Made by a program: the position numbers and the translations under genes
NCBI GenBank assembly: GCA_946183145.1
Contig: CAMGZM010000009.1
Coordinates: 1-64,000, forward strand
Length of the DNA stretch: 64,000 nt
Source: an uncultured Fretibacterium sp.
GTDB taxonomy: Bacteria > Synergistota > Synergistia > Synergistales > Aminobacteriaceae
Reading direction: 5' to 3'
Shown here: piece after piece, positions 1 through 64,000 of the stretch
Numbering within the stretch: the first letter of the stretch is position 1
Layout of the letters: every line of letters begins with the position of its first letter
Notes under the pieces: model-generated
The model's input: the letters and a program-made list of their open reading frames with translations, nothing else
Databases searched by the model: none
Told to the model about the DNA's origin: nothing

Positions 1-2603
1 ACACGCACATAAGTACATATGCACCGTCAGATGCGGCCATGGCTTCAGGAAGTGAGAAGAGAATTTCCCCGCCGATTTCGTACGCGTCATTGCTTGAGAG
101 AGTCCACGTCTCAGAAGTTATTATGCTGTGGAATGTATTAACATCAGAAGCAGCTATTCCCGGGAAAGCATCTGTTACAGCGTTGATCAGGCCGGAGTCG
201 AGAGTTATATTCGCGACCCAGAAACTTCCGCCCCTCGGATAATACATATGGAGTGTCGGAACGCTCAAAGTCATTTTCATTGCGCCTAATGCAGAGCCTG
301 TATCATACTCATACACAACACGTGAAGGGCGCGAGGCAAAAAGCACAGTCTCACCGAAAATCAAAGCTATTTCACGGCCGTTGCTGTCGTATGCCTTTAC
401 GGATTTTACGCGGCTTATGCTGCTGCCGACATATTCAGACAAGCTCATGCTGTAGGGATAATCACTTCTGCCCGACGGGACAATATGCAGCGTTTCCAGG
501 GCGTTATCACAGCTTAGGGCGGTGAGGGCGTAATTTCTCGACAGATCCAAGGCTGGTATGTCGTTGCTGTTGCAGGCAAGAAGCTCAAGAGCTGTATTAT
601 TTCTCAGGTCTAAGGCCGTAAGCAAATTGAAGTTGCAGTCCAATGCCTTAAGGTTTGTGTTATTTCTCAAATCAAGCTCCGTAAGCAAATTGCTGTAGCA
701 GTAAAGAACAGAAAGATTCCGGCAGTTTCTGACACCAAGACGGGTCAGACGGTTCGCGCTGCAATTAAGTATTTCCAGAGCTGTGCACCTGCTTACGTCC
801 AGTGCTGTGAGCTTATTCTTGAAGCAGTCAAGCACTTGCAGGATTATGCATCCGCTTACGTTTAACGAGGTGAGCTGATTGTCTTCGCAGTAAAGCATTT
901 GCAGGGCTGTACACTTGCTTGCGTCTAAGGCTGTGAGCTTGTTGTGTTCGCAGTCAAGTATATTCAGCAAAGTACATCTGCTAACGTCTAATGCTGAGAG
1001 CTGGTTTGTGTCGCAGTCAAGCACTTCCAGAGCCGTGCACCCGCTAACGTCTAGTGCTTCAAGTCGGTTGCTGTCGCAGGCAAATATTCTCAGGGCAGCG
1101 CATGAACTCACATCCAAAGCTGAAAGTTTGTTGTTATCGCATCGGAGTGTATTCAGGTAAGTGCAGCCGTTTACGCTGAGTGATGAAAGGTCATTGCTGT
1201 AGCACAGTATCTCTGTCAGAGCTTCTTTGCCCGAAAGATTTAGGCTTGTGAGGCTGTTATTGTAGCAGTAAATCTTTCTGAGAGATGCGCAGCTGGTTAC
1301 GTTCAGCGATGACAAATTATTATTGGAGCATTCAAAATCCGTGAGAGACGTATTTCCTGAAAAGTTGAGGCTTGTTATTCTGTTGTTGTAGCAGTTGAAG
1401 CTTCTGAGCAAAGGAGAAGTGCTTACGTCCAATTCTGCGATATTGTTGTTGTAGCATTCGAGTACGTCGAGAGAAGAACAGCCAGTTATGTTCAGCGATG
1501 ACAGGTTATTATTGTAGCACCATAAATATACAAGCGCGCTTTTGCCCGAAAGATTGAGGCTCGTGATACTGTTGTTATGGCAGTCAAGAATACGGAGAAG
1601 ATTCAGCCCGCTTACGTCTAATTCTGAGAGATTGTTGTTGGAGCAAGTGAGCCTGTCTAGGTTAGCGCATCCTGTTACATTCAGCGAGGTTAGCTCATTG
1701 CTGTAGCATAACAGGTCAAAGAGAGCCGGACTGCCCGAAAGGTCAAGAGCTTTGATGCTGTTGTTGCTGCAATTAAGAAGCCTGAGAACGGAAAATCCGC
1801 TTGTGTCTAACGCCGTAATGCTGTTGTTCTGGCAGTAAAGCGTATCGAGTGAAACACAGCCCGTTATGTTGAGTGAGGATAAATCATTGCTGTAGCACCG
1901 TAAATCTGTCAATGCCGGACTCCCGGAAAGGTCAAGAGCTGTGAGCTTGTTATCGTAGCAGTAGATAGTATCAAGTGCTGTGCAGCCCGTTATGTTCAGT
2001 GAGGCTAAATCATTGCTTGAACACCATAACCCTATGAGAGCCGGACTGCCCGAAAGATCGAGGGACTTAATGCCGTTGTTGTTGCAGTCAAGAATCCGCA
2101 AGTATCTTGTGCCGGAGGTATCAAGCTCAACAATATTATTCATCGCACAGTACAGTTCGAACAAATACCTGTTTGCGCTTATGTCGAGTTCCGAAATGTC
2201 ATTACTCTCACAGTTCAAATTAGCGAGGCGCGGATTTCCTGAAATATCAAGTTTACTCAGCTTATTATATGAACAGTCGATCAGCACAAGTTGGGGATTG
2301 CCGGAAATATCAAGCTCCGTCAGACCGTTGTAAGAGCAGTTGATTCCCATAAGGTTTGGGAAATGCTCAATACCCTTCAGGGAAGATATACCCCTGTTTA
2401 CCGCAAGCAATTATACTTGTGTTTTCTGCCTGTTCAGTTGTGAGTATGCTCTCTCCTCCGGCTATATAATACTGAACGTAAAATCGGAATGTTTCATCGG
2501 GGAAATTCGCGGAATTAATTGCGACATCAGCCCACGCACACGCGCACATAAACAGCGAAAGCACAATTGCCAATGCGAACACAAAACGCTTGTTCATTTG
2601 CAA
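1..2603 (-). pseudogene. Secreted leucine-rich repeat protein, about 29 cysteine-containing 21-aa LRRs, frameshifted near 2386-2394; continues beyond window start
   Basis: Signal peptide ORF 2367..2603 (MQMNKRFVFALAIVLSLFMCACAWA...) stops at KQGYIFPEGY*; a different minus frame then reads ISSLKGIEHFPNLMGINCSYNGLTELDISGNPQL... with no stop to position 1 (repeats LxxLxCxxNxLxxLDxSGx). Confidence 0.8.
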
Positions 2604-2630
2604 AACCTCCTGTAATTTTTGTCGATGATG

Positions 2631-3587
2631 CTATTTCTTCTTTTTGCTGCTTTTTTTCACCCCGCTGTCTTTTGCAAAAGCTTTTATCTTGATGAGTTTG
2701 TCAGCCTCCCTTTGTGTGAGCGGCTCTGCTTTGTTTCCTTTCCTGAGGCTTGAAGCCAGACCGCCGTTCTTAATTACCTGCGCATAGCTGAAATCACGCT
2801 GTGAATCCGTAACCTTCACCACAGCAAGAAGCGTTAATTTCCTGCCCATTGATGTGCCGTCAAGGTTGAATACTTCTTTTCCCTCTGAGTAAATCCCGAA
2901 CATGCTCCCGTCGCTGATGCCCCAATTTTTCCCGGCGTTAAGGGTTATTTCTTTTGCGGTGATATTCACAACTTGAATACGGTCTCCGGCTAAGTCTTCT
3001 CGTATCCTGAAACTTGTTCTGAATACAGCCTCAGCGATTGCAGACTCTTCAATGCCCTCGAAAAATTTTCCCATGTCGCTCCTGAAACCGTAAAAATTAA
3101 AGCCCTTGCCACTCCGCGAGGAACTTCCGCTTTCAGAGAATGCCATAATCACTTTGCTTGTTGTAATGTCTACTACACGTACATCAATTGCGGCTATAAC
3201 TTCTTCACGCTTTTCACTGTAAAGCCACAAATCTGTCTCTGAAACTTTGCGCTCAAGATTCGTTACGGAACCGACAAGCATATAGTTGCAGCTCATTAAT
3301 TTACCCAGCTGAACAACTTCGCTGTCGTCAAAAATTCCTGACTGCGCTAACTGATGTTCTTTCGCAAGATCATCAAATCGATCACGTTCAACGACAACAA
3401 GAGACGGTGAATTTGTCAGAACACGCGCAAAAATATCACCGATTGCGGCGGCCTGCTGTTCTGTTACGCCTTCTGCCCTCGAAAGAAATTTCATGACTCC
3501 CAGACGTATAGAGGGATTGCCGTCTGCATTCGCGCATGAAACACACACGCACATCAACAAAAGAAACGATAGTATTATTCTTTTCAT
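2631..3587 (-). CDS. CsgG/LpoB-like secreted protein
   Basis: Signal peptide; RLGVMKF...VVVERDRFDDLAKEHQLAQSG...GKLMSCNYMLVGSVT pattern typical of the CsgG family. Confidence 0.65.
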   Translation of the reverse strand: MKRIILSFLLLMCVCVSCANADGNPSIRLGVMKFLSRAEGVTEQQAAAIGDIFARVLTNSPSLVVVERDRFDDLAKEHQLAQSGIFDDSEVVQLGKLMSCNYMLVGSVTNLERKVSETDLWLYSEKREEVIAAIDVRVVDITTSKVIMAFSESGSSSRSGKGFNFYGFRSDMGKFFEGIEESAIAEAVFRTSFRIREDLAGDRIQVVNITAKEITLNAGKNWGISDGSMFGIYSEGKEVFNLDGTSMGRKLTLLAVVKVTDSQRDFSYAQVIKNGGLASSLRKGNKAEPLTQREADKLIKIKAFAKDSGVKKSSKKKK

Positions 3588-3594
3588 GTTAATG

Positions 3595-4221
3595 TTATTC
3601 CTTCCAGTCTCTTGCCTTTATTGCTGTTACGTGTTTCATTACTGCGTCGCGTGTTGCTGAAGCGAGAATGCCGCCGTGTGTCCTCTTGTAGCCGCCTATG
3701 AAGAAGCCTTTATAGCCTCCGAGACTCCCTTTTGCGTCCTGCTTTGAGCTTCCGAGCTGTTCCGATGAGTAAACGATTCTGCCTGTCGTGTTGTCGATAA
3801 TGCGAATCTCAAGGAGTACGTAAGCTGTTTTTGACACGGCCGCGCTGCCTATTATGGGAAGGACGAAGCCCCTGCCTTTCTCATGGTAGTAATAGAGAGT
3901 TATAGCTCCCTCCATACCGTATTGTGCGCTGTGAAGTTTACCGATCTCAAGAACCATAGAGGGATCAATCAAACCTTCCTGGCTGAGTTTCAGCTCCTGC
4001 GCTATGTGGTCGAGCCTCTCACGTTCTACAAGCTCAAAGACTTGTGCCTTGTTCAGCTCAGTAACCATCATGTCCATCACTGCGCCGGCGGGAGCGTCTT
4101 TCTCCTGCGTTCTGTCCTCGAACTGTCTGACGGCCATTCGCGGCAAAGCGTATCCCGTACTCGTCAACATTGCTGCAACTGCGAACACTAATAACCATCT
4201 TGCAATAGTACGCATATACAA
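3595..4221 (-). CDS. CsgG/LpoB-like secreted protein (paralog of neighbour)
   Basis: Signal peptide; AVRQFEDRT...FELVERERLDHIAQELKLSQEG...GKLHSAQYGMEGAIT. Confidence 0.65.
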   Translation of the reverse strand: MYMRTIARWLLVFAVAAMLTSTGYALPRMAVRQFEDRTQEKDAPAGAVMDMMVTELNKAQVFELVERERLDHIAQELKLSQEGLIDPSMVLEIGKLHSAQYGMEGAITLYYYHEKGRGFVLPIIGSAAVSKTAYVLLEIRIIDNTTGRIVYSSEQLGSSKQDAKGSLGGYKGFFIGGYKRTHGGILASATRDAVMKHVTAIKARDWKE

Positions 4222-4349
4222 TTACTCCTTATGAAAAATTTTTGTGTCTGGAAATATTTTTATCTTAGCATATACACTTTTAACACACAATGAATCAAAG
4301 TTATTTGCGATAAGAGAGGGAATCTTTCTGAAATGTTGAGATAAAAAAA

Positions 4350-4376
4350 GCACTCCCCGATTCATTCAGAGAGTGC
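4350..4376 (-). terminator. Intrinsic terminator of the FAD oxidoreductase/DASS operon
   Basis: GCACTC...GAGTGC stem with A/T runs on both sides. Confidence 0.7.
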
Positions 4377-4391
4377 AAAAAAATTCACGTA

Positions 4392-5654
4392 CTATATCAA
4401 TGCGCCCTGCCTGATTAATTCCCGGCGAATCGATTCAGAGTCAGTATGTCCCGTTTCACCCTGCAAAGCCGCAGCGACTCCCGCAGCATGTCCCGTAGCG
4501 AAACACGTACCCATTACACGCGATGCCGCCATAGCCTGAGAGTCAGCGCAGATCATTCTTCCGGAGCCGTAAAGATTCTCTGTGTCAACGCTCTGAATAC
4601 ATCCCAGCGGAATATCGTAGTAACTTGCTCCCGGTACATCAAGATATGTTGCCGCCTCGTTAAGTGATGAATGTATTTCGGGCTTCCATCCTCCCCGTGC
4701 GATTCCTTCAGGGGATTTGCGGCGGTTGAGTACGTCTTCTGCTGTCAGCATGTATTTTCCTGCAAGCCTGCGAGTCTCTCTGAATCCTATTGACGGCCCT
4801 ATCATCGTTAATTCTGCGTTCTCCATGCCAGGCATGAAACGTTTGAACGCGTCAACGTAATACAACGCCTGAGAGCGCGTGAATTTCTCCATTCTCGTCA
4901 ATTCCTCAGCGTTAAGCCCTTCAGGTATTACGCTCGGCAATAACACAATTACTTCCTGAGAGCCTGAAATCTTGAGGATAAATCCCCGTTCGCGTGTGAG
5001 ATTCGGAATCCCCGCGTCTTTTCCCGCCTTAACAGCTCGTTCAACAGCCGAGGGACTCATATCCTTTGTGATGTCGACTCCGCAGAGCCTGAAAGGAAGA
5101 GTCGCCGTCATTACCTGCCCGCGTTCATCGCCCCATAAAGTTTTTGCCCCGGCCATGTGAGCGAGATTCGCATCCCCTGTAGCATCAACAAAAGTTTTTG
5201 CGTGAACCGTGAAGCGCGACTCATCATCAATACATGTTACGGACTCAATCACATTCCCGGTGCGTTTTACGTCAATAATGTTTGTGTGAAGGAAGTACTT
5301 TGCGTTGTTCCTGTCCATCAAGTTATCGAGCGCAACTTTCATGTATTCGGGCTTGAAGTTTATGTTTTTGTTCCCCGCCGCTGAGATTATTGTTTCGGTT
5401 GACGCTGGTGAAAGCCTCTGCATTTCCTCAAGCACTGACTCGCAGACTCCCGCAACACATTTCACGGGGTTTTCTCCGCAAGTGTAGACCGCGCACAAAG
5501 CACCGACTCCCGCGTTAGTCCCCTCGCCGCCAAGATACGCGCTACGTTCGACGAGAAGGACATTCGCCCCGGCCTGTGATGCTCCGATTGCAGCAGAGAC
5601 TCCCGAAGTACCTCCGCCCGCTATGAGTACGTCAGCAAAATATTCTGTCTGCAT
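4392..5654 (-). CDS. FAD-dependent oxidoreductase
   Basis: N-terminal DVLIAGGGTSGVSAAIGASQAGANVLLVERSAYLGGEGT dinucleotide-binding motif; C-terminal GSGRMICADSQAMAASRVMGTCFATGHAAGVAAAL. Confidence 0.85.
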   Translation of the reverse strand: MQTEYFADVLIAGGGTSGVSAAIGASQAGANVLLVERSAYLGGEGTNAGVGALCAVYTCGENPVKCVAGVCESVLEEMQRLSPASTETIISAAGNKNINFKPEYMKVALDNLMDRNNAKYFLHTNIIDVKRTGNVIESVTCIDDESRFTVHAKTFVDATGDANLAHMAGAKTLWGDERGQVMTATLPFRLCGVDITKDMSPSAVERAVKAGKDAGIPNLTRERGFILKISGSQEVIVLLPSVIPEGLNAEELTRMEKFTRSQALYYVDAFKRFMPGMENAELTMIGPSIGFRETRRLAGKYMLTAEDVLNRRKSPEGIARGGWKPEIHSSLNEAATYLDVPGASYYDIPLGCIQSVDTENLYGSGRMICADSQAMAASRVMGTCFATGHAAGVAAALQGETGHTDSESIRRELIRQGALI

Positions 5655-5657
5655 GGC

Positions 5658-7112
5658 CTAAATCATCCCTATAATCATTTCGCCCAGAGGATAGCCCACG
5701 AACGTAAGCACAAGCACCGCCATCACCGCGAAAAATCCGCCCCATATGAACATGTCTTTTGCCGTCGTCCATCCTGAGCCGATAGCAACAGTGTTGATTG
5801 TTGACTGGCCAGCCGGAGTCATGTTGCAGACAGCCGCCGAAAATCCCACCATCATCAAGACAGCCCCGACGCTCACACTTCCTGCGGGCATTGCTGTTAA
5901 TACTGAGAGAGCTACTGCGCTGACGACTGTTGTTGTTACGATGTTAGAGGAGAAATTTGTCTCAAGTATCGCCCACGTCATGAAGAAGAGTATCATTGCG
6001 GTTAATGACATGTTAGCTGTGAGAGGCTGAAGAGTCGCCGTAAGCCATTCGGATATTCCCACGTCCTTGTTTGTGAGGCATGAACCGAGCCATGTAGCCG
6101 CGCCAGTCATGAGAATAGATCCCCATAATATTCCCTTTGATGTTACTTCCCGGAAATTCATTATGCGTTCGCCCTTGTCCTTGAGAATGTAGAGGATTAT
6201 GCAGCCCAAAAGCGGAGGCATTGCGGTTGTGTAGCTGTTGATTGTCTTGTAGAGTCCCGGAAATGTCCCGCGTATCAAGCTCGGCCCTACCCATAAAAGC
6301 ACAACGAGTCCCATTGTCGACAAAATGATTTTCTCGCGCCTGTCAGCAGGTGGAACAGTTCCCCGGAGTGCCATAGCTTTTGACGGGTCAATGCCGTGAA
6401 TATCGTCCGGCCTGTAGAAGATTCTGAAGACGAGAATCAATAACACGATCAGCAATATACCTGTAGGAATCCCGAACGCCATAAACTGGAACTGATTGAT
6501 GTCATGGCCTGTTGCCGCCGCGTAATATCCTATCGCCATCGTTGGCCAAACATGACCGATCGCCGTCATTCCTGATGAAAGACTGATACACATTGCGGTG
6601 CCCATCATAATCATGTTGCCAGTCTTGCCGCCCTTTTTGACTTCAAGCACTGAGAATATATCCTCAAGGAATGGCATAAACGCAACGAACAATACAGACG
6701 GAGAAATGAACAGTCCCATGAACGTAACCGCCGCGAAAAGGAAGCAGACAAAATGCCACGCTCCCCGGCGAGCTACTGCGTTTGTGATGAATGCGATTGT
6801 GCAGCGTCTGACGAAATTAGTTTTTGACAGGGGATATACAAGCGCGAACGTGAAAAGAAGAAATGCAACTGTCGAATTTCCGAACGCACCCGCAAATGTC
6901 TTCCCGAATCCGAAAACAGGAAGGAATCCAAGCGCAAGAAGCGTAATCATGCTCGGCCAGTCAATAGAGATAGTTATCCACATCAGCAATGACCCGAAAA
7001 AGACTCCAATAACGCCCCACGCATTAGGAGTCAGCCCCCATAATTCCGGCATGAAACGGGAGCCGATAATCAGCGCAAGCGAAAGAACGAGGAAAAAATT
7101 ATCCTTCTTCAT
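5658..7112 (-). CDS. DASS/SLC13-type sodium:anion symporter
   Basis: 484-aa multi-pass protein with DASS-like segments (SPSVLFVAFMPFLEDIFSVL, NMTPAGQSTINTVAIGSGWTT); 4 bp from the FAD gene. Confidence 0.75.
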   Translation of the reverse strand: MKKDNFFLVLSLALIIGSRFMPELWGLTPNAWGVIGVFFGSLLMWITISIDWPSMITLLALGFLPVFGFGKTFAGAFGNSTVAFLLFTFALVYPLSKTNFVRRCTIAFITNAVARRGAWHFVCFLFAAVTFMGLFISPSVLFVAFMPFLEDIFSVLEVKKGGKTGNMIMMGTAMCISLSSGMTAIGHVWPTMAIGYYAAATGHDINQFQFMAFGIPTGILLIVLLILVFRIFYRPDDIHGIDPSKAMALRGTVPPADRREKIILSTMGLVVLLWVGPSLIRGTFPGLYKTINSYTTAMPPLLGCIILYILKDKGERIMNFREVTSKGILWGSILMTGAATWLGSCLTNKDVGISEWLTATLQPLTANMSLTAMILFFMTWAILETNFSSNIVTTTVVSAVALSVLTAMPAGSVSVGAVLMMVGFSAAVCNMTPAGQSTINTVAIGSGWTTAKDMFIWGGFFAVMAVLVLTFVGYPLGEMIIGMI

Positions 7113-7404
7113 CTTTGAAGCTCCTTATTGAAATAAATTTTATGGAATTATTGTTATTGTATAATCGTTTCACCGTGAAAGCAATCGAGGACGAAATTGG
7201 AATCCCGCTTTTGTTCCGTCATTCTCACACAATATCTCTCACTTACGCGGGTATTCTTTGAGTTTGCGGAGAAAAGATTTTCCGTAAAGCTGTAACAAAT
7301 TTTCTTTGTCCGAAAATAAAATTATCACTGTTTGAGTTAGTGAAGTCCCTGCTGTAATATTCGCTCGTCCACAAAAAAATCACACGCAAAAGGAGCAAAA
7401 TATT

Positions 7405-8106
7405 ATGTCAGTCGGAAAGAGAATATATCTCAAGAGAAATCTTCCTGACCCCGCAATCGTTGAAGAGTTCAAGAAAATTCCCGCCTCAAACACAGCCGAT
7501 GTCATGGGAAGAAGCTGCGCAATGAATCCCCGTATACACCTTGTGAGCAGCCCGAAACATCAGATGATGGCCGGCCCGGCGTTTACGGTGAAATGCAGAG
7601 CAGGCGACAACCTTGCGCTTCATGCCGCGCTGAATTACTGCAACGAGGGTGATGTTCTTGTCGTATCGAATGAGGAAGACACAACACGCTCATTAATGGG
7701 TGAAGTTATGATGGCGTATTTGTACCTTCAGAAGAAAATCGCGGGTATAGTTCTCGACGGCCCAATACGCGACATTGACGAGATAGGAAAATGGGACCTC
7801 CCCGTCTACTGCACTGGAACAACTCCCGGCGGCCCCTACAAAGAAGGCCCGGGCGAGCTCAACGTGCCAATCTCATGCGGAGGAATCAGCGTAAACCCCG
7901 GCGATATTATTCTCGCTGACCCGGACGGCGTTATAGTCATCCCGCGAAAAGATGCAGCTCACATTCTCGAAGACGCAAAGAAATTCCAGGCCGCTGACGA
8001 GGGAAAACTCGAAAAGACCCGCAAAGGCACAATCAACCGCGACTGGGTATACAAAACGCTTGAGGCAAAAGAATTTGAGATCATCGATGAGGTTTATGAA
8101 GCATAG
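7405..8106 (+). CDS. RraA-like / HMG aldolase family protein
   Basis: NTADVMGRS...GPAFTVKCRAGDN...DGPIRDIDEIGKWDLPVYCTGTTPGGPYKEGPGELNVPISCGGISVNPGDIILADPDGVIVIP. Confidence 0.85.
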   Translation: MSVGKRIYLKRNLPDPAIVEEFKKIPASNTADVMGRSCAMNPRIHLVSSPKHQMMAGPAFTVKCRAGDNLALHAALNYCNEGDVLVVSNEEDTTRSLMGEVMMAYLYLQKKIAGIVLDGPIRDIDEIGKWDLPVYCTGTTPGGPYKEGPGELNVPISCGGISVNPGDIILADPDGVIVIPRKDAAHILEDAKKFQAADEGKLEKTRKGTINRDWVYKTLEAKEFEIIDEVYEA

Positions 8107-8131
8107 AAATTTTTTGTGAGCAAGTGAAAAG

Positions 8132-8158
8132 GCAGGCCGTGAGTCTTTCATGACCTGC
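8132..8158. terminator. Bidirectional terminator between convergent genes
   Basis: GCAGG...CCTGC stem, T-run on + side and A-run opposite. Confidence 0.6.
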
Positions 8159-8167
8159 TTTATTTTT

Positions 8168-9307
8168 TCAGAATGCTATATCCCTGTAAACAACTTCCCC
8201 GTTCTTGACCGTCATCAATGGCCTGTAAATATATTCGCCGCGCCTCAAATGCCCGGAGCCGTCCGCCCTGTCCCCAAACGTAACAGAAAATTTCTCACGC
8301 CTGAAAATCGCAACATCTGCAGAACTCCCAACGCTAAGAGTCCCCGCGTCAATCTTCATGTGTCTTGCGGGATTTATTGTGCAGAGACGGAATAATTCAT
8401 CTTCAGGGATTCCCATCATGCTGTATTTCGCGAGCTGATTGGCCATGCTGAAAGATGTAGGACGCAAGTACACGCTGAGTTTCGTTATGTCCGTCGCAAG
8501 AATGTCCGGGAAAAATCCTTCACGTATTGCGCGTTCTGCAACGTCAAAACCGAAATGCGCCCGTGCGTCTGAAGCCTCAAATATTACACCGCGTTTTCGT
8601 GCTTCAAGTGCTGACTGTTTCACATGGCCGTTATCATCAATAATAGTGCTTGCCTTGTTCATGTACATGTGCGTAATCACATCGCCTTCACGCAAGTATG
8701 ACAGTAATTCGTCCATTTCGCCGGGGGGATTCGTGCAGTGAACCATGACGGAGAGTCCGAGTCTTTCCGCAAGATTCACAGTCTCACGCAATGGAGCATA
8801 ACCCATATCACCGACAATTTCCGCGCTCGTTCTCAGCTTCAAGCCCAAGAGATTCCCGCGTTCCTCCTCGAAAATTTCGCGGATTTCTCCCTCGTCATAA
8901 TGTGCCGGGTTTACGTCCTCCATTTTCACAGGAAGAGAGTCGAGTCCTGTTGAGCATACGTTGATATAGGCTTTCACAGTGAGCTTTGATTTTGTGATGA
9001 AGTCCTTGTGCTGACGGAAATTTTTTGCGCCTGTGCTGCCTGCGTCCACAACTGTCGTTACTCCTGACGAAAAGCAGACGGACTCGGCGGGGATTCCGAT
9101 TTTCGCGAGGGGGTAAACATGCGAATGATGATCGATTAGTCCCGGCACAACAATACAGCCGGAAGCGTCAACCTCATTCACGGCTTCACCGTCAAGATTT
9201 TTGCTTACGGATGAAATTTTGCCGCCCTCAATCGCTACATCAAGAACATCATGAATATTATTCGCAGGGTCTATCACAGTCCCGTTGCGTATGAGTATCT
9301 GATACAT
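8168..9307 (-). CDS. Amidohydrolase/deacetylase family metallohydrolase (dihydroorotase-like)
   Basis: IRNGTVIDPANNIHDVLDVAIEGGKI...VPGLIDHHSHVYP...ATDITKLSVYLRPTSF. Confidence 0.8.
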   Translation of the reverse strand: MYQILIRNGTVIDPANNIHDVLDVAIEGGKISSVSKNLDGEAVNEVDASGCIVVPGLIDHHSHVYPLAKIGIPAESVCFSSGVTTVVDAGSTGAKNFRQHKDFITKSKLTVKAYINVCSTGLDSLPVKMEDVNPAHYDEGEIREIFEEERGNLLGLKLRTSAEIVGDMGYAPLRETVNLAERLGLSVMVHCTNPPGEMDELLSYLREGDVITHMYMNKASTIIDDNGHVKQSALEARKRGVIFEASDARAHFGFDVAERAIREGFFPDILATDITKLSVYLRPTSFSMANQLAKYSMMGIPEDELFRLCTINPARHMKIDAGTLSVGSSADVAIFRREKFSVTFGDRADGSGHLRRGEYIYRPLMTVKNGEVVYRDIAF

Positions 9308-9349
9308 TTATTCAGCCTCCTTTGTGTAAGATTATAATCTCAGTATCAT

Positions 9350-9765
9350 CAAAACATCGCGCGGATACCCCTAGCTTTAGCTATGGACAGGAAGCGCACT
9401 ACTTTACTTTTTGCTTTTTCTCTCTTAAAATTCTTATATATGTTTAGCATAGGCGTTCTGTAAAAGGAACGGATGAAAATACACAACGGTCTTAGAGCCG
9501 TTCCGGGCTGGCATGTCGCCCTTGCGATTTCCGCATAAAAATTGCCAAAACATGAATCGGGGGAGTAAGCCGTAAAAAGTAAGCGGATGAGTAGCAATAC
9601 TCTACCGGGTAGAGGCGAGTACTCCGTAACTACGGCAAGCACGCCCCAGTGAATAAGGGTATTCTGAAGCGGTAACATGCGTGTTCAGACTTTTGTCCGT
9701 GTACCATACTTCTCTGTTCTCGCAGAGCGCGCAAGCATCCGGCTTTAGCTGTGAGGTGGCTTACT
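9350..9765 (+). mobile_element. Degenerate IS200/IS605-type element or non-autonomous derivative (ends only)
   Basis: Palindromic end-like segments ccccTAGCtttaGCTAtgg (about 9369-9386) and catccggctttagctgtgaggtggcttac (about 9735-9763), plus ggtaacatgcgtg, resembling tnpB 3'/right ends; no intact ORF. Confidence 0.4.
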
Positions 9766-10480
9766 TCTCCCAATAGTCTAAAGGCATTTCCGTTAAAGTT
9801 CGTTTTGCCTCGCGCCACGCAGGATAATATTTTTCCACGAGACTCCTGAAACGGTTTGTGTGATTCTTCTCCAGAAGGTGAACAAGCTCATGTATTAATA
9901 CGTATTCTATGCACTCAAGTGGTTTTTTCACAAGCTGAAGGTTTATCAGTATATTCTTCCGTGAAATGTTGCAAGATCCCCAGCGCGTTTTCATGTTCCT
10001 AATGTTGCAAGCGTTTACTTTTACGCCGACTCTTTTCTCGCATTCAGGCAATAATATAGCAAGAAATTTCTTGAGTTCTCCCCTGTACCATTCTGTGAGA
10101 AGGCTCTTGCGTTTGTCGGTTTGAGTTCCTTCCGGCACAGTCATTATGATTCTGTTCGGGACTCTCTGAATCTTGCAGCGATTACCCTCGTAAATCACTT
10201 GAAGCATATACGGGACTCCGAAATAGTAACAAGTTTCACCCGATACATATTCGCGTTTAGACTGGCGGAACTGATTGCGGATTCTTTCGCGGGCTTTCGT
10301 GATTTCGGGAATCTTCCGGAGAATGAAATCTTTGATGAGCTTGTCAGAAATTTTTGCGGGCGCGCTGACTGTGATTTTTCCGTCGGGAGGATTAACCCTG
10401 ATGTAAATATTTTTCTGACCGGGGCGTTTCGTTACGTTTGCTTCAAGATTTCCGGCCATGATGATTTTGCTGATCGTCAT
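9761..10480 (-). CDS. YgjP-like (DUF45/M48-type) metallopeptidase associated with type I R-M
   Basis: VLIHELVHLLEKNHTNRF zinc motif; overlaps the hsdR stop by 4 bp. Confidence 0.85.
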   Translation of the reverse strand: MTISKIIMAGNLEANVTKRPGQKNIYIRVNPPDGKITVSAPAKISDKLIKDFILRKIPEITKARERIRNQFRQSKREYVSGETCYYFGVPYMLQVIYEGNRCKIQRVPNRIIMTVPEGTQTDKRKSLLTEWYRGELKKFLAILLPECEKRVGVKVNACNIRNMKTRWGSCNISRKNILINLQLVKKPLECIEYVLIHELVHLLEKNHTNRFRSLVEKYYPAWREAKRTLTEMPLDYWEK

Positions 10481-13400
10481 TCCGGCTGCGCTTTCAGAAT
10501 CTCAAATATTTCTCTGGTCTCTGACTCTGCTTTGTCGCGTTTTCTCCCTGATGACATCAACACACCGTAAATTATCTCGCATATTTGCCGGGCTTTCTGC
10601 TCGTTTTCACGGAAGCCTGACTCTTTGCCCGCCTCTATTGCTCCGTCAACCTTCAGCGTTAATTTCTCGTCCCCGTCAAGATAGTCATATATTGCCCGGC
10701 GTGTTGCGCTGTCTTTCACGGAGTCGGGATAAGTCTTGTCCTCTTCAGGGTGCAGAACTTTGCGGGCTAAATCTGCAATTTCCGCTAAATATTCCGCGTA
10801 GTCAATCGCTTCACTCTTCCGGCGTTTGATTAAGGCTCTCAGAATTTCCGACAATCTTCCGTAATATATCGCGTTCGTGTTCATTCTCTGCGTGATCTCG
10901 TACGTGATATTGTTCTCTATGATTTCCGGCTTTGCTGAGTCATCGCAGTTTATTTCCCGCAAAACTTCATCAGGCGTTAAATTTTTCCCGTCAGCAAGAA
11001 GTTCAACAAGCGACATATCAGCCAGCGCACTAATAATTTTCGACTCGTCAGCATGTATATATGTGTCGAGAATATAGCGCATGTCAGCCGCGTATGCTTT
11101 CAAGTCAACGTAATCACAGCTTGAGAGCATGACAAGATATTTTATCCTGCTGTACTCGTTAATCTCCCTCCGTATTCTTTCAACATCTTTCACCGTATAG
11201 CCGTAATCAGACTCCAATCTCATGCTGCAATTCCCGAACGAACGTACAGCCGAAGCCGTCAGCCTGTAAAGATTCTCGCGCTCCGTCTGACTCTCATGGC
11301 CGCAAAAGTATTCTACATAGTCCGAATCACGCCGCGAATCCTTCACGCCTGACATCAATTCTTCAAGCCCTCGGAGACTCCCCCGCATTTCCGCTTCTGC
11401 CTCGTCAAATTTCCCCTTCAGGAAGCCTTCAACATCTTTCTTGTCGTATGAGTCAAACGCTCCTGACGTGTAATCTTTCACCGCTGACTCGATGTTCCTG
11501 AATAAGTCCTTATAGTCGATAATATAGCCGTAATCTTTATCCTCACCGTCGCGCCTGTTGACCCTGCATATAGCTTGAAACAAATCATGATCCCTCATGC
11601 TCTTATCGATGTATAAATATGTCGCGTGTGGAGCGTCGAATCCCGTAAGCAATTTGTCGACAACTATCAATAATTTCATCTGCGCGGGCGTTTTCGTGAA
11701 GGATTCTTTTGCGAACTTCTCGAAATTTTCCGGGGTTTGTCCGTTGAGCATACGTTCATAGATTTCTTTCTTGTATTCTTCCTCGCTCTGCTGGCTTGTG
11801 TCTGATGATGCTGTTCGCACGCTTCTTTCTGTCGGCTCATAGGACGTAACGACGGCGCATTTCGTGAATCCTTTCGCCTGAAATATATCCCAGTACTTGC
11901 ACGCCTCGTATATGCTTCCCGCAACAAGCATGGCATTTCCCCGGTCATTCGCGAGTCTCGGCTTCTCGGCCATGTCGAAAATTATATCCGCCGCAATTCG
12001 TTCGAGCCTTTCACGTGAGCTGTATAGCTTGCTGATTGTCGCCCATTGTTGTATCAGTTTGGCCTTTGCGCGAGCAGTCAGTCCGCGAGTCTTGAGGTCA
12101 AAATATCGGTCAACTTTTTCCGGGCTGTCTAAACTCTGTTCTACGTCCCTTGCTTCATATCTCAGGTCAACAACAACGCCGTCATTCACAGCCTCGTTGA
12201 ATTTGTACGTGTGAATATACGCCCCGAATATCGCCAAACTCGTAGGCTTGTCCGACTTCAGCAGAGGAGTCCCCGTAAACCCGATTAATTTCGCGTGAGG
12301 CATCAATCTTTTCATGGCCTGATGCAATTTCCCCGATTGAGTCCTGTGGCACTCGTCAATGAACGCAATAATATTCCCTTTCGCCGCGTAATTTTTCGGC
12401 AGGTTCGCTAACAATTCCCGCGTGTATAGCTCTATGTCAGACTGACTCCCCGCGTTATGTCCGTACTTGTGAATCAGCGAGCAGATTATGAAGTCCGTGT
12501 TATTGTTGAGAATGTTACGGAGATCCGCCCCGCTTTTCGCACGCCTCACGTTTTTTTCTCCCGTCTTCTGAAATACTCCCTCAATCTGTGAGTCAAGCTC
12601 TTCACGGTCCGTTATGATTACGACTCTCCCGTCATCAATATTTTCACGTATCCATTTCGCAAGCCATACCATAATGAGCGATTTCCCGGAGCCTTGAGTG
12701 TTCCAGATTATTCCGCCCTCGCCCTGCATGATTCGAGTCTGCGCAGCACGAACCGCAAAATACTGGTTATGCCTCGCAATCTTTTTCCGTCCATTGTCGA
12801 AAATCACAAAGTCATGTATCAGGTTCAGGAATCTTTCACGATGGCACAATGAGATTATCCCGTCCCGTAATATGTCCCTCTCTTTTGACTGCTCACGGCG
12901 GATTTTCACCGACAAAGAGTCCTCTGCTCTTTCGTCCTCGCGCCATTCAAGATAATATTTCTCCGGGGTCTGAATGACTCCGTAGCGCAGTCCCTGAGAG
13001 CCATTCCCGGCCATGAGTATTTGAACCGTCCCGAAAAAATTCTGTATGCACTCGCTGCTTTGGTTACGAATCATCTGCCTTATTCCCTCGCCGACAGACA
13101 CACGGGAATTTTTCAGCTCAATCATTCCCAATGCGATTCCGTTCACGTAAAGCACTAAGTCCGGGCGTTTCGTCTCATTCAGCGAGATAGTAACTTCCTC
13201 CGCAAACGCAAAATCATTCGCGCCGATGTCCTTCCAGTCGATATAGTTCACAGTAACATCATGGCCGTCTTTGTCCTTAACTCCCATGTCGCCGTAACGC
13301 AATAAGCCGTAAATTTTCTCGTTGAGCTGGTAAAGTGATAAGCTCTGATTTGCGGCTGTGCTTGTGAGGTCATAAATTGCGCGTGTGATTGTCTCCTCGC

Positions 13401-13581
13401 TGTAGTGCCGTGAACGCAGATTTTTCCGCAGAAGGTCATCAATTACGGGAGTGTTGTTCATGTTCTCGCGGCTGCCGAGAAATTCATAATGAAGGTCATC
13501 AATCAGCCAATGCTTTACGCGGTTTTGCAGCTGTCTTTCAGATTCCAATTTTGAGTCGCACCTTTCCTGTGAGAAGATCAT
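10477..13581 (-). CDS. hsdR: Type I restriction endonuclease subunit R
   Basis: Nuclease motif RPDLVLYVNGIALGMIELKN; Walker A WNTQGSGKSL; FIDECHRTQSG; FTGTPLL. Confidence 0.95.
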   Translation of the reverse strand: MIFSQERCDSKLESERQLQNRVKHWLIDDLHYEFLGSRENMNNTPVIDDLLRKNLRSRHYSEETITRAIYDLTSTAANQSLSLYQLNEKIYGLLRYGDMGVKDKDGHDVTVNYIDWKDIGANDFAFAEEVTISLNETKRPDLVLYVNGIALGMIELKNSRVSVGEGIRQMIRNQSSECIQNFFGTVQILMAGNGSQGLRYGVIQTPEKYYLEWREDERAEDSLSVKIRREQSKERDILRDGIISLCHRERFLNLIHDFVIFDNGRKKIARHNQYFAVRAAQTRIMQGEGGIIWNTQGSGKSLIMVWLAKWIRENIDDGRVVIITDREELDSQIEGVFQKTGEKNVRRAKSGADLRNILNNNTDFIICSLIHKYGHNAGSQSDIELYTRELLANLPKNYAAKGNIIAFIDECHRTQSGKLHQAMKRLMPHAKLIGFTGTPLLKSDKPTSLAIFGAYIHTYKFNEAVNDGVVVDLRYEARDVEQSLDSPEKVDRYFDLKTRGLTARAKAKLIQQWATISKLYSSRERLERIAADIIFDMAEKPRLANDRGNAMLVAGSIYEACKYWDIFQAKGFTKCAVVTSYEPTERSVRTASSDTSQQSEEEYKKEIYERMLNGQTPENFEKFAKESFTKTPAQMKLLIVVDKLLTGFDAPHATYLYIDKSMRDHDLFQAICRVNRRDGEDKDYGYIIDYKDLFRNIESAVKDYTSGAFDSYDKKDVEGFLKGKFDEAEAEMRGSLRGLEELMSGVKDSRRDSDYVEYFCGHESQTERENLYRLTASAVRSFGNCSMRLESDYGYTVKDVERIRREINEYSRIKYLVMLSSCDYVDLKAYAADMRYILDTYIHADESKIISALADMSLVELLADGKNLTPDEVLREINCDDSAKPEIIENNITYEITQRMNTNAIYYGRLSEILRALIKRRKSEAIDYAEYLAEIADLARKVLHPEEDKTYPDSVKDSATRRAIYDYLDGDEKLTLKVDGAIEAGKESGFRENEQKARQICEIIYGVLMSSGRKRDKAESETREIFEILKAQPE

Positions 13582-14749
13582 TCATTGCTCCGTCGCATAT
13601 CTGTGAGATTTTTGCGCGTTCGGTTTCGAGTGAAGATATTTCTTTGTCGAGTGCTGAGAGTGTATCAGCGATTGCTATTTGTTCGTCGAGAGTCGGAAGG
13701 GGGATTAGTATGTCCGCTAAAATTTTTCCGCTGAGGCTCGGCAATGCTGTTGTCTGTACGTAATCGCCAAATTTCAATTTCTGCATCAGATACCAGATAA
13801 AGCGACTTGAAATATTTTGAGACGGCTGGAATGACATCATATTATTATCAATACAGCAATCACATGTTGTAATCCTTTTCCTTTCGAGAAAAATAGCTGC
13901 ACCGATTTTTGCGAATATCACAGAAGCTGCGGGAATAATATTGCATGAAAGTTTTTTTGCAACATCATCGGAAATATAATTATTCGCTCTGAACATATAA
14001 TTTTCGTTTCCTTCATTGCTGAAATCTGAAACTTTGTAAAACGGATATGCGCCTTTTCTTTGTCCTTGATGTTTCAAAGGAAAACCGTTACCGCTAACAA
14101 ATTTTCCGCATTCCCCTAATGTTTTCACCTCCCAATCTCCGCAAAAACCTTCAAGCCGAGTCCGCCCGCTCATTAAGTCATCAAGTGCGCCGTCCCGGAT
14201 TGCTTTCTTCTTGGTGATCAGCTCCGTGAGATTCGTTATGTGCGTGTCGAATGCCGCGAGGGTTTCGGCTATTGCTGTTTGTTCTTTGAGCGGGGGAAGT
14301 ATTATCTCTTGAGATTTCAATAAACTTTGATTGATACTCGCTTGATTTACAGCCGGATTTGCGTTGATTCTTGCCCATGTCCTGCTACGTTCAGAAATCA
14401 GCAGATAAAACAAGAAGTCAGCAGAAACATTTACACAAGGAACAAGCCTCAACAAATTAGCTCCGTGATAAAGTTCGGATTCATTTTTGTACTGAGCAAC
14501 TTTTCCAATATGGGCAATCGAATTAATGTTACTGTACAGAATATCGCCAAATCTCAATCTGAAAGAGTCGTCAGGCTTGACATTGCTATAGCCAACTTTA
14601 TGTTCATCAATAAAACCATCAGCAATAGTTTCTATTCTCGTTATTCGATATTTCCCCCTTGTAAGACGAAAATCACCCATAAAGCCAGATGATATTTTGC
14701 ACACTTCACCCAGCTTTTTGACTTCCCAATCACCCGGATATATCACCAT
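13538..14749 (-). CDS. hsdS: Type I restriction-modification specificity subunit S
   Basis: Two TRD halves, each followed by QxAIAxTLxAxDxxI...GAxxDLxxGxxRL conserved segments. Confidence 0.95.
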   Translation of the reverse strand: MVIYPGDWEVKKLGEVCKISSGFMGDFRLTRGKYRITRIETIADGFIDEHKVGYSNVKPDDSFRLRFGDILYSNINSIAHIGKVAQYKNESELYHGANLLRLVPCVNVSADFLFYLLISERSRTWARINANPAVNQASINQSLLKSQEIILPPLKEQTAIAETLAAFDTHITNLTELITKKKAIRDGALDDLMSGRTRLEGFCGDWEVKTLGECGKFVSGNGFPLKHQGQRKGAYPFYKVSDFSNEGNENYMFRANNYISDDVAKKLSCNIIPAASVIFAKIGAAIFLERKRITTCDCCIDNNMMSFQPSQNISSRFIWYLMQKLKFGDYVQTTALPSLSGKILADILIPLPTLDEQIAIADTLSALDKEISSLETERAKISQICDGAMNDLLTGKVRLKIGI

Positions 14750-17076
14750 ACGTAACCCATCCCCCTCAAAGCATTATGCACAGCTTCACGCGATTTTTCC
14801 GTGTCATTCTCAATCTCACCGAGAGTCCGCCCGTACCTTTCTGCAATCATCACGAGACGCGACAAACATACATTCATTACGCCGTCAATTTCCCCGTGAA
14901 TATCCCCCGTCAATCTCGCAGCCCATTTTGAGTCAATCAGCAAGTGCTTTATCTCGTCAACGCTCAAATCACCGTATTGTTTCATCACAGACTCGTCAAG
15001 CTCTTTGTGAAGTCTCTTTGCTTCTTTCAGCTTGGCTTTGATTTCCTTCTCTTTTTCCGATATGGCTTGAAGCGTTTCAGGCGGTAAATCTTCATCAGAC
15101 TCCGAATCTCCGCGCATGTCTTCAATCTCGGAATTAATGTACTCTATTTCGTCCGTTAATGCTTCTATGTCATCAATTTCTTTCTGGAAATATTCACTCT
15201 CTATTATTTCACGCGGGATTAATTCACCGTCCCAGCTTGTGATTTTTCCGTTCTTGTCTTTCTTCACGTCTATCATTCTCCCGGCCTCATAACCGTATGC
15301 GCGTATCATGTAAACGTCATCCTGTAATGTTTCGTTCCAGTAATTCATGAGGCAGTCAAACACGCTGAACTTGTCCACAATCAAAGCACCGTCATAAAGA
15401 CTCAGGATTGACTCGCCGAGTTCGTGAATCAAAATTTTCGGGCTTGTGTCATCGTTAATGTTAAGGAGAGACTCGCGGGCTTTTGTCTTCCATGCGTCAA
15501 AAATTTCTGTGCCTTCCGTGAATTTCTGAGCGCACAAAGACTCGTCATCCTCAAAAATTTTCTCTGCTTCGTCAACGCTGACTCTTAAGCGGTAAATGCC
15601 GCCGGTGAACGCAAAAATTTTCCCTTTCATGGCCGGGGAGATTCGCCAGATTTTAGCGAGCGTGTTAATGTCGTATTCGGGTATACTGCCGTTAAGGTGA
15701 GCTGAAATATTCTGCGGGAGTGTGTCATCGGGCTTCTGAATGTAGCGGGGGACGTTCATATTTCCGCCGTTTTGCTCTAAGATTTCGGAGTAAGGGACGA
15801 GGCGCGAATATCCGTCAATTTCTTCCTGAGCGTTATAGACTCTTACGATTCGTTCTATGTCCTGCTCTCTGAGTCTGTTTTTGTTGCCGTCTTTCTTGAA
15901 GCCGTTACTCGCGTCGATGAAGAAGATATTTTGACGTCCGGGGGCGTTTTCTTTGTCGATGAACATCAAGCAGGCGGGGATTCCTGTTCCGTAAAAGAGA
16001 TTGGGAGGGAGGCTGATTATGCCCTTGATGTATTTCGTTTTGAGGAGGTTGATGCGTATAGTTTCCTCTGCGTTTCCTCTGAACAGTACACCGTGAGGCA
16101 GAACGATTCCGGCTTTACCGTTAGGCTTGAGGGATTTTATGACGTGAAGGAGCCAGGCAAAGTCGCCATTTTTCGCGGGAGGAACTCCGAATCCCTCGAA
16201 GCGGTGAAAGGTATCATCTTCAAGGTTAACGCCGTCGCTCCATGATTTATACGAAAAGGGAGGGTTCATCACAATGAAATCGAATCGCGTCAGCTGCCCG
16301 AATCCGTCCAAAAATTTCGGCTCGGATAAAGTATTTCCCTTCTGAATTTCTGCTGTGCCTCTCTGGTGAAGGATGAAATTCATCTTTGCGAGTCCTGCTG
16401 TTGATATGTCGATTTCCTGGCCGTAAATTTCTGCGAGTGATATACCGTACTCATTCACGGGTGCTTCATCTGCTGCCCTGATGAGGAGGCTTCCGCTGCC
16501 TGCTGCGGGGTCATAGATCTTAACTTTGTCCGTGATGTTTCTGATTCCGATTAGCCGGGCAATGATTCGTGAGACTTCTGCGGGGGTGTAGAACTGCCCT
16601 TTGCTTTTTCCTGACTCCTGTGCGAACTTCATCATGAAGTATTCATACGCATCGCCGATAATGTCATCACCGTCAGCCCTGTTTGACTTGAAATCGAGCG
16701 CGGGATTCTGAAACACTCCGATTAAACCCGACACTTTATCTATTAATTCTTTTCCCGTTCCTAGCTCATTAACATTCTCAAAACTGACTTCAGAGAGTGA
16801 ACCGCGTAACTTGTTTGCGTCAAGGAATCTTTCAAGAGTTTTGTTGACGATTTCGCCGACATTGGGCTTTCCTTTTGCGTCAATGAGAGTCTGAAATGTT
16901 GCGTCTTCAGGGACGGAAAATTTTGCGAACGGTGAATCGCTGTATTTGTCCGAAACATATTTGAAGAACAGGAGAACGAGAACGTAATCTTTGTAGCGAG
17001 CAGGCTCGACTCCTCCGCGTAATTTGTTGCACGCTTCCCACAATGCTGAATAGATTTCTGATTTTTTCACTGGCAT
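14743..17076 (-). CDS. hsdM: Type I restriction-modification DNA methyltransferase subunit M (777 aa, long C-terminal extension)
   Basis: GQFYTPAEVSRIIARLI; YDPAAGSGSLLI; NPPFSYKSW. Confidence 0.95.
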   Translation of the reverse strand: MPVKKSEIYSALWEACNKLRGGVEPARYKDYVLVLLFFKYVSDKYSDSPFAKFSVPEDATFQTLIDAKGKPNVGEIVNKTLERFLDANKLRGSLSEVSFENVNELGTGKELIDKVSGLIGVFQNPALDFKSNRADGDDIIGDAYEYFMMKFAQESGKSKGQFYTPAEVSRIIARLIGIRNITDKVKIYDPAAGSGSLLIRAADEAPVNEYGISLAEIYGQEIDISTAGLAKMNFILHQRGTAEIQKGNTLSEPKFLDGFGQLTRFDFIVMNPPFSYKSWSDGVNLEDDTFHRFEGFGVPPAKNGDFAWLLHVIKSLKPNGKAGIVLPHGVLFRGNAEETIRINLLKTKYIKGIISLPPNLFYGTGIPACLMFIDKENAPGRQNIFFIDASNGFKKDGNKNRLREQDIERIVRVYNAQEEIDGYSRLVPYSEILEQNGGNMNVPRYIQKPDDTLPQNISAHLNGSIPEYDINTLAKIWRISPAMKGKIFAFTGGIYRLRVSVDEAEKIFEDDESLCAQKFTEGTEIFDAWKTKARESLLNINDDTSPKILIHELGESILSLYDGALIVDKFSVFDCLMNYWNETLQDDVYMIRAYGYEAGRMIDVKKDKNGKITSWDGELIPREIIESEYFQKEIDDIEALTDEIEYINSEIEDMRGDSESDEDLPPETLQAISEKEKEIKAKLKEAKRLHKELDESVMKQYGDLSVDEIKHLLIDSKWAARLTGDIHGEIDGVMNVCLSRLVMIAERYGRTLGEIENDTEKSREAVHNALRGMGYVW

Positions 17077-17196
17077 GATATATTTTCTCCGATAGGTTGA
17101 TTTCTTACATCTGCAAATCAGTGAATATTGTATTACATCAAGCAGTTAATCATGAAACTTGACGTAATTTCTTTCTTTGAAGGGTAAAATATCAGC

Positions 17197-20100
17197 ATGA
17201 AAACAATTCACGAAATAATATCAGAATACGCCGTGAAAAATCCTGCAATGAAAGCTGCTGAAGACTCATCAGGCAGTCTCACTTATGCGGAGCTTGACGG
17301 CGAAAGCAATACAGGCGCGAAAATACTTCAGGGACTTGGCGTTATTGTTGGTGATTCTGTCGGCGTTTATGTTCCGTATGTGAAGGACGTAATAACGTGT
17401 GCTTTGTCAGTGTGGAAGACGGGCGCAATCTATATCCCTATGGATGACGCATATCCCGCTGAAAGACTCGAATATATCCTCAGAGACTCAAACGCAAAAG
17501 CTATCCTCACATGCCGGACTCTTTGGGAGAAAAAGCCGCTGAATTTCCCGGCCGATAACGTAATCTTCATTGACGACATAACAGAATGCGGCTCATCATT
17601 CACACCATGTAACACAATCACCGAAAAATCTCCGGCCATGATTCTCTACACTTCCGGCACAACAGGAAGGCCGAAAGGAGTCCTTCACAGGCACGAATTT
17701 TTGACTCACATTGTTGACTGGATGAACGTCGGCGGGGGATTCGAGCTGTCAGAAAGCTCACGTGTGGGACTCATTTCGCGGTTCACGTTTGTTGCGACTG
17801 TAACATTCATGTTCGGCGCATTGCTGAAGGGAGGAACGTTATACTTTGCGAACGAAAACGCAAGGAATGATCTTGAGCATCTGTATGAATTTCTCGCGGA
17901 CAAAGGAATAACCCATATATTCATTGCTTCAGGACTCGCGGCAATTCTCGCTGAGGATTACGACATTTCCGGCGTTAATGTTTTTGCGGCGGGTGAAAAG
18001 CTCCCTAACTTCCGGGCGCATTCAGACTCCGTATATCTCAGAAACATTTACGGATCTACAGAGCTCGGCGTTGTTACGTCAGCGGAAATTCACGGCCAAG
18101 AGAATCCCATCACAATCGGAAAACCCGGGCCGGGCGTAAAAGCAATGCTCATTGATGAAAATCTCAGTCCGTCAAAACCTGATGAAGCAGGCGAACTCCT
18201 GATAGCGTATGAATACATGTCGAGGCAATATCTCAATCTCCCGGAGCAGACAGCGGAGAAATGGACTCAGATTGACGGCCTCACTTGGTACAGGACTGGC
18301 GACAGAGCAACAATGACTCATGACGGGGATATATGCATTCTAGGCAGAACCGACAACATGATAAAGCTGCGGGGATTCAGAATCGAAACGGGCGAGGTTG
18401 AGTCGCAGGTGTCAAAAGCTGTAACAGGAATCGGGCGCGATGACGTGAAAAACATTGTCGTATGTCTGCGAACCGTAAGCAGGAATGATTATCTTGTCTG
18501 CTACTACGAGTCGGAAAATGACCTTGACGCAAACGAAATCAGAACGGTGAAAACGGAAGCCGCAAAATATCTCGCTGACTACATGATCCCCGATATATTT
18601 ATGAGAGTCGCCCGAATGCCCCGCAACCTTAACGGGAAAATCATACGCAAAGACCTTCCGCAGCCAAAATCGCACACTCACGAAATCACCGCCCTTGACA
18701 GTGAGACTCTTGCGAGGGTCGTGTGGGCTGTTTCTGACGTTCTGGGAATCTCATCGGCTGAACCTGAAGACACATTCACGGAGCTTGGCGGCTCATCAAT
18801 CACGGCCATGAAGCTCGCGGCGTTGTTGCGTCCTCAAGGCATAAAGATTACGACAGCGCAGATACTGAAGCTGAATGTTTTGCGGAAAATTGCTGACGCT
18901 GCTGAAGTAGATTACGCTAAATTGTGGTCAGAGGAAGAATACAGCGCGGTAATTGCCGATTTTGCGTCAAGGGGAGAACACATACAGAAAGTACTTCCCA
19001 TTACAGCACAACAAGATGATATGCTGTTCGACTACTTGCTTTACCCCGACAGAAACAGCTTCAGATCCGTTTACATACTTCAGGCTGACAGCGTTATAAC
19101 AGAGGAAAATTTGCGGCTCGCGCTTGATACTGTCTCACAAGAAAATGAAGAGCTGCGATCATCTATCGTATTTCACCGCACACGGGTTATACAGCAGGTG
19201 ATAACAGACAGGAAGATTCCCGCAAAATTCGTGAACATGAACAATCTTGATGACAGGAATCTCCAAATCGCATGGAATATATTTCAAAGTCCCATTGATT
19301 TGCAGAGAGACACATTAATGCGTGTCGTTTGCGGAGAGTTTTTCGGGAAAAGTTTCCTGTACATAATGACGAGTCATATCAGCTTCACAAAAGAACAGAC
19401 GCGTAAATATATCGCCCGTATAATGTCAGTGCTTGAGGAAAAATATCCTGATGACAAATCGATTCATGGCTGGCGGGAAATTTTTGACGGGAATCTCACG
19501 GAAAATTTTGCGGAAAAAACGAAATCCCGCGGCGAGTCAAAGCTGAGAGAACTTGACCGATCAAGAAGCAATATTCCCCCGGAAATCTGCATTTACTCCG
19601 AGAACAGCGGCCCTAAAATGACGTTCATTCACACAGGCAACACAGGAAGCGAAGCATATTACCGTCTCGCGGACAGAATCAGGGACAAGATTTATTTCTC
19701 TGTGATTGAGCCGTTCAACTTGTGGCACATTGAGGAGGCTACATACGGTATACCGAACATCGCAAAAAGGTACATAGAGATTCTCAAGCGTCATCAGCCC
19801 GAAGGCCCGTATATTTTGGGCGGATGGTGTTACGGCGGAATGATAGCCCACGAAATGGCATGTCAGCTTCAGGAAGCAGGCGAGGAAGTGAAATATCTCT
19901 TCATGCTCGACTCACACGCAACGACAGACCCCGCGTTAAGGCAGATGGCACAAAGCATGTATGACGCGTCGGGGCGTGAATATTTCGAGACAAGCCCGCT
20001 TTTTGCGGATCTCCGTGAAGCTGGAATGCTTGAAACTATGATAATCAACTCGGAGCATGTTTATCACGACATGGCCGCTCATATGCCTTCATTCTTCAAC

Positions 20101-20328
20101 GGTGCTGTAACATACTTCAAGCCCGATGTGATTCCGGCAGAATCTTCCGGGGACGCACGAAAATATTGGGAGAGAATGATGGAGTTCCCCGCCGGTAATT
20201 ACAGGCCATTCTGCAACAGGGATTTATTCCGAATCATTCACACACCGCACGAGCATGATTTGATGATGGATGATGCTTCACTTGATATTATTGTCCCGGA
20301 AATTTTCAGGGCATTGGGCATAAAGTGA
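17197..20328 (+). CDS. Single-module NRPS: adenylation - PCP - truncated condensation-like domain - thioesterase
   Basis: A3 LYTSGTTGRPKGV, A5-like YGSTELG, A7 YRTGD, A10 NGKIIRKDLP; PCP LGGSS; N-lobe C-like segment with SHISFTK; TE GGWCYGG with downstream LDSHATTD and HEHDLM. Confidence 0.9.
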   Translation: MKTIHEIISEYAVKNPAMKAAEDSSGSLTYAELDGESNTGAKILQGLGVIVGDSVGVYVPYVKDVITCALSVWKTGAIYIPMDDAYPAERLEYILRDSNAKAILTCRTLWEKKPLNFPADNVIFIDDITECGSSFTPCNTITEKSPAMILYTSGTTGRPKGVLHRHEFLTHIVDWMNVGGGFELSESSRVGLISRFTFVATVTFMFGALLKGGTLYFANENARNDLEHLYEFLADKGITHIFIASGLAAILAEDYDISGVNVFAAGEKLPNFRAHSDSVYLRNIYGSTELGVVTSAEIHGQENPITIGKPGPGVKAMLIDENLSPSKPDEAGELLIAYEYMSRQYLNLPEQTAEKWTQIDGLTWYRTGDRATMTHDGDICILGRTDNMIKLRGFRIETGEVESQVSKAVTGIGRDDVKNIVVCLRTVSRNDYLVCYYESENDLDANEIRTVKTEAAKYLADYMIPDIFMRVARMPRNLNGKIIRKDLPQPKSHTHEITALDSETLARVVWAVSDVLGISSAEPEDTFTELGGSSITAMKLAALLRPQGIKITTAQILKLNVLRKIADAAEVDYAKLWSEEEYSAVIADFASRGEHIQKVLPITAQQDDMLFDYLLYPDRNSFRSVYILQADSVITEENLRLALDTVSQENEELRSSIVFHRTRVIQQVITDRKIPAKFVNMNNLDDRNLQIAWNIFQSPIDLQRDTLMRVVCGEFFGKSFLYIMTSHISFTKEQTRKYIARIMSVLEEKYPDDKSIHGWREIFDGNLTENFAEKTKSRGESKLRELDRSRSNIPPEICIYSENSGPKMTFIHTGNTGSEAYYRLADRIRDKIYFSVIEPFNLWHIEEATYGIPNIAKRYIEILKRHQPEGPYILGGWCYGGMIAHEMACQLQEAGEEVKYLFMLDSHATTDPALRQMAQSMYDASGREYFETSPLFADLREAGMLETMIINSEHVYHDMAAHMPSFFNGAVTYFKPDVIPAESSGDARKYWERMMEFPAGNYRPFCNRDLFRIIHTPHEHDLMMDDASLDIIVPEIFRALGIK

Positions 20329-20334
20329 AAAAAT

Positions 20335-20925
20335 GTGCGGCTGACTCTTCTCGACATTCGCGGACTCAGGCCGAAATCTGAAGAATTATTGCGTGGACTC
20401 CCTGAAGAGTTACGGAAAAAGGCATTGCGTTACAGAAAGGAAGATGACCAGTTACGCAGCATAGGGTCATCTTTTTTGCTGCTCAAAGCCTCAAAGGGTC
20501 AAGAGATTCATTACAGCCCTGAAGGAAAGCCGTTTGTTGACGGAGAATTTTACTTCAGCATTTCACACAGCGGTGATTATGTTGTGCTTGCTGAATGTGA
20601 TTCGCCTGTTGGTGTTGACGTTGAGAGAGTCGCGGACATTGGGATTAATGACGGCTTGAAGGATATAGCATTGACTGAGAGGGAAAAACTTTTCGTGAAA
20701 GATTCATTGCTGAGATTTTATGTTGTGTGGACGAGAAAAGAGAGCCTCATTAAATGCGAGGGGCACGGATTCATTTCAGAGCCTAACCAGATTGAAACGC
20801 TTGACGATGAAAATTTTGACGCTCCTGTGAAGTACGAGGGAAAATTTTACCGCATAGAAAGTTTTATGCTTGACGGACATGTAATATCATGTGCTGTAAT
20901 TGACTGCCCTGCAAATCATGTGTAA
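20335..20925 (+). CDS. 4'-phosphopantetheinyl transferase (Sfp type), GTG start
   Basis: YFSISHSGDYVVLAECDSPVGVDVERV ... FYVVWTRKESLIKCEGHG; 6 bp after the NRPS. Confidence 0.9.
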   Translation: MRLTLLDIRGLRPKSEELLRGLPEELRKKALRYRKEDDQLRSIGSSFLLLKASKGQEIHYSPEGKPFVDGEFYFSISHSGDYVVLAECDSPVGVDVERVADIGINDGLKDIALTEREKLFVKDSLLRFYVVWTRKESLIKCEGHGFISEPNQIETLDDENFDAPVKYEGKFYRIESFMLDGHVISCAVIDCPANHV

Positions 20926-20986
20926 GGATAAAAATATAACCCCGCGAAATTTCCTCCGCAGGGTCATTGATTGCGTGTGTGAAAGT

Positions 20987-22516
20987 TTACAGCTCGCCTT
21001 CTTCAGGTTCGTGGAACTCTTTGCCCTCAAGCTCGGCTTTCTTCTTTGCTCTGAGGTTGCTTATGACTGTATACGTGCAGAACACAACCGCGACAATCAG
21101 GAAGCCCAAAGAGATCGGACGCTGTACGAATATCATCCAGTTGCCATGACTCGCCTGCAATGCCATTCTCAAATTCTCCTCGAACATTGAGCCGAGTATG
21201 AACCCGATAATCAGCGGCGTTGAAGGAATCTTGAAGCACTTGAACATGAGTCCCAATAACGCGAAGAATAATACGCACTGGACATCAAACACTCTGCTGT
21301 TGCTCGAATATGCACCGACGCAGCACATAATCATGATGATGGGCAGCAAAATATGTTTGGGAATGTCGAGAAGTTTCGCAAAGATTCTCAGACCTGCGCG
21401 TTCAAATATCAGCATGAAAACACTTGCCATAATCAGCGCAAAATATATCCCGTAAACGTATACGCCGCTCTTGTCGAAAATCAGCGGGCCGGGGTTTATT
21501 CCGTGAACGAGCAATCCGCCCAAGAACACCGCCGCTACAGTGTTGCCCGGAATGCCCATGCAGAGAAGCGGAACGAGTGAGCCGCCTATAACCGCGTTGT
21601 TCGATGTCTCGGAAGCTATTACGCCGTCAATGATTCCTGTGCCGAATTTCTCAGGATGCTTTGAGCGCGATTTTTCAGCAGTATACGCTAAGAGTCCCGC
21701 TGTTGATCCTCCGATGCCCGGCAATATTCCGATTATGATTCCGATGATTGATGAGATTATTGCGTTGGGTATCTGCTGTATGAACTCAATCATCGATATT
21801 CCGTAGCCCTTGAGCTGATATTTTTTCTGTTCGAGCCTCTGAGCTAATGTACGTCTTCCGAAGCCCGCAAGAATTATATCTGTAACCGCAAACACTCCGA
21901 TCAACAGCACCGTAATTTCAAAGCCATTGAGTAATTGATAGTTCCCGAATGTGTAGCGTACCTTCGTGTCAATCGGTGCCATTCCGACCATCGATAACGC
22001 GAGTCCCGTCAAGCCTGCAATGAGTCCGTTGAGCATGTCTTTACCCGACAACGCCGCAATAATCGTAAGCGAGAATACAGCAACCGAGAAATATTCAGCA
22101 GGCCCGAAAAGCAGGCACACTTTTGCGAGCAATGGACTAATGAACATTAACGCGAGTATACCGAGAATTGACCCGATGAATGAATAGAGAATGCCGACTC
22201 CTAATGCGCGCCCTGCCTCGCCTTTTTCCGCCATTGGGCCGCCGTCAAAAACTGTTGAGATTGACGAGGGAGTTCCGGGAATTTTCAGAAGGATTGCAGA
22301 AATGAGTCCGCCCGAAATACCGCCCATGTACAAGCCGACAAGAAGAGCGATTCCCCGCGTTGCCTCAAGTGAGAACGTCATCGGGAGGAACAATACAACC
22401 GCCATTGTTGCCGACAGTCCAGGAACTGAGCCGAATATTATCCCGATCACAGTACCCGCCCAAATCAGGAACAAGCATACAGGGTTGAATACGTTGGCTA
22501 ATGCGTCTGCTATCAT
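20987..22516 (-). CDS. Tripartite tricarboxylate transporter large permease (TctA-like)
   Basis: GSVPGLSATMAVVLFLPMTF; GILPGIGGSTAGLLAY. Confidence 0.92.
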   Translation of the reverse strand: MIADALANVFNPVCLFLIWAGTVIGIIFGSVPGLSATMAVVLFLPMTFSLEATRGIALLVGLYMGGISGGLISAILLKIPGTPSSISTVFDGGPMAEKGEAGRALGVGILYSFIGSILGILALMFISPLLAKVCLLFGPAEYFSVAVFSLTIIAALSGKDMLNGLIAGLTGLALSMVGMAPIDTKVRYTFGNYQLLNGFEITVLLIGVFAVTDIILAGFGRRTLAQRLEQKKYQLKGYGISMIEFIQQIPNAIISSIIGIIIGILPGIGGSTAGLLAYTAEKSRSKHPEKFGTGIIDGVIASETSNNAVIGGSLVPLLCMGIPGNTVAAVFLGGLLVHGINPGPLIFDKSGVYVYGIYFALIMASVFMLIFERAGLRIFAKLLDIPKHILLPIIMIMCCVGAYSSNSRVFDVQCVLFFALLGLMFKCFKIPSTPLIIGFILGSMFEENLRMALQASHGNWMIFVQRPISLGFLIVAVVFCTYTVISNLRAKKKAELEGKEFHEPEEGEL

Positions 22517-22531
22517 GATGATTATTCCCCC

Positions 22532-23047
22532 TTAGAATCCAAACACGCCGACAGGAAGCGGCATCTTTATCACGTACACAAACAAAGCATCAACAGCAAG
22601 AGGAAGCACAACAGCAATCACCGCAAAGAGCAAAATTTTCCTGTTACTTTTCTCGCTGAACAACAGCATCTGAAGGAACAAATACACCGCGCTTGCTACA
22701 ACAAATCCGACAGGCTGGAACGCTAACATATACAGCACCATTAATACAATTGTCCCAATGCCGCCAAAAAAATCCTGGTCAAAAACTATTTTCTTGCTCT
22801 CTTCTTTCAGCCCGGTGAATATCGAGTAAAACAGCTTGCAAGCCCCCGTAACGACAATGCACCATCCTATGAGAGTCGGAACAAACGCAGAGCCTACATC
22901 AGTGCGAATGACTCTGCGCACGTCCTTCACGAAATAAATCATGGCCGCGCCGAACGCAAGTACAATGATCGAGCAAATAATATCGCGTGTTTTGTTGGTC
23001 ATTAAGATTTTCCCTCCCTGTACAAAAATCCGCCCGCAACTTTTCAC
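22532..23047 (-). CDS. Tripartite tricarboxylate transporter small permease (TctB-like)
   Basis: Small 4-TM-like protein between TctA and TctC. Confidence 0.8.
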   Translation of the reverse strand: MKSCGRIFVQGGKILMTNKTRDIICSIIVLAFGAAMIYFVKDVRRVIRTDVGSAFVPTLIGWCIVVTGACKLFYSIFTGLKEESKKIVFDQDFFGGIGTIVLMVLYMLAFQPVGFVVASAVYLFLQMLLFSEKSNRKILLFAVIAVVLPLAVDALFVYVIKMPLPVGVFGF

Positions 23048-23074
23048 ATTGTCAGGCGGAAATTTCTTCTCTTC

Positions 23075-24049
23075 TTACTCAACCGCTAATCCCGCTTCAA
23101 GCTCTTTGACTTCTTCGGGGTCTTCCTTGTTCATTTGTTCCGCGTCCCTGTAAAGCGGCTGTGCGTAATACACTTTCAGGACATCGGCATATGACTTGTC
23201 ATTGAGTACTATATCTTTGCAGATTCCCGCAAGTTTTGAGACTATTGCCTTGTCCGTTCCTTTCGGGAATTTGACTTCGTATTTTTTCGCCGTAACAACT
23301 TTGTCATATCCCAGCTCCGTGAATGTCGGGTAATCGATTCCGGGGACTCTCTGCTTTGACATTACAGCGAGGCAGACAAGATCGCCCTTCTCTATGTAGT
23401 CTTTCACCTGCATGTAGTTAGCCGCAAGAATATCAACCTGCCCGCCTAACATGGCCGCCATTCTCTCACCGCCGGATGTGCCTACGTTAATGTTGTCGAA
23501 CTCGACTCCCGCCTGACGCTCTAACATTGTCCCAACGTACTCAGTTGTTGACCCGAAAACTGTCGAATAACGTACCTTGCCGGGATTCTTCTTTGCGTAG
23601 TCGATCATGTCAGCGAGAGTCTTCCAGCCTTTGCTGTAGCTCTTGTACTCGCCTTCGGGTGAAATTGCGACAAGCGAATACGTTTCATCAATCGCAACCG
23701 TGCAGCAGTTCTCGAAATCTTTTGTGTACGAGAAATCTACCATCCCCGTAGCTTCCTGAACGAGTGCCGCGCCTGTGTGGTTGAACAGTAACGTGTAGCC
23801 GTCATTGGGCTTGTTCATTACGTCCATTGCCGCAACGATTCCGCTTCCGCCCTGCTGGTTGATGACTACGAACGTTTGACCCGTTACTTTGCTGACTCTC
23901 TGGAACAGCTGACGGCAATATGTATCTGTATCACCGCCGGCACCGTAAGGCAGTACAACATTCACAGTCCCTGAAGGCCATTCAGCCGCAAACGATACAG
24001 CAGACAGAGCCATAACGACAACGAGAGCGAGCGCAAATATTTTCCTCAT
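23075..24049 (-). CDS. Tripartite tricarboxylate transporter substrate-binding protein (TctC-like)
   Basis: Signal peptide; WPSGTVNVVLPYGAGGDTDTYCRQL...NQQGGSGIVAAMDVMNKPNDGYTLLFNHTG. Confidence 0.9.
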   Translation of the reverse strand: MRKIFALALVVVMALSAVSFAAEWPSGTVNVVLPYGAGGDTDTYCRQLFQRVSKVTGQTFVVINQQGGSGIVAAMDVMNKPNDGYTLLFNHTGAALVQEATGMVDFSYTKDFENCCTVAIDETYSLVAISPEGEYKSYSKGWKTLADMIDYAKKNPGKVRYSTVFGSTTEYVGTMLERQAGVEFDNINVGTSGGERMAAMLGGQVDILAANYMQVKDYIEKGDLVCLAVMSKQRVPGIDYPTFTELGYDKVVTAKKYEVKFPKGTDKAIVSKLAGICKDIVLNDKSYADVLKVYYAQPLYRDAEQMNKEDPEEVKELEAGLAVE

Positions 24050-24061
24050 GATAATTTCCTC

Positions 24062-24973
24062 CTAACTGTATTTCTTTTCTTCCCAAAGTGAATATATACG
24101 TGAAAATTCTTTCGGGACAATTCCGTGAAGCTCCTCATTGAGTCCAAGCGCGGCAGTACGTGCGAGTCTGTCTTTTGTGCCTTGTGCCATTAACGGCTCG
24201 ACTCCGACTTCCTTCATCAGCTCCATTGATTCGCCAACCTCGAAAGATCTCCGCTCCGAATGAATGAGATCCGCTCCGGCCATGCGCAAAGCAATATCCT
24301 CAAACTTGTCGCGATTCATTGAGTTTGAGATTGACGAGAGAATATAATCCTCGACTCCGCATTTCCGCGCAAATAACAGCGTCTCAACGATAAGCCCCTC
24401 GATTCCCTTCATGAACACCGAACGGACGAGCTTAATTTTTGATGCCTCGCCTGCTTTCGTGTTGTCCGGGTCATCAGGATTCACGAGTGAGATTTTCATG
24501 TTGTAGGGGTTCATTGTGTCGTGCCATTTCTTGCAGCCTTTTCCCGATGCTAGAATAGGTACTTTGTGGCCGAGTGCCATCAATGAGCCTAACATGGCCG
24601 AGTCAATATAGTCCGCTCCGATTTCGGCGTATGCTTTTGCCTGAGCCTCTTTGATCGGAGGAAGCGCGGTTGTTACGTCCGCGAAAAGCTGTCCTGCCCT
24701 CGCAAAAGGCCTGAGTCCGTCAGCGGTTGAAGCTGTGAATCTTGCCGGGACTGCTATCACAACAAAGTCGCTGTTCTCTACGAGTTCTTTTGCTGAGAAC
24801 ACAGGCTTGATTTTTGCGTCCTCGCAGCGTTTCAATACTGTGTCGCGCATTGGGCCTTCTTTGTCCATCACAACATCGTATGCTTTGATGTCTTCAAGCC
24901 CCTCGCCTTTGAGACCTTTGCCCATGTTGTAGGCCGCCTCGCCGAATCCGATAAATCCTAACGATAACGCCAT
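24062..24973 (-). CDS. NAD(P)-binding 6-phosphogluconate/3-hydroxyisobutyrate dehydrogenase-like protein
   Basis: SLGFIGFGEAAYNMGKGLK Rossmann motif; DSAMLGSLMALGHKVPILASG. Confidence 0.75.
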   Translation of the reverse strand: MALSLGFIGFGEAAYNMGKGLKGEGLEDIKAYDVVMDKEGPMRDTVLKRCEDAKIKPVFSAKELVENSDFVVIAVPARFTASTADGLRPFARAGQLFADVTTALPPIKEAQAKAYAEIGADYIDSAMLGSLMALGHKVPILASGKGCKKWHDTMNPYNMKISLVNPDDPDNTKAGEASKIKLVRSVFMKGIEGLIVETLLFARKCGVEDYILSSISNSMNRDKFEDIALRMAGADLIHSERRSFEVGESMELMKEVGVEPLMAQGTKDRLARTAALGLNEELHGIVPKEFSRIYSLWEEKKYS

Positions 24974-24995
24974 GAGATTTAACCCTCCTGTAAAT

Positions 24996-25811
24996 TTATA
25001 TTCCGAGCATTTCTGCCGGAGTGTCCCGGAACATTAACCGGGTTTCACTTTCACTGAAGCCGTTTGAACGCATTAACTCTTCAAACTCTTTCAGCCCCTC
25101 GTCAGGATACGGGGAAGCGGGCTGCCCTAAGTCTGACGAAAGAAATACATTCTTCACGCCGACTGCGCGTATTTGCTCAGTCATTAATTCTATTGGGGTT
25201 CGTTTGTAGTAGATCGTGAAGTAACTGTGTTCGACAACCGCACCCATACTTACGGCTTCAATCTGCTGTTCTGACGTGTAAAAGTCTGCGGGGTTGTCTG
25301 CGTGTGTCAAAACAATTCTGCATCCGATTTTCACGTTTGCTTTCACGAGACTCATACCTTCATCCGCGCTCATATGTCCCGTGCCTACGATCATGTTGTA
25401 CTTTTTCGCGGCCTCAAGAACTTTCACAGCTTCATGTTTGAGCCGGCCATCTGAGTCAAGAATATATATTCCGTCTGACGAGTCTATATTTCTGTGATTC
25501 ATGTAGTGCTTTGCGTCCATTGTCGGAAACCACACGAAACGCCCGCCCATTTTCCCGCTTGCCTCGACCGCGTAAGGATTGATTCCTCCGGCTGAATTGT
25601 TGAGGACTACTCCGCCGTAAAACTTCATTCCCGAATCACCGTAAATCTCATTGAGGACTCCTGCTCTTGCTGATGTGTCTGCGTAATGGCATTTGATTAC
25701 CGCGCCTGAGAATCCCGCGTTCCTGAATTTTTCTGCAAGCTCAGCATCATTCAGTTTCCGTGATACAACGTCAGGCGATGTGTGAACGTGCATGTCGAAA
25801 ATGTTAATCAT
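24996..25811 (-). CDS. DUF6282-type metal-dependent hydrolase-like protein
   Basis: MINIFDMHVHTSPDVVSRKLNDAELA...GAVIKCHYADTSAR; start moved to 25811 to follow the upstream gene stop. Confidence 0.65.
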   Translation of the reverse strand: MINIFDMHVHTSPDVVSRKLNDAELAEKFRNAGFSGAVIKCHYADTSARAGVLNEIYGDSGMKFYGGVVLNNSAGGINPYAVEASGKMGGRFVWFPTMDAKHYMNHRNIDSSDGIYILDSDGRLKHEAVKVLEAAKKYNMIVGTGHMSADEGMSLVKANVKIGCRIVLTHADNPADFYTSEQQIEAVSMGAVVEHSYFTIYYKRTPIELMTEQIRAVGVKNVFLSSDLGQPASPYPDEGLKEFEELMRSNGFSESETRLMFRDTPAEMLGI

Positions 25812-25812
25812 C

Positions 25813-27066
25813 CTAGTAAGGCATATACACCGGGATAACCGCGACAATGACAAGCCACGTAACAAGCAGCATAGGCAATCCTATTTTCAGGTAATCCGTG
25901 AATTTGTAGTTAGTCCAGCCGACTGTCATCATGTTTTGGGGAGCCGCGAAAGGTGTTGCATATGAGGCCGCGCCCGCAAGAGTTATTATCATGCATATCG
26001 GGTACGGGCTGACGTTGATAGCTTTTGCGATTGAGACTCCTATAGGCATGAACAGCATTATCGTGGGAATGTTCGACATGACTTGAGTCAGCAATGCCGC
26101 CGCCAAGAACATAACCGTTGTAATCATAAACGTGCTGGGATTCTCGCCGAGTATCTGAAGAATTATCCCCGCAACAGCATCACCCGCGCCGGAATTTTTC
26201 ACGCCCGTTGAAATCGCCGTAAGTGATCCGACAAGCATCATGCAGTTCCAGTCCACAGCGTCAATAGCTTCCCGCACTGTCATGCACTTAGTGCCCATAA
26301 TCACGAGAGAACCTATCACAGCTGCTACGTGCATGGGCATATTCTTTGGACTCATCGCGATAACGACTAATACAGCCGCCATTGTTATACATGCGATTGC
26401 TGCCTTCTTAGGGTTAAAGGGTTTCTTCTCGACCTTTGCGAACTCAGGAATATATCCCGTGTCAGGTATGAATCTCATTCCGATAAACGTAAAGTAGAGA
26501 GTACCCAATACGCAAACGCCAAGCCCGAAAGGTGTAATGCCGAAAAATCCGAACGGTGTCAAGCCTAAATCAGCCATCGCATTAGCCGCAGAAGCATTAG
26601 ACCCGACTCCCACAAGCGTAACGAACCCGCCGAACTGCGCCCCGAACAATAACGCCATAAGAGTCCGTGAAGGCCCGCACCCCGCCGATATGCACATTGC
26701 CGTAACAAGAGGTGCCATCGCCGTCATGACTCCGATGTTCGAGCATATAGAGCTTAAAGCGCACGACACAATCAGAGTCGCAAGAACGATATTGCGCTCG
26801 CTTTTTCCTGTCAGCTTCACCATTTTTGCGCCGATGATGTCCGTAACTCCCGTGTGAAACAATGACGAGCCTACGATCATCATTCCCGCAAGAAGTACTA
26901 TCGTTGTGCTGTTGTACCCGGCAAAAATATCTTTTATCGGAATAATTCCTGCGTATGCGTATGCGATTGATGCGCCGATTGCCGTAACAAGAATCGGTAC
27001 AGGCTCCCAAATGAATAATATTATCGTGATTGCGAGGATAAGAAGAGCTATTGCCATCTGACTCAC
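25813..27066 (-). CDS. SLC13 family anion permease
   Basis: 417-aa multi-pass; GMMIVGSSLFHTGVTDIIGAKM, MTQVMSNIPTIMLFMPIG-like segments. Confidence 0.8.
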   Translation of the reverse strand: MSQMAIALLILAITIILFIWEPVPILVTAIGASIAYAYAGIIPIKDIFAGYNSTTIVLLAGMMIVGSSLFHTGVTDIIGAKMVKLTGKSERNIVLATLIVSCALSSICSNIGVMTAMAPLVTAMCISAGCGPSRTLMALLFGAQFGGFVTLVGVGSNASAANAMADLGLTPFGFFGITPFGLGVCVLGTLYFTFIGMRFIPDTGYIPEFAKVEKKPFNPKKAAIACITMAAVLVVIAMSPKNMPMHVAAVIGSLVIMGTKCMTVREAIDAVDWNCMMLVGSLTAISTGVKNSGAGDAVAGIILQILGENPSTFMITTVMFLAAALLTQVMSNIPTIMLFMPIGVSIAKAINVSPYPICMIITLAGAASYATPFAAPQNMMTVGWTNYKFTDYLKIGLPMLLVTWLVIVAVIPVYMPY

Positions 27067-27207
27067 TTAATGACACCTCTTTATGATGAATTGTCTAATG
27101 GATGATGTGATTATATTTTTGCGGTCTCACAATGTAAAACTGTTAATGATTGTCATTTTCACAAAATTTTTTGTTATACTTAGGAAAATTTCTGGGAGGC
27201 GTTAAGA

Positions 27208-28194
27208 TTGGAACTTGAGAGCTTGTATTACTTCATGGAAACAGCAAGGGAGCTTCACATTACGAGGACAGCGGGAAGGCTTCACATATCACAGCAGACA
27301 TTAAGCAATCACATAATGAGGCTTGAAGAATATTACGGCGCGAAATTATTTTACCGTTACCCGGCGTTGCAGCTCACAGAAGCGGGAAAAGAAGTACTGA
27401 AATTCGCACGCAAAGTTTATCAGGAAGAACGAAATCTCAAAGCGATTCTCACAGACACAATACAAAGCGACACAGGGGAAATAACAATCTCGGCAAGCTC
27501 ACCGCGATTCAATTATTATCTCCCTGACGTTCTCAAAAAATTTTCGGCTAAATATCCCAATGTCATAATAGATCTCATAGACAGAACGAGCGATGACTCA
27601 GAAATGCTTGTGCAGAAGAATCAAGTTGACTTTGCTGTTACGGTTGACACTGACGCGCAAAGACTCCGGGTTAATGTCCGCGCTACATATGATGACCCTG
27701 TATATTTCTGCGTGTCGGATAAATTATTGATGAAACATTACGGTGATGAGATGCACGCATTGAAGGAGAAAGCGTTTCATGAGGGAGCAGACTTGCGGGA
27801 ATTTTCTCGTCTTCCGTTCCTGATAGTTTCGCCGCTTGGGAGAATGGGACGGAGAATAGCTCAGTGTTTCAATGACGCGGGGTATGAGCCGAATGTTTAT
27901 CTCAAGGCCGGGTACACAACGATAATGGCTCCTTTGTGCAACGCTGCTTTAGCTGGGTGTTTCACGTCCCACATGAATTTGGCGCGATGGCATTACCATA
28001 TGAATGACGATGTGAATATTTTTCCGCTTTGTTTGAGGGGCGAGCCTGTTACGCTGAAAATTTACGTCATCTACAGCCGACAGAGATATTTGAATCATCA
28101 TTGCAGGTACTTCATTGATTTGCTTGAAGAACAGTTTTCAGTTATCGGCGGTGAAAAGCTCAAGAGAATCAGCACATCAGAGCAGACACTGTAA
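27208..28194 (+). CDS. LysR family transcriptional regulator (TTG start)
   Basis: LESLYYFMETARELHITRTAGRLHISQQTLSNHIMRLEEYYGAKLFYR HTH. Confidence 0.9.
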   Translation: MELESLYYFMETARELHITRTAGRLHISQQTLSNHIMRLEEYYGAKLFYRYPALQLTEAGKEVLKFARKVYQEERNLKAILTDTIQSDTGEITISASSPRFNYYLPDVLKKFSAKYPNVIIDLIDRTSDDSEMLVQKNQVDFAVTVDTDAQRLRVNVRATYDDPVYFCVSDKLLMKHYGDEMHALKEKAFHEGADLREFSRLPFLIVSPLGRMGRRIAQCFNDAGYEPNVYLKAGYTTIMAPLCNAALAGCFTSHMNLARWHYHMNDDVNIFPLCLRGEPVTLKIYVIYSRQRYLNHHCRYFIDLLEEQFSVIGGEKLKRISTSEQTL

Positions 28195-28387
28195 GCCGGG
28201 AATTTTTTGCGTCCACATTCCTTTTTGCTTATTGTGCTATAATTCCGGCATTCCAGAAAAAACAAACAAGTGCCTTGCATGACGCAGAGAGATTATATCT
28301 TTTGCAATGAAGAGTAACTCATCAAATTTTGCCGGGTACAAATAATTTTGTTTCACACAAACAGCATTAAGGAGGAAGGTGGAATGA

Positions 28388-29896
28388 ATGCCTGAAAGCA
28401 AAGGGCAGATGATTCTTGAGATGAACGACATCGACAAGACATTTCCGGGAGTACATGCGCTCGATCATTGCCGCTTCGATCTCAGGGAAGGTGAAGTGCA
28501 CGCCCTAATAGGTGAGAACGGCGCGGGGAAATCGACTCTCGTGAAGATCATGACCGGGATTCACACAGATTACACCGGGGAATATCGTCTTTTCGGCCGG
28601 CAGGTTCACTTCAAGAACATCAAGGAAGCTCAAGAAGCAGGCATCTCAATGGTTCATCAGGAGCTAAACATGATGAACGATTTGACAGTGGCGCAAAATA
28701 TTTTCATAGGCCGCGAGTCAGACGGATTTTTTTGCAGCGACAAAATAATCAACCAGAAAACAGAAGCTCTCATCAAAGACTTCAACATTGAAGTGAAACC
28801 CACAGACCGAATCAAAAATCTCACAGTCGGAAAATGTCAGATGGTTGAAATCGCACGCGCAATGTCTTATCCGTCAACAAAAGTACTCATTCTTGACGAA
28901 CCTACAGCGGCATTGTCAGAGGCAGAAGCAGAAGATCTTTTCGAGAAAATGGAGCAGCTTAAAGCGAGAGGCGTTGCAATAATATTCATCTCTCACAGGC
29001 TCGAAGAGATAAAACGAGTCTCAGACCGTGTAACAATAATGCGCGACGGGCAGTATATCGACACTCTTAACGCAAAAACTTGCACGATACAAGACATCGT
29101 TCGGCTTATGGTTGGCCGTGAAGTCTTAGAGGAGCCGAAATCAAAAAGCAATGTCCCTGAAGGCGCGCCCGTTGTACTTTCTGCGAATCATCTCAAGTCC
29201 AGCAAGGTGAAAGATGTATCATTCGAGCTTCACAAGGGGGAAATTCTCGGCTTCGCGGGGCTTGTAGGAGCAGGACGGACTGAGACAATGAGACTCATTT
29301 ACGGAGCAGATCCCAAAGACGGCGGCGAGGTCATCATTAACGGGAAAAGTACCGACATCAATCACTCAAAGGACGCAATCGCAAACGGAATCGGTTATCT
29401 CTCTGAAGACAGGAAGCGTTACGGACTCATTCTCGGACTCTCAATCACAGATAACACCGTGCTGTCATCATATGACCTTGATGAATTGCATCATGGCCCG
29501 TTCGTGAACGAAAAGAAATGCGCGCAAGTCTCAGAGGATTACGTCAGCCAGCTCAAAACGAAAACTCCCTCAGTGCGTCAGCTCGTCAAAAATTTATCCG
29601 GCGGGAATCAGCAGAAAGTTGTAATCGCAAAATGGATGCTGAGGAACTGCGATATTCTGATATTCGACGAACCTACAAGAGGAATCGACATCGGCGCAAG
29701 GGCAGAAATCTACAGCCTAATGGACTCGCTCGTAAAAGAAGGCAAATCGATAATCATGGTTTCATCAGACATGACGGAAGTCTTGAAGATGAGCGACAGA
29801 ATCATAGTCATGTGCGAGGGGCGCAAAACCGGCGAGCTTGACATAGCAGACGCGACTCAGGACAAAATCATGACGCTTGCAACAAAATATCAGTAG
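28388..29896 (+). CDS. Sugar-type ABC transporter ATP-binding protein (RbsA-like, two ABC domains)
   Basis: GENGAGKSTLVKIMTG; LTVGKCQMVEIARA; second domain LSGGNQQKVVIAKW. Confidence 0.92.
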   Translation: MPESKGQMILEMNDIDKTFPGVHALDHCRFDLREGEVHALIGENGAGKSTLVKIMTGIHTDYTGEYRLFGRQVHFKNIKEAQEAGISMVHQELNMMNDLTVAQNIFIGRESDGFFCSDKIINQKTEALIKDFNIEVKPTDRIKNLTVGKCQMVEIARAMSYPSTKVLILDEPTAALSEAEAEDLFEKMEQLKARGVAIIFISHRLEEIKRVSDRVTIMRDGQYIDTLNAKTCTIQDIVRLMVGREVLEEPKSKSNVPEGAPVVLSANHLKSSKVKDVSFELHKGEILGFAGLVGAGRTETMRLIYGADPKDGGEVIINGKSTDINHSKDAIANGIGYLSEDRKRYGLILGLSITDNTVLSSYDLDELHHGPFVNEKKCAQVSEDYVSQLKTKTPSVRQLVKNLSGGNQQKVVIAKWMLRNCDILIFDEPTRGIDIGARAEIYSLMDSLVKEGKSIIMVSSDMTEVLKMSDRIIVMCEGRKTGELDIADATQDKIMTLATKYQ

Positions 29897-29911
29897 CAGA
29901 GGGGAATCAAA

Positions 29912-30895
29912 ATGGGTGAAAACAACGGAATAATAGCCTATCTTAAAGGGGACGGCCTTCAAAAAGTTATCGCTGTCGGCTGTCTTGTTGTGCTGTATAT
30001 ATTTTTCGGCATTTTCGGAAATCATTTCTTGACGTTCAACACTTTCGTGAGCATTCTCGACTCATCGTACTATATCGGCTTCCTCGCAATCGGTATGACG
30101 TTCGTTGTGATTACGGGCGGAATAGATCTCTCATGCGGTACTGTCATGGTAGGAAGCGCGTTAATCGGCGGAGTTGCGTATAAAGTTTGGGGATTCCCTA
30201 TACTTTTGTGCTTGGTTGTTGTTATGCTTGTTGCGCTTTTGTTCGGATTGTGCAACGGTCTTCTTGTCGGCAAATTGCATCTTCCTCCGTTTATCGCTAC
30301 ATTGGGAATGCAATTCATTTCGCTGGGTATATGCTCAGTTGTCGCAAAAGTCCAGACTCAGACTTACCCTTCACTGAAATCCCCGGACGGATGGTTCAAG
30401 CTGTTAATCTACAAAAATCATAATTTCCCTGTCGGCGCGATATGGCTTCTTGTGTTCTTTGTTGTGGGATGGATATTGCTGAACAAAACGATATTAGGCC
30501 GCTACACATACGCAATGGGAAGCAATGAGGACGCAGTAGAGCTTTCCGGCATTCAGACATCACGCTGGAAAACAATTGTGTACGTCGTAAACGGATTCTT
30601 TGTCGGACTTGCGGGGATAATTTATGCGGCTACGTACTCAACTATTACCCCTCAGACAGGAAACGGGCAGGAAATGTATGCGATTGCGGCCTGCGTTATC
30701 GGGGGAACGTCATTAGCGGGCGGAGTCGGTACGTTATTCGGGACAATATTGGGCGTGTTCGTAATCTCGGTGCTTAAGACTGGCTTGCTGTCGATGGGAC
30801 TCCCTGTACAGTGGCAGCAGGTGTTAATCGGAGTCGTTGTGCTTCTTGCGGTTCTTGTTGACGTAATCAGGGCGCAGAAAGCAAAGCGGACGTAA
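29912..30895 (+). CDS. Sugar-type ABC transporter permease (RbsC-like)
   Basis: GMTFVVITGGIDLSCGTVM; GNGQEMYAIAACVIGGTSLAGGVGT. Confidence 0.92.
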   Translation: MGENNGIIAYLKGDGLQKVIAVGCLVVLYIFFGIFGNHFLTFNTFVSILDSSYYIGFLAIGMTFVVITGGIDLSCGTVMVGSALIGGVAYKVWGFPILLCLVVVMLVALLFGLCNGLLVGKLHLPPFIATLGMQFISLGICSVVAKVQTQTYPSLKSPDGWFKLLIYKNHNFPVGAIWLLVFFVVGWILLNKTILGRYTYAMGSNEDAVELSGIQTSRWKTIVYVVNGFFVGLAGIIYAATYSTITPQTGNGQEMYAIAACVIGGTSLAGGVGTLFGTILGVFVISVLKTGLLSMGLPVQWQQVLIGVVVLLAVLVDVIRAQKAKRT

Positions 30896-30946
30896 ATTTG
30901 TTGTTGGCGGGAAAATCCCGTAAAAAATAAAGGAGGAAACAAATCA

Positions 30947-32041
30947 ATGAAAAAGTTTCTCAGCGTAATATTATGCGGCGTTATGGTACTTGCAGCGGCT
31001 TCAGTCTTTGCGGCGGAATACAAGAACACTTCCGGCAAAGAAATGGACATCCGAATCATCTCAAAGAGCTTCAACAACCAGTTCTATCAGTCAGCGTTCA
31101 AAGGTGCGGCAGATGCGGCGGCAAAACTCGGTGTGAAAATCACAACTAACGGCCCTGACGTAGAGACAAACACATCACAGCAGGTTGAACAGGTCAAAGC
31201 GGCAGTTAATGCGAAGCCCGACGCGATTGTGCTTGCGGCCTGCGACACAGCTTCGCTTGAGGAGACTCTCGACTCGGCAAAAGAAGCAGGAATCCCCGTA
31301 ATCGGTTTTGACTCAGGCGTACCCGGCGACACAACCGGCGCAGTACTCGCAACAGCAGCTACGGACAACGTAAACGCGGGCGGAAATGTCGCGGCGAATC
31401 TCATCGCTGATGCAGGATTTCAGGCGTTAATCCTCAAAGGCACGGAGAAAGCTCCCACAGTGCTGGCTATTCTTGCGCAGGATGCTACATCGGGATCAAT
31501 CGTTCTGCGTGTTGATGGATTCATCGCAAAGGCTCTTGAAGCTCTTGAAGCTCTTGAAGGCTTGAAGGGTCATGTATCAGTTTCAGGGCAGGAGAGATGG
31601 ACGAAACCCGCCGCAAATGCAGAAAAGGTGAAAATCGTTGTCGTTGTTCCTCCGTCATCAAGCGCGGCAGATATTCAGGCAGCCTCGAAAACAATTTTTG
31701 CGATGGACAATCTTGCAGGAGTTTTCGCGGCGAATCAGGACGCGGTGAACGGCGTAATCTCAGCGACAAATGACGGTACAGACCTCGACAGGGCGGACGG
31801 AATCTACAAGAACATTTACGTTGTCGGATTCGATTCAGGGACTTCACAGCGCGAGGCAATAAAGGACGGTCAGTTCTTCGGAAGCGTAACGCAGGATCCC
31901 TATCAGATGGGCTATCAGGCTGTCGGACTTGCAGTCATGGCCGCGAACAAAGAGAAAGTCTCTGATGTCGATACAGGCTCAAAATGGTACAACGCAAAGA
32001 ACATCGACAACCCGGACATTGCAATTCTCCTTTACGACTAA
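30947..32041 (+). CDS. Sugar-type ABC substrate-binding protein (RbsB-like)
   Basis: Signal peptide; FNNQFYQSAFKGAADAAAKLGVK; KPDAIVLAACDTASLEETLDSAKEAGIPVIGFDSG. Confidence 0.9.
   Translation: MKKFLSVILCGVMVLAAASVFAAEYKNTSGKEMDIRIISKSFNNQFYQSAFKGAADAAAKLGVKITTNGPDVETNTSQQVEQVKAAVNAKPDAIVLAACDTASLEETLDSAKEAGIPVIGFDSGVPGDTTGAVLATAATDNVNAGGNVAANLIADAGFQALILKGTEKAPTVLAILAQDATSGSIVLRVDGFIAKALEALEALEGLKGHVSVSGQERWTKPAANAEKVKIVVVVPPSSSAADIQAASKTIFAMDNLAGVFAANQDAVNGVISATNDGTDLDRADGIYKNIYVVGFDSGTSQREAIKDGQFFGSVTQDPYQMGYQAVGLAVMAANKEKVSDVDTGSKWYNAKNIDNPDIAILLYD
31532..31558 (+). repeat. 9-nt in-frame tandem repeat GCTCTTGAA x3 in the RbsB-like gene
   Basis: gctcttgaa gctcttgaa gctcttgaa encoding ALEALEALE. 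Confidence 0.95.
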
Positions 32042-32108
32042 TCACGGAAATTTACGCGGGGGGCTGGCGTTTTGTCGGCCTCCTTTTTGTATGCAGAGAG
32101 GTAGAAAC

Positions 32109-32510
32109 ATGAACGGCATTTACGGTATTCATCACATATGTATTCACACTCCTGAAATTGAGAAGTCAATCAATTTTTACAGGGATATTATTGGCTTTCA
32201 CGTTATCGGGCGCGAGACTTGCGGCTTTGGCGAGTATGCAATGATGAAGCTGAACGACTCACTTCTTGAGCTTATACAGCCGAATGAACAGGATGAAAAT
32301 ACTTTTGGCGATATAGGCTCAATAACTCACATCGGGCTTGGGGTGAAAGGTATCGACTCAGTTCTTGAAGATCTCCGCGCAAAAGGAATCCCGCTTCTTT
32401 CAGACGGAATTGAAGACGATGACGCGCCTATGGGAGGGTTGCGGGTGATTCAGTTACTCGGGCCAAGCAATGAACATCTCAATTTGTACGAATGGAAACG
32501 CGATTTCTGA
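32109..32510 (+). CDS. VOC family (glyoxalase / methylmalonyl-CoA epimerase-like) protein
   Basis: GIHHICIHTPEIEKSINFYRDIIGFHVI...LLELIQP...ITHIGLGV; internal start after RBS-like aggtagaaac. Confidence 0.85.
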   Translation: MNGIYGIHHICIHTPEIEKSINFYRDIIGFHVIGRETCGFGEYAMMKLNDSLLELIQPNEQDENTFGDIGSITHIGLGVKGIDSVLEDLRAKGIPLLSDGIEDDDAPMGGLRVIQLLGPSNEHLNLYEWKRDF

Positions 32511-32533
32511 TTTTGTTACAGCGCACAAAATGA

Positions 32534-32553
32534 CCCGGTGATTTTTTGCCGGG
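32534..32553. terminator. Hairpin terminator between convergent genes
   Basis: CCCGG tgattttttg CCGGG. Confidence 0.45.
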
Positions 32554-32584
32554 CCGTTTGCTTTCATGAGAATGTATGTGATTT

Positions 32585-33148
32585 CTAGTTCATGCACCTG
32601 TCGAGGATAATATCCTTCACTCTTTCAACAACATAATCAAGCCCGCCGGAAGTATCAAGCGTTACTGTTCGCGCCATGAGTCCAAGCTCGTATAAACACT
32701 CGTCAATCTTTTCACCCACACGCGAATGAAAGTCTACCGCCCATTCCTTGTTGTCGCTGAAAGTTTTTGTGCGTTCGTGCATTTGTTCGGGAGTCGTGAG
32801 GAGCTTTATCCCCCATGCCTTTTCGATTAGCGGAGATGTTCGCATTAACGCTGAGAGCCGCCGGAAACTTTTCGGGTTACGGACTGCGACATACGCGAGA
32901 TTTCCCGGGTGCCACGTCTCAGACATCGAAACGCCCGGAAGATTCGCAAAATACATATCCCGCTCAAGCTCCATTTTCGTCAATTCAACTTCAAACGCTT
33001 CATCACGTTTATCGGGAATCCCTTTGTCCCTGTAGAATATCTCTTTGCCGATTTCATACCCGCAGCCCGTTATGATATTGTCCCTCTCAAGAGCGCGGAG
33101 AATGCTCGTTTTTCCGCTGGCGTGAGGCCCGCAAATGAACATGAACAT
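32585..33148 (-). CDS. P-loop AAA/kinase-like ATPase
   Basis: MFMFICGPHASGKTSILRALE Walker A. Confidence 0.65.
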   Translation of the reverse strand: MFMFICGPHASGKTSILRALERDNIITGCGYEIGKEIFYRDKGIPDKRDEAFEVELTKMELERDMYFANLPGVSMSETWHPGNLAYVAVRNPKSFRRLSALMRTSPLIEKAWGIKLLTTPEQMHERTKTFSDNKEWAVDFHSRVGEKIDECLYELGLMARTVTLDTSGGLDYVVERVKDIILDRCMN

Positions 33149-33151
33149 GAA

Positions 33152-36100
33152 TTAACCCTCCGTTGTGAATTTTATGTTACGGCCTAATGATTTGAGATAT
33201 TTTCTCACACGTTCAGGGATTTCAACGCCGGAATATTTCACTGTTACGGTGCCTTTCTTCACGCTTACTTCACGGATTCCGTAACGCCCGCCGAAATTTC
33301 TCGCAGCCGTCAATCCCGCAAGATATTTCACCTCAGAAGGAACTGCCCCGAATCTGTCGGACATCTCATCACATAACGCGTCAATCTCATCAAGCCCGAT
33401 TGCGTTAATGAGTCTGCGGTAAATTGTGATTCGCACATCATCTTGTGGGATATAATTTTCGGGAATGAATCCGCCGCCGCGGTCTGAAATTATTTCTGGC
33501 TTCTCTGGCTCTTTTTTCCCGCGCAGTCTGTCAAGCTCCTCTTCAAGAAGTTTGTAGAAAATGTTGTATGAGCTGTTTCGTGTTGTACCGTGCTGAACCG
33601 TTCCGCCCGCCTCGCCTCCTCCGCGTATGTCAAGGTCTCTCCTCGCAATCTCGTAGCCTGAGCCTAACTCCGTCATTGTTGAGATTGCCTCTAAACGGTC
33701 TAAAGTGTCCTGATTGAGCTTTGATTTCTCCGGGTAAAAGAAGTATGCGAATGCCTTTTCTCCTCTTCTGCCGACTCTCCCTCGTAACTGGTACATTTGC
33801 GCGAGTCCTAACTCTTCAGCATTGTCGATGATTATCGTGTTAGCGCGTCCGACATCAAGCCCGCTTTCGATTATCGTTGTCGCTATGAGGATGTCTATTT
33901 TCCCGTCGTAAAACTCAAGCATTGTTGACTCTAGTTCTTTCTCGTTCATTTGGCCGTGAGCCGTCTTTATTGTCGCGTCAGGGAAAAACGCCGTAAGCAT
34001 TCTCATATATTCGCCCATTCGTGAAATTTTTGCTGACAGAAAATATACCTGCCCGCCCCTGTTAAGCTCGTACGTAATTGCACGCCGAATCACTCCCGCG
34101 TTGAACTGCCCTGTGTATGTCGTGATGGGGAGTCGGTCTTCAGGAGGAGTCGAAAGCACCGATATACTACGCAGGCCACGCAACGCCATCTCAAGAGTAC
34201 GCGGAATCGGAGTCGCTGAGAGGCTCAACACATCCGTTTTTCCGTAGGTCAGTTTGAGGCTCTCTTTGTGCATTACGCCGAACCGATGTTCCTCGTCAAT
34301 AATGAGCAATCCTAAATCACGAAACTTTACGCCTTTCTGCAAAAGTTTGTGAGTCCCAATGAGAATATCTATTTTGCCTTCTTCGGTTGATTTGAGGACT
34401 TCACGCGCCTGTTTTGCTGTGATGAAACGCGACAAGAGTCCGACATTCATGGGGAAGCCCGACAATCTCGACTGAAACGCCGCGTAATGCTGCTGCGCTA
34501 ATATCGTTGTGGGAACAAGTACGCAAACCTGAAACCCGGCCATGACAACACGGAACGCCGCACGTAATGCAACCTCAGTTTTTCCGAATCCAACATCACC
34601 GACTAACAATCTATCCATCGGGAAATTTGACGACAAGTCCTTCATGATCTCGTCTACTGCTTTAAGCTGGTCTGCTGTCTCGTTGAACGTAAACGCTTTC
34701 ACAAAATCATCATATGCGCTGTCATTCGGTGCGTAAGGGGGACGGCGTTCAAGCTCTCTTTTCGCAAAAATCTCCATCAGCATCAACGCTTCTTTTTGCG
34801 CCCGCTCCTGTGTCTTCTGAAGACTCTTCTTCCACGTTTTACCCTTCAGGCTGTCAAGTTTTGCCGATTCTGACTCGTGTTCGTTAAGCCCCGTGAGTTT
34901 TGCCGACTGCGTTACGGGTATCAATAATCTCTGATCGTCAGCAAACTCAATCGCAAGAACATCTATCTGCATTCCTCCGACAGTTGTGCGCTCAATCCCG
35001 CGAAAAATCCCAGTCCCGTAATCCTCATGAATCACAAGCTGGCCAGGCGACAATTTACCGCCCTCGTTCCAGTCGTTCGGCGTGTGTCTTTGAGTGAGTG
35101 AGACTCCCGCGTTAATGCCGGATAATTCACGCTCCGAGATAAAAGCCTTCTTTGCTTCTTTGTCGAAAAATCCCGCTGACAAATTCCCGTCATGAATCGT
35201 GTAGGGCAGTTTCTGAAACACCGGGTTGTTCGTGAAAACCTCAATGTCAAATCCATTCCGTGAAAGCTCATCGCATGTATGAAGTATCGTGTACGAATTT
35301 CCCCTGAAAGCAGGTAATGAGTCAGTCGGAAATTCTGCGTCAGATTTCGCTGCGTCGTTCGTGATTCTGATTACGGGGAACTTTGCGAGCCTCATGAAAA
35401 TTTTGTCCCACTCGTCAACAATATATCCCGCTTTTATCTCGTCAAAAACTTCACGCCATAACCATATGAATGACTCGGCCTGCGACTCAACTTTTGCGGG
35501 TTCGTAAAGCGTAATGAGAGTATCAGGGGGCATGAGAGAGTCAGTTTTTGTGCGTTCAGCCTCAGTTATGCCGTGCAAAATTATCTCGTCAATGTGCATT
35601 AACTGAGAGCTAGTTTTCTGTGTGTCAGGGAAAAATCCGCCTATTCGTTCAACATCATCATCAAGAAACTCAAAACGCAATGGCAAAGCATACGCAGGAT
35701 CATAGACATCAAGAATGAATCCTCTTTGCGCGAACTGTCCAGGCAGCCAAACGAGACTCGACGGAGTATAGCCCGAATCAATCAGCCATTCTTTGAGCTT
35801 GTCAGGGTCAAAATTTTCTGAGCGTGAAACCCTGAGAGCCTTAACGCCTACAAGACACGACGACATTAACGCGCCCGGTGAAGAAGCTATTACGCCGTCA
35901 GTGTGCGCCCATCTCCGCAATATTTCTCCGCGCTCAAGAAGCAGTGCCCGAATGTTTGCGCTTTGCTGTGAGAGGGGCATTTCGGGAAGAAGATATACAT
36001 TTGCGCCGGGGTGAAGTGTCCTGAAGTCCTGCGTGAATGCTGAGGCTTGAGTCGTGTCCGGGAAAATTGCGAGCGTGTGTCCTCTTGTGGGAGTCAGGTA

Positions 36101-36187
36101 AGCTCTTGCTGAAATTCCTGCGCGTTCAAGAATCGTTTTGTTGCGTAATGAGGGTGTCAATGATTTTTTTATTGGACGGTTTATCAT
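33152..36187 (-). CDS. mfd: Transcription-repair coupling factor
   Basis: LVGDVGFGKTEVALRAAFRVVMAGFQVCVLVPTTILAQQHY; IDEEHRFGVMHKE; YQLRGRVGRRG. Confidence 0.97.
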   Translation of the reverse strand: MINRPIKKSLTPSLRNKTILERAGISARAYLTPTRGHTLAIFPDTTQASAFTQDFRTLHPGANVYLLPEMPLSQQSANIRALLLERGEILRRWAHTDGVIASSPGALMSSCLVGVKALRVSRSENFDPDKLKEWLIDSGYTPSSLVWLPGQFAQRGFILDVYDPAYALPLRFEFLDDDVERIGGFFPDTQKTSSQLMHIDEIILHGITEAERTKTDSLMPPDTLITLYEPAKVESQAESFIWLWREVFDEIKAGYIVDEWDKIFMRLAKFPVIRITNDAAKSDAEFPTDSLPAFRGNSYTILHTCDELSRNGFDIEVFTNNPVFQKLPYTIHDGNLSAGFFDKEAKKAFISERELSGINAGVSLTQRHTPNDWNEGGKLSPGQLVIHEDYGTGIFRGIERTTVGGMQIDVLAIEFADDQRLLIPVTQSAKLTGLNEHESESAKLDSLKGKTWKKSLQKTQERAQKEALMLMEIFAKRELERRPPYAPNDSAYDDFVKAFTFNETADQLKAVDEIMKDLSSNFPMDRLLVGDVGFGKTEVALRAAFRVVMAGFQVCVLVPTTILAQQHYAAFQSRLSGFPMNVGLLSRFITAKQAREVLKSTEEGKIDILIGTHKLLQKGVKFRDLGLLIIDEEHRFGVMHKESLKLTYGKTDVLSLSATPIPRTLEMALRGLRSISVLSTPPEDRLPITTYTGQFNAGVIRRAITYELNRGGQVYFLSAKISRMGEYMRMLTAFFPDATIKTAHGQMNEKELESTMLEFYDGKIDILIATTIIESGLDVGRANTIIIDNAEELGLAQMYQLRGRVGRRGEKAFAYFFYPEKSKLNQDTLDRLEAISTMTELGSGYEIARRDLDIRGGGEAGGTVQHGTTRNSSYNIFYKLLEEELDRLRGKKEPEKPEIISDRGGGFIPENYIPQDDVRITIYRRLINAIGLDEIDALCDEMSDRFGAVPSEVKYLAGLTAARNFGGRYGIREVSVKKGTVTVKYSGVEIPERVRKYLKSLGRNIKFTTEG

Positions 36188-36280
36188 TGCAATGTAAAAA
36201 TCTCCGGGAAAAAATTTTAGTATGATATTATCTTCACTAAATCCCGATTATAACATTCAATGAAGGAGGCTTATTTTCAC

Positions 36281-37144
36281 ATGAAGAACATTGCTTTTAT
36301 AGGAGCCGGGAAAATGGGAAAACCTATGATAAAGAATCTCATAAAACTTGGCTTTTCTGTTGACGTTTACGCCCGCTCAATAATGAAAGTGTACGACATA
36401 ATAAGCAACGGCGCGAAATATCACAGCTCAATTTACGACTGCGCTAAAAATTCTGACGTTGCAATAACAATGCTCGGATTCCCGAAAGACGTAGAAGAAG
36501 TATATTTTGCGTCAGGGGGATTGCTCGACAGCATGAAGAAAGACACATACATTATCGACATGACGACAACGAGTCCATCACTCGCGGAAATGATTCACGA
36601 TGAGGCGGAAAAACGCGGGCTTCATTTTCTTGACGCGCCTGTTACGGGAGGAGTCAGCGGCGCAAAGAATGCTTCACTCTCAATCATGGCCGGAGGAAAT
36701 GAGGACGACTATCAAGCGTGCCTGCCGTTATTCCGCGCAATGGGGACGAACATAAACTACATGGGCGGGCCTGGAATGGGTCAGCACACGAAAATAGCGA
36801 ATCAGATCATCATAGCCGGAACGATTGCGGGAGTCTGCGAGGCTATGACGTATGCGCGTGCTGAAGGACTCGACATGCCGAAATTCCTGCGTGCTGTCTC
36901 AACTGGCGGCGCAAGCTCGAAACAGCTTGAAGGAGCGGGGCCGAAAATTTTAGACCGCGATTTTACTGCAACATTCAGCGTGAAACATTTCGTGAAAGAC
37001 TTGTTGCTTGCTGTTGACGAGGCCGGAAAAGAGAATCTGAATCTTGATGTTCTGTTGACGGTGATGAGTCATTACAAGCAGCTTGAGACAGACGGATTCG
37101 GCGAGGACGGGACTCAAGTCCTCATAAAATATTACGGAGGCTAA
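36281..37144 (+). CDS. 2-hydroxy-3-oxopropionate reductase / 3-hydroxyisobutyrate dehydrogenase family
   Basis: IAFIGAGKMGKPMIKNLIK; DAPVTGGVSGAKNASLSIMAGG; start at 36281 after ggagg. Confidence 0.9.
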   Translation: MKNIAFIGAGKMGKPMIKNLIKLGFSVDVYARSIMKVYDIISNGAKYHSSIYDCAKNSDVAITMLGFPKDVEEVYFASGGLLDSMKKDTYIIDMTTTSPSLAEMIHDEAEKRGLHFLDAPVTGGVSGAKNASLSIMAGGNEDDYQACLPLFRAMGTNINYMGGPGMGQHTKIANQIIIAGTIAGVCEAMTYARAEGLDMPKFLRAVSTGGASSKQLEGAGPKILDRDFTATFSVKHFVKDLLLAVDEAGKENLNLDVLLTVMSHYKQLETDGFGEDGTQVLIKYYGG

Positions 37145-37147
37145 TCG

Positions 37148-38059
37148 ATGAAACGTGTTGCAGTTTTGTGCGGAGGAGACAGCAGAGAGCGTGAAGTGTC
37201 ATTGCGGAGCGGGAAAGCTGTTGCTGATGCCTTGAATGAGGCGGGATTTTACGCGGACATGATCGACTTGCTGAGGCTTGAAGAGGCTGACAGGGTTAAA
37301 GGTTACGACGGCGCGTTTATCGCTATGCACGGTGATTGGGGCGAGGATGGACGATTACAGGCAAGACTCTCAGAGATGGGAATACCGTACACAGGTTCAG
37401 GCCCACACGCGAGCGCGCTGGCGATGGACAAATGGGAGGCGCAGAAATTTTTTGCACAGGCTGGAATCCCCGTCCCGAAATCTGTATTTCTCCCGAAAAA
37501 TTATGATGATGTTGTGCGTGAAATCGGCCGTAACATTGTCGTGAAACCCTGCGCGGGCGGCTCAACCGTAGGAGTGTCAATAATCCCGGAATTGACTCCG
37601 CAGAGTCTCAATGACGCTGTAAATCTTGCACGTGAAAGTTACGCCGGAGAAGTTATAGCAGAGACATACATTCCAGGCCGTGAGATAACGTGCGCTGTTT
37701 GGGAGAACAACGGAATAACAGAATCATTGCCGGTAATCGAAATCAAACCGCATGAAGGATATTACGATTACGCGAACAAGTACACGAAAGGCGCAACGGA
37801 ATATATTTGCCCGGCAGAAATTGATGATGAGACAGCAAAACGAATCGGAGATTACGCGGTGAAGGCTCATGAGTCGTTAGGGTGCAGAGCGTACAGCAGA
37901 TCCGATTTCAGATTAACGCCTGAAGGTGAAGCATATATCCTTGAAGTGAACACCGCGCCGGGAATGACAGCAACGAGCCTCGTACCAAAAGCGGCAAAAG
38001 CAAAAGGCATAAGCATGGCCGAATTTGTGAAAGCGATAATGAACATGGCCAAAGTGTAA
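37148..38059 (+). CDS. ddl: D-alanine--D-alanine ligase
   Basis: VLCGGDSREREVSLRSGKAV; IAMHGDWGEDGRLQARLSEMGIPYTGSG; VNTAPGMTATSLVPKAAKAKG. Confidence 0.95.
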   Translation: MKRVAVLCGGDSREREVSLRSGKAVADALNEAGFYADMIDLLRLEEADRVKGYDGAFIAMHGDWGEDGRLQARLSEMGIPYTGSGPHASALAMDKWEAQKFFAQAGIPVPKSVFLPKNYDDVVREIGRNIVVKPCAGGSTVGVSIIPELTPQSLNDAVNLARESYAGEVIAETYIPGREITCAVWENNGITESLPVIEIKPHEGYYDYANKYTKGATEYICPAEIDDETAKRIGDYAVKAHESLGCRAYSRSDFRLTPEGEAYILEVNTAPGMTATSLVPKAAKAKGISMAEFVKAIMNMAKV

Positions 38060-38120
38060 TTTAACCTGTATAATTACTTCATCACCAAAAAATTTAACAG
38101 ACAGACAAAAATATTCAGCG

Positions 38121-38969
38121 ATGAAAACATTTTGCTTCAAGCTGTATAAATCTGAGCATAACAAAAAATTGATGAGGCTCATAAACATTGCGGGACTCAT
38201 TTACAATCATTGTATTGCTCTGCATAAGAGATATTACAGGCTGTACGGGAAATATATTCACAAGTACACCTTGCAGAAGCATATCACGAAACTGAAGCGG
38301 ACAAAGAGATTCGGTTATTTCTGGTCGCGGAATATTGAAGGCAGAGTCAAAACGGTAACAGTTAAGCACGATTTATTGGGGGACATATATATTTACTTGG
38401 TGTGCGATTCTCAGTGCGATACAGTTAGGCCGCGAACAGGTGAAATTGTCGGGTTAGATTTCGGGCTGAAGAAATTTCTCACCGCCAGCAATGGAAATGA
38501 TATAGTCTCTGCTGACTTTTTCAGGCTCAATGCAAAAATCATCAGGACGAAATGCCGCAAATTATCCCCGAAAAAGAAAGGCTCAGGCAATTTTCAGCAG
38601 GCAAGACTCGAATTAGCCCGTGCATACAGAAAGATAAATAATCAGCGCAGGGATTTTCATTTCAAGACCGCAAGAAAACTCTGCAATGATTACGCGCTGA
38701 TCTGCCTTGAAGAACTTAACATTAAGGGAATGGCAAAACGATGGGGCAGGGAGATTCACAGCTTGGGCTTCTCTGATTTCGTCAGGATACTTCAATATGA
38801 GGCTATGAAGCTGGGAACGAGGATTATTTTTGTTGACCGTTTTTATCCGTCAAGCCAGCTCTGCAATGTATGCGGGTACAGGAACAAGGAAGTAAAGAAC
38901 CTGAAAATCCTGGAATGGGACTGCCCTTCATGCGGGACTCATCACGACAGGGACAGGAACGCGGCATAA
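38121..38969 (+). pseudogene. tnpB: Degenerate IS200/IS605-family TnpB (internal deletion, 3' frameshift)
   Basis: VGLDFGLKKFLTAS; LEELNIKGMAKR; FVDRFYPSSQLCNVCGYRNKEVKNLKILEWDCPSCGTHHDRDRNAA* zinc-ribbon domain; only 282 aa. Confidence 0.9.
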
Positions 38970-39057
38970 ATATTGCAGATACAAGCGGCAACTTTTGAGC
39001 TTAACAGCACGTTTCATAGTGTTGTGAGGTTATAAATTTTGAGGAGGTAAAATCATA

Positions 39058-40233
39058 ATGGATTACGCAAAAGAGTCATTACGGCTTCACGAGCAGTGGA
39101 AAGGCAAGATTGAAGTAATCGCAACCGTTCCCGTCAAGACAAAAGAGGATCTCTCACTCGCCTACACGCCCGGAGTCGCTGAACCCTGCCTCGCGATTCA
39201 GAAAGACGTGAATAGGAGCTACGACCTCACCAGACGGCACAATCTCTGCTTAGTCGTAACGGACGGAAGCGCAGTACTCGGACTCGGCGACATCGGCCCT
39301 GAAGCAGGTATGCCCGTCATGGAGGGAAAATGCGTTCTCTTCAAGTCATTCGGAGGCGTTGACGCTTTCCCCCTCTGTGTGAAAACGAAAGACGTTGACG
39401 AGTTTGTAGAGACCGTGTACAACATATCAGGGTCATTCGGCGGGATTAACCTTGAGGATATAGCCGCGCCACGTTGCTTTGAGATTGAGAGGAAGCTCAA
39501 AGAGAAGTGCGACATTCCGATTTTCCACGATGACCAGCACGGAACAGCCGTTATCACTCTCGCAGGACTCATCAACGCATTGAAGGTTGTCGGAAAAGAC
39601 ATCGGCAAAATCAAAGTAGCAGTAAACGGAGCAGGAGCCGCCGCAATCGCAATCACAAAATTACTCATCTCAGCGGGACTCAAGAACGTAACACTTTGCG
39701 ACCGTACAGGAATCGTCTACAAAGGCCGCGAAAAGGGAATGAACTGGATCAAATCCGAGATGGCCGAAATCACTAACCCTGAAGGACTCAAAGGCTCACT
39801 TGCTGACGCTATGAAGGGCGCGGATGTCTTCATCGGAGTGTCAGCTCCCAACAGCGTAACTCAAGACATGGTGCGCTCAATGGCAAAAGACCCGATAATT
39901 TTTGCGTGCGCTAACCCGACTCCCGAAATTTTCCCGGATGACGCAAAAGCAGCAGGAGCAAAAGTAATCTCAACAGGAAGAAGCGATTTCCCGAATCAGA
40001 TCAACAATGTGTTAGCATTCCCCGGAATTTTCAGAGGAACATTTGACGTAAGAGCCAGCGACATCAACGAGGCTATGAAGGTCGCAGCTTCACACGCGCT
40101 TGCGGATTTGGTCGAACCCGAAAAGCTCGGCCCTGATTACATCATTCCGGCGGCGTTCGATCCGAGAGTCGGCCCGGCAGTGTCAAAAGCTGTTGCTGAG
40201 GCCGCGAGAAAATCAGGTGTAGCGAGGTTATAG
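39058..40233 (+). CDS. NAD(P)-dependent malic enzyme
   Basis: AYTPGVAEPCLAI; GDIGPEAGMPVMEGKCVLFK; HDDQHGTAVITLAGLINALK. Confidence 0.95.
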   Translation: MDYAKESLRLHEQWKGKIEVIATVPVKTKEDLSLAYTPGVAEPCLAIQKDVNRSYDLTRRHNLCLVVTDGSAVLGLGDIGPEAGMPVMEGKCVLFKSFGGVDAFPLCVKTKDVDEFVETVYNISGSFGGINLEDIAAPRCFEIERKLKEKCDIPIFHDDQHGTAVITLAGLINALKVVGKDIGKIKVAVNGAGAAAIAITKLLISAGLKNVTLCDRTGIVYKGREKGMNWIKSEMAEITNPEGLKGSLADAMKGADVFIGVSAPNSVTQDMVRSMAKDPIIFACANPTPEIFPDDAKAAGAKVISTGRSDFPNQINNVLAFPGIFRGTFDVRASDINEAMKVAASHALADLVEPEKLGPDYIIPAAFDPRVGPAVSKAVAEAARKSGVARL

Positions 40234-40236
40234 CAC

Positions 40237-41613
40237 ATGGAAGAATACAGAGGTTTCAAGATTTTCGCGCTTCCTCCGAAATATTTTGCGCTGTTCGCTG
40301 TCGTTGTGCTTCTGTCGGCTATGCTCGGCGTGCTTCCTGCGGGAATGGCCGGATGCTTTGCGTTCATGATTGTGTGCGGTGCTATCTTGCAGGAGCTCGG
40401 AGACCATCTCCCAATCGTAAATACTTTCTTGGGCGGCGGCCCTGTCGTGATAATTTTCGGCATGGGATTTTTGCGCTACGAGAACTTCTTCGGCGTGTTC
40501 GATGTGATTTCAGGCTTAATCGGCAAGACTGGCTTCACAAAAATTTTGATGACGAACATTGATACGTTCTTCAAGCCTGCCGGGGCATTTCTTGATTTCT
40601 ACATAGCGGCGTTAATCACAGGCTCAATTCTCGGAATGAACAGAAAACTTCTCGTGAAAGCGGCGGCGCGTTACTTTCCGGCAATTTTCGGAGCTGTTGC
40701 GGTTTCGTTTGGGCTTGTGGCGATTGCAGGACATTTCAGCGGATTCGGCGTTGTGAAAGCTGTATTGCTTATCGCGCTTCCTATTATGGGCGGCGGAATG
40801 GGAGCAGGAGCAGTACCACTCAGCAAAATTTTTGAGTCTTCCGGCACAATGACCGCTGAAGAGGCTATCTCTATCATGAATCCCGCTGTCGCTATCGGAA
40901 ATGCTACATCAATCGTGCTTGCGGGAATCCTCGTGAAAGTCCTCGCGGGAAAATTCTTCAACGGACAAGGCACGCTCATGAAGGCCGGAGCGAATGAAGA
41001 TCCGTCAGAGTACGAAATTTCGCCCGAAATGCAAGCCAAGCGCGACAAAGTTACAGTAACGAATCTCGGAATCGGACTCCTTGCCGCAACAACATTCTTT
41101 GCATGGGGCTATATCGTTGCGGGAATATGGATTAAGCTCGTACCCGCCGTAAACATTCATGCTTATGCGTGGATGATTATCACGGTCGCTTTGTGCAAAG
41201 TCTTCAACGTTCTCCCCGAATTTATAGAGGTATGCTGCTATCAGTGGTTCCAGTTCGTAATGAAGAATCTTACGTCAATGTTGATGGTTGGAATCGGTCT
41301 GTGCTACTTGAGTCTTGACGTTGTAATAAGCAGCTTCAGCATGATGTACTTGCTTATGTGCTTCCTTGCGTGCATAGGCGCGTTTGTCGGAGCTGGACTC
41401 ATTGGCGCGATGGTCGGATTCTATCCTGTTGAGGCGGGAATCACTGCGGGGCTTTGCATGTCGAACATGGGCGGCACCGGTGATGTTGCTGTTCTTTCGG
41501 CGGCTCATCGAATGGAGTTAATGCCGTTCGCGCAGATCTCTTCACGACTCGGAGGCGCAATCATTCTCATCATTGGCTCGTTAATGCTTTCGACTCTTGG
41601 CAGTATGTTATAG
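40237..41613 (+). CDS. 2-hydroxycarboxylate transporter (CitS/MleP-like)
   Basis: Multi-pass; IMGGGMGAGAVPLSKIF; MSNMGGTGDVAVLSAAHRMELMPFAQISSRLGGA. Confidence 0.9.
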   Translation: MEEYRGFKIFALPPKYFALFAVVVLLSAMLGVLPAGMAGCFAFMIVCGAILQELGDHLPIVNTFLGGGPVVIIFGMGFLRYENFFGVFDVISGLIGKTGFTKILMTNIDTFFKPAGAFLDFYIAALITGSILGMNRKLLVKAAARYFPAIFGAVAVSFGLVAIAGHFSGFGVVKAVLLIALPIMGGGMGAGAVPLSKIFESSGTMTAEEAISIMNPAVAIGNATSIVLAGILVKVLAGKFFNGQGTLMKAGANEDPSEYEISPEMQAKRDKVTVTNLGIGLLAATTFFAWGYIVAGIWIKLVPAVNIHAYAWMIITVALCKVFNVLPEFIEVCCYQWFQFVMKNLTSMLMVGIGLCYLSLDVVISSFSMMYLLMCFLACIGAFVGAGLIGAMVGFYPVEAGITAGLCMSNMGGTGDVAVLSAAHRMELMPFAQISSRLGGAIILIIGSLMLSTLGSML

Positions 41614-41623
41614 GGGTGATTGA

Positions 41624-42457
41624 ATGAAGAAGTTATTGCTTGCGTTTTTGATTGCGGGAATTTTCGCGGGTTCTGCGTTCGGAGCTGGCATGAGAATGGG
41701 AGCTTTGACACAGCAGAATATGAGCGCGGAAGAGTTCGCAGAGTTCATAAAGTCCCAGGAGAGAAATTTTTTCGGCTGGAAGATTATGAACACAAATCAC
41801 AGCCTTGAGGACTCATTCACATATTTTGACTCTCTAACGTCTATGATTATGGCTCTTCATTCCGGGAAAATTGACGAGGCCGCACTCCCTGAACCTGTTG
41901 CGGAATACGTCAAGACAACTGACGCGGGAGTCGAAATTTCCTGCGCGCTTCATTCGAGAACGACTCACCTTGCGTTAGGCTTCAGGAGCGATGACGGAGG
42001 GCAGAGACTCTGCGATATGGTGAACGGGGCATTATCGGCCATGAAATCAGACAGGAGACTCAGTATTCTCACGTCAAAATATCTTCACCGCCCTGGCACA
42101 ACACTCCCGGCTGCTGAATCGTTCGCGAGTTTTCCCGGTGCTGAAACGGTGAAAGTTGCCGTAACGGGAGATCTTCCCCCGCTCGACATGATTGCACCCG
42201 ACGGAAGGCCGATAGGGTACAACACCGCTGTATTGTCGGAAATCGGCAGGAGAATGGGAGTCAATATTGAGCTTGTGAACATTGACTCAGGTGCAAGAAC
42301 AAGCGCGTTAATGTCCGGGAGAGTCGATGCTGTTTTCTGGTATCAAGTCTGGGAAGGAGTCGAGAAACAGCCCGACGCTCCAGCAGGAGTCCTTCTCTCT
42401 GAGCCTTATTACGAGTGGGATACGTTCCTTCACTTGAGGCATTACGTGAGAGACTGA
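41624..42457 (+). CDS. Periplasmic solute-binding-like protein, permuted lobe order
   Basis: Signal peptide; C-lobe-like first half (YFDSLTSMIMALHSGKIDEAALPEPVAEYV...MVNGALSAMKSDRRLSILTSKY), then VAVTGDLPPLDMIAPDGRPIGYNTAVLSEIGRRMGVNIELVNID. Confidence 0.7.
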   Translation: MKKLLLAFLIAGIFAGSAFGAGMRMGALTQQNMSAEEFAEFIKSQERNFFGWKIMNTNHSLEDSFTYFDSLTSMIMALHSGKIDEAALPEPVAEYVKTTDAGVEISCALHSRTTHLALGFRSDDGGQRLCDMVNGALSAMKSDRRLSILTSKYLHRPGTTLPAAESFASFPGAETVKVAVTGDLPPLDMIAPDGRPIGYNTAVLSEIGRRMGVNIELVNIDSGARTSALMSGRVDAVFWYQVWEGVEKQPDAPAGVLLSEPYYEWDTFLHLRHYVRD

Positions 42458-42461
42458 ATGA

Positions 42462-43064
42462 ATGTCCTGCCTTGAATGCAAAAGTGATTCGCCTGACGCA
42501 ATAAGATTCCGTTTGCTTGAAATTCACACGCTGCACATAAGGGACTTTGACGGCGAGAAAATTATTCAGGCATTAGGCGACTTTCAAGAATACGAAATTT
42601 GTACGGCCTGCGCTCTTGAGGGGGCGCGGGTCTTTCTTTATCCGGCGAAATTGCTGCTGCGTAAATGTTTCGCGTTCTTCATGCTTATACTTGCGGGAAT
42701 AATTCTGAGTCTGATGTTGACGGTTAATGACTCGTTCATGAAGGAAATTTTTGCGGTGAAAGCTATCGGGCCTCTTGCTGTGATTGTGGGATTGTCGGGA
42801 ATTTTTGCGAATGTCCGGGAGATTCTGAGAGTCCGCGAGTCCGTCAGCAAAATGAATCATGACGAGGCACTTCACTTTTCAGCATACAGACTCATCATCA
42901 AGAACGCTCCGAAAAAATATAACGACAACGACATAACATATATTCCCGTCAGCAAAGAGACTCAGAGAATAAGTCCTTCAGAGCTTGCGGAGAAATACAA
43001 TCTTCTTTCAGCAATCGCAGTTAAAGCGCATAAACTTATAGAGGAGGAAAAAATTAATGGGTGA
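42462..43064 (+). CDS. Hypothetical membrane protein with N-terminal CxxC
   Basis: 200 aa; hydrophobic segments AFFMLILAGIILSLML and AIGPLAVIVGLSGIFA; tightly packed between neighbours. Confidence 0.6.
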   Translation: MSCLECKSDSPDAIRFRLLEIHTLHIRDFDGEKIIQALGDFQEYEICTACALEGARVFLYPAKLLLRKCFAFFMLILAGIILSLMLTVNDSFMKEIFAVKAIGPLAVIVGLSGIFANVREILRVRESVSKMNHDEALHFSAYRLIIKNAPKKYNDNDITYIPVSKETQRISPSELAEKYNLLSAIAVKAHKLIEEEKING

Positions 43065-43998
43065 AAGTTTCATAGCGGCGTTGACCGTAGTATGTCCGAT
43101 GATGATATTGATGATAATCGGCTGGCTTTGCAGGACAAAAGGAGTAATCACGCGCCCGGCCATGAAGGAATATGACAGGCTGATATTCAGAATCTTTATG
43201 CCGCTGTTATTGTTCAAGAATATATACGAGATAAATTTTTCGGGAGGCGTTGCGGTGAAAGAGATGATATTCACTGCTGTATGTCTCCTGATTCTGTTCG
43301 CGCTGTGCCTCGACTGCCCGCGATATTTGACGAAAGATCCCCGGAAATATTCCGTGATAGGTCAGGCGATCGTGAGAGGGAACTACGTAATATTCGGCGT
43401 AGTTGTGTCAGAAGCGTTATACGGTGAGGGCAATATAGGCATGGTGATAATGATGAGCATAATTGTTGTGCCGATGGTAAATGTATTTTCTGCAATACTG
43501 CTTGAGGCGGGGCGGTCCGGGAAATCGAGTCCGGCAAAATTATTCCTCGCTGTGCTGAAGAACCCCATGATAATCGGAGCAATATGCGCGTTCATAGTGA
43601 AGGGATTCGGGATAAAGATTCCGGCTGTATTGTGGTCAGTCATTCGGAGCATAGCGAACTCAACAACAACAATCAGCTTCATTTCATTGGGAGTCGGTCT
43701 CGACATGGCCGATGCGATTGCAGACAGGAGGCTTCTTGCATGGGGAGTGATTCTGCGGATGATAATTTTGCCGGGAGTCGTGCTGCCTCTTGCGGTGATT
43801 TCGGGGTTCAGGGGTCAGAGTCTTTGCGCAATGATGGTAACGTTTGCGGCACCTTCTGCGGTTGCGTCATATCCTATGGCGGTTGCGATGGGTGCTGACG
43901 GACAATTAGCGGGGCAACTTGTTTGCGCGACAACGATTCTTTCTGTGATTACGATATTTTTATGGACGTTCGCATTCAAGAGTCTCGGCTTGATGTAG
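43057..43998 (+). CDS. AEC (auxin efflux carrier) family transporter
   Basis: FIAALTVVCPMMILMIIGWLCRTKGVIT; NPMIIGAICAFIVKGFGIKIP; ANSTTTISFISLGVGLDM. Confidence 0.85.
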   Translation: MGESFIAALTVVCPMMILMIIGWLCRTKGVITRPAMKEYDRLIFRIFMPLLLFKNIYEINFSGGVAVKEMIFTAVCLLILFALCLDCPRYLTKDPRKYSVIGQAIVRGNYVIFGVVVSEALYGEGNIGMVIMMSIIVVPMVNVFSAILLEAGRSGKSSPAKLFLAVLKNPMIIGAICAFIVKGFGIKIPAVLWSVIRSIANSTTTISFISLGVGLDMADAIADRRLLAWGVILRMIILPGVVLPLAVISGFRGQSLCAMMVTFAAPSAVASYPMAVAMGADGQLAGQLVCATTILSVITIFLWTFAFKSLGLM

Positions 43999-44032
43999 AA
44001 TGAGAACGAGAAAATTTTGAGGAGTGATATTT

Positions 44033-44254
44033 ATGGAACAGGCAGCAGAACCCAAAATTGACTGGCGCAACATTAGGATTTACGACGAGGACGGAACGCA
44101 GATAAAGAATCCCCGGACTCTGCGCTCAATTGCTGAAGGGCAGGAACTCATAGCGGCGTGGGAGAAGAGAATGGACAGCTATCACCTTGAGGAAATATTC
44201 GGCGACTACGACGAGGAGGACGGAGAAATTGACACCGAAGAAGAAAACTCCTGA
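44033..44254 (+). CDS. Putative antitoxin of a YafQ/RelE-like TA pair
   Basis: DWRNIRIYDEDGTQIKNPRTLRSIAEGQELIAAWEKRMDSYHLEEIFGD; followed by toxin-like fragment. Confidence 0.45.
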   Translation: MEQAAEPKIDWRNIRIYDEDGTQIKNPRTLRSIAEGQELIAAWEKRMDSYHLEEIFGDYDEEDGEIDTEEENS

Positions 44255-44462
44255 GAGAAAGCGCACGCCATTTCCCAGAGAAGTGATTTACGCAAAAGGT
44301 TTTGTTGACGACTGGGAAAAACTTTCACGTTCCGGCAGACACGACATGAACCGCATCAAGGAAGTAATATCACTCAGAAATATTCGGGTAACAAAAAACT
44401 CCGGGACATTCACGCACCCGGAGTCCTCAAAAATTTTTCCCATTGCAGAATCATTAACATGA
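44229..44462 (+). pseudogene. Truncated YafQ/RelE-like toxin
   Basis: REVIYAKGFVDDWEKLSRSGRHDMNRIKEVI matches the family N-terminus as I know it, then unrelated SLRNIRVTKNSGTF...; TTG start proposed. Confidence 0.45.
44398..44424 (+). terminator. Hairpin terminator inside the truncated toxin ORF
   Basis: ACTCCGGG acattcacgca CCCGGAGT then cctcaaaaattttt. Confidence 0.55.
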
Positions 44463-44485
44463 TAACAATATAAGGAGTGATATTT

Positions 44486-44827
44486 ATGGAAGCTCATGCA
44501 GAACGAATGACAGCGATCTATGCGAATATGCTTCAATTTTTCCTTGAGACGCTGAATTTTACAGTTTCGTTTGACGCTGAAGATGACGGATCTTTTACCG
44601 GCACTGTTGAAGAGCTTGACTTGTGCGAAAATTCCCAGTCAAAAAATGGCTGTATGATGCTTTTGCTTGAGGCCATGAAGGAATACGCGCAGGATTTTTA
44701 CAGGGAGTTTGATTTATGGTCGTCAGCCCCTAACAGAAGAAAGCATATCCCATACGTGATTAAGATACTTTCATCGTCAGACAAAAAACTTCTGGAGGCT
44801 ATGAAATGCCAAACTGGAGAGAATTAA
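44486..44827 (+). CDS. HicB-like antitoxin candidate
   Basis: NFTVSFDAEDDGSFTGTVEELDLCENSQSKNGCMMLLLEAMKEYAQDFY; overlaps HicA-like ORF. Confidence 0.5.
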   Translation: MEAHAERMTAIYANMLQFFLETLNFTVSFDAEDDGSFTGTVEELDLCENSQSKNGCMMLLLEAMKEYAQDFYREFDLWSSAPNRRKHIPYVIKILSSSDKKLLEAMKCQTGEN

Positions 44828-45024
44828 AGCGTTTCTGCGACAATGACGGCTGGGAATGTTACAAGGTTACGGATCATTATTTTTACCGCAAAAGGCTTCC
44901 GAACGGTGATATTCTGTTCACAAAAATTTCTATGGGCAGCGGGGAAATTCACAAAAACTTGTGGCAGAAAATCAGAAACAGGCAGCTTCACGTTACGCAG
45001 GAATACTTCAACAGCAAAATATAG
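44806..45024 (+). CDS. HicA-like toxin candidate
   Basis: PNWRELKRFCDNDGWECYKVTDHYFYRKRLPNGDILFTKISMGSGEIHKNLWQKIRNRQLHVTQEYFNSK. Confidence 0.5.
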   Translation: MPNWRELKRFCDNDGWECYKVTDHYFYRKRLPNGDILFTKISMGSGEIHKNLWQKIRNRQLHVTQEYFNSKI

Positions 45025-45035
45025 CGCACAAAAAA

Positions 45036-45064
45036 ACTCCGGGAGATTTGAGTCTCTCGGAGTC
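45036..45064. terminator. Strong hairpin terminator
   Basis: ACTCCGgGAGAtttgagTCTCtCGGAGT with flanking A and T runs. Confidence 0.75.
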
Positions 45065-45091
45065 GTTTTTCGTCTGTATGAGAATTGGAAA

Positions 45092-45649
45092 CTAGTTCGT
45101 CGGCCAAGAAGTTAAAGCCTCGATTTTGCCGTTGTAGAGGGTTACCTTGAACATCTTATTTGTAGAGAGATCAACATTTGTACCACTGTCCAACGCACCA
45201 TTATTATCCGTAGCATAAACCTTATCATAGCCCCGTATACCAGCAAGAGCCGTTGCTATATCAGCCGCGTCAGCCTCGTCCACAAAACTCACGTTCAGTA
45301 CCCACTGCTTGGGATCCTTGCTCTCATCAATACCTGTAGTGCTAGCATCATCCGTAGCCGCTGTAGCCTTGTACTTAGTCAGATTATCGGTCTGTGTAAA
45401 GCTACCCCATCTAGGAATTGCAGCCAAAAGAACCGCATCGACTGTATCAGTTGTCTTAACACCGATATTATTCGCTACGTATGTACTAACTGCTGTAACA
45501 CACGCATCGACATTCGCCGCTATTGTTGATGCCTTCGCCTTTGCTGTTGAACCGCTGACTGCTACAGTCATGCTTGCCGTAAGAGTCGCCAAAATAGCCA
45601 CTACAATGAGCAGCTCAACCAACGTGAAACCTTTGCGCGCTTTTTTCAT
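45092..45649 (-). CDS. Type II/IV prepilin-like protein
   Basis: MKKARKGFTLVELLIVVAILATLTASM class III signal; no pilus assembly genes in the window. Confidence 0.85.
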   Translation of the reverse strand: MKKARKGFTLVELLIVVAILATLTASMTVAVSGSTAKAKASTIAANVDACVTAVSTYVANNIGVKTTDTVDAVLLAAIPRWGSFTQTDNLTKYKATAATDDASTTGIDESKDPKQWVLNVSFVDEADAADIATALAGIRGYDKVYATDNNGALDSGTNVDLSTNKMFKVTLYNGKIEALTSWPTN

Positions 45650-45915
45650 CGCTTTCTTCCTCCTATAATCAAACACACAATATTAAACCTATTTTCCGCA
45701 CAGTACGTTCATCAAATACGCCCCGCCTATTGAGCGCAAATGCAATACATTTTTTAATCCGAAATCGAATCTTTTTCACGCGTTTATGTTTCTCTCACCA
45801 CTGAAATTTTATCTGAACGCACAAAAAATCCCGGCCATGTTCCTTTTCACACGACCGGGAAAATGATTGCCTGTTTGATTCTTATTGCTGCGTTTTTGAC
45901 TCTCCGACTCGATCC

Positions 45916-47025
45916 TTACTCAGCAGGAGCAGGAACGGGAGCGGGTGTTTCAGCTTTTGACGGTGCATTTTTCTGCGCGTCATCAATAGCTGTTGCGGGT
46001 TTGGGCTTTGAGGCTTCTGCTACGTCAGCAAGACTCTTCTCAAGCGTTGATGCGAGTCCGTTCGTGGCTGTGTCGATTCGCTTGTACAGATCCTTCACTC
46101 CCTGAACCGCTAATACATCGCTGAAGAATGAATTATCGTACTCAATCAGCTTCATTCCGCCTTTTACGAGGATTGCCTTGTTACTCTTGTCGATCTCCTC
46201 AAGTTTCGGGCGCATTTCCTGCAACGCTTCAGCTACTGCTTTGTCAAGGAGTGCTTTATGTTCGGGCTTGAGTGCCTTGTAGATTTTGTCATTGATACAG
46301 ATCTGGTTGCAGTAGAGAATATGATTCGTGCAGGCAAGGAATTTCTGTACTTCCTCAAAGTGCGCTCCTACGCATGTATCAGCGGCGTTCTCCTGAGCGT
46401 TTACCGTTCCGCTCTGAAGTGAGAAGTAAAGCTCGCCCCATGCAAGCGGTGTAGGCTCTGCTCCGATTGCCGTCCAGAAGTCCATGTGATTCTTGTTCTC
46501 CATCGTACGGATCTGAAGTTTTGCGAAATCCGTCAGCGTCTCCAAATCTTTATTGGCCGTCGCAAGTCTGTATGTTGCGTTCTGCATGAAGCCGAGAAGG
46601 TGAAGCCCGGCCTTTTCGTAAGCGGCTGACATTTTGCGGTGAAATTCCGAGTCTCCGTTCAAAACTTTGTCAATCGTATCGCCGTCATATCTCGCAAATA
46701 CCATCGGCAAATCGAATACGGCCATCTCAGGAATGAATGACACTATCGGGGCTGTCTGGCATACTGTGATTGCGATATATCCCTTCTGAGCCTGACGGAG
46801 CAAATCAGCGTCCCCGCCTAATTCGCCGTTCGGGAAATAGTCAATCACGAGGCCAGCGTTCGCAGCTTTAACTTTTTCCTGGATTAGCTGTGCAAATACC
46901 TGGCCTGCCGCGCCTTTTGCTGTTGTGTCTGCAGTAACAAGCCATACTTCATCAAATTCTGACGCTCCGAAAGCAAACGAACCGAGCGCAAGAACTAACA
47001 TAAGGGCAACGATAAATTTTCTCAT
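45916..47025 (-). CDS. TRAP transporter substrate-binding protein (DctP-like)
   Basis: Signal peptide; QLIQEKVKAANAGLVIDYFPNGELGGDADLLRQAQKGYIAITVCQTAPI. Confidence 0.9.
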   Translation of the reverse strand: MRKFIVALMLVLALGSFAFGASEFDEVWLVTADTTAKGAAGQVFAQLIQEKVKAANAGLVIDYFPNGELGGDADLLRQAQKGYIAITVCQTAPIVSFIPEMAVFDLPMVFARYDGDTIDKVLNGDSEFHRKMSAAYEKAGLHLLGFMQNATYRLATANKDLETLTDFAKLQIRTMENKNHMDFWTAIGAEPTPLAWGELYFSLQSGTVNAQENAADTCVGAHFEEVQKFLACTNHILYCNQICINDKIYKALKPEHKALLDKAVAEALQEMRPKLEEIDKSNKAILVKGGMKLIEYDNSFFSDVLAVQGVKDLYKRIDTATNGLASTLEKSLADVAEASKPKPATAIDDAQKNAPSKAETPAPVPAPAE

Positions 47026-47037
47026 GATTTCACCCTC

Positions 47038-48339
47038 CTAATATGCAAGCCACGTGCTTATTTCAGGGATATATACAATCAACGCCAATGAAAGCAAGAA
47101 TGCCACGATGAACGGGAAAGCCCTCTTTGCGACATCCATCGGCTGATCCTGCGAGATATTTCCGGCCACGAACAAATCGAGTCCGAACGGAGGAGTCGCA
47201 AGCCCTATCGACAAGCAGCACACAAGGACAACGCCGAAATGTACCTCATCAACACCGAGCATTTTGACAGCAGGAAGAAGAACGGGTGCGAGAATGATAA
47301 TCGCAGGGCCTGTGTCCATAATCATGCCGAGTATCAAGAATATTATTGTGCATATCGTGAGTACTGAGATTGAGCTGTGGAAGTTTGTGAGAATGAAATC
47401 CTGCACTGCTGACGTTGCATGTGTGAGCGACAATACGCGCCCGAATGCCGTTGCGAATGCGAGAATGAACGCAAGTCCGCCGTAAGTTTTCACCGAGCTT
47501 GTGAGGAACGCAGGAAGTGCCGAGAATTTTATCGTCCTCTCAATGAACAGACATACAATAATTGCATAGAAGACCGAGACAACAGCCGCTTCAGTTGGCG
47601 TGAAGAATCCCGAATAGATACCGCCGAGAATGATTAACGGGCACATTAACGCCCAGAATGAATCCTTCAGGAGGGGCATAAATCCGTTCGCGCTGATCTC
47701 GTCAAGCCTGATCTTTGTCTTCCTGTTGATTTCGTCTTTGCCTTCCTTGTTCGTAGCGCAGTAGAAAACCGCATAGGCCATGAGGAATATACCGATTAAA
47801 ATTCCGGGGAAGACTCCGCCGAGGAATAATTTTCCGGTTGAAACTCCTGTTGCGAGTGAGTAAAGGACGAAAGGAATCGACGGGGGAATTATGACTCCGA
47901 GTCCGCCCGCGACCGCGATTAATCCCGCCGCCCATGTCTTGTTGTAGCCTAAATCAACCATGAACGGAATGCACATCGCGCCGACAGCCGCCGTTGTTGC
48001 AGGGCCTGAACCCGAAATAGCACCGTAGAACAAGCACGTCAAAACTACAGCGCAGGGAACTCCGCCCGTGAATCTTCCGACAAAGTAAGAGAAGAAGTTA
48101 AAGAGTTTCTTTGAGATTCCGCCCTCGGCCATGATAACGCCGCCGAGAATGAACAGGGGAACCGCAAGAATCGGTGTTGAGTTTGCGCCGGATAATGTGT
48201 TGTCGACAATCTGAGGAATGACTCCGCCCCTCGCCATCATGAGAATGGGAGCGACTGAGCCGAGAATCATACTTACTCCGATAGGTATCGAGAGAATTAT
48301 TGCTACGAGAAATACTACGAATACGAGTAACGCCGCCAT
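47038..48339 (-). CDS. TRAP transporter large permease (DctM-like)
   Basis: GAISGSGPATTAAVGAMCIPFMVDLGYNKTWAAGLIAVAGGLGVIIPPSIPFVLY. Confidence 0.95.
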   Translation of the reverse strand: MAALLVFVVFLVAIILSIPIGVSMILGSVAPILMMARGGVIPQIVDNTLSGANSTPILAVPLFILGGVIMAEGGISKKLFNFFSYFVGRFTGGVPCAVVLTCLFYGAISGSGPATTAAVGAMCIPFMVDLGYNKTWAAGLIAVAGGLGVIIPPSIPFVLYSLATGVSTGKLFLGGVFPGILIGIFLMAYAVFYCATNKEGKDEINRKTKIRLDEISANGFMPLLKDSFWALMCPLIILGGIYSGFFTPTEAAVVSVFYAIIVCLFIERTIKFSALPAFLTSSVKTYGGLAFILAFATAFGRVLSLTHATSAVQDFILTNFHSSISVLTICTIIFLILGMIMDTGPAIIILAPVLLPAVKMLGVDEVHFGVVLVCCLSIGLATPPFGLDLFVAGNISQDQPMDVAKRAFPFIVAFLLSLALIVYIPEISTWLAY

Positions 48340-48342
48340 TGA

Positions 48343-48915
48343 TTACTTCGCCCCCTCTGCCTTTGCTGCCGCTTCAAGTTCGGCCTTTGCGTCAAGCTGT
48401 GTCTGCTCAAGAGTCGTAAGCTCTCTCTCGTTAAACTTGCTGAGATGGATAAAGAACATCTGAACCGCCCTGAGAGTCGCCAGGCAGAACCCGAAAAGCC
48501 CGACAGCGTATAACCACCACATAGGCCAGTTCATGGCCGGGGAAGTCTCAGCCTTTGCGCCTTCAAGCATTTCACCTTTAGCCCATTTGAGGCACTCTAT
48601 GCAGTGATACGCAAGAAGAGCCATGCACGCGCCTACAATCACATCAACGCATAAATTTATGACCTTGCGGACTTTTTCGGGGAGAAGGTCAATAACGACA
48701 TTTACGCGGAGCATGTTTGCTTTTCGCACTGTGTAGGGAAGGGAGATGAATACGCTCATAATCCACATGAAGCGCGAGAACTCTTCAGCCCACGTAAGCG
48801 ACGGCAAAAACGGAATCTTTCTGACGATAACCTGAAGCATCATGACACATGCAATCAGTATCAGAAATATGACCATTAAGCACTCTTCAAAATGCTCATC
48901 AAGCCATTTGAACAT
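48343..48915 (-). CDS. TRAP transporter small permease (DctQ-like)
   Basis: LTWAEEFSRFMWIMSVFISLPYTVRKANMLRV. Confidence 0.88.
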   Translation of the reverse strand: MFKWLDEHFEECLMVIFLILIACVMMLQVIVRKIPFLPSLTWAEEFSRFMWIMSVFISLPYTVRKANMLRVNVVIDLLPEKVRKVINLCVDVIVGACMALLAYHCIECLKWAKGEMLEGAKAETSPAMNWPMWWLYAVGLFGFCLATLRAVQMFFIHLSKFNERELTTLEQTQLDAKAELEAAAKAEGAK

Positions 48916-48952
48916 GAAGAATATTCCTCCTAACTGTAAATATTAAAACCCC

Positions 48953-48975
48953 CCGCAAAATTCACAGGGGGAAAT
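48953..48975 (-). terminator. GC-rich hairpin between operon segments
   Basis: ccccccgcaaaattcacaggggg. Confidence 0.35.
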
Positions 48976-48983
48976 TTCCTGAA

Positions 48984-49910
48984 TTACTCTGACTGAGACG
49001 CAATTAAATCCTTCGAGCGTCCTGCCCTTAACACGTAGCTGTCTAAGTCATGGCCGACAATCCCGCGAATCTTCCGGGACATCTCCATAACCTTCAGCAC
49101 GTCAACGCCCGTTGCAATTCCCATCTCATCAAGCATATTGATTACGTCTTCTGATGAGATATTTCCAGCCGCGCCGGGAACAAACGGACATCCGCCAAGC
49201 CCGCCGAATGAAGCATCAAAGCGAGTCATTCCCGCCTGCATTGCCGCAAGAATATTCGCCATTGCCGCGCCTCGTGTGTTGTGGAAGTGAAGCCACCATG
49301 AAGCCTGCGGATATTTTTCCCGGACATGCTTGCAGAGATCGTAGACCTGATTCGGGACTGCCTGCCCTGAAGCGTCAGACAACGAAATCTCATCAATTCC
49401 GACCTTCAAATACGCCTCTATTATCGCGTCAACATCTTCAACGGGAGTCCTTCCTTCCCACGGGGACGCATAAGGCATTGAGATTGAGCCGGATATAGCT
49501 ATGTGATTCTCGTTGGCCATCTTCACGCAGTCAGCAAAACCCGCAACGCTCTCTTCTGGAGTCCTGTTGAGATTCTTCAGGTTGTGCATACGGCTTGCGG
49601 AAACGTTGAGTTTTACCTTCTTGCAGCCGCAATCTATAGCCCGCTGTACTCCGCGTGTATTGGGAATGAGCGCGCGCAGTTCAACATCTCCGGGAATCTC
49701 GCCTATACGCTTGAAGATTTCATCAGTGTCGGCCATCTGAGGGACTCTTTTCGGGTGCATGAATGAGCCGACCTCGATAACCTTATATCCCGCGTCAATG
49801 AATCCCCGCAGGATTTCTATTTTCTGGTCTGTGTTCGGGTAAACTTTTTCATTCTGGACTCCGTCACGCAGACCGACTTCACACACTGTAACTTTTTCGG
49901 GTAAATTCAT
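48984..49910 (-). CDS. Hydroxymethylglutaryl-CoA lyase-like (DRE-TIM metallolyase)
   Basis: VTVCEVGLRDGVQNEKVYPNTDQKIEILRGFIDAGYKVIEVGSFMHPKRVPQMADTDEIF; FDASFGGLGGCPFVPGAAGN. Confidence 0.88.
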   Translation of the reverse strand: MNLPEKVTVCEVGLRDGVQNEKVYPNTDQKIEILRGFIDAGYKVIEVGSFMHPKRVPQMADTDEIFKRIGEIPGDVELRALIPNTRGVQRAIDCGCKKVKLNVSASRMHNLKNLNRTPEESVAGFADCVKMANENHIAISGSISMPYASPWEGRTPVEDVDAIIEAYLKVGIDEISLSDASGQAVPNQVYDLCKHVREKYPQASWWLHFHNTRGAAMANILAAMQAGMTRFDASFGGLGGCPFVPGAAGNISSEDVINMLDEMGIATGVDVLKVMEMSRKIRGIVGHDLDSYVLRAGRSKDLIASQSE

Positions 49911-49913
49911 CGT

Positions 49914-50705
49914 TTATGCACCTGCCTGTGCGTTATGAATTTTTGTCAGCATGTCTTTTAACTCGCCGACCTGAATTTGACCGGGTGCGCTTGTCTGACC
50001 CGCTGCCCCGAATGTCATACATGACCCGGATAATTCACACGCAACACGGCTCATCATTCCCAGAGGCCCCATCGAGATTGTGAGATATGGACGGTCAGTA
50101 ACATTCCCGAACTCAACGGACGCGGCAATAACGGCTAATACGTCTTCTTTTGACTTTGGCATTACGGCGGCTTTCGGGATGTCTGCTACTGCTCCCTGCT
50201 GATGTCTCAATGTCGTAACAATCTCATTCGCCGGGGGAGTCGCTGAGAAATTATGACGTGAACCAACAACGAGACATTTCGCCGCGTGAATTTCGTCAAC
50301 AAGTTTTGCGGAAATGTCAGAGGCCGGGGCGTTCCAGTCAGTATTACCCCAGAACATTTCAACGTCAGCGATATCAGCATCACCGCTTTTTGCGACTGCG
50401 AGATTTGCGGCTCTGTAATCGTCAAATGCTGGTGCGACTTCTCCGCCTTCAGGTTTCGTGCGAATCGTGAAAAGTATCGGCGTATCCTTCAGCACTCCGC
50501 GTAAAGCCTTGAGGGTATCCAGCAATTTCGGAGTGTTGAACAAATCCTCGTAGAAATCAGCGCGCCATTCAACCAAGTCAACGGGAAGCCGTGTAATCTC
50601 ATCAGCCTTTGCGAGAATGTCAGCTTTTGTTTTTGCGACAATGGGGACGATTGTTTTCGGGACACCCGCGCCGAGTTCAACGCCTCGTATTGTGATTGTC
50701 TTCAT
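49914..50705 (-). CDS. aroD: Type I 3-dehydroquinate dehydratase
   Basis: VDLVEWRADFYED; ILFTIRTKPEGGE; VGSRHNFSATP; CMTFGAAGQTSAPGQI. Confidence 0.9.
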   Translation of the reverse strand: MKTITIRGVELGAGVPKTIVPIVAKTKADILAKADEITRLPVDLVEWRADFYEDLFNTPKLLDTLKALRGVLKDTPILFTIRTKPEGGEVAPAFDDYRAANLAVAKSGDADIADVEMFWGNTDWNAPASDISAKLVDEIHAAKCLVVGSRHNFSATPPANEIVTTLRHQQGAVADIPKAAVMPKSKEDVLAVIAASVEFGNVTDRPYLTISMGPLGMMSRVACELSGSCMTFGAAGQTSAPGQIQVGELKDMLTKIHNAQAGA

Positions 50706-50708
50706 GGA

Positions 50709-51566
50709 TTAGTCGATACCGTTCGCGGCAAAATATTTCTTTGCGACATCAAGGCACTGTTTCGCATGTCCTGCAACGCCGCGGGCTTTTATCTCAGCGA
50801 GATTCGGAAGCTCAATCGACAGCGGGATATTGGGCATTGCCTTAACCATGTCAGCGATTGCCATTGCGCCTTCGCCCGGGTACATTCTGCCTTCACGAGC
50901 CGTAAACAGCATGAGGTCATCTTTGATGTTGTCAAGCACGGGGTCTCCGTTGGGCATGTCATCGGAGGGCTTTCCTGCGGGGCCATCGCAGAGGTGAATG
51001 AAGCGGAAATACTTTCTCGGCGTTCTCGCAAGCTCTGAGCCCGTAACACCTGCGCGTCCTGCGTGAAGTGTGTCAACCATCACAAAGACGTTATCCCTGT
51101 AAAGGTCATCGATGAGGGAAATATCTTCCTGAAGGTTACGTACTCCCGCCCAAGGCAAAAACTCAATGTTGAACATGAGTCCGAACTCTTTGGCCATGTC
51201 TGCGACTTTTCCGGCTGTCTCTGTGTACCATTTCCTGTCGCGTGTCCAGACTGAGCCAAGTACGTCCGTTGCGCCTAATTTCGCGGCTGCCTCGAATGCG
51301 GGCTTGTACTCGTTGATGTCGAGATCTTTGCGGATTCGTGCAAGCTCAATGTCCATTAACGGCATGTCGTACTCTTTGAGGGCTGCTTTGATGTCGGCGA
51401 AAAGTTTGGGGTCATCCTGCGGAAGGAATGAAGGCTCTCCGGGAAGGTGCATAGGAATTGTGCGGAGGCTCACATAGTCATAGCCTGCTTCTTTTGCGAT
51501 TTTGATCTGATCCATCGGGTTTGTGCCGGGGATTGTGAGATAAGCTAACGAAAATTTACGGGACAT
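50709..51566 (-). CDS. Sugar phosphate isomerase/epimerase family (xylose isomerase-like TIM barrel)
   Basis: GYDYVSLRTIPMHLPG...FNIEFLPWAGVRNLQEDISLIDDL...VMVDTLHAGRAG...FIHLCDGPAG. Confidence 0.85.
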   Translation of the reverse strand: MSRKFSLAYLTIPGTNPMDQIKIAKEAGYDYVSLRTIPMHLPGEPSFLPQDDPKLFADIKAALKEYDMPLMDIELARIRKDLDINEYKPAFEAAAKLGATDVLGSVWTRDRKWYTETAGKVADMAKEFGLMFNIEFLPWAGVRNLQEDISLIDDLYRDNVFVMVDTLHAGRAGVTGSELARTPRKYFRFIHLCDGPAGKPSDDMPNGDPVLDNIKDDLMLFTAREGRMYPGEGAMAIADMVKAMPNIPLSIELPNLAEIKARGVAGHAKQCLDVAKKYFAANGID

Positions 51567-51634
51567 TTAATGTACTTCTCCTTTCGTGAAAATGAACAAA
51601 CCGCCCATGTGAAAGCGGCGGCGTTATTCTCTTG

Positions 51635-52513
51635 TTACTTTCCTTCTTTTTCCTTCATGATTGTCTCAAGGGTCTGGCGCATGACATCCAGCGGCACGGC
51701 TTTTCCGCCCGTCCATAACTGAATCTGCCTGAGTCCCTGATACAATGACATTCCGAGTCCGTTGATGGTTGTGCATCCGACTTCAGCGGCTTCTTTGAGG
51801 AAACGAGTCGTCGCGGGGTTATATGTTGCGTCAAAGCAAATGTGCGACGGCTTGAGGAATTTTTTGTCGACGCAGGTATATTCCTCTTTGCCCTTCATGC
51901 CGAGTCCTGAGAGGTTGAGAATAATATCTGTCTCACTGAGTGCCTTTGCGATTCCGGCTTCGTCAGCTGCTCTTACGGGTACGCATACACCGGGGTAGAA
52001 CTTGTTGATTTCCTCGCTGAGGGTCTCGCATTTCTCTGAACGTGAAGAGATGTAGATTTTCTTTGCGCCCTCGTTGGCAAGCTCAAGGCAAACGCTCCTG
52101 CCAGTTCCGCCCGCGCCGAATGAGAACATAACTTTGTCCTTGATGATGCAGCCGTGCTCTTTGATGTCGCGCAATGCTCCGTAACCGTCCGTGTTGTAGC
52201 CGATGAGTTTTCCGCCTTCAGTTTTTACGACAGTGTTCGAGCTTCCGATTTTCTTGCAGAGGGGATCTAAATCGTCGAGGTACTGCATTACGGCTTCTTT
52301 GTTGGGCTTTGTTACAGCGCATCCGAGGAACGTGGGCATGTAGCGTATACCGTCAATAATTTCCTTGAGGTGAGTGCTGTCTGCCTCGCAGTAGCAGTAC
52401 ACCATGTTGAAGCCTGCCGCCTGATACGCTGAGTTCTGCATTCTCGCGGCGAATGACTGACTCAGAGGCGTTCCGATAAGTGCGATAAGTCTGCTGTTAA
52501 TATCAATCTGCAT
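51635..52513 (-). CDS. aroE: Shikimate dehydrogenase
   Basis: LIALIGTPLSQSFAARMQN; CAVTKPNKEAVMQYLDDLDPLCKKIGSSNTVV; GYNTDGYGALRDI; start placed at MQIDINSR. Confidence 0.9.
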   Translation of the reverse strand: MQIDINSRLIALIGTPLSQSFAARMQNSAYQAAGFNMVYCYCEADSTHLKEIIDGIRYMPTFLGCAVTKPNKEAVMQYLDDLDPLCKKIGSSNTVVKTEGGKLIGYNTDGYGALRDIKEHGCIIKDKVMFSFGAGGTGRSVCLELANEGAKKIYISSRSEKCETLSEEINKFYPGVCVPVRAADEAGIAKALSETDIILNLSGLGMKGKEEYTCVDKKFLKPSHICFDATYNPATTRFLKEAAEVGCTTINGLGMSLYQGLRQIQLWTGGKAVPLDVMRQTLETIMKEKEGK

Positions 52514-52733
52514 AATTAACGCTCCTGACATATAGAATTTTGTTGAGAAAATTTGTGATTGAACGGTGATAATTTTATTCACGTAGCTGTGAGATTGCAA
52601 ACATAATTTTACTGGTTGTGAAATTTTGTGCAGGGAAAAAAATTGTCCGCGGTGTTTTTCAACAGTCAAAAATTTCCCTGTGATATGATATGCCAATCCC
52701 ACAAAACTGAAAACGAAACGGAGATTGATATTC

Positions 52734-54284
52734 ATGATTCCCGGCGCATTAATCGGAGATGTTATCGGAAGCGTTTACGAGTTCAACAACGTTAAGACAA
52801 AAAATTTCCCGCTGATGTCAGAACGCTCAATCCCTACTGATGACTCATTCATGACTATGGCAATTTCTCACGCTCTCATGAAGTGGAAGAAAGGAGAAGA
52901 GATTGACGAGTCAGAATTTCAGCAGGCAGTAATAGACTCAATGCGTGAATTTGGCAGGGCATATCCGAGAGCGAGTTACGGAAAAAGATTCAGGGAATGG
53001 ATTTTCTCAGACGATCCCAAACCCTATAACAGTTTCGGAAACGGTTCGGCCATGAGAGTCGCTCCTGTTGCATGGTATTTTGACGATTTGCAGACTGTAG
53101 AAAGATACGCGGAAATTACAGCACTTCCGACACATAATCACCCTGAAGGCATCAAAGGAGCGCAGGCAACAGCGGCAGCAATATTCCTCGCACGAACAGG
53201 AAAAAGCAAGGACGATATACGGAGCTATATCTCAATACGTTACGGCTATGACATGAAGAGGACATGCGACGAGATTAGACCGTATTATGATTTCGATGCT
53301 TCATGCCAGGGGACAGTACCAGAGGCAATTATCGCATTTCTTGACTCAGAAAATTTTGCGGACGCAATCAGGAACGCAATATCACTCGGAGGAGATTCAG
53401 ACACTATTGCATGTATCACAGGCGCAATTGCTGAAGCGTTTTACGGAGTCCCGGAAGAGATTGACGCGCTTGTTCGTCCCGTGATTGATGAGTTCATGAT
53501 GTCGGAGATTGAGAGATGGAACAAGGCCATTAACGGCACGGATGTTACGCAGGACTCAAAGCCTGTTGAGAGAGTCAAGAACAATATAACCGAGATGATA
53601 TTCATTCTCGACAGGAGCGGATCAATGACGGGTCTTGAAGGTGATACAATCGGCGGCTTCAACTCAATGATCGCAAAACAGAAGAAAGAGCCGGGCGAAG
53701 CGTTCGTGTCTGCAGTCTTGTTTGACCACGAAATAGAAGTGATACATGACCGCGTGAAGCTCGCTAAAATTCCCGAACTCACAGAGAAAGAATACTTTAC
53801 GAGGGGAAGCACTGCGCTTCTTGACGCTATGGGAAGGTCAATACGGCACATCATCAAAGTACACAGGAGCATGAACCCGAAAGAAGTCCCCGAAAATGTT
53901 GTGTTCGTGATAATCACTGACGGAATGGAGAACTCAAGCCGCGAATATTCCGGGCATGAAGTGAAAAAGATGGTTGAGCATGAGAAGACTCAATACGGCT
54001 GGGAGTTTCTTTTCATCGGCGCGAACATGGACGCAATAGCCGAAGCCGGAAAACTCGGTATCAGCGCAAACAGGGCAGTGAACTACAGGGCAGACAGCCG
54101 CGGAACGGGGGCAGTGTGGCGCGGTGCGAGCTATGCTATGTACTCTATGCGTACTATGGCATCAATGGCGGATGACTGGTCAGCGGAAATCAGCGAGGAT
54201 TACGACAGCAGGAATGACTCTGACGGAAGCGACAAAAAGAAAACGACTCTCAGGGATTTATTCCGTCGCAAAAATAAGAAGTAA
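52734..54284 (+). CDS. ADP-ribosylglycohydrolase (DraG-like) fused to a vWA domain
   Basis: GALIGDVIGSVYEF, TDDSFMTMAI, GNGSAMRVAPVAW, GGDSDTIACITGAIAEAFYG; then MIFILDRSGSMTGLEGDTIGGFNSMI, RGSTALLDAMG, ITDGMENSS. Confidence 0.9.
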   Translation: MIPGALIGDVIGSVYEFNNVKTKNFPLMSERSIPTDDSFMTMAISHALMKWKKGEEIDESEFQQAVIDSMREFGRAYPRASYGKRFREWIFSDDPKPYNSFGNGSAMRVAPVAWYFDDLQTVERYAEITALPTHNHPEGIKGAQATAAAIFLARTGKSKDDIRSYISIRYGYDMKRTCDEIRPYYDFDASCQGTVPEAIIAFLDSENFADAIRNAISLGGDSDTIACITGAIAEAFYGVPEEIDALVRPVIDEFMMSEIERWNKAINGTDVTQDSKPVERVKNNITEMIFILDRSGSMTGLEGDTIGGFNSMIAKQKKEPGEAFVSAVLFDHEIEVIHDRVKLAKIPELTEKEYFTRGSTALLDAMGRSIRHIIKVHRSMNPKEVPENVVFVIITDGMENSSREYSGHEVKKMVEHEKTQYGWEFLFIGANMDAIAEAGKLGISANRAVNYRADSRGTGAVWRGASYAMYSMRTMASMADDWSAEISEDYDSRNDSDGSDKKKTTLRDLFRRKNKK

Positions 54285-54382
54285 GGATTAATTTCATCAT
54301 GGCCGGAGAAAAGTTTATGACTCAGACTCCGGCCTTTTCGTAAAAAATCTTCCCGGTGTTTTATGCCTGTTTATGTTCCTGC

Positions 54383-55360
54383 TTAATATTTCAGGTATTT
54401 CCGTGTCTTTATCATATTTACAGCGAGAATGAACGCGCTTACGGTTTCTTTCTCCGCCGCGCCAAAACTGAAAACGCTTGAGGCAATAATTACAGCCGTT
54501 ATCCCTATGCCTATAGGACTCGTGAGCAAAGCCCCAAGGGGTGAAAGTATAGTGCCTATAGCGTGGCCGATTCCCTCAGCTATCAATATAAGTATCGTAC
54601 TGTCCGTAATCAGATCGACAATCAGCACGAATACAGTAGCAATTATTTTAGGAAGCCCCCATATTGTAATAGCTCCCTGAAGAGCCGCAAGAACCGCCGC
54701 TCCTTTCATGCCGGATATTGTTTCGTAGTCAATTTTAACGCCTGACTCCTTCTCTATGTTTTTTAGGAGTTCAACCCGTTTTTCATGCGGCATTTTGTCC
54801 CAAATATCCTCAAAATATTTCCCGGCTATTTTCGTCTCAAGCGCGAATGTAGGAAGGCTTTTCACCTGTTCTTTGCTAATTCCTGCTTTTTCCGCCGCCC
54901 ATTGAACTATCTCATGATAATTCACGTCCTGAGTGTTGCGTCCTAGGTATGTCAGCTTGTTGTATGCCCTGTAAACAAAGTTGCGCCGTATTTCTCTCAC
55001 AGTTATGGGGACTTTAATCAATCCTTTGTCTGAAGCGTCAATGACTGTAACGGGCAGAACTTCATTGAACGTTCCGGGCTTAAGCGGCTTTTCTGATGTT
55101 GCGCTTTTACTGTCTTTTGCGAAACGTGAAAGCTCAGGGAGTCCCTTAAGTTTTCCGAAATACTCATCTTTGAGGCCGGGAAATGCTTTCAGCGTCTGCA
55201 ATAACTGTACGCGCTCCTCGTCAGTGCAGTCTGAAAGAAAGTCTGTGAAGTCCTGCGGGGTTTCCTTGCGGGAATCTGAGAAGTAATATTTTGCTTCAGA
55301 TGCGTTTGACATTAATATAACAAAAATCATAACAGCGGCGGTAAATTTCACGCACTTCAA
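54383..55360 (-). CDS. Secreted/membrane protein, possibly YaaW-like
   Basis: Signal peptide; LSDCTDEERVQLLQTLK..., hydrophobic C-terminus. Confidence 0.4.
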   Translation of the reverse strand: MKCVKFTAAVMIFVILMSNASEAKYYFSDSRKETPQDFTDFLSDCTDEERVQLLQTLKAFPGLKDEYFGKLKGLPELSRFAKDSKSATSEKPLKPGTFNEVLPVTVIDASDKGLIKVPITVREIRRNFVYRAYNKLTYLGRNTQDVNYHEIVQWAAEKAGISKEQVKSLPTFALETKIAGKYFEDIWDKMPHEKRVELLKNIEKESGVKIDYETISGMKGAAVLAALQGAITIWGLPKIIATVFVLIVDLITDSTILILIAEGIGHAIGTILSPLGALLTSPIGIGITAVIIASSVFSFGAAEKETVSAFILAVNMIKTRKYLKY

Positions 55361-55438
55361 TAGTGATTCCTCCTTGCTGAAAATTTAATAGTCTAGCATA
55401 TACAACTTCATGTTTTCATGTCCAGTGCGTCAGAATTT

Positions 55439-55624
55439 TTACACGATATTTTCCCCCTGCGGTTGATTCTGATTCTCTTTCGTGGCATAATTACCCGCAA
55501 CAATTTTCCCAAGAGGTGAAACAGTATGCGTAACCGTGAAATCATCAGCAACATTTTTGAGGCCGTATGCTGTTGTCGTCCCTTCACATTCTAGCTTCGC
55601 GCAGGAAATCAATTTTTCACACAC
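55439..55624 (-). CDS. Possible small protein (61 aa)
   Basis: Intergenic ORF with coding-like codons, no clear RBS. Confidence 0.25.
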   Translation of the reverse strand: MCEKLISCAKLECEGTTTAYGLKNVADDFTVTHTVSPLGKIVAGNYATKENQNQPQGENIV

Positions 55625-55692
55625 AAATTTTTCATTAACGCCTGAGAATTAACCGGGCAATTATCACATTAACACAAAAGGAGTCGTGTATC

Positions 55693-56625
55693 ATGTCAGG
55701 AGTCTATACTTCTATCGATCAGCTTATCGGACGCACGCCGCTTCTTGAGCTTGTGAGGATTCAGAATCACTTCGGGCTTCACGCGAAAATCCTCGCAAAA
55801 CTTGAGTACTTCAACCCAGCCGGAAGCGTAAAAGACAGAGTCGCAAAATCAATCCTCGATGACGCAGAGTCAGACGGCAGACTTACTCCCTCAAGCGTCA
55901 TAATCGAACCCACAAGCGGAAATACAGGTATCGGCCTCGCATCAGTCGCAGCAACTCGCGGTTACCGGGTCATTATCGTTATGCCCGAAACAATGTCAGT
56001 CGAACGCCGGAAAATCATGAAGGCTTACGGAGCGGAGTTAGTTTTGACGGACGGGAAATCAGGCATGATGGGAGCAATCAAGAAAGCCTCAGAAATTGCT
56101 GACGAGACTCCCGGCTCATTCATCGCTGGTCAGTTCGTAAACCCGTCGAACCCGAAAATTCACAGACTCACAACAGGCCCGGAAATCTGGCAGGACACAA
56201 ACGGGAATGTTGACATATTCATATCAGGTGTCGGCACTGGCGGGACTCTCACAGGCGCGGGCGAATATCTCCGCTCGGTCAAGCCTGACATTAAGATTAT
56301 CGCTGTTGAGCCGTCCGGGTCTCCTGTACTTTCGTCGGGGCGTAAAGGCTCGCACAAAATTCAGGGAATCGGCGCGGGGTTCGTTCCTGAAGTCCTCAAC
56401 ACTAGACTTTATGACGAGATTATTACGGTTGACGACTCAGACGCAATCAACGCCGCAAAACTTACGGGAAAATATGAGGGATTCCTCGCGGGAATTTCAT
56501 CGGGGGCTGCTCTTCATGCCGCGATTGAGGTCGCAAAACGTTCGGAAAATCACGGGAAAAATATTGCGGTGATACTTCCTGATTCAGGGGAAAAATATTT
56601 GTCGACAGAATTATTTGCTGACTGA
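55693..56625 (+). CDS. cysK: Cysteine synthase A
   Basis: LEYFNPAGSVKDRVAKSIL; IIEPTSGNTGIGLASVAATRGY; GTGGTLTGAGEYL. Confidence 0.96.
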   Translation: MSGVYTSIDQLIGRTPLLELVRIQNHFGLHAKILAKLEYFNPAGSVKDRVAKSILDDAESDGRLTPSSVIIEPTSGNTGIGLASVAATRGYRVIIVMPETMSVERRKIMKAYGAELVLTDGKSGMMGAIKKASEIADETPGSFIAGQFVNPSNPKIHRLTTGPEIWQDTNGNVDIFISGVGTGGTLTGAGEYLRSVKPDIKIIAVEPSGSPVLSSGRKGSHKIQGIGAGFVPEVLNTRLYDEIITVDDSDAINAAKLTGKYEGFLAGISSGAALHAAIEVAKRSENHGKNIAVILPDSGEKYLSTELFAD

Positions 56626-56628
56626 TTC

Positions 56629-57417
56629 ATGAATATCATCGAGGCTTTAACGTCAGCAGAAAAGAGTCTCACATCTCAAGCTGGCAATATCACGTACAAC
56701 GGCATAAAAGAGAGCATAGAGTCCGCGTTCGTAAATTTACAGTCGGCAATGTTCCCTTCACACGTCAACAATGAGAATAAATCTGTTGCTGAAAGTCTGA
56801 GTCTTGCGTCAAAAAATCTAATGTCAGCAATTTCACGCTTAATGACGATTGAAGACGGCGAAAAGTTTACGGCCATGTTAATATCGCGTCTTCCTGAGAT
56901 AAAACGGGTATTGCTCACGGACATTACAGCGGCTTATGAGGGAGATCCGGCGGCAAAGAGTCCTGATGAGATAATTCTGGCCTATCCTGCGTTTACTGCA
57001 ATCAGCGCATACAGGACAGCACACGAGCTTTATGTTATGGGAGTTCCGTTAGTGCCGCGAATAATCACCGAGTACGCTCACAGGCTCACGGGAATCGACA
57101 TTCACCCGGGCGCGACAATCGGAGAATATTTCTTCATAGATCACGGAACAGGAGTCGTAATCGGCGAAACTTCAACGATCGGCAAACGAGTCAAAATCTA
57201 CCAGAATGTTACGATAGGCGCGAAAAGTTTTGACGTTGCACCAGATGGGACTCTCGTGAAGGGGATAAAGCGACATCCCGACATCGGCAACAATGTTGTG
57301 ATTTACGCGGGTGCTACGATATTGGGGGGTGATACTGTAATCGGGGATAATTGCGTGATCGGCGGAAATGTCTGGCTGACTCATTCGGTTGAAACCGGGC
57401 AAATTGTAGTGAGGTAA
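56629..57417 (+). CDS. cysE: Serine O-acetyltransferase
   Basis: [44 protein letters not shown] hexapeptide repeats. Confidence 0.93.
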
Positions 57418-57423
57418 AAATTT

Positions 57424-57456
57424 CCCCCCAGTCGTAAAAGGCCGGGGGATTTTTTC
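57424..57456 (+). terminator. Intrinsic terminator after cysKE
   Basis: CCCCCC agtcgtaaaaggc CGGGGG ATTTTTT. Confidence 0.75.
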
Positions 57457-57458
57457 TG

Positions 57459-58208
57459 TTACCGTCTCAATACTTTTGAGAGAAATTCTATCGTTCGCGG
57501 CTGTTTGGGGTGATTGAACACTTCATCCGGCGTGCCTTCCTCGCTGATTATTCCCTTGTCGATGAATAGTACCCTGTGAGCTATCTTGTACGCAAAGCCC
57601 ATCTCATGAGTCACAAGATACATAGTCATTCCCGCGTCGGCAAGCTCCTGCATAACATCAAGAACCTCGCCGATCATTTCGGGGTCTAACGCGCTCGTAG
57701 GCTCATCGAACAGCAGGACATCAGGACTCATCGCCATAGCCCGGGCAATAGCGACTCTCTGCTTTTGCCCGCCCGATAACCTGTCAGGCCATTCGTCTAT
57801 CTTGTCAGCAAGTCCGACTCTCGCAAGAAGTTCATGTGCTTTCACGTCGGCTTCTTCCTGAGTCATCAATTTCTGGTCGACGGGGGCGAGCGTAAGATTC
57901 TTTCTCACTGTCAGATGCGGGAACAAATGAAAGTGCTGAAACACCATGCACATTTTACGCCGTACAAGATTTATGTTGCATGAAGGGGACGTAATATCTT
58001 CTCCGTTGAATGTGATTGTCCCGGAAGTAGGCTCCTCCATTCGGTTAAGGCAGCGGAGGAATGTAGATTTTCCCGAACCTGAAGGGCCGATTACCGCAAT
58101 TTTCTCACCTTTCACAATCTTTGTGTTTATCCCGTTGAGGACGTGCAGCTCTGTACCGTCAGGACGCACGAAAGTTTTGCGAAGGTCTTTCACTTCAATA
58201 ACCGCCAT
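57459..58208 (-). CDS. Amino-acid ABC transporter ATP-binding protein
   Basis: [58 protein letters not shown]. Confidence 0.95.
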
Positions 58209-58212
58209 TTTC

Positions 58213-59022
58213 TTACCTCCTGCCCCTGCTTAACCATTGTTCGAGCTTCTTTACGAGCTTGCTTAACACCATAACCATAATCAGATAGATGATTGCTACC
58301 ATGACTAACGGCTGTGAATGTTCGAGCGTAAGAGCCTGTATATTCTGCCCGGCCCGTGTCAAGTCGTCAATGCCTATATACCCGGCTATTGATGTCTCTT
58401 TCAGCAACGCTATGAACTCGTTGAACAGCATCGGCACAACGTTGCGCAATGCCTGCGGTAATATTACGTGCCTCATTGATGAGCCGTATGTGAGTCCGAG
58501 AGATCTTGCGGCTTCCATCTGCCCCGCGTCAATAGACTCGATTCCGCCCCTGAAGATTTCCGCGACATATGCCCCCGAATTAAGCCCGAATGCTAATATC
58601 GCTATGTACTGCGTGTTGAGGTCTCTAGCTGATGCAAAAATCGTGAAGTTCCATATCAATAACTGCACCATTGCAGGAGTCCCGCGCAAAACAGTTATGT
58701 ACGTCTCCGCAAACTTGTTGAGAACGGGAATATGCACGCCGCCTTTGTACGCAACACGTATAACGCTGAGTATCAATCCGACAATAACGCCGATTACTGT
58801 TGCGCCCGCCGTCATGAAGAGAGTCGATTTCAGTCCGTCAACAAGCATCATATAGCGGTCATCCTTCACGAAATTCTGATAGAACCTCCTGTTGAAGTCC
58901 GACCAAGCCTCAGCCGTAAAGAATCCCGAACGCCACAGCAAAAACACAAGGAACGCGCCGACAATCCACAGCAATAAATCTCCGCGCCCTGCTCCTGAAT
59001 ACGTCTTACTTCTCATAGTCAT
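58213..59022 (-). CDS. Amino-acid ABC transporter permease
   Basis: [68 protein letters not shown]. Confidence 0.94.
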
Positions 59023-59803
59023 CTGCCCGGATTAATGCTACCTGCTTCGCGCCCGTAACGTAGTTGTCGGAGAAGTCCATATTCTCTTTGCGCTCGTCTG
59101 TTACGGTAATCCCCGCACAAATCATGTCAACTTTTCCCGTTGATACTGCTGTGGGGAGCGAGTCAAAATTCATGTTGATGATTACGAGTTCTTTGCCGAG
59201 CTTCTTTGCGATGTTCGCGCACATTTCCACGTCGATTCCTATGAAGCTGTTTCCGACTTTAAGCTCATAGGGCGCAAATCCTGCCTCTGTTCCTACGTAG
59301 AGTTTTCCGCCCTTCGCGCCCTTGTTGAAGTCGATATTTTCAGGCTTCACCGCTGAATAATCGCCGTCAATGTATTTCGCCATAATCGCGGCTAATGTCC
59401 CGTCAGCTTTCATTTCAGCAAGAATTTTGTTGACCTGTGAGACTAGCTCCGTATTTCCCTTCTTGAAGCCGATCGCGTAACTTTCCTCCGTCAAAGGCTT
59501 CTCCATAATAGCGAGTCCGTCAACTTCCTTCACGAATCTTTTTGCGGGCATTTCGTCCATGATTACCGCGCGGATTTTCCCCTGCCGTAAAGCCGCTACT
59601 GCGTCAACGTATTTCTCGTATGTCGTGAGAAGCTCACCTTTCTTGTCGCCGAGCATGTCCTCAGCTATGAGCTGTCCGACAGTACCTCGCTGTGCCGCAA
59701 GCCTTTCTGTTTTGAGCTGGTCAGTGTCCTTCAGCTTTTCACCCTCAGCAAAAGCACACGAGCATAACGCAAGAACGAGTAATAACGCGAGAAACTTTTT
59801 CAT
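59006..59803 (-). CDS. Amino-acid ABC substrate-binding protein with circularly permuted lobe order
   Basis: Signal peptide, then lobe-2 and C-terminal helix motifs (EMKADGTLAAIMAKYIDGDYS), then canonical N-terminal motif KLYVGTEAGFAPYELKVGNSFIGIDVEMCANIAKKLG. Confidence 0.9.
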   Translation of the reverse strand: MKKFLALLLVLALCSCAFAEGEKLKDTDQLKTERLAAQRGTVGQLIAEDMLGDKKGELLTTYEKYVDAVAALRQGKIRAVIMDEMPAKRFVKEVDGLAIMEKPLTEESYAIGFKKGNTELVSQVNKILAEMKADGTLAAIMAKYIDGDYSAVKPENIDFNKGAKGGKLYVGTEAGFAPYELKVGNSFIGIDVEMCANIAKKLGKELVIINMNFDSLPTAVSTGKVDMICAGITVTDERKENMDFSDNYVTGAKQVALIRADDYEK

Positions 59804-59931
59804 GATAAGAACAATCCTTCCTGTGAAAATTTTTCGACAAATAATTATAGCCCAATCCGCATATTATTCTTGCGATTATCAATCGTAGGCGTTAATCTTT
59901 AATTATCATTTCATTTTAGGAGCGTGATTTC

Positions 59932-60759
59932 ATGAGAAGATTTTTGCTTGCTTTAACGGCGGTTATGATTTTCGCGGGCGTTTCATTCGCGGGAGTCTTC
60001 AACGTAGGAATATTGACTCAGCTCAACTCGACAAAGGACGCGTTCAAGAATTTTATGGACGGCGCATTAGCTGCGGGATTATGGACTCGCTACGAGTCAG
60101 GCACAGTTGACAGCAACAATAACACGGCAATGTTCACGTTTTATGACTCACTTTTGGCCATGATCATGGGACTCGACCGCGGGGAAATTGAAGAAATTGC
60201 TCTCCCTGAAGCTGTCGGAAAATATATTCTCTCGAAACGCCCGGAATATTTCGTGGCTGCCGAATCAATTTCACGTCCTGTATTTTTCGCGATGGGATTC
60301 AGGAAGGAAGACGGAGAAGAGTTAATGCAGAAATTCAACGGTGCAATCAAGTCCATGAATGAAGACGGAACATTAGCGGCAATCAAAGAGAAATACATCA
60401 CAAATTTTGACGTTCCTTCACAGCCTGTGAGCTTCACGAATTTTGACGGCGCACAAACGATATGGACTGCCGTAACTGGAGACTTGCCCCCGGTTGATTA
60501 CGTTGATGAAGCGGGCAATCCGTCAGGCTTCAACATTGCTTTACTCACCGAAATTGGCAGAAGGCTTGAGATTAACATTGAGATTATCTACGTAAACTCA
60601 GGCGCGAGGGCTTCCGCATTGGCCTCAAAACGTGCTGACGTGGTATTCTGCTTCAGGGTCTACAGCTGGGACGGGATTCAGCCGGATTTGCCTTCAGGGG
60701 TCATTGTGTCGGACTCATATTTTGACTGGACGAAATATCTTCACATCCACAAGAAGTAA
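59932..60759 (+). CDS. Solute-binding-like protein, permuted lobe order; paralog of 41624..42457
   Basis: Signal peptide; SMNEDGTLAAIKEKYI precedes AVTGDLPPVDYVDEAGNPSGFNIALLTEIGRRLEINIEIIYVNSGARASAL. Confidence 0.75.
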   Translation: MRRFLLALTAVMIFAGVSFAGVFNVGILTQLNSTKDAFKNFMDGALAAGLWTRYESGTVDSNNNTAMFTFYDSLLAMIMGLDRGEIEEIALPEAVGKYILSKRPEYFVAAESISRPVFFAMGFRKEDGEELMQKFNGAIKSMNEDGTLAAIKEKYITNFDVPSQPVSFTNFDGAQTIWTAVTGDLPPVDYVDEAGNPSGFNIALLTEIGRRLEINIEIIYVNSGARASALASKRADVVFCFRVYSWDGIQPDLPSGVIVSDSYFDWTKYLHIHKK

Positions 60760-60816
60760 TACGGGAAAAAGTTTTTGCAGCCGGAGATTGTGACTCTCTG
60801 ACTGCAATTTTTGCGC

Positions 60817-61749
60817 TCATTCCCCGGTCCACTCTTCTATTTTCCGCTCTGATACGTGCCATTTTACAGTCCCGTGAACGTCCGAAATTTTGCAGAAACG
60901 GCACACAGGAACAGGCTTCGTAAGTCTCTGGAGAATATCATCCCCGCTTATCCCTTCCTCGTAAATGTCTACGCTGTCCTTGTCGGTAACTTCAATGTTC
61001 TGTGAAAACCTCTTGTTGAAATGACGCACATACGGTATGAGCATGCAGGTGTACAGCCTTCCGTGACTGAGCTGAATACATCTGTTTGACCACACGCAGC
61101 CCGCAAAATTCTTCCTGTAGTCGCCGCTGCCGGATAAATCTATAGGCTTAAGGTAGAAGAAATCTTTTACCGAATTGCTCACGAACCACTCAAAATTAAT
61201 ATCATATTCCTTAGCGAGAGATCTTATTTTTTCCTCGTCAAGTTTTATCGGGTAATGTGTTACTGACACGCCAACGTTATAATCATGACATGCCCGCCAG
61301 AAATCCCCGCTCATTTTCGTGAGAAGTATACCGTTTGTTATGACTTTGATTGTGCCTTTCGTGAAATTTTCCCGCGCAATTTTTATGAACGTGATTATTT
61401 CCGGGTGAAGCAGCGGTTCTCCTCCCATAAGGTCAATACATCCGCATTCATGGCCGAAAAGCCCGGCGAGTCTTTCAGCGTCGCGCCTGAACTCCTCAGT
61501 ATCAAGATATTCAGCCTCAGCAAGCGGTGAAAAGTGAGAGCAGCTGCAGCAGTTGAGATTGCAATGTTCAGCTATGTGAACCTCAAATGAAAGTTTGTCG
61601 AGCTTTTTGCGAATCGGTATTGAGAGAAATGATTTCACGGGAGCTGAAAGCATGTTGAACTTTGTGGCAATACGGAGAATTTTTGTGTGAATGAAGTTCG
61701 GAATGTGCCTCTTCACAAAGCCTGCTATGCCCATGACATCACTCCGCAA
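60817..61749 (-). CDS. Radical SAM protein with C-terminal cysteine (SPASM/twitch-like) region
   Basis: EHCNLNCCSCSHFSPLAE (CX3CX2C); DLMGGEPLLHPE; later Cys in CVWSNRCIQLSHGRLYTC and VPVCRFCK. Confidence 0.85.
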   Translation of the reverse strand: MRSDVMGIAGFVKRHIPNFIHTKILRIATKFNMLSAPVKSFLSIPIRKKLDKLSFEVHIAEHCNLNCCSCSHFSPLAEAEYLDTEEFRRDAERLAGLFGHECGCIDLMGGEPLLHPEIITFIKIARENFTKGTIKVITNGILLTKMSGDFWRACHDYNVGVSVTHYPIKLDEEKIRSLAKEYDINFEWFVSNSVKDFFYLKPIDLSGSGDYRKNFAGCVWSNRCIQLSHGRLYTCMLIPYVRHFNKRFSQNIEVTDKDSVDIYEEGISGDDILQRLTKPVPVCRFCKISDVHGTVKWHVSERKIEEWTGE

Positions 61750-61835
61750 TTATCGCGGACAACAAAAAAGCCCTGCCCCTCTCGTGAGGTAACAGAGCCG
61801 TTATTGTCGTCAGTTATCAGTGCATAATTATGGCT

Positions 61836-61891
<56 letters not shown>

Positions 61892-61949
61892 ATTATACTG
61901 ACATTACTCAAAATGTGTCAAGTCCTTTCTTGGGATTTCACGCATTATA

Positions 61950-63311
61950 TCATACGCTCCCGACGGACATAATTTGACTCGCGACCGCAAAATACATCGT
62001 GAGGCTTCCAGCGTCAACAATCGTCGTAACAATCGGCGCGGCCATCAATGCAGGGTCAAACCCCAAAGATTTAGCCAGCAGAGGCAGCATTCCCCCGACA
62101 GTCTGGGCGAAAATCACCGTCGCAAAGAGGCTTATTCCCACAGTCAGCGACAAAAGCCAGTCCCCGCTCATAGCGTACTTGTAGAAGAAGTTGACGAACG
62201 CAAGCCCCCCGCCGACAATGAGACTGACTCGAATCTCCTTGAACAATACGGTGAAAGCGTCCCGGAGCTTCAGTTCACCGACAGCAATCCCGCGTATTAC
62301 GAGCGTTGAGGACTGCGACCCGGCATTACCGCCCGTATCCATCAACATTGGGATTGACGCAATCAGGGCAGGAAGAGCGGCAAATACAGACTGGTAATGA
62401 TTGAGTATTGACCCTGAGAGAGTCGCGGAGATCATCAGCACCATGAGCCAAATTACGCGCTTTTTCGCCAATTCCCCGACTCCCATCGACAAATACGGCT
62501 CATCCATCGGCAGCATGGCCGCCATCTTGTGAAAATCCTCTGTGCTTTCCTCCTCTAATACCTCCATAGCGTCATCAACCGTAACGATACCGACAAGATG
62601 ATTCTGCGAGTCAACAACAGGAACAGCCATAAAGTCATATTTCTGGAAAATCTCCGTAACTTTCTCGCGGTCGTCGTTAGTGTTTACGGTGATTAGGTTC
62701 GTGTCGGTCATAATGTCGCCTATCTTGTCAGCATACTGTGATAAGAGCATTGTGCGTACAGTAACGACTCCGATTAGGATTCCTTTCGGGTCAGTAACGT
62801 AGCATGTGTAGAGAGTCTCTTTGTCGGTTCCGACCTCGCGGATGTGCCTGAAAGATTCCTCAACGTTCATATCAGGACGCAGCGAAATATATTCTGTCGT
62901 CATTATGCTTCCGGCTGAATCTTCCTGGTACTGCAAAAGCTGGTTGATTCCCCTACGAGTCTCCGGGCTTGCGTTTGCGAGTATTCTGTTCACGACATCG
63001 GCGGGGAGTTCTTCAGCCAAGTCAGCGGCATCATCAAGGAACAATTCATCAACAATGCGTCCTAATTCGGGAGCTGTGAGCTGTGATACGAGTGCTTCTT
63101 TCGTGTCTGGGATAAGGTGCGCAAAAACTTCTGCGGCCATGTCCCTGCTTAAAGCCCGGAACAATACGACTCTTTCTTCCGGCTCTAGCTGCTCTATAGC
63201 GTCGGCTATGTCTGCGTCATTCATGTCTTCTGTTATGGCTCTGAGTTCTCGTACATTCTTTGACTCGGCGAGTGATTTTATTGTGTCTAATGTGTCTGTG
63301 ATTTCGGGCAT
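61950..63311 (-). CDS. mgtE: Magnesium transporter MgtE
   Basis: MPEITDTLDTIKSLAESKNVRELRAI...; CBS-domain segment TCYVTDPKGILIGVVTVRTML; MLMDTGGNAGSQSSTLVIRGIAVGEL. Confidence 0.95.
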   Translation of the reverse strand: MPEITDTLDTIKSLAESKNVRELRAITEDMNDADIADAIEQLEPEERVVLFRALSRDMAAEVFAHLIPDTKEALVSQLTAPELGRIVDELFLDDAADLAEELPADVVNRILANASPETRRGINQLLQYQEDSAGSIMTTEYISLRPDMNVEESFRHIREVGTDKETLYTCYVTDPKGILIGVVTVRTMLLSQYADKIGDIMTDTNLITVNTNDDREKVTEIFQKYDFMAVPVVDSQNHLVGIVTVDDAMEVLEEESTEDFHKMAAMLPMDEPYLSMGVGELAKKRVIWLMVLMISATLSGSILNHYQSVFAALPALIASIPMLMDTGGNAGSQSSTLVIRGIAVGELKLRDAFTVLFKEIRVSLIVGGGLAFVNFFYKYAMSGDWLLSLTVGISLFATVIFAQTVGGMLPLLAKSLGFDPALMAAPIVTTIVDAGSLTMYFAVASQIMSVGSV

Positions 63312-63373
63312 GGTTTTATTCCGCACCTCCTGTGTAGTATCAACGCAGAATTTTATCATGAGGGGAAAAAAAA

Positions 63374-63402
63374 TCTGCCCCCGCTTTTGTTGCGAGAGCA
63401 GA
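63374..63402 (-). terminator. Intrinsic terminator downstream of the LprI-like gene
   Basis: TCTGCcCCCGC ttttgtt GCGaGaGCAGA, T-run on minus strand. Confidence 0.65.
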
Positions 63403-63417
63403 AATATTTTTTGTGAA

Positions 63418-63771
63418 TTATTGCTTTCTTCTGAGTTCCCTTGCGATTTCTTTTGCTCTGTCAGGAAGGTAATCCGCTCTGTCATTCGTGGCCTTAGTGT
63501 ATGCTCTTGTGCGGCTGTAACCTTCATCCATGTATGCTTCTGCGTCATCATCACGTCCCCAGTCCACCCAGTTTTTTTGTTCATCGCTTAGGACTCTCCA
63601 CACTGCTTTTGACACGCTTCTTTTCAGGTCTGTATATACCCTGTTCAATCTTCTGTCAGCGCGCGCAAATTCTTCATTGCTCATCAGTTCGCCGTACTCC
63701 TCGTTGCTTGTGGCAAATGAAGGAACTGCGAGCAAAAATACGAGTGTTATAGCTGCGAGTAAACGTTTCAT
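63418..63771 (-). CDS. LprI/DUF1311-like secreted protein
   Basis: Signal peptide; RRLNRVYTDLKRSVSKAVWRVLSDEQKNWVDWGRDD. Confidence 0.65.
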   Translation of the reverse strand: MKRLLAAITLVFLLAVPSFATSNEEYGELMSNEEFARADRRLNRVYTDLKRSVSKAVWRVLSDEQKNWVDWGRDDDAEAYMDEGYSRTRAYTKATNDRADYLPDRAKEIARELRRKQ

Positions 63772-63795
63772 GATGAAAAATCCCCCTTGTGTGAT

Positions 63796-64000
63796 TTATT
63801 TCACGGAATTATACAGCATTGGCCTTATGTAACCAATCATGTACAGACTTCCGCAGACGAGAGTCAAATCATTTCCATTCTTCACGGATTCTTTCACAGC
63901 GTCTGAAGGCTCATCAAACGCGCATAAATTCTCCCATGAAAATTTTTCAGCCGCCCTCATAAGCTCATCAGGTTTTGCGGCTCTTGCCATTCCCGGAACA
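63796..64000 (-). CDS. folC: Folylpolyglutamate synthase C-terminus (partial, runs off window)
   Basis: VKNGNDLTLVCGSLYMIGYIRPML at C-terminus. Confidence 0.6.
   Translation of the reverse strand, partial: VPGMARAAKPDELMRAAEKFSWENLCAFDEPSDAVKESVKNGNDLTLVCGSLYMIGYIRPMLYNSVK

Follow-up and report, generated by a model that had tools for sequence, protein, structure and literature searches.

A natural circular permutant of the SBP_bac_3 solute-binding proteins in a Synergistota importer operon, with permuted relatives in Clostridia

Known binding proteins and the window gene

The SBP_bac_3 family (PF00497, cluster F) includes the solute-binding proteins (SBPs) GlnH, HisJ, ArtJ and TmArgBP. We call the N-terminal half of such a protein A, and lobe 2 together with the C-terminal helices B. 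In GlnPQ, substrate-binding domains (SBDs) in the order A-B-A-B are fused to the permease, and each A-B folds as a unit (PDB 6h30; PMC8025302). Circular permutation has been described in other binding proteins. TpMglB-2 (Tp0684) of Treponema pallidum is a permuted type I SBP, which was solved in 2016 and for which the name Type Ic/Cluster Bc was proposed (PMC4990184). Among type II proteins, permutation relations were detected with CPSARST between glycine betaine, molybdate and CysB proteins (PMC2395249).

The gene described here lies in the window, the whole stretch of 64,000 nucleotides that was analysed, from an uncultured Fretibacterium sp. (contig CAMGZM010000009.1). Its product shares with canonical SBP_bac_3 proteins the same halves by sequence, the Arg, Asp and Gly-Thr contacts and the operon partners, but the halves are swapped, and the termini are at the edge of lobe 2 and the hinge, whereas canonical termini are in lobe 1. 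The protein aligns along B1-linker-A2 of the GlnPQ tandem, which is likely the kind of evolutionary intermediate involved. The GlnPQ tandem is fused to its permease, while the window protein is a lone B-A unit encoded by a separate gene. Like the window protein, TpMglB-2 is a natural circularly permuted SBP, and it still binds its ligand and closes (PMC4990184), but it has a type I, cluster B sugar-binding fold, another cut site and an unrelated origin. OpuAC and ProX are likewise related by circular permutation among type II binding proteins (PMC2395249). That relation was detected by structure, at less than 24% identity and between distant subfamilies, whereas the SBP_bac_3 pairs found here reach 74% (A) and 61% (B) and have the same ligand motif. 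Searches of an open-access library turned up no description of naturally permuted amino-acid SBPs of the SBP_bac_3 family. Natural permutation of SBPs is already known; that it recurs in a single family of amino-acid SBPs looks undescribed in the literature searched.

Order, fold and conservation of the window gene

The first-pass annotation had claimed that the gene is a circular permutant whose mature protein starts in lobe 2, with a linker at about residues 146-166 and a cut near the lobe hinge, and each of these points holds (Table 1). From the ATG at 59803 to the stop at 59006, the reading frame encodes a signal peptide, then lobe 2 with the C-terminal helices, the linker and the classical N-terminal half. 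PF00497 matches the protein with 116.4 bits, compared to a curated cut-off of 26.4, in two stretches in swapped order, the better of which aligns residues 169-261 with profile positions 2-93. This is the pattern that had been predicted, and a co-linear match over the whole protein was absent. NCBIfam matches are split in the same swapped order. When the PDB was searched by sequence, chain 4zv1 also matched in two pieces, with query residues 166-262 on chain residues 10-107 and query residues 22-144 on chain residues 107-230. The only near-full-length co-linear PDB match was 6h30, in which query residues 17-262 align with chain residues 95-333, the second part of SBD1 and the first part of SBD2 of the GlnPQ tandem.

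Table 1. Features of the window discussed in the text
Feature	Positions	Strand	Basis
Another group II permuted SBP_bac_3	41624..42457	+	Half-domain HMMs
Predicted membrane or secreted protein, 325 aa, without a Pfam match	54383..55360	-	
ABC ATPase, GlnQ/TcyN-like	57459..58208	-	Pfam and NCBIfam
Amino-acid ABC permease (PF00528; best NCBIfam match cystine/glutamine permeases)	58213..59022	-	
Permuted SBP_bac_3 solute-binding protein, 265 aa	59006..59803	-	ORF, Pfam and PDB sequence matches, half-domain HMMs
Segment A, residues 167-262 (canonical residues ~10-107): N-terminal lobe-1 half and first hinge strand; contains E173, F176, T233, R238	59018..59305	-	
Linker, residues 146-166 (21 residues), old C-terminus to old N-terminus	59306..59368	-	Ordered in model, conserved
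Segment B, residues 22-145 (canonical residues ~107-230): lobe 2, second hinge strand and two C-terminal helices; contains G40/T41, D83	59369..59740	-	
Signal peptide, about residues 1-19	59747..59803	-	Sequence MKKFLALLLVLALCSCAFA and low pLDDT in model
Second permuted SBP_bac_3, group II, transcribed divergently	59932..60759	+	Pfam, half-domain HMMs

The co-linear order of SBP_bac_3 in cluster F (lobe 1a - lobe 2 - lobe 1b) is thus not the order of this protein, and due to the swapped, split matches it can be filed only as a circular permutant of SBP_bac_3 (PF00497). Half-domain HMMs for A and B sort proteins cleanly into A-B and B-A orders. The Pfam search gave no match to OpuAC (PF04069), and there were no matches to the type I sugar-binding fold; the protein matches SBP_bac_3 type II proteins only. 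With E-values from 1e-32 to 1e-43, and with the full-length gene present in 33 of the 37 genomes of the genus, chance is excluded. These results confirm that the window SBP is a natural circular permutant.

The AlphaFold2 (AF2) model of the protein has a pLDDT of 92.1 and a pTM of 0.83, with pLDDT values of 87-92 in the linker. The model was built from 40 sequences; some rows are A or B alone, taken from canonical proteins, and are uninformative on order. Two long strands, 105-114 and 249-259, lie at the expected hinge positions, and the latter forms the C-terminus. With Foldseek, which aligns sequentially, the best full-length match had a TM of 0.54 (OpuAC), and no co-linear full-length PDB fold match exceeded this value. 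A single-lobe match to ArgBP domain 1 was also obtained, and superposition on the 6h30 tandem was meaningless (19-21 A). This outcome is what a permutant should give. Based on the order of the sequence and the secondary structure of the model, the two halves would fold into the usual two-lobed Venus-flytrap with its binding site unchanged. The 21 ordered linker residues would tie the old C-terminal helix to the old first strand, and the chain would be opened at the entry of the first hinge strand into lobe 2. With the chain opened there, one of the two hinge strands would be a free C-terminus and one covalent crossover between the lobes would be left. We infer that covalent continuity is lost in this one hinge strand.

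Another possible arrangement is that the halves pair between molecules, in a domain-swapped dimer or with a partner protein, instead of within one chain. Termini at the hinge would permit an exchange of halves, the multi-SBD arrays described below carry many halves per chain, and the canonical relative TmArgBP forms swapped dimers. We consider this arrangement improbable since the B-to-A linker is short, near-fixed in length and ordered in the monomer model, and a single B-A unit can stand by itself or be part of a permease chain (L108, L099). Pairing within one chain remains the preferred reading.

The gene was also said to be in a complete operon with a permease and an ATPase, and both genes do lie directly downstream of it. 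The first 17 nt of the permease gene overlap the SBP gene, and the SBP-permease-ATPase operon is present in nearly all named loci with sufficient flank. In the window the SBP and permease are separate, overlapping genes; SBD-permease fusions are found elsewhere in the same genome. Adjoining the operon, in convergent orientation, are cysK-cysE-like genes. This context, together with the best permease match, a cystine permease, is a weak hint on the ligand. The ligand of the window SBP is probably an amino acid, possibly cystine or some other polar one.

At 70-95% identity, the full-length gene is present in those 33 genomes of the genus, and two more contain fragments that are cut off. Among named metagenome-assembled genomes (MAGs), 21 that were assembled independently show the same order at 75-95% identity. 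The named records come from Synergistaceae MAGs of rumen and gut, and the gene is also present in further genera of this family. Compared to six orthologues, dN/dS (Nei-Gojobori) is 0.05-0.10 for the whole protein and is also low for each half and for the linker. Within group I (20 sequences), R238, D83 and G40 are each found in 20/20 and T233 in 18/20. From the alignment, we take these to be the equivalents of R75, D157, G119 and T70 of GlnBP, where the Arg, the Asp and the Gly of RGT hold the backbone of the amino acid. The group I alignment shows that the window SBP keeps the residues in contact with the carboxylate and amino groups of the ligand. The gene is intact and under strong purifying selection, which includes the linker.

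Since the order of the window gene is the middle of a tandem such as SBD1-SBD2 of GlnPQ, and nearby group II genes have lost ligand-contact residues, the gene could be what is left of a tandem SBP (B1-linker-A2), decaying and non-functional and still open by chance. The low dN/dS, the invariant ligand residues, the conserved operon and the well-ordered model make this very unlikely. With high confidence, the gene encodes a functional amino-acid-binding protein for an ABC importer, of type II (cluster F, SBP_bac_3) and circularly permuted. The protein would bind an L-amino acid and hand it over to the permease and ATPase encoded just downstream.

Permuted relatives in Synergistota and Clostridia

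The window gene is not unique. It is one of many permuted genes, a point absent from the first-pass annotation. The stretches read from its genome contain 13 single B-A proteins, one six-B-A permease fusion and three canonical proteins. The group II genes in the window are divergent and have lost the canonical ligand-contact residues. The one next to the window SBP gene has a dN of 0.10 and a dS of 0.46 compared to its closest homologue, and its AF2 model is weaker (pLDDT 76.6, pTM 0.73). Divergent permuted SBP-like genes form an expanded group that includes both window genes, L077 and L074:2944-6477, where four of them are in tandem and adjoin a permease and an ATPase. The members of this group have lost the amino-acid contact residues and may bind something else.

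Permease fusions in the genus carry 1, 2, 3, 6, 7, 8 or 12 B-A units, the longest being 3,249 aa, compared to two SBDs in GlnPQ. Another family has single chains of B-A-permease and B-A-permease-ATPase. All complete arrays have B as the first element and A as the last. Across the permuted permease arrays, the linker from B to A measures 19 +/- 0.95 aa (n=70) and carries the conserved motif W..G.DES....DY..LP..NG. The A-to-B junction varies and is longer than the canonical one, ranging from 12 to 35 aa (n=59), compared to 9-17 in canonical proteins (n=28). The joint inside the unit is fixed and conserved and the joint between units is loose, which argues that the permuted B-A is the folding unit of the arrays.

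Chains with up to 12 permuted SBDs on one permease were seen at L102:3857-13606 (+) and also at L104, L103 and L072. The ATPases of the array transporters carry an additional C-terminal region of about 100 aa (L072:9916-10998, L106:5484-6572, L108:1261-2349, L099:2523-3839, L074:7418-8800), which by eye resembles an RsbW/GHKL-type domain and has no significant Pfam match. An 899-aa chain, L122:1995-4694, combines a permuted SBD, a permease and an ATPase with the additional C-terminal region, and a 910-aa Clostridial chain, L161:1653-4385, may resemble it.

Full-length matches to the permuted profile were found in genomes of rumen Clostridia. In a class-wide sample of 291 genomes, single B-A proteins, judged by match span, are present in at least about 20. 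A second pattern, with a match from profile position 85-99 to the end, is present in more than 30; these counts were made by eye and are lower bounds. All 11 loci of the second pattern that were read (11/11) have the order B2-A-B1, in which the cut falls within lobe 2, past the helix that comes after the ligand-binding Asp. Two further Clostridial loci are cut earlier within lobe 2. The 22 single Clostridial B-A proteins placed in the tree are mostly followed by permease and ATPase genes, and Clostridia also have B-A fused to a permease. When the PDB was searched with Clostridial B-A and B2-A-B1 proteins, no chain of permuted order was found except the 6h30 tandem. At L168:1683-3530 (-), also in Clostridia, a permuted SBP_bac_3 unit follows a region like a type I periplasmic binding protein.

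Some candidates were discarded. Clostridial L035-L042 looked permuted in the match table and are canonical by sequence, with permuted genes elsewhere in the same genomes. In a plasmid and chromid collection, records matched in two pieces, and the three that were read (L188-L190) are canonical. Judged from the sequences read and the tree described below, Clostridia carry the permutation of the window gene and two others cut inside lobe 2, of independent origins.

Number, route and meaning of the permutations

The number of events was examined on a tree of 70 proteins with their halves set in a common order. The loci were picked for looking permuted, so the tree does not give population frequencies. 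Canonical and permuted proteins are intermixed on it, and 14 topology changes are needed. Canonical L037 and permuted L150 have 74% identity in A and 61% in B. The window gene groups with stand-alone B-A proteins of Clostridia (98/94), and the fused arrays of both phyla form a separate clade (99/86). One clade of all B2-A-B1 proteins is rejected (AU p 5e-5).

A single ancient event behind all permuted proteins would be compatible with Synergistota alone, where the AU test does not reject a common clade of the permuted sequences (AU p 0.44). With Clostridia added, however, the array clade separates from the clade of the window gene, and single clades are rejected both for all permuted rows (lnL 303 lower, AU p 6e-68) and for all B-A (AU p 9e-43). 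The starred branches also force at least five label changes for canonical proteins, and the chain is cut at no fewer than three different points, leaving a single origin with very little probability. Misassembly or a chimera made from two half genes, which the first-pass annotation had named as the threat to its reading and which does happen in metagenome bins, as these genomes mostly are, can be dismissed since dozens of independently assembled genomes have the same order, among them the 21 named MAGs and the 33 of 37 genomes of the genus, and some Clostridial permuted genes are on contigs of 3.0, 4.0 and 4.9 Mb, which argues against binning artefacts.

Repeated permutation, then, is the reading we prefer. 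It would have occurred in both Synergistota and Clostridia, with the chain opened at three or more places, each of them inside lobe 2 or at its edge. The arrays suggest that the most likely route is duplication, fusion and loss, in which SBP units would duplicate, fuse in frame and then lose the outer A at the start and the outer B at the end. Since there are arrays with n from 1 to 12, all registers exist. It is likely, in our judgment, that SBP_bac_3 proteins in Clostridia and Synergistota have switched often between the canonical and at least three permuted orders with their function kept, helped by tandem SBD arrays that already hold every register.

Natural circular permutations are usually single old events between distant proteins, whereas here close relatives have opposite topologies. 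Together with the stepping-stone-like arrays, these relatives make the permutation-by-duplication model directly testable. The effect of one cut hinge strand on Venus-flytrap closure also becomes testable, and the design of permuted biosensors can take the natural cut sites as a guide. Annotation by family profile conceals the permuted proteins as ordinary "substrate-binding domain-containing" genes. The repeated rearrangement at several cut points in gut bacteria means that topology is unusually changeable in a common SBP family.
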